Shown piece by piece: positions 1 to 12,215 of a DNA stretch of 12,215 nt. The stretch spans positions 1 through 12,215 of the forward strand of contig CAINCM010000191.1 in NCBI GenBank assembly GCA_903847005.1. Direction: 5' to 3'. The position numbers were made by a program, and so were the translations under genes. A model generated the notes under the pieces. It had not been told where the DNA came from, searched no databases, and saw only the letters and a program-made list of their open reading frames with translations. The DNA comes from an uncultured Chloroflexota bacterium (GTDB taxonomy: Bacteria; Chloroflexota; Limnocylindria; Limnocylindrales; Limnocylindraceae). Numbering within the stretch: the stretch's first letter is position 1; every line of letters begins with the position of its first letter.

Positions 1-2
1 CC

Positions 3-959
3 ATGGGAAGCGTCGAGAGCATCAGCATCGCCAAGCGCACCGGTGTCTGCTATGGCGTGCGTGAGGCGATTGACAAGGCGAAGCTCGCACGCGCCGAGGG
101 TAAAGCGACCCACACCCTCGGGCATGTGGTGCACAACGAAGGGCTGATCGCCGATCTGCAGGCTCGTGGCATCGAGAGCGTGGAGAGCCTGGATCAGGTC
201 ACGGAGGGTGCGGCGATTGTCATACGCGCACACGGCGTCACGCCAGAGGTGCTCGCGCGCGCAAACGATCGAGGCCTCGAGGTGATCGACGGGACATGTA
301 CCTGGGTCGTGCAAGAGCATCGAGAGCTGGCGAAACTTGTGGATGAGGGCTACGAGATCGTGCTCCTCGGCACGCCGCACCACCCTGAGGTCGTTGGCCT
401 GCTGGGATTCGCCCCAAACGCCATCTTGGTCGACGAGGAGGAGGATTGGGTCAAGATCCCGCGGCGCAAACGGATGGCGCTGATCACGCAGTCGACGCAA
501 CCACCCTGGAAGTTCGAACGGCTCGCCGCCTTCCTCGTATCCCGATGTCATGAGCTGAAGGTGCTCAACACTGTCTGTCCGGTGACGATACGGCGCCAAG
601 AAGACACGCTGGAGGCGGCCCGTTCGGTGGACATGATGGTGGTGGTGGGTGGAAGCAAGAGCGCCAACACGAAAGAGCTCACACGCCTGTGCGAGATCAG
701 CGGGACGCGGGCCTTGCAAATCGAATCTGCGGCGGAGCTCCGAGATGCCGCGCCGTTTGACGGCGCGATTCGGGTTGGGGTGACCGGTGGCACGAGCACG
801 CCGATCGAAGATCTCGAGCGTGTCGCGGCGCGGATCGCCGAGCTTGCAGGTACCGAAGCGGTCAGACAGCGCGCGACCGAGATCGCACGTGACGCCCTCG
901 CCTCCGCTGCAACACCGCAATACCGGACGACTTCGATCCACGAACCGAGCGCGCGATGA
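3..959 (+). CDS. ispH: 4-hydroxy-3-methylbut-2-enyl diphosphate reductase (IspH/LytB)
   Basis: Last enzyme of the MEP isoprenoid pathway: an iron-sulfur enzyme that reduces HMBPP to IPP and DMAPP, in the cytoplasm. The three cluster cysteines are C16 (GVCYGV), C99 (DGTCTWV) and C192 (NTVCPVT). Substrate-pocket residues are visible at H44 (VVHN), H77 (RAHGV), H127/E129 (HHPEV), the TQST motif at 162-165, SAN at 220-222 and S265 (GGTSTP). At 318 residues it has family length. The ATG at 3 lies at the window edge, but the protein begins just before the first conserved cysteine, as IspH usually does, so the gene is probably complete; an upstream start cannot be excluded. The second cysteine motif usually reads TCP and here reads TCT. 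The stop overlaps der by 4 bases (ATGA), implying translational coupling. It supplies precursors for carotenoids such as those implied at 5521-7068. Confidence 0.95.
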   Translation: MGSVESISIAKRTGVCYGVREAIDKAKLARAEGKATHTLGHVVHNEGLIADLQARGIESVESLDQVTEGAAIVIRAHGVTPEVLARANDRGLEVIDGTCTWVVQEHRELAKLVDEGYEIVLLGTPHHPEVVGLLGFAPNAILVDEEEDWVKIPRRKRMALITQSTQPPWKFERLAAFLVSRCHELKVLNTVCPVTIRRQEDTLEAARSVDMMVVVGGSKSANTKELTRLCEISGTRALQIESAAELRDAAPFDGAIRVGVTGGTSTPIEDLERVAARIAELAGTEAVRQRATEIARDALASAATPQYRTTSIHEPSAR

Positions 960-2380
960 GCCGCATCCAGCGAGTTGAGAACACCGCGGTTCAAGAGCGC
1001 CTGCCGCTCGTTGCCCTCGTGGGTCGCCCGAACGTCGGAAAGAGCACGCTCTTCAATCGCTTCGTCGGCGAGCGACGTGCCGTCGTGGAAAATCGCGCTG
1101 GAACCACACGCGATCGGCTCATCGCGGTGGCCGAGTGGAATGGATTCAGGTTCCGCCTTGTCGACACAGGGGGGATGCAGCCCGTCCAGGGTGATGTCAT
1201 TGACGTGGCCGTACAAGATCAGGCACGCATCGCAGTGACGAGCGCCGACCTGATCATCCTGGTGGTCGATGCGGCGAGCGGTCCCAATCCTGGAGACGCC
1301 GAGGTTGCGAAGCTGTTGCGCAAGAGCGGCAAGCCGATCCTGCTGGCTGCCAACAAAGCGGACAACATCGAACGGGATCGCGCCTCGCTCGAGTTCTCAG
1401 CGCTCGGCTTCGACGCAATCTATCCGGTGAGCGCGCAACACGGCATCGGATCAGGCGACCTTCTCGACGTGTTGATCGAGAGCCTGCGAGGGCTGCCGCC
1501 CGAGAGCGGCACTCCGACGCGTGAGGGCGAGGTGACGGTGGCGATTGTCGGCCGTCCCAATGTCGGCAAGTCGAGTCTCCTCAACCGACTCCTAGGTGAG
1601 GAGCGCACCGTGGTGAGCAGCGTTCCCGGGACAACGCGAGATGCCATCGACGATCACATCGATCATGGCGGCCGCTACATCACGCTGGTGGACACGGCGG
1701 GGATCAAGAAGCGCGGCAGGATCGCCTCAGGTCCCGTTGCAGAAAAGTACGCAACCGTGCGCTCGGTCGCCGCGCTGGATCGCGCCGACGTGGCACTGCT
1801 GCTTGTGGATGCGTCGACCGGCCTGCAGTCTCAAGACCTTCACGTTGCCGGCTCCGTCATCGAGGCCGGGAAAGGACTGGTCGTCGTGATGAACAAGTGG
1901 GACGTGGTCGAGAAGGATGGATTCACGTTCGATGCGGCGGTGGGGGCGCTCCGTCGCCAGGCGCCATTCCTGGACTTCGCGCCGGTGCTCTCGATTTCTG
2001 CGCTGACCGGGTTGCGTGCAACGAAGGTGCTCGACGCGGCGATCGCCGCGGCGGACGCTCGTCGGCTGCGCATCCCCACAGGCGCTCTGAATCGCCTCGT
2101 CGCGGAGGCCGTGGCCAGACAAGAGCCCGCGCACAGCGGCAGCAAGCGTCCGAAGATCCTCTATGCGGCCCAGGCGGCAACGCCTCCGCCGACCTTCGTC
2201 CTCTTTGCCCGCAACGCGGCGCAGGTGCATTTCAGCTGGCAGCGCTTCCTTGAGAACCAGATCCGAGATCAGTACCCGCTGACCGGGACGCCGATCCGCA
2301 TTGTGGTGCGAGAGCGCGCGGCGGAGGAGGGACGTGAGCGCGGCCGTTCGGGTGGTCGTACCGGGGGTCGGCGCCGATGA
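956..2380 (+). CDS. der: Ribosome-assembly GTPase Der (EngA)
   Basis: Essential tandem GTPase acting in late assembly of the 50S ribosomal subunit. Two complete G domains are visible: GRPNVGKS at 23-30 with DTGG 70-73 and NKAD 133-136, then GRPNVGKS at 199-206 with DTAG 246-249 and NKWD 313-316. A C-terminal KH-like domain follows at about 365-450. The 474-residue length is slightly over the usual size because of an N-terminal extension of about 15 residues and an Arg/Gly-rich tail at about 452-474. The ATG at 956 overlaps the ispH stop and its own TGA overlaps the gpsA ATG, so it is the middle gene of a coupled three-gene operon. The double G domain makes the assignment essentially certain. 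Confidence 0.97.
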   Translation: MSRIQRVENTAVQERLPLVALVGRPNVGKSTLFNRFVGERRAVVENRAGTTRDRLIAVAEWNGFRFRLVDTGGMQPVQGDVIDVAVQDQARIAVTSADLIILVVDAASGPNPGDAEVAKLLRKSGKPILLAANKADNIERDRASLEFSALGFDAIYPVSAQHGIGSGDLLDVLIESLRGLPPESGTPTREGEVTVAIVGRPNVGKSSLLNRLLGEERTVVSSVPGTTRDAIDDHIDHGGRYITLVDTAGIKKRGRIASGPVAEKYATVRSVAALDRADVALLLVDASTGLQSQDLHVAGSVIEAGKGLVVVMNKWDVVEKDGFTFDAAVGALRRQAPFLDFAPVLSISALTGLRATKVLDAAIAAADARRLRIPTGALNRLVAEAVARQEPAHSGSKRPKILYAAQAATPPPTFVLFARNAAQVHFSWQRFLENQIRDQYPLTGTPIRIVVRERAAEEGRERGRSGGRTGGRRR

Positions 2381-3372
2381 TTCGCATCCTTGGTGCAGGT
2401 GCATGGGGGAGTGCGCTCGCAGTGCTCCTTGCCCGTCCACGTGATGGTGTTGCCCCTGCGGAGATCGAGCTGATTGCCCACACTGCGACGGAGGCCGACT
2501 CGATCAGCTCGCATCACGTGTCCCGCCGTCTTCCTGGCATCTCCCTGCCAACAGGAGTAAAGGTGCGGTCAGTGGAAGAGGTGCTTCCTCCACTCGACGG
2601 GCGCGATCTGCTCGTCGTCGCGATTCCATCAGAGGCGATTCGCAACGCCCTTTCGGCCGCTGTATCCGGTGACGCGAGCGTCGTAATGGCCTCCAAGGGA
2701 CTCAGCCGAGAAGGAGAGCGAGTTTCGGAACTTGCGGTTGCCGCGGGGGTGAACCCGGCACGGCTATTCACGCTCTCGGGACCGAATCTTGCCCGCGAGA
2801 TCGCGACAGGCAAACCGGCAGCGGCGGTTCTTGCCAGCCAGGCGGGTCGTCGAGAGGAGGTGCTCGCCGCCCTGACGCGTCCTACGTTCCGGATCTATCT
2901 GAGCGAGGATCCGATCGGCGTTGAGGTTGCCGGCGCACTCAAGAATGTCCTCGCCATCGCGGTGAGCGGCGTTCGTTCGCTCGGCTATGGAGAGAATGCC
3001 GCGGCCGCGCTCCTCTCTCGCGGCGTTGCGGAGATGGCGAGACTTGCCGAGGCGTGTGGCGGGCGGGCAGAGAGCGCGTTCGGCCTTGCGGGCGTCGGCG
3101 ACCTGGTGCTGACCGCCTCGAACACCGGATCACGCAACGCCCGTCTCGGTGAGCTGCTTGCTTCCGGCATGCCGGTGAGCGGCGCTGTGCAAACCATCGG
3201 CGCGACCGTCGAGGGGATCCCCACAGCACACGGCGCCCTCCTCCTCGCCTCGAGACTCGGGGTCGAACTTCCAATAACCGCCGCCGTGGTCGCGGCACTC
3301 GAGCACGAGGTCAGTATCGAACGCCTCGCAGAGGGCCTTCTTGGACGCGCGCCAACAGAGGAGTGGCACTGA
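2377..3372 (+). CDS. gpsA: Glycerol-3-phosphate dehydrogenase [NAD(P)+]
   Basis: Reduces dihydroxyacetone phosphate to sn-glycerol-3-phosphate, the backbone of membrane phospholipids, in the cytosol. The N-terminal Rossmann motif GAGAWG is at 6-11. Catalytic and binding residues are K107 (ASKGL), the SGPNLA motif at 134-139, K189 (GALKN), D242 (GLAGVGDLVLT) and the SRN triplet at 252-254. At 331 residues it has normal family length. It starts four bases inside der (ATGA), making it the last gene of the ispH-der-gpsA operon. The stop codon lies within the probable -35 element of the following tRNA promoter, so there is no dedicated terminator between the two. Phospholipids built on sn-glycerol-3-phosphate are bacterial, which argues against an archaeal source for the window. 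Confidence 0.96.
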   Translation: MIRILGAGAWGSALAVLLARPRDGVAPAEIELIAHTATEADSISSHHVSRRLPGISLPTGVKVRSVEEVLPPLDGRDLLVVAIPSEAIRNALSAAVSGDASVVMASKGLSREGERVSELAVAAGVNPARLFTLSGPNLAREIATGKPAAAVLASQAGRREEVLAALTRPTFRIYLSEDPIGVEVAGALKNVLAIAVSGVRSLGYGENAAAALLSRGVAEMARLAEACGGRAESAFGLAGVGDLVLTASNTGSRNARLGELLASGMPVSGAVQTIGATVEGIPTAHGALLLASRLGVELPITAAVVAALEHEVSIERLAEGLLGRAPTEEWH

Positions 3373-3397
3373 GCAAGGTCGGTCAGACTGCTAGAAT
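3369..3397 (+). promoter_or_regulatory. Probable sigma70-type promoter for tRNA-Pro
   Basis: TAGAAT at 3392-3397 matches five of six bases of the -10 consensus. CTGAGC at 3369-3374 keeps only the central TGA of the -35 and sits exactly 17 bases upstream, overlapping the gpsA stop. Transcription would begin near 3404, about 13 bases before the mature tRNA 5' end. Seen in sequence only; a promoter is an inference. Confidence 0.45.
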
Positions 3398-3416
3398 CGC
3401 GACTCGCGAAGAGCAA

Positions 3417-3493
3417 CGGAGCGTAGCGCAGCTTGGTAGCGCGCTTGCATGGGGTGCAAGAGGTCGCTGGTTCGAATCCAGTCGCTCCGACCA
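3417..3493 (+). tRNA. tRNA-Pro (anticodon GGG)
   Basis: A complete 77-base cloverleaf with encoded CCA. The acceptor stem CGGAGCG (3417-3423) pairs with CGCTCCG (3483-3489). The D stem is GCGC/GCGC (3426-3429 with 3439-3442). The anticodon stem CTTGC/GCAAG encloses loop ATGGGGT with anticodon GGG at 3451-3453. The T stem GCTGG/CCAGT contains one G-U pair and the loop TTCGAAT. C1-G72 with discriminator A73 is the bacterial proline identity set, in agreement with the anticodon. It decodes CCC and, by wobble, CCU. The encoded CCA (3491-3493) is followed directly by a second CCA (3494-3496). Confidence 0.97.
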
Positions 3494-3507
3494 CCAAGTG
3501 ATGGAAA

Positions 3508-3541
3508 CGAGAAGGCCCGGGGTCTCCCCCGGGCCTTCTCG
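3508..3541. terminator. Strong hairpin, probable bidirectional terminator between tRNA-Pro and the rhodopsin gene
   Basis: A perfect 15-bp inverted repeat (3508-3522 with 3527-3541) around a TCTC loop, mostly G-C pairs. It lies between two converging units, 15 bases after the tRNA CCA and 42 bases after the rhodopsin stop. Read on the - strand it is followed by TTTCC, a short U tract; on the + strand there is none. It is therefore a better intrinsic terminator for the rhodopsin transcript and may act as a blocking or processing hairpin for the tRNA. Confidence 0.75.
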
Positions 3542-3551
3542 CATGTAGCGT

Positions 3552-3567
3552 CGGCGGTTTGCCGCCG
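3552..3567. other. Small secondary hairpin downstream of the rhodopsin gene
   Basis: CGGCGG (3552-3557) pairs with CCGCCG (3562-3567) around a TTTG loop. It sits between the rhodopsin stop codon and the 15-bp hairpin. In the rhodopsin mRNA the two would form consecutive 3' stem-loops that could protect the message from 3' exonucleases. No independent evidence of function. Confidence 0.4.
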
Positions 3568-3583
3568 TGAGAGGCCTTCTGGT

Positions 3584-4324
3584 TTAGCGGCCTGTGTTCT
3601 TCAGGGTTGCGATCTTCCAGATGAGGAGACCGTAACCTGGCTTCGCCAGGATGTCCGCAATCGTATATCCAACCTGCTTCAGGACGAGGCCGTCACCGGC
3701 GCTGAGGCCGATGTTCCCGGCGATCGTTGGGAGCAGATAGGCGATCGGGTAGACACCCCACGTTGCAAGCAGAACGACTCGGAGCACCTTGAAGATGCCC
3801 TGGATCTCCTTGCTCTGCTTCTTGAACGAGGCATCGATTCCACCGAAGAGGTCACGCAGAATCAGGACGAAGAAGATCGTGCTGATTGCGCCCCAGATCG
3901 TGCGTGAGGAGTCGAGGACCACAGAGGTCTGGTTGTCCATCTCGCCGATGTAGCCCGTTGCGATCATGAGGAAGGCGTAGAGCACATTCCTCTGGATCAG
4001 ATTGCTCTCGACCTTCTTGTCGAGGCGCAGGACGAGGATCAGCTCGGCCACAAGGAGTGGCACGGTGAGCAGCCAGTCAACGTAGCGGTATGCCTCGTTG
4101 AACTCGCCGAGCGAACCACCTGCGGTGGCAACCCACGAGTCGAAGATGCGGACGTAGTGGTAGAAGGCAATCAGCACGACCGTGGCCGAGAGCGTGACCG
4201 CCATCCGGTTTCCCTCCTTCAGCGCTCCGCGTGCGGAGACGAAGAAGAAGAAGCTCGCGCCCATCGAAGCGATGGCCAGCGACATGAAGTTGTATACCAA
4301 CTGGTATCCCTGTTCTGGACTCAT
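3584..4324 (-). CDS. Xanthorhodopsin/actinorhodopsin-like light-driven proton pump
   Basis: A seven-helix retinal protein of the inner membrane that pumps protons outward in light. The 246 residues have no signal peptide. Helix C, beginning RYVDWLLTVPLL at 80-91, gives R80, the Schiff-base counterion D83, T87 and the carboxyl proton donor E94: the DTE set of outward H+ pumps. H56 matches the counterion-paired histidine of proteorhodopsin (H75). L91 is at the spectral switch (proteorhodopsin 105), where Leu means green absorption. Helix G has D224 and retinal-binding K228 (DILAKPGYG). RIFDSW (59-64) and FNEAYRYVDW (75-84) look like xanthorhodopsin or actinorhodopsin. G145 in helix E aligns with proteorhodopsin F152 and xanthorhodopsin G156, the opening that admits a carotenoid antenna. 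The ATG is supported by GGAGGT five bases upstream. The gene is single, transcribed divergently from the carotenoid cluster. Confidence 0.95.
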   Translation of the reverse strand: MSPEQGYQLVYNFMSLAIASMGASFFFFVSARGALKEGNRMAVTLSATVVLIAFYHYVRIFDSWVATAGGSLGEFNEAYRYVDWLLTVPLLVAELILVLRLDKKVESNLIQRNVLYAFLMIATGYIGEMDNQTSVVLDSSRTIWGAISTIFFVLILRDLFGGIDASFKKQSKEIQGIFKVLRVVLLATWGVYPIAYLLPTIAGNIGLSAGDGLVLKQVGYTIADILAKPGYGLLIWKIATLKNTGR

Positions 4325-4329
4325 GTACG

Positions 4330-4335
4330 ACCTCC
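4330..4335 (-). promoter_or_regulatory. Shine-Dalgarno site of the rhodopsin gene
   Basis: GGAGGT on the - strand ends five bases before the ATG at 4324-4322. It is one of the strongest Shine-Dalgarno sequences in the window, in keeping with high expression of an opsin, and it fixes the start codon. Confidence 0.75.
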
Positions 4336-4371
4336 AAATAATTCGTGCGGCCTCTCTCCGCCGCTGCAGGG

Positions 4372-4399
4372 ATTATGACCCAGTGGGGGGCTTTGTTGT
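4372..4399 (-). promoter_or_regulatory. Candidate rhodopsin promoter
   Basis: On the - strand CATAAT (4377-4372) matches five of six -10 bases. ACAACA (4399-4394), 16 bases upstream, matches only the ACA half of a -35. The leader would be about 40 bases. The weak -35 may mean that an activator is needed; this is inferred from motif matching alone. Confidence 0.4.
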
Positions 4400-4505
4400 G
4401 GAACCGCAATCAACTGCCCCGCGGCGCGCAATGTAACAATGCAGCGCTCTGCGGGCAGGGGGCAGCACGCCGTACGAGGCGCTACGCTGCGAGGAGGAGG
4501 TGTCC

Positions 4506-4895
4506 ATGCCAGCCATCGGGGAATTGACGCGGATCGAGCCGGTCCACCTTGCTCGCCTCGAGGCACAGGGGATCTTCACGACGGGACTCCTTCTTGAGCG
4601 GAGCGAAACCCCGACTCGTCGACAGACCCTTGCCGATCAGACCGACGCCACCCTTGCTGACGTCGACGAGTGGCGTGACGAGGCGTTGCTGCTCAACCTC
4701 GCCTTCTTCGGCCGCCCGGAGCACGAACTGCTCGCCGCCGCCGGGATCTCGGGCATTCGAGCCCTTGCCGAGAGCGACTGGGATGAGTTTCAGGCCTCCG
4801 TGATGCGAGCGACAGCGATGCTCGGCCGCGTGGCGCCCGACCCGCTCTCCCTGCGTTCGTGGTGGGAGCAGGGACGCGTCCTCGTCGACGCGTGA
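4506..4895 (+). CDS. DUF4332 helix-hairpin-helix-like protein
   Basis: A small soluble protein of 129 residues, function unknown. The pattern resembles Pfam DUF4332. A first segment contains IEPVHLARLEAQGI (10-23), then TRRQTLADQTDATLADVDEW at 37-56, a leucine-rich turn and a second segment HELLAAAGISGIRALAE (73-89). Each resembles the helix-hairpin-helix folds that bind DNA or proteins without sequence specificity. There is no signal peptide or membrane segment. The ATG at 4506 is preferred over an in-frame GTG at 4500 because GGAGGAGG ends five bases before the ATG and covers the GTG. It is the first gene of the + strand run and its stop overlaps the next gene (GTGA). Nothing in the sequence links it directly to carotenoids or rhodopsin; only its position does. 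Confidence 0.75.
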   Translation: MPAIGELTRIEPVHLARLEAQGIFTTGLLLERSETPTRRQTLADQTDATLADVDEWRDEALLLNLAFFGRPEHELLAAAGISGIRALAESDWDEFQASVMRATAMLGRVAPDPLSLRSWWEQGRVLVDA

Positions 4896-5524
4896 GGCCG
4901 GTGCGCCGCACGGCGCGTCGAATCGGGATTGCGCTCCTCGCGCTCCTCGCGCTCCTCGCGCTGACGTTGGGTCTCTTCCTGCTTCCCCCAATCACGCATC
5001 TCCTCCTTGGAGTTGCGGGTTCAGCCGAGGCACTGGACGTCGATCACGCCGTCGCAGCCTCCCTCTCGGATGCGCTCGTGCGCGACCTTCTCACCGGCGG
5101 CAACTTCGACGCGCCGCTCAACGCCGCTCCGCTTCTGAGCGCCTCTGAGCGCTCGCATCTTGTGGATGTCGGGTCACTCTTTCGGGTTCTCATGGCGGCG
5201 GGAGCGCTCGCCGTTGCAGTGCTCATCGCGCTCTACCGTCGCAAGAGGCGCTGGTTCTTTCAGGGACTCCATGACGGTGCGTTGCTGCTTGGCGCCGGGG
5301 CCGCCGCGGTCGGAGGCGCATTCGCGCTCGCGTTCGATGCAACGTTCACCTTCGCCCATGAACTGCTCTTTCCAGCAGGCAACTGGATGTTCAATCCGGC
5401 GACCGATCGGCTGGTGCAGCTCTATCCGATGAGCTTCTGGGTGTGGACTGCGATGAGCTTCTGCGCGGTGCTGGTGGGGGCGGCGACGATCGGCTTTCTG
5501 ATTGCGCGCGGGCGGAGAAGATGA
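4892..5524 (+). CDS. DUF1461 (TIGR01906-like) integral membrane protein
   Basis: A 210-residue membrane protein of unknown function. A basic N-terminus (RRTARR) precedes helix 1 (about 11-32), an outside domain of about 65 residues, and three more helices at about 97-115, 128-150 and 182-204, ending in RGRRR. Family hallmarks are HLVDV at 89-93, then after helix 3 the run NWMFNPATDRL (164-174) and LYPMSFW (177-183), very like bacterial DUF1461 proteins. The start is uncertain: GTG 4892 is preferred because it overlaps the previous TGA in the 4-base style seen across the window, but GTG 4859 and 4862 are also in frame. No good Shine-Dalgarno is visible, which suits translational coupling. Its stop overlaps the carotenoid enzyme's ATG at 5521. 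Its constant position between these genes here may mean a shared membrane role, but this is inference. Confidence 0.8.
   Translation: MRPVRRTARRIGIALLALLALLALTLGLFLLPPITHLLLGVAGSAEALDVDHAVAASLSDALVRDLLTGGNFDAPLNAAPLLSASERSHLVDVGSLFRVLMAAGALAVAVLIALYRRKRRWFFQGLHDGALLLGAGAAAVGGAFALAFDATFTFAHELLFPAGNWMFNPATDRLVQLYPMSFWVWTAMSFCAVLVGAATIGFLIARGRRR
4931..4962 (+). repeat. In-frame 9-bp tandem repeat (3.5 copies)
   Basis: The unit GCGCTCCTC repeats exactly three times (4931-4957) plus five bases. Each unit encodes Ala-Leu-Leu, building the core of the first membrane helix of the DUF1461 protein. Copy-number change would lengthen or shorten the helix by three residues without a frameshift. Confidence 0.9.
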
Positions 5525-7068
5525 TGGGGGAGGCCTATCTTCTCGCCATCGTCGGCTCAATCGCAGGGATCCACGGCGTTGCGCGCCGATGGAGTCCATG
5601 GACCAAGCGTACGGTCGTTCTCCCGGTCGCAACCGCAATCAGCATCGCCTTTCTCCTGGTGGACACGCTGGGTCTTGCAAGAGGCTGGTTCGCCACACCC
5701 GCCTCTGGAACGACGTTGGCGCTCCCAGGAGCCGGTCCGCTGGGACGCGGATTCCCGATAGAGGAGCCGCTACTACTCTTTGGGATCACGTCGCTTGCCG
5801 TGCTGATTGCAGATCTTGTCGGTCGCGGACGCGTGCACACCTCCAGCCCACTTGGACTACGTGACGCTGTGAGTGTTGCAATGATCGGTGCGCTCACTGG
5901 AGCGACGATCGGCGCGCTGATGATCGGCGCAGAGTACACCGTGGCCTCTGCGGCGCTCGCGGGCAGTGGCGTTGCACTCGCGTGGCCGCTTCTCGTTGCC
6001 GATCGCGGGTCGCAAGCATCGTTCACGATCTTCCTGATCCTCACCCTGATCTTCGACAATCTGCTCTGCGCGAGCGGACTCCTCACCTATCCCTCTGGTC
6101 CGCGAAGCGGAGTTCTGCTTGGGTACATGCCTCTTGAGGATCTTCTCTATGCCGTCGGCCTTGTGGGTGCTGCGCTGCGGCTCCGAGCGGAGGTGATGCG
6201 AGGTCAGGGGAGTGCATGGAGGATCTTTCTCGCCTCGCGGCCAATCTCCTGGATCAACACCGGCCTCCCGTTTCTTGCAGGTCTGATCGCCGCCGGTGCA
6301 GGCGAGCGCCTTGGCGGCTGGCTTCTGGCACCGCTCCTCTGGTGGGGTGCGGGCTACAACCTCTTCCTTTACGGCATCAACGACTTGTACGATCGTGCGA
6401 GCGACGCCAAGAATCCACGCAAGGGCGGTGCGGAGGGCGCACTGCTTCGCGTACGAGACCTACCGTCGCTTCGCGTCGCCCTTTGGATCGCGGGAGTGCT
6501 CCCGGCAATCGTGATGTGGTTGACCATCCCAGCTCCCGCCGGGCTGGCACCCCTCGTCGCGGTGGGACTGGCGACGCTTTACAGTGCGCCATGGTTCGCA
6601 CGGGCGCGCTCGATCCCGATCCTCGACTCCGTCGTCTCATCGGCGCACTTCCTACTCCCGCCAGTGGCGGGGCTCCTCTTTGCGAGTGCACTCAACGATG
6701 ATTGGCTTGCACCGCTGATCGCGCTGGCCCTTTGGGGAGGCGCAAGCCATGCGCTCGGCGCGGTGCAGGATGTGGATGCTGACCGGCGAACGGGAATCCG
6801 CACCATCGCAACGCTGTTCGGTCCCACCCGCACCGCATGGATCGTCGTGTTGACATATGTGGCGGCGGCCCTCCCGCTCGCAGTTCAGATGGAGCCACTC
6901 GCCCGTCTCGCGGCCGTCATTCCGCTGCTCAGCGCCGTCTCGGCAGCCCCGCTGGTCCGCGGTGCATCTTCGTACCGATCCGCTCGTGCGGCATGGCGAA
7001 GGTTCCTCTGGATGAATGCACCCCTTGGCGCAGCTGCCTCCATCATCCTGCTCGAGAGTTGGCGCTGA
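5521..7068 (+). CDS. Fused carotenoid cyclase (CrtYc-CrtYd) and UbiA-type lycopene elongase
   Basis: A 515-residue membrane enzyme combining three parts. The first CrtYc-like repeat (about 1-100) has D48, GW at 55-56 and PIEEP at 79-83. The second, CrtYd-like (about 115-222), has FD at 178-179, a GLLTYP turn and PLEDLLY at 204-210. Together they form a heterodimer-type lycopene cyclase in one chain. From about 235 follows a UbiA prenyltransferase with NDLYDRASD at 287-295, NPRKG (298-302) and DVDAD at 417-421, the two Mg-diphosphate motifs, with wording close to lycopene elongases (CrtEb, LbtC). Known relatives attach C5 units to lycopene and cyclise the product to C50 carotenoids such as decaprenoxanthin or C.p.450. 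ATG 5521 overlaps the DUF1461 stop; ATG 5524 is nearly as good and has better spacing from GGAG at 5514. It cannot be told from sequence whether the cyclase prefers C40 or C50 substrate. Confidence 0.88.
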   Translation: MMGEAYLLAIVGSIAGIHGVARRWSPWTKRTVVLPVATAISIAFLLVDTLGLARGWFATPASGTTLALPGAGPLGRGFPIEEPLLLFGITSLAVLIADLVGRGRVHTSSPLGLRDAVSVAMIGALTGATIGALMIGAEYTVASAALAGSGVALAWPLLVADRGSQASFTIFLILTLIFDNLLCASGLLTYPSGPRSGVLLGYMPLEDLLYAVGLVGAALRLRAEVMRGQGSAWRIFLASRPISWINTGLPFLAGLIAAGAGERLGGWLLAPLLWWGAGYNLFLYGINDLYDRASDAKNPRKGGAEGALLRVRDLPSLRVALWIAGVLPAIVMWLTIPAPAGLAPLVAVGLATLYSAPWFARARSIPILDSVVSSAHFLLPPVAGLLFASALNDDWLAPLIALALWGGASHALGAVQDVDADRRTGIRTIATLFGPTRTAWIVVLTYVAAALPLAVQMEPLARLAAVIPLLSAVSAAPLVRGASSYRSARAAWRRFLWMNAPLGAAASIILLESWR

Positions 7069-8420
7069 TGGCGGATGGTCGCCCGTTGGAGCGCATCGAC
7101 GATCTGCTCGCGCGCCTGCTTGACCGTGTCGCGCCGCTCCCTGCGGAGGCGGTTGCCGTTGGGCGGGAGTCCGCAGAGAGTCTGCTGGGACGAGTGCTCG
7201 CTGCACCGCTTCGCGCGGCCGTCAGTCATCCGCCGAGCGACGTGTCGGCGATGGATGGCTGGGCGATCCGCGCTGGTGATCTCGAACACGCGTCGAGTGA
7301 CGCCCCTGTGCCGCTCCGATGCGTCGGTGATGCTGCAGCAGGCGGAGGAGTGTCGACGTCCGAACTGGCCCCCGGGGAATGCCGGCGGATCGCAACCGGT
7401 GCGGTGATTCCGTTCGGAGCTGACAGCGTGGTTCCAGTCGAGAAGAGTCACCTTGATGATCCCCGCCAAGGCTCCGCACCGCTGCTGCGCAGTCCCGCCT
7501 CCCTCCCGCCGACTGTCTGGTTTACCGCGCCGACCCCGACGGGGTCACATATTCGACGACGTGGAGAAGACATGAAGGTGGCCGACCAGCTCGCGGAGGC
7601 TGGTTCGGTGATCGACGCGGCCCTCCTCTCGGTGATCTTCACCAGCGGGACACCTGAGGTTCACCTTTCGCCACGACCGCGCATTGCGGTGCTGGTCAGT
7701 GGCGACGAACTCTCTGGCGCGGCGACTGCGACGACCATGAGGGACAGCAACGGTCCTGCCCTCTCGGCGCTTGTGTTGAGCGAAGGCGCACAGGTGGTGT
7801 CTGTGACGCACGTGGCTGACGATGCGGCGGCGACCCACGCAGAAGTGGAGCGTCTCAGCGGTCTCTGCGATCTCTTGGTGACATCAGGAGGGGTCAGTGT
7901 GGGTGCGCACGATCATGTTGGCGCGGCGCTCGAATCGCGCTTCGATCTGATCGCCTGGCGCGCGGCAATCCAACCTGGGAAGCCGCTCCTCTTGGGGGAG
8001 CGCCGCGCCGGTGAACCTGGCGCGCGCTTCGCGCTTGGGGTCCCTGGGAATCCGGTGAGTGCATTTGTCATCGGCGTCGAGGTGCTCCTGCCCCTGATTC
8101 GGGCGCTCGCAGGCAGGCCCGCCTTCGGTCTCGAGTCGGAGGGTGTCCTCGAAGAGCCGGTCCAGAGTCCGATCGGACGACGATCGTTCCTGAGAATGAC
8201 CGCGTTGCGCACGCCGGGCGGGGACTTTGCCCGCGATGCTGCGGGTCGGATCCGCGTTCGCCTCGCGGGCGGACAGGGGAGTCATCAAACCGCGTCGCTC
8301 GCCACGTGCGATGCGCTCGGGGTCATTCCCGAGGAGGTCGGCAGCCTCGCGGCAGGTGCGGTCATTCTGTTGCATCCGCTTTCGCGCGCCACCCGACGAG
8401 TGGCGCCGCCAAGAGGCTAG
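7068..8420 (+). CDS. moeA: Molybdopterin molybdenumtransferase MoeA
   Basis: Inserts molybdate into adenylylated molybdopterin, the last step of molybdenum-cofactor synthesis, in the cytosol. Motifs in order: AMDGWA 61-66, IATGAVIPFGADSVV 108-122, RRRGEDM 163-169, SGDEL 211-215, DSN 226-228, TSGGVSVGAHD 272-282, QPGKP 302-306 and GVPGNP 324-329. The C-terminal domain IV is present. The 450-residue length is slightly long; an insert around 127-150 between domains accounts for some of it. The ATG at 7068 shares its A with the TGA of the carotenoid gene (TGATG), so the two are translationally coupled. The open frame reaches back to 6837, but that part lies inside the carotenoid gene and lacks family similarity. 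It heads a moeA-moaC-mogA block. Confidence 0.95.
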   Translation: MADGRPLERIDDLLARLLDRVAPLPAEAVAVGRESAESLLGRVLAAPLRAAVSHPPSDVSAMDGWAIRAGDLEHASSDAPVPLRCVGDAAAGGGVSTSELAPGECRRIATGAVIPFGADSVVPVEKSHLDDPRQGSAPLLRSPASLPPTVWFTAPTPTGSHIRRRGEDMKVADQLAEAGSVIDAALLSVIFTSGTPEVHLSPRPRIAVLVSGDELSGAATATTMRDSNGPALSALVLSEGAQVVSVTHVADDAAATHAEVERLSGLCDLLVTSGGVSVGAHDHVGAALESRFDLIAWRAAIQPGKPLLLGERRAGEPGARFALGVPGNPVSAFVIGVEVLLPLIRALAGRPAFGLESEGVLEEPVQSPIGRRSFLRMTALRTPGGDFARDAAGRIRVRLAGGQGSHQTASLATCDALGVIPEEVGSLAAGAVILLHPLSRATRRVAPPRG

Positions 8421-8429
8421 GATCAGCGT

Positions 8430-8915
8430 ATGGAAGAGCAGCGCCTCAGTCATGTTGGCGATGACGGTCGCGCGACGATGGTGGATGTCGGCGCGAAGCC
8501 CGTCACGGATCGTCGCGCGGTTGCGGGGAGCCGCGTCGTTCTCTCGTCGCATGTTCTCGATCTCATCGAGCGCGGGGAGACACCGAAAGGTGCCGTCTTG
8601 CGCACGGCCGAACTTGCCGGCGTGCAAGCGGCGAAACGTACCGCCGAACTCATTCCGCTCTGCCATCCGCTCGCGCTCTCGCAGGTGCAGGTGTTCTGTG
8701 CCGTCGACCGGGAGGCGGGTGCGGTGACGATTCGCAGCGAAGTCAGCTGCACCGGCCGGACAGGTGTGGAGATGGAGGCCCTCACCGCAGCCTCCATCGC
8801 TGCGCTGACCGTCTACGACATGATCAAGGCCGTGGATCGTGGTGCGATCGTAGGGCCGACGCAGCTGTTGGAGAAGTCCGGCGGCGCCAGTGGCTCATGG
8901 AGGCGAGATGGCTGA
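8430..8915 (+). CDS. moaC: Cyclic pyranopterin monophosphate synthase MoaC
   Basis: Acts with MoaA in the first stage of molybdenum-cofactor synthesis, converting the 3',8-cyclo-GTP intermediate to cPMP. The 161 residues show the family core: K53 (ETPKG), KRTAELIPLCHPL at 69-81 with H79, CTGRTGVEMEALTA at 107-120, and VYDMIKAVD at 128-136 with D130 and K133, matching the catalytic residues of E. coli MoaC. It begins nine bases after moeA with no obvious strong Shine-Dalgarno and overlaps mogA by eight bases. MoaA, MoaD and MoaE are not in the window, so the pathway genes are split in this genome. Confidence 0.96.
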   Translation: MEEQRLSHVGDDGRATMVDVGAKPVTDRRAVAGSRVVLSSHVLDLIERGETPKGAVLRTAELAGVQAAKRTAELIPLCHPLALSQVQVFCAVDREAGAVTIRSEVSCTGRTGVEMEALTAASIAALTVYDMIKAVDRGAIVGPTQLLEKSGGASGSWRRDG

Positions 8916-9393
8916 CCAGAAGCGCAGCGTCCTCATCGTCACGGTCAGCGATTCGGTCGCGGCGGGGACGCGCGAGGACCGCTCGGGGACGCTCGCAGCC
9001 GCGGCGATGGAGGCGCACGGCTGGGAGGTGTCACGTGCGTCGGTTCCGGATGAGCGCGAACAGATCACCGCACTCTTGAGCGAACGGGCCGGGAGCGTCA
9101 ACGTCATCTTGACGACGGGTGGAACAGGGTTGACCCCGCGCGATGTCACTCCGGATGCCACGAAGCCGCTCCTTGAACGCGAGATCCCCGGTATTCCAGA
9201 GGCGATTCGGATGTTGGGACGATCGCAGACGCCCGCCGCGATCCTCTCGCGTGGGGTCGCGGGGGTGCTGCGCGGCAGCCTGATCGTGAACATGCCGGGT
9301 GGCAGCGGCGCAGTTCGGGACGGTCTTGCGATCCTTCTCCCCGTCCTCGAGCATGCATGCGAGACGATCGCGGGGCCGGTCGACCACGGTTGA
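8908..9393 (+). CDS. mogA: MogA/MoaB-family molybdopterin adenylyltransferase
   Basis: Adenylylates molybdopterin with ATP so that MoeA can insert molybdenum. The 161-residue single MoCF-type domain has TVSDS at 12-16, TTGGTGLTPRD at 69-79, the REIPGIPEAIR helix at 91-101 and NMPGGSGAV at 128-136. The ATG at 8908 is chosen over an upstream GTG (8890) because GGAGG lies at 8899-8903, just before it. MoaB and MogA are close relatives and sequence alone does not separate them; partnership with MoeA and MoaC supports the cofactor role. It overlaps the moaC end by eight bases. A gap of 78 bases follows before nrdR, the first real break in the + strand run. Confidence 0.92.
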   Translation: MADQKRSVLIVTVSDSVAAGTREDRSGTLAAAAMEAHGWEVSRASVPDEREQITALLSERAGSVNVILTTGGTGLTPRDVTPDATKPLLEREIPGIPEAIRMLGRSQTPAAILSRGVAGVLRGSLIVNMPGGSGAVRDGLAILLPVLEHACETIAGPVDHG

Positions 9394-9437
9394 GCAGCCG
9401 CCCCACGACGCTAGGGCATGTGTAGACTCGTCGTGCT

Positions 9438-9452
9438 CCCACAATCTGTGGG
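9438..9452. promoter_or_regulatory. Palindromic candidate operator upstream of nrdR
   Basis: CCCACA (9438-9443) and TGTGGG (9447-9452) form a perfect inverted repeat around ATC, 19 bases before the nrdR start. The ACA...TGT arms resemble half of an NrdR box (palindrome of the type ACAC-AT-rich-GTGT), but the AT-rich centre is shorter than consensus. It could be autoregulation by NrdR, another repressor site or an RNA hairpin. Confidence 0.35.
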
Positions 9453-9471
9453 GGGGCTGCGAGGAGGTAGG

Positions 9472-9978
9472 GTGCGCTGTCCGTCGTGCAAGGAGCCCGA
9501 TACGCGGGTGGTTGACTCTCGCGATCTCGACGAAGGGAGCGTCATCCGTCGTCGTCGCGCGTGCCGCATCTGCGGCACCCGAGTCACCACCTACGAGCGC
9601 GCCGAACTTGCGCGACTCTATGTCGTGAAGCGTTCGGGTCTTCGTGAAGAGTACGATCCGCTGAAGCTTCTCGACGGACTTCGTACGGCCCTCGCGCGCA
9701 GACCGGTTCCCGTTGATGCGCCAGAACGCGCCATGGAGGCCATCGAAGCCCAGATACGCGCCACCGGGGCAACAGAGATCTCCACGTCGCGGATCGGTGC
9801 CCTGGCGATGGCGGCTCTGCGCGAGATCGACCAGATCGGCTACATCCGGTTTGCGAGCGTCTACCAGTCGTTCGAGGATCTCGCCACCCTGAAGCGCGAG
9901 GTTGACCTGCTGCTCGAAGAGAAGGGTGCTGGTGGCGGCAAACGCCGCCGCCGCGCCAGCGTGGAGCGTGAAGCGTGA
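9472..9978 (+). CDS. nrdR: Transcriptional repressor NrdR of ribonucleotide reductase genes
   Basis: Senses dATP/ATP through an ATP-cone and represses ribonucleotide reductase promoters. The 168 residues begin MRCPSC; zinc-ribbon cysteines are C3, C6, C31 and C34, with DTRVVDSR at 10-17 and the RRRRACRICGTRVTTYER run at 27-43. The ATP-cone covers about 48-138 and ends YIRFASVYQSFED. The basic tail KRRRRA is an extension beyond the usual 150-160 residues. The GTG at 9472 is chosen because NrdR proteins begin at this methionine and GAGGAGG lies 5 bases upstream; an ATG at 9418 would add 18 unrelated residues and run through the palindrome. Its stop overlaps the dcd GTG (GTGA), linking dNTP control to dNTP metabolism. 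Confidence 0.95.
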   Translation: MRCPSCKEPDTRVVDSRDLDEGSVIRRRRACRICGTRVTTYERAELARLYVVKRSGLREEYDPLKLLDGLRTALARRPVPVDAPERAMEAIEAQIRATGATEISTSRIGALAMAALREIDQIGYIRFASVYQSFEDLATLKREVDLLLEEKGAGGGKRRRRASVEREA

Positions 9979-10568
9979 GCGTCCTCTCCGATCGAGACCT
10001 GCGCGCGGCACTCGCCTCCGGCGAGATCGCCGTCAGCCCGTTCGATGAGCGCGACGTGCAACCGGCCTCCATCGACCTTCACCTTGATCGCACATTCCGT
10101 GTCTTTCGCAACAATCGCTACGGATTCATCGATCCGCGTGCCGAACAGCCCGGGCTGACCGATCTTGAGGTGGTTGCAGAGGGTGAGCGCTTCATGCTGC
10201 ACCCGGGCGAGTTCGTCTTGGGACAGACGCTCGAGCGGATCAGCGTGGGAAACAGCCTTCTCGGACGACTCGACGGGAAGTCGTCGCTCGGCCGTCTCGG
10301 GCTCCTGATCCACTCCACGGCGGGCTACGTCGATCCCGGCTGGATCGGAAACCTCACCCTGGAGCTTGGAAACGTCGCGCGACTCCCGATTGCACTCTAT
10401 CCAGGCATGAAGATCGGGCAGATCTCGTTTCATCGCATGTCGAGCGTGGTCGATCAGCCCTACGGCAGCAAAGAGTTGCGCAGTCGGTATCAAGGACAGA
10501 CAGAGCCGACCGCGTCGGCGATCCACGTGGACTTCGACGCGACACGGCGCGAGACTGAACGCTCCTAG
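9975..10568 (+). CDS. dcd: dCTP deaminase, probably bifunctional dCTP deaminase/dUTPase (dUMP-forming)
   Basis: Deaminates dCTP and, in the bifunctional subfamily, also hydrolyses the dUTP formed to dUMP, the precursor of dTMP. The 197 residues show QPASIDLHLD at 29-38, HPGEFVLGQT 76-85, GKSSLGRLG 101-109, HSTAG 113-117, VDPGW 119-123, catalytic E130 in LTLEL, PGMKIGQ 143-149 and YGS...RYQGQ near the C-terminus. From memory it resembles the Mycobacterium tuberculosis DCD:DUT enzyme along nearly its full length, more than the E. coli deaminase, hence the bifunctional call; no separate dut gene is in the window. The GTG start at 9975 overlaps the nrdR stop. The MBL-fold gene follows two bases after the stop. 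Confidence 0.93.
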   Translation: MSVLSDRDLRAALASGEIAVSPFDERDVQPASIDLHLDRTFRVFRNNRYGFIDPRAEQPGLTDLEVVAEGERFMLHPGEFVLGQTLERISVGNSLLGRLDGKSSLGRLGLLIHSTAGYVDPGWIGNLTLELGNVARLPIALYPGMKIGQISFHRMSSVVDQPYGSKELRSRYQGQTEPTASAIHVDFDATRRETERS

Positions 10569-10570
10569 TC

Positions 10571-11431
10571 ATGTTGCGCCCGGAGGGTACCGGCGTGCGC
10601 CCTGTCCGCACGATCGACCTGGGCGGCATCCGTGTTGACTTGATGCAGATCGGGGTGTTCCGCAGCGACGCGGGCGCCATCTTCGGGCCCGTCCCGCGAA
10701 CAACCTGGGAGCCGCTCGTCCGTGAGGAGATCGACGCACAGTCGCGGCTCTTGCAGTCCTTGAACACGCTCCTTGTACGAACGCCCTCCGATGCGATCTT
10801 GCTTGAGACCGGTGCGATACCTGCAGGTGAGCGCCGCGACAACGACGAGATCCGATCGGTGAGTGCGCGCGACGCCCTGATCGCCGCGGATGTCGATCCA
10901 GCGGGCATTCGCTACGTGGTTCCCAGCCACTTGCATCGCGACCATGCGGGCGGCCTCACCAGCGGCGACGGCGAGGCGGCCTTCCCTGACGCGACGATCG
11001 TTGCGCCGCAGGCCGAGATCGACGCGGTGGCGAGCCCCTCCGCGCGTGCGCGTGCGGCCTACGACGTGCCGATCCTCACACGCCTCTTCGCGGCGTCGCC
11101 CCCGAAGGCATTCTCGGATCGACGACAACTCCTGCCCGAGGTCGAGCTGCGCCTTCTCGGCGGTCACACCCCCGGCTCGCAGGCAACGATCATCAGAGGT
11201 CGAGAGCGCACGCTCCTCTTCATGGGTGATCTCTTCATGCGTCCATGGCAGGCGAATCCACGATGGGTCACGGCGTTCGACGATGCCGCTTGGATCTCTG
11301 TCGACGCGAAGAGCTCGATCTTCGCGGAGGCTGCTGCCGAGGAGTGGTTGATCGTCCAGAGCCACGAGCTAGCCGCTCCGCTCGGTCGACTGGAGGCTGA
11401 CCGGGATCGTTTTCGGCTGGTTTCGGAGTAG
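10571..11431 (+). CDS. Metallo-beta-lactamase-fold metal hydrolase
   Basis: A soluble hydrolase of 286 residues with the complete two-metal site: HLHRDH at 120-125 (H120, H122, D124, H125), H199 in GGHTPGSQ, D220 in MGDLF and H265 in QSHE. The layout, with a long N-terminal strand region, an ARxxx helix before the HxHxDH motif and GHTPGS, is typical of the broad group that includes quorum-quenching lactonases and many uncharacterised esterases. The substrate cannot be deduced. The ATG at 10571 is two bases after the dcd stop; an internal GTG at 10595 is a possible alternative start. No signal peptide, so cytoplasmic. Probably the last gene of the + strand operon, since the next gene converges on it. 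Confidence 0.88.
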   Translation: MLRPEGTGVRPVRTIDLGGIRVDLMQIGVFRSDAGAIFGPVPRTTWEPLVREEIDAQSRLLQSLNTLLVRTPSDAILLETGAIPAGERRDNDEIRSVSARDALIAADVDPAGIRYVVPSHLHRDHAGGLTSGDGEAAFPDATIVAPQAEIDAVASPSARARAAYDVPILTRLFAASPPKAFSDRRQLLPEVELRLLGGHTPGSQATIIRGRERTLLFMGDLFMRPWQANPRWVTAFDDAAWISVDAKSSIFAEAAAEEWLIVQSHELAAPLGRLEADRDRFRLVSE

Positions 11432-11461
11432 CCCTCCGCGGCGGGACTAGGGAGTGCGGAG
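11424..11461. terminator. Possible weak convergent terminator
   Basis: CGGAG (11424-11428), CTCCG (11434-11438) and GCGGAG (11456-11461) can form two mutually exclusive stems between and across the converging MBL and thioredoxin-like gene ends; the first stem spans the MBL stop codon. No U tract follows on either strand, so termination function is doubtful. Confidence 0.25.
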
Positions 11462-12070
11462 TAGGGGGGCGATCAGTCCTGGCCCGTCCTCCGGCGTGAA
11501 CGGACGTGGGAGCACCTGGAGCACGCGCCACTCGGCATCGAGCAGGATCTTCGTTGGCAGACCGCCGGCCAGAGCGGAGCGGAAGAGCGCGCCTGACTCA
11601 TCGAGGAGAATCGGATAATCGAGGCTGTATCGCTCCGCGTATCCGCGAACCGTTTCGCCGAGCTCCTGAACGGAGACTCCGATGATCATCAGACCTTCCG
11701 CTCGATACGCACGATCGAGTGATCGAAGAGTGGGCGTCTCCTGTTGGCAGGGTGGGCACCAGGTGGCAAAGAGATCGAGAACGATGAGGCGCGGTTCTGC
11801 ATGTCCCGCCGCGCGCCACGCTTCCATGGCGTCTCCGTAGGTCCCGCCGGCTGCAGCCGGTTGCTCACGCGGAATGTCGAATGCACTGCCGACGAGCGGT
11901 CCGCGCGCATCCGGATCGATGACGTAACGGCCCTGATCGTCGAGTCCGATGCCTGACGTGCCCGCAGTTGGAATGTTTGTGCCAGCAAGTGCCAGGATCC
12001 CGGCGACAACGAGCGCGATCACGCCGATGCGAAGGAGTGCGCGCCGCGGGAACGGCCCGATCGCTGTCAC
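11447..12070 (-). CDS. TlpA/ResA-like membrane-anchored thiol-disulfide oxidoreductase
   Basis: A thioredoxin-fold protein of 207 residues facing the cell exterior, expected to reduce disulfides of apocytochromes c or other exported proteins with electrons from CcdA. An N-terminal anchor spans about 11-30 after basic residues; a low-complexity linker runs to about 75. The redox motif WCPPC is at 104-108 within LFATWCPPC, and the cis-proline is in LPTK at 171-174. ResA-like features are ETPTLRSL after the active site and the DESG segment near 157. It starts with GTG at 12070, two bases after the stop of the ccdA-like gene, so the two form a co-translated pair. The exact client (cytochrome c maturation or general redox) is not shown by the sequence. 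Confidence 0.88.
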   Translation of the reverse strand: MTAIGPFPRRALLRIGVIALVVAGILALAGTNIPTAGTSGIGLDDQGRYVIDPDARGPLVGSAFDIPREQPAAAGGTYGDAMEAWRAAGHAEPRLIVLDLFATWCPPCQQETPTLRSLDRAYRAEGLMIIGVSVQELGETVRGYAERYSLDYPILLDESGALFRSALAGGLPTKILLDAEWRVLQVLPRPFTPEDGPGLIAPLLRTP

Positions 12071-12072
12071 GT

Positions 12073-12215
12073 CTAAAGCCCTGGGAGTCCGGGGAGATAG
12101 CGGGCCAGAAGCGGCAGGAGCCCTGCCGAAATCGCAACCCCGATCAGCGCAACCAGGACTCCGCCGAGCCGACCTGCGGCGGGCGTCCCTCTCCGCAGCA
12201 CCGACAGGATGCGGG
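12073..12215 (-). CDS. C-terminal end of a CcdA/DsbD-like transmembrane electron transporter (partial)
   Basis: Only the last 47 or so codons are in the window; the gene enters from the right edge. The translated end reads RILSVLRRGTPAAGRLG, then a single hydrophobic helix of about 18 residues and the tail RYLPGLPGL before TAG. A basic loop followed by a last membrane helix is how CcdA proteins end, and the immediate downstream TlpA-like partner supports this. CcdA moves reducing equivalents from cytoplasmic thioredoxin across the membrane. The identification relies mainly on context because the conserved cysteines lie outside the window. Confidence 0.6.
   Translation of the reverse strand, partial: RILSVLRRGTPAAGRLGGVLVALIGVAISAGLLPLLARYLPGLPGL

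Follow-up and report, generated by a model that had tools for sequence, protein, structure and literature searches.

A CrtYc-CrtYd-UbiA triple fusion in freshwater Limnocylindrus-type Chloroflexota, a probable single-chain lycopene elongase/cyclase

The window (the whole stretch of 12,215 nucleotides that was analyzed) contains a gene in which two lycopene cyclase repeats and a UbiA-type prenyltransferase are joined in a single reading frame. Judged by its domains, motifs, and phylogeny, the encoded protein is probably a lycopene elongase/cyclase that makes cyclic C45/C50 carotenoids with a single chain, so that one membrane protein would do the work of two or three proteins elsewhere. Lycopene would be supplied by CrtB and CrtI, which are encoded elsewhere in the genome. 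The C-terminal UbiA half, using two Asp-rich Mg-binding motifs, would attach C5 units derived from dimethylallyl diphosphate at the lycopene ends, and the N-terminal cyclase repeats, via the acids of their PxEE and PxED motifs, would then cyclize one or both elongated ends, with cyclic C45/C50 carotenoids as the likely products, whose rings may be of the beta, gamma, or epsilon type. Catalysis, the order of the steps, the product, and any substrate hand-over within the chain are predicted features of this scheme.

Gene structure and genomic context

The window represents contig C191 of an assembly of 1.1 Mb. Its host is a small-genome freshwater Limnocylindrus/Aquidulcis-type member of the Chloroflexota (SL56 group) and not an actinobacterium, the group with which the original prediction had compared the gene; the closest organism-named relative of the fusion protein belongs to Candidatus Limnocylindrus sp. 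(83% identity). A divergent rhodopsin gene, a DUF4332 gene, a Lit-like gene, and the fusion gene follow each other in this order. The features of the region are:

3584..4324, minus strand: xanthorhodopsin-like gene, divergent from the fusion gene (PF01036, 139.4 bits)
4500..4895, plus strand: DUF4332 protein gene, between rhodopsin and fusion (PF14229, 53.9 bits)
4859..5524, plus strand: TIGR01906/Lit-like membrane protein gene, overlapping the fusion start (family-model matches)
5521..7068, plus strand: single-chain CrtYc-CrtYd-UbiA gene (515 amino acids and stop)
5521..5835, plus strand: CrtYc-like cyclase repeat, residues 1-105 (split-CrtYc profile, 27-32 bits; three transmembrane helices)
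5755..5766, plus strand: PIEE motif of repeat 1, residues 79-82 (E81 and E82 in 46/46 rows, P79 in 45/46)
5857..5922, plus strand: extra linker transmembrane helix between the repeats, residues 113-134
5932..6201, plus strand: CrtYd-like cyclase repeat, residues 138-227 (split-CrtYd profile, 45-49 bits; three transmembrane helices)
6130..6141, plus strand: PLED motif of repeat 2, residues 204-207 (P204, E206, and D207 in 46/46 rows)
6217..7065, plus strand: UbiA-type lycopene elongase half, residues 233-515
6379..6405, plus strand: first Asp-rich motif NDLYDRASD, residues 287-295 (N287, D288, D291, and D295 invariant in alignment A1)
6769..6783, plus strand: second Asp-rich motif DVDAD, residues 417-421 (D417 and D421 invariant in A1)

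The gene had been predicted as one continuous frame without internal stops, and 515 open codons are indeed present at 5521-7068 on the plus strand. The mechanically called open reading frame starts further upstream, at GTG 5443; we take ATG 5521 as the probable start because it overlaps the stop of the upstream gene and agrees with the starts across the fusion family. All four predicted motifs (PIEE, PLED, NDLYDRASD, and DVDAD) were found, and their key residues are invariant in A1, an alignment of 39 rows of which 38 are distinct, one protein (P0001) having been entered twice. For six of seven genome pairs the dN/dS ratios per domain were 0.04-0.15, and for the remaining pair, G110/G114, they were 0.12-0.29; these values are rough owing to the many saturated dS estimates (>1). 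An assembly artefact was ruled out, as the fusion recurs in 18 of the 19 genomes available for the genus and also in other protein clusters from metagenomes.

Cyclase half

Custom profiles were built from 56 loci that have crtYc, crtYd, and ubiA as split genes; these loci had been picked with profiles including the fusion family, yet they contain no fusion-family sequence, and none stems from the Limnocylindrus genus. The profiles matched CrtYc at residues 2-101 and CrtYd at residues 165-213, whereas the best scores among 200 shuffled N-terminal halves were 8.7 (CrtYc), 3.5 (CrtYd), and 6.1 bits (UbiA). Ten other members of the fusion family, chosen among the matches listed, have the same domain order. 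Profile searches thus bear out the predicted identity and order of the domains as CrtYc-like, CrtYd-like, and lycopene-elongase-like. These domains are presumably homologous to CrtYe/CrtYf/CrtEb of Corynebacterium glutamicum and CrtYg/CrtYh/CrtE2 of Micrococcus luteus, the homology having been tested by the split-gene profiles on actinobacterial loci other than those of these two organisms.

The cyclase half shows the architecture of the heterodimer-type enzymes: two repeats of three transmembrane helices each (residues 2-24, 30-53, and 81-101 in repeat 1), one Yc-like with PxEE and one Yd-like with PxED. The acids of these motifs are catalytic in heterodimer-type cyclases. The helix that links the repeats is poorly conserved (43%, compared to 65-67% in the repeats themselves). 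The proposed search of this half with cyclase models recognized both repeats with the split-gene profiles but fell short of the curated threshold of TIGR03462 (27-31.4 bits, cut-off 39.4); the cut-off of PF18916 was also missed (17.7 versus 27 bits). Since neither curated threshold was reached, the claim is limited to a putative homologue that works like the CrtYc/CrtYd and CrtYe/CrtYf cyclases.

UbiA half and its phylogeny

PF01040 spans residues 249-498 with 79.4 bits, above its cut-off, and the split-gene UbiA profile matches residues 234-514 with 218 bits. Both Asp-rich motifs of lycopene elongases are present. The best NCBIfam model, PRK13105, scored 200.8 bits, which is below its curated equivalog cut-off of 217 and below the 255-443 bits reached by five UbiA proteins from other crtYc-crtYd loci; for this reason we call the half a diverged homologue that probably works like an elongase. 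Its dN/dS ratios are low (0.06-0.13 in seven genome pairs).

In a UbiA tree of 69 rows, for which 26 of the 72 non-fusion loci were hand-picked for spread, the fusion proteins form one clade (support 100/100) inside a 57-row elongase clade (100/99), in agreement with the prediction that the UbiA half belongs with the lycopene elongases. Within it the fusion clade adjoins actinobacterial CrtEb with a support of only 90/85. All 12 outgroup rows (menA, heme O, DPPR synthase, and three unassigned UbiA proteins) fall outside the elongase clade, in a tree that carries long outgroup branches. Ten of these rows were scanned with NCBIfam and five reach a curated cut-off (L224, L230, L232, L245, and L246); L223 and L227 owe their heme O label to tree position alone, and the unassigned proteins (L229, L231, and L241) have weak archaeal-lipid-like scores.

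Kinship with menaquinone, heme, or chlorophyll prenyltransferases would have spoken against the predicted function. A menaquinone, heme, or DPPR prenyltransferase was rejected by the position of the menA, heme O, and DPPR rows in the tree, whereas chlorophyll synthase, of which the tree contains no row, was judged by scores only and matched weakly (32.3 bits versus 200.8 bits for PRK13105). The only solved structures matched by sequence are chlorophyll synthases, likewise weakly (23.4 bits).

Distribution and origin of the fusion

Twelve genomes of the genus contain the complete fusion, four have it in two contig pieces, and in two it is cut by a contig end; it was not found in the remaining one of the 19, all of which are drafts with a completeness of 59-92%. 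In a collection of 5.8 billion protein sequences the top matches (P0002-P0060) have a length of 484-525 amino acids, leaving out the short P0017 and P0046, and cover 94-100% of the query. Below P0060, the matches listed continue with three fragments and then with two-part actinobacterial proteins of about 390 amino acids. The cyclase half used alone as query retrieved four proteins, all of them pieces of the fusion family.

Among the best 80 of at least 559 loci, with gene order taken by frame start, eight carry triple fusions, all of the Limnocylindrus type, and 56 have separate genes for Yc, Yd, and UbiA, arranged in this order. Yd and UbiA are joined at seven (in Leucobacter, Paenarthrobacter, Arthrobacter, a Rothia bin, and Flavimobilis), and nine are untidy: two with UbiA only, two with Yd and UbiA, two with Yd before Yc, two with Yd after UbiA, and one with UbiA first. 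One of the Limnocylindrus-type loci (L149) stands in a record titled as the isolate Thermoflexus hugenholtzii JAD2, probably a mislabel. The split arrangement also occurs in two Saccharibacteria bins (L173 and L206) and in Chloroflexi bin PMG_070 (L155), the last of which groups with the Saccharibacteria in both trees and may reflect transfer or misbinning.

No triple fusion outside the genus was seen among the 120 listed of 1786 protein matches (8000 candidates scored), the 16 matches to the cyclase half, the 72 other loci of the best 80, the 177 genomes of the class, or 400 genomes sampled from the larger phylum. Within searches of this limited scope, the architecture search thus returned the full triple fusion solely from Limnocylindrus-type proteins; rare cases may exist elsewhere. 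In the cyclase-piece tree (46 rows, with 22 of the 72 non-fusion loci hand-picked for spread), the fusion, Chloroflexota, and actinobacterial rows each lie on one side of a branch; having no outgroup, this tree does not indicate the sister group of the fusion. Taken together with the single fusion clade of the UbiA tree, this topology is consistent with a single fusion event that preceded the diversification of the genus.

Rhodopsin neighborhood and the source of retinal

A gene for a rhodopsin, presumably a light-driven pump, is present in 18 of the 19 genomes. Of the 18 genomes with both rhodopsin and fusion, 17 have the rhodopsin gene on the contig of the fusion and in divergent orientation, whereas G116 has the genes on separate contigs. 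The gap between the matches is 1233-1264 bases in 15 genomes, and 162 and 238 bases in G120 and G112, respectively. At most loci examined this gap holds the DUF4332 and Lit-like genes (4500-5524 in the window), neither of which was seen in G112 and G120. Within the fetched flanks (up to 3 kb), rhodopsin accompanies seven of the eight fusion loci but none of the 72 others among the best 80 of at least 559. The best solved relative of the neighbor rhodopsin is xanthorhodopsin (3ddl). All 19 rhodopsin rows (18 genomes, with the copy of the window counted twice) have the D-T-E set, the lysine, and glycine G145, which aligns with the fenestration glycine at the antenna site of SrXR and Kin4B8; the role of this glycine beside the retinal ring is described in PMC13093654. 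The SL56 group comprises freshwater Chloroflexota that are globally distributed in surface lake waters, and xanthorhodopsin-like genes with a possible antenna were already reported for freshwater Chloroflexi including SL56 in the paper that named Limnocylindrus (PMC6169038).

Despite the rhodopsin in 18 of these draft genomes, neither Blh (PF15461) nor an RPE65-type enzyme was found in any of the 19. The RPE65 search did match two control genomes. PF15461 matched 16 of 150 genomes in the family of G522 as a positive control, with up to 234 bits, none of 14 control genomes, and one of the 400 sampled phylum genomes weakly and under the cut-off (22.5 bits). The missing retinal genes are not a new discovery, as Nakajima et al. 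(PMC7734400) named the Chloroflexi among the rhodopsin carriers without blh or diox1. The same authors showed retinal in an actinobacterium that has crtYe/Yf and crtEb but lacks blh and diox1, and proposed a C50 route to retinal for it (PMC7734400).

The fusion and the rhodopsin might together form a compact light-harvesting module, in which a cyclic C45/C50 product would serve as xanthorhodopsin antenna and perhaps, if one beta end is unsubstituted and the product is cleaved asymmetrically, as source of retinal. We regard this as unlikely; as plain retinal could not arise from a C50 carotenoid that carries substituents at both ends, the retinal part would need a C40 or C45 product. An ordinary operon fusion without gain of function, with activities as in the split enzymes, a rhodopsin neighborhood due to chance, and retinal taken up from outside, has slightly less than an even chance. 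It is compatible with a single-chain elongase/cyclase and differs from it solely on the purpose of the fusion. In its favor, the conserved synteny also includes the unrelated housekeeping genes der, gpsA, nrdR, and dcd, and retinal uptake has been proposed in PMC12422013 for Luna-1 Actinomycetota, which have rhodopsin and crtEb but mostly no blh. The retention of the rhodopsin-fusion pair in G112 and G120 argues weakly against it, since the searches of these short contigs (6.5 and 7.1 kb) revealed none of the usual neighbors lytB, der, gpsA, dcd, and nrdR beside the pair.

Carotenoid pathway genes and other possible products

Of the genes for lycopene supply, crtI was found above its cut-off in 18 and crtB in 17 of the 19 genomes, and no CrtY/CrtL cyclase reached the cut-off in any of them. 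Weak PF05834 matches in 15 genomes (20-22 bits, model positions 2-36 of 380) all fall at the start of a second CrtI. The absence of another lycopene cyclase from these searches, like the rhodopsin next to the fusion, would suit a cyclase half that acts on C40 lycopene and forms beta-carotene (or gamma-carotene) as retinal precursor, with UbiA as a minor partner or mere passenger. This is quite unlikely, however, as the UbiA motifs are invariant and their domain evolves at low dN/dS, and as the draft genomes gave no hits for Blh or RPE65-type enzymes, which represent the known routes from beta-carotene to retinal.

In the genome of the window, a second elongase-clade UbiA gene (contig C52, L066:3522-4460) overlaps the second crtI (1948-3522), whose CrtD scores stay below the cut-off. 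In the tree this UbiA joins two PRK12875-type proteins at 93/75, possibly falsely. The pair may point to a further C50 route in this genome, acyclic and of the bacterioruberin type, and the two elongase-clade proteins might share the C50 step, or the fused half might serve a different role. That the fused enzyme itself elongates but hardly cyclizes, yielding an acyclic product of the flavuxanthin or bacterioruberin type alongside this second pair, is very improbable, for although the CrtD-like score of the adjoining CrtI and the cyclase scores under the curated cut-offs point that way, both cyclase repeats keep their acid motifs under low dN/dS.

Comparison with known systems

The closest known counterpart of the predicted single-chain elongase/cyclase is found in Dietzia sp. 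CQ4, whose LbtBC likewise has the elongase in frame behind a CrtYf/CrtYd-type subunit, in the same domain order, and which was shown to form the cyclic C50 carotenoid C.p.450 in E. coli through LbtA and LbtBC (PMC6393565, PMC6669644). That LbtBC unites the elongase with a single cyclase subunit, as the original prediction held, is confirmed by PMC6393565, but the precedent is not confined to Dietzia, given the seven loci with joined CrtYd-UbiA described above. In Dietzia the first cyclase subunit, LbtA, is separate, whereas the Limnocylindrus chain also fuses CrtYc via the added transmembrane helix. C. glutamicum and M. luteus have the same three activities on three separate proteins (PMC6393565).

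Other Chloroflexota (families f2, f18, f22, and f44) share the order crtYc-crtYd-ubiA, followed by crtI and crtB in 10 of 14 loci, but their cyclases are split. At 10 of the 14 loci their UbiA frame carries a C-terminal family 2 glycosyltransferase (by BLAST, and confirmed by Pfam in the three loci tested) that the Limnocylindrus protein lacks. Examples are L083:9783-11888 and L110:9863-11851, where this frame lies between crtYd and crtI; such fusions suggest glycosylated C50 carotenoids as possible products. A different triple fusion, of CrtYd, UbiA, and glycosyltransferase with a separate CrtYc, occurs at L107:2-2125 (G503), where the frame runs off the contig start.

A precedent for three carotenoid activities on one chain is CrtIBY of Aurantiochytrium, shown in yeast (PMC5924542), and fungal fusions of phytoene synthase and lycopene cyclase are known (PMC2889829); these differ in being eukaryotic and in combining desaturase, synthase, and C40 cyclase activities. 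If active, the Limnocylindrus chain would convert lycopene to a cyclic C50 carotenoid by means of one natural gene, which could serve pigment engineering and help to ask whether substrate passes from elongation to cyclization within one membrane protein. As far as our searches show, neither the full-length single chain nor its added helix has been described before, nor have its near-universal occurrence across the genus and its location next to a rhodopsin gene, while the chemistry of its domains is inherited from known enzymes and two thirds of the chain already exist in Dietzia LbtBC.
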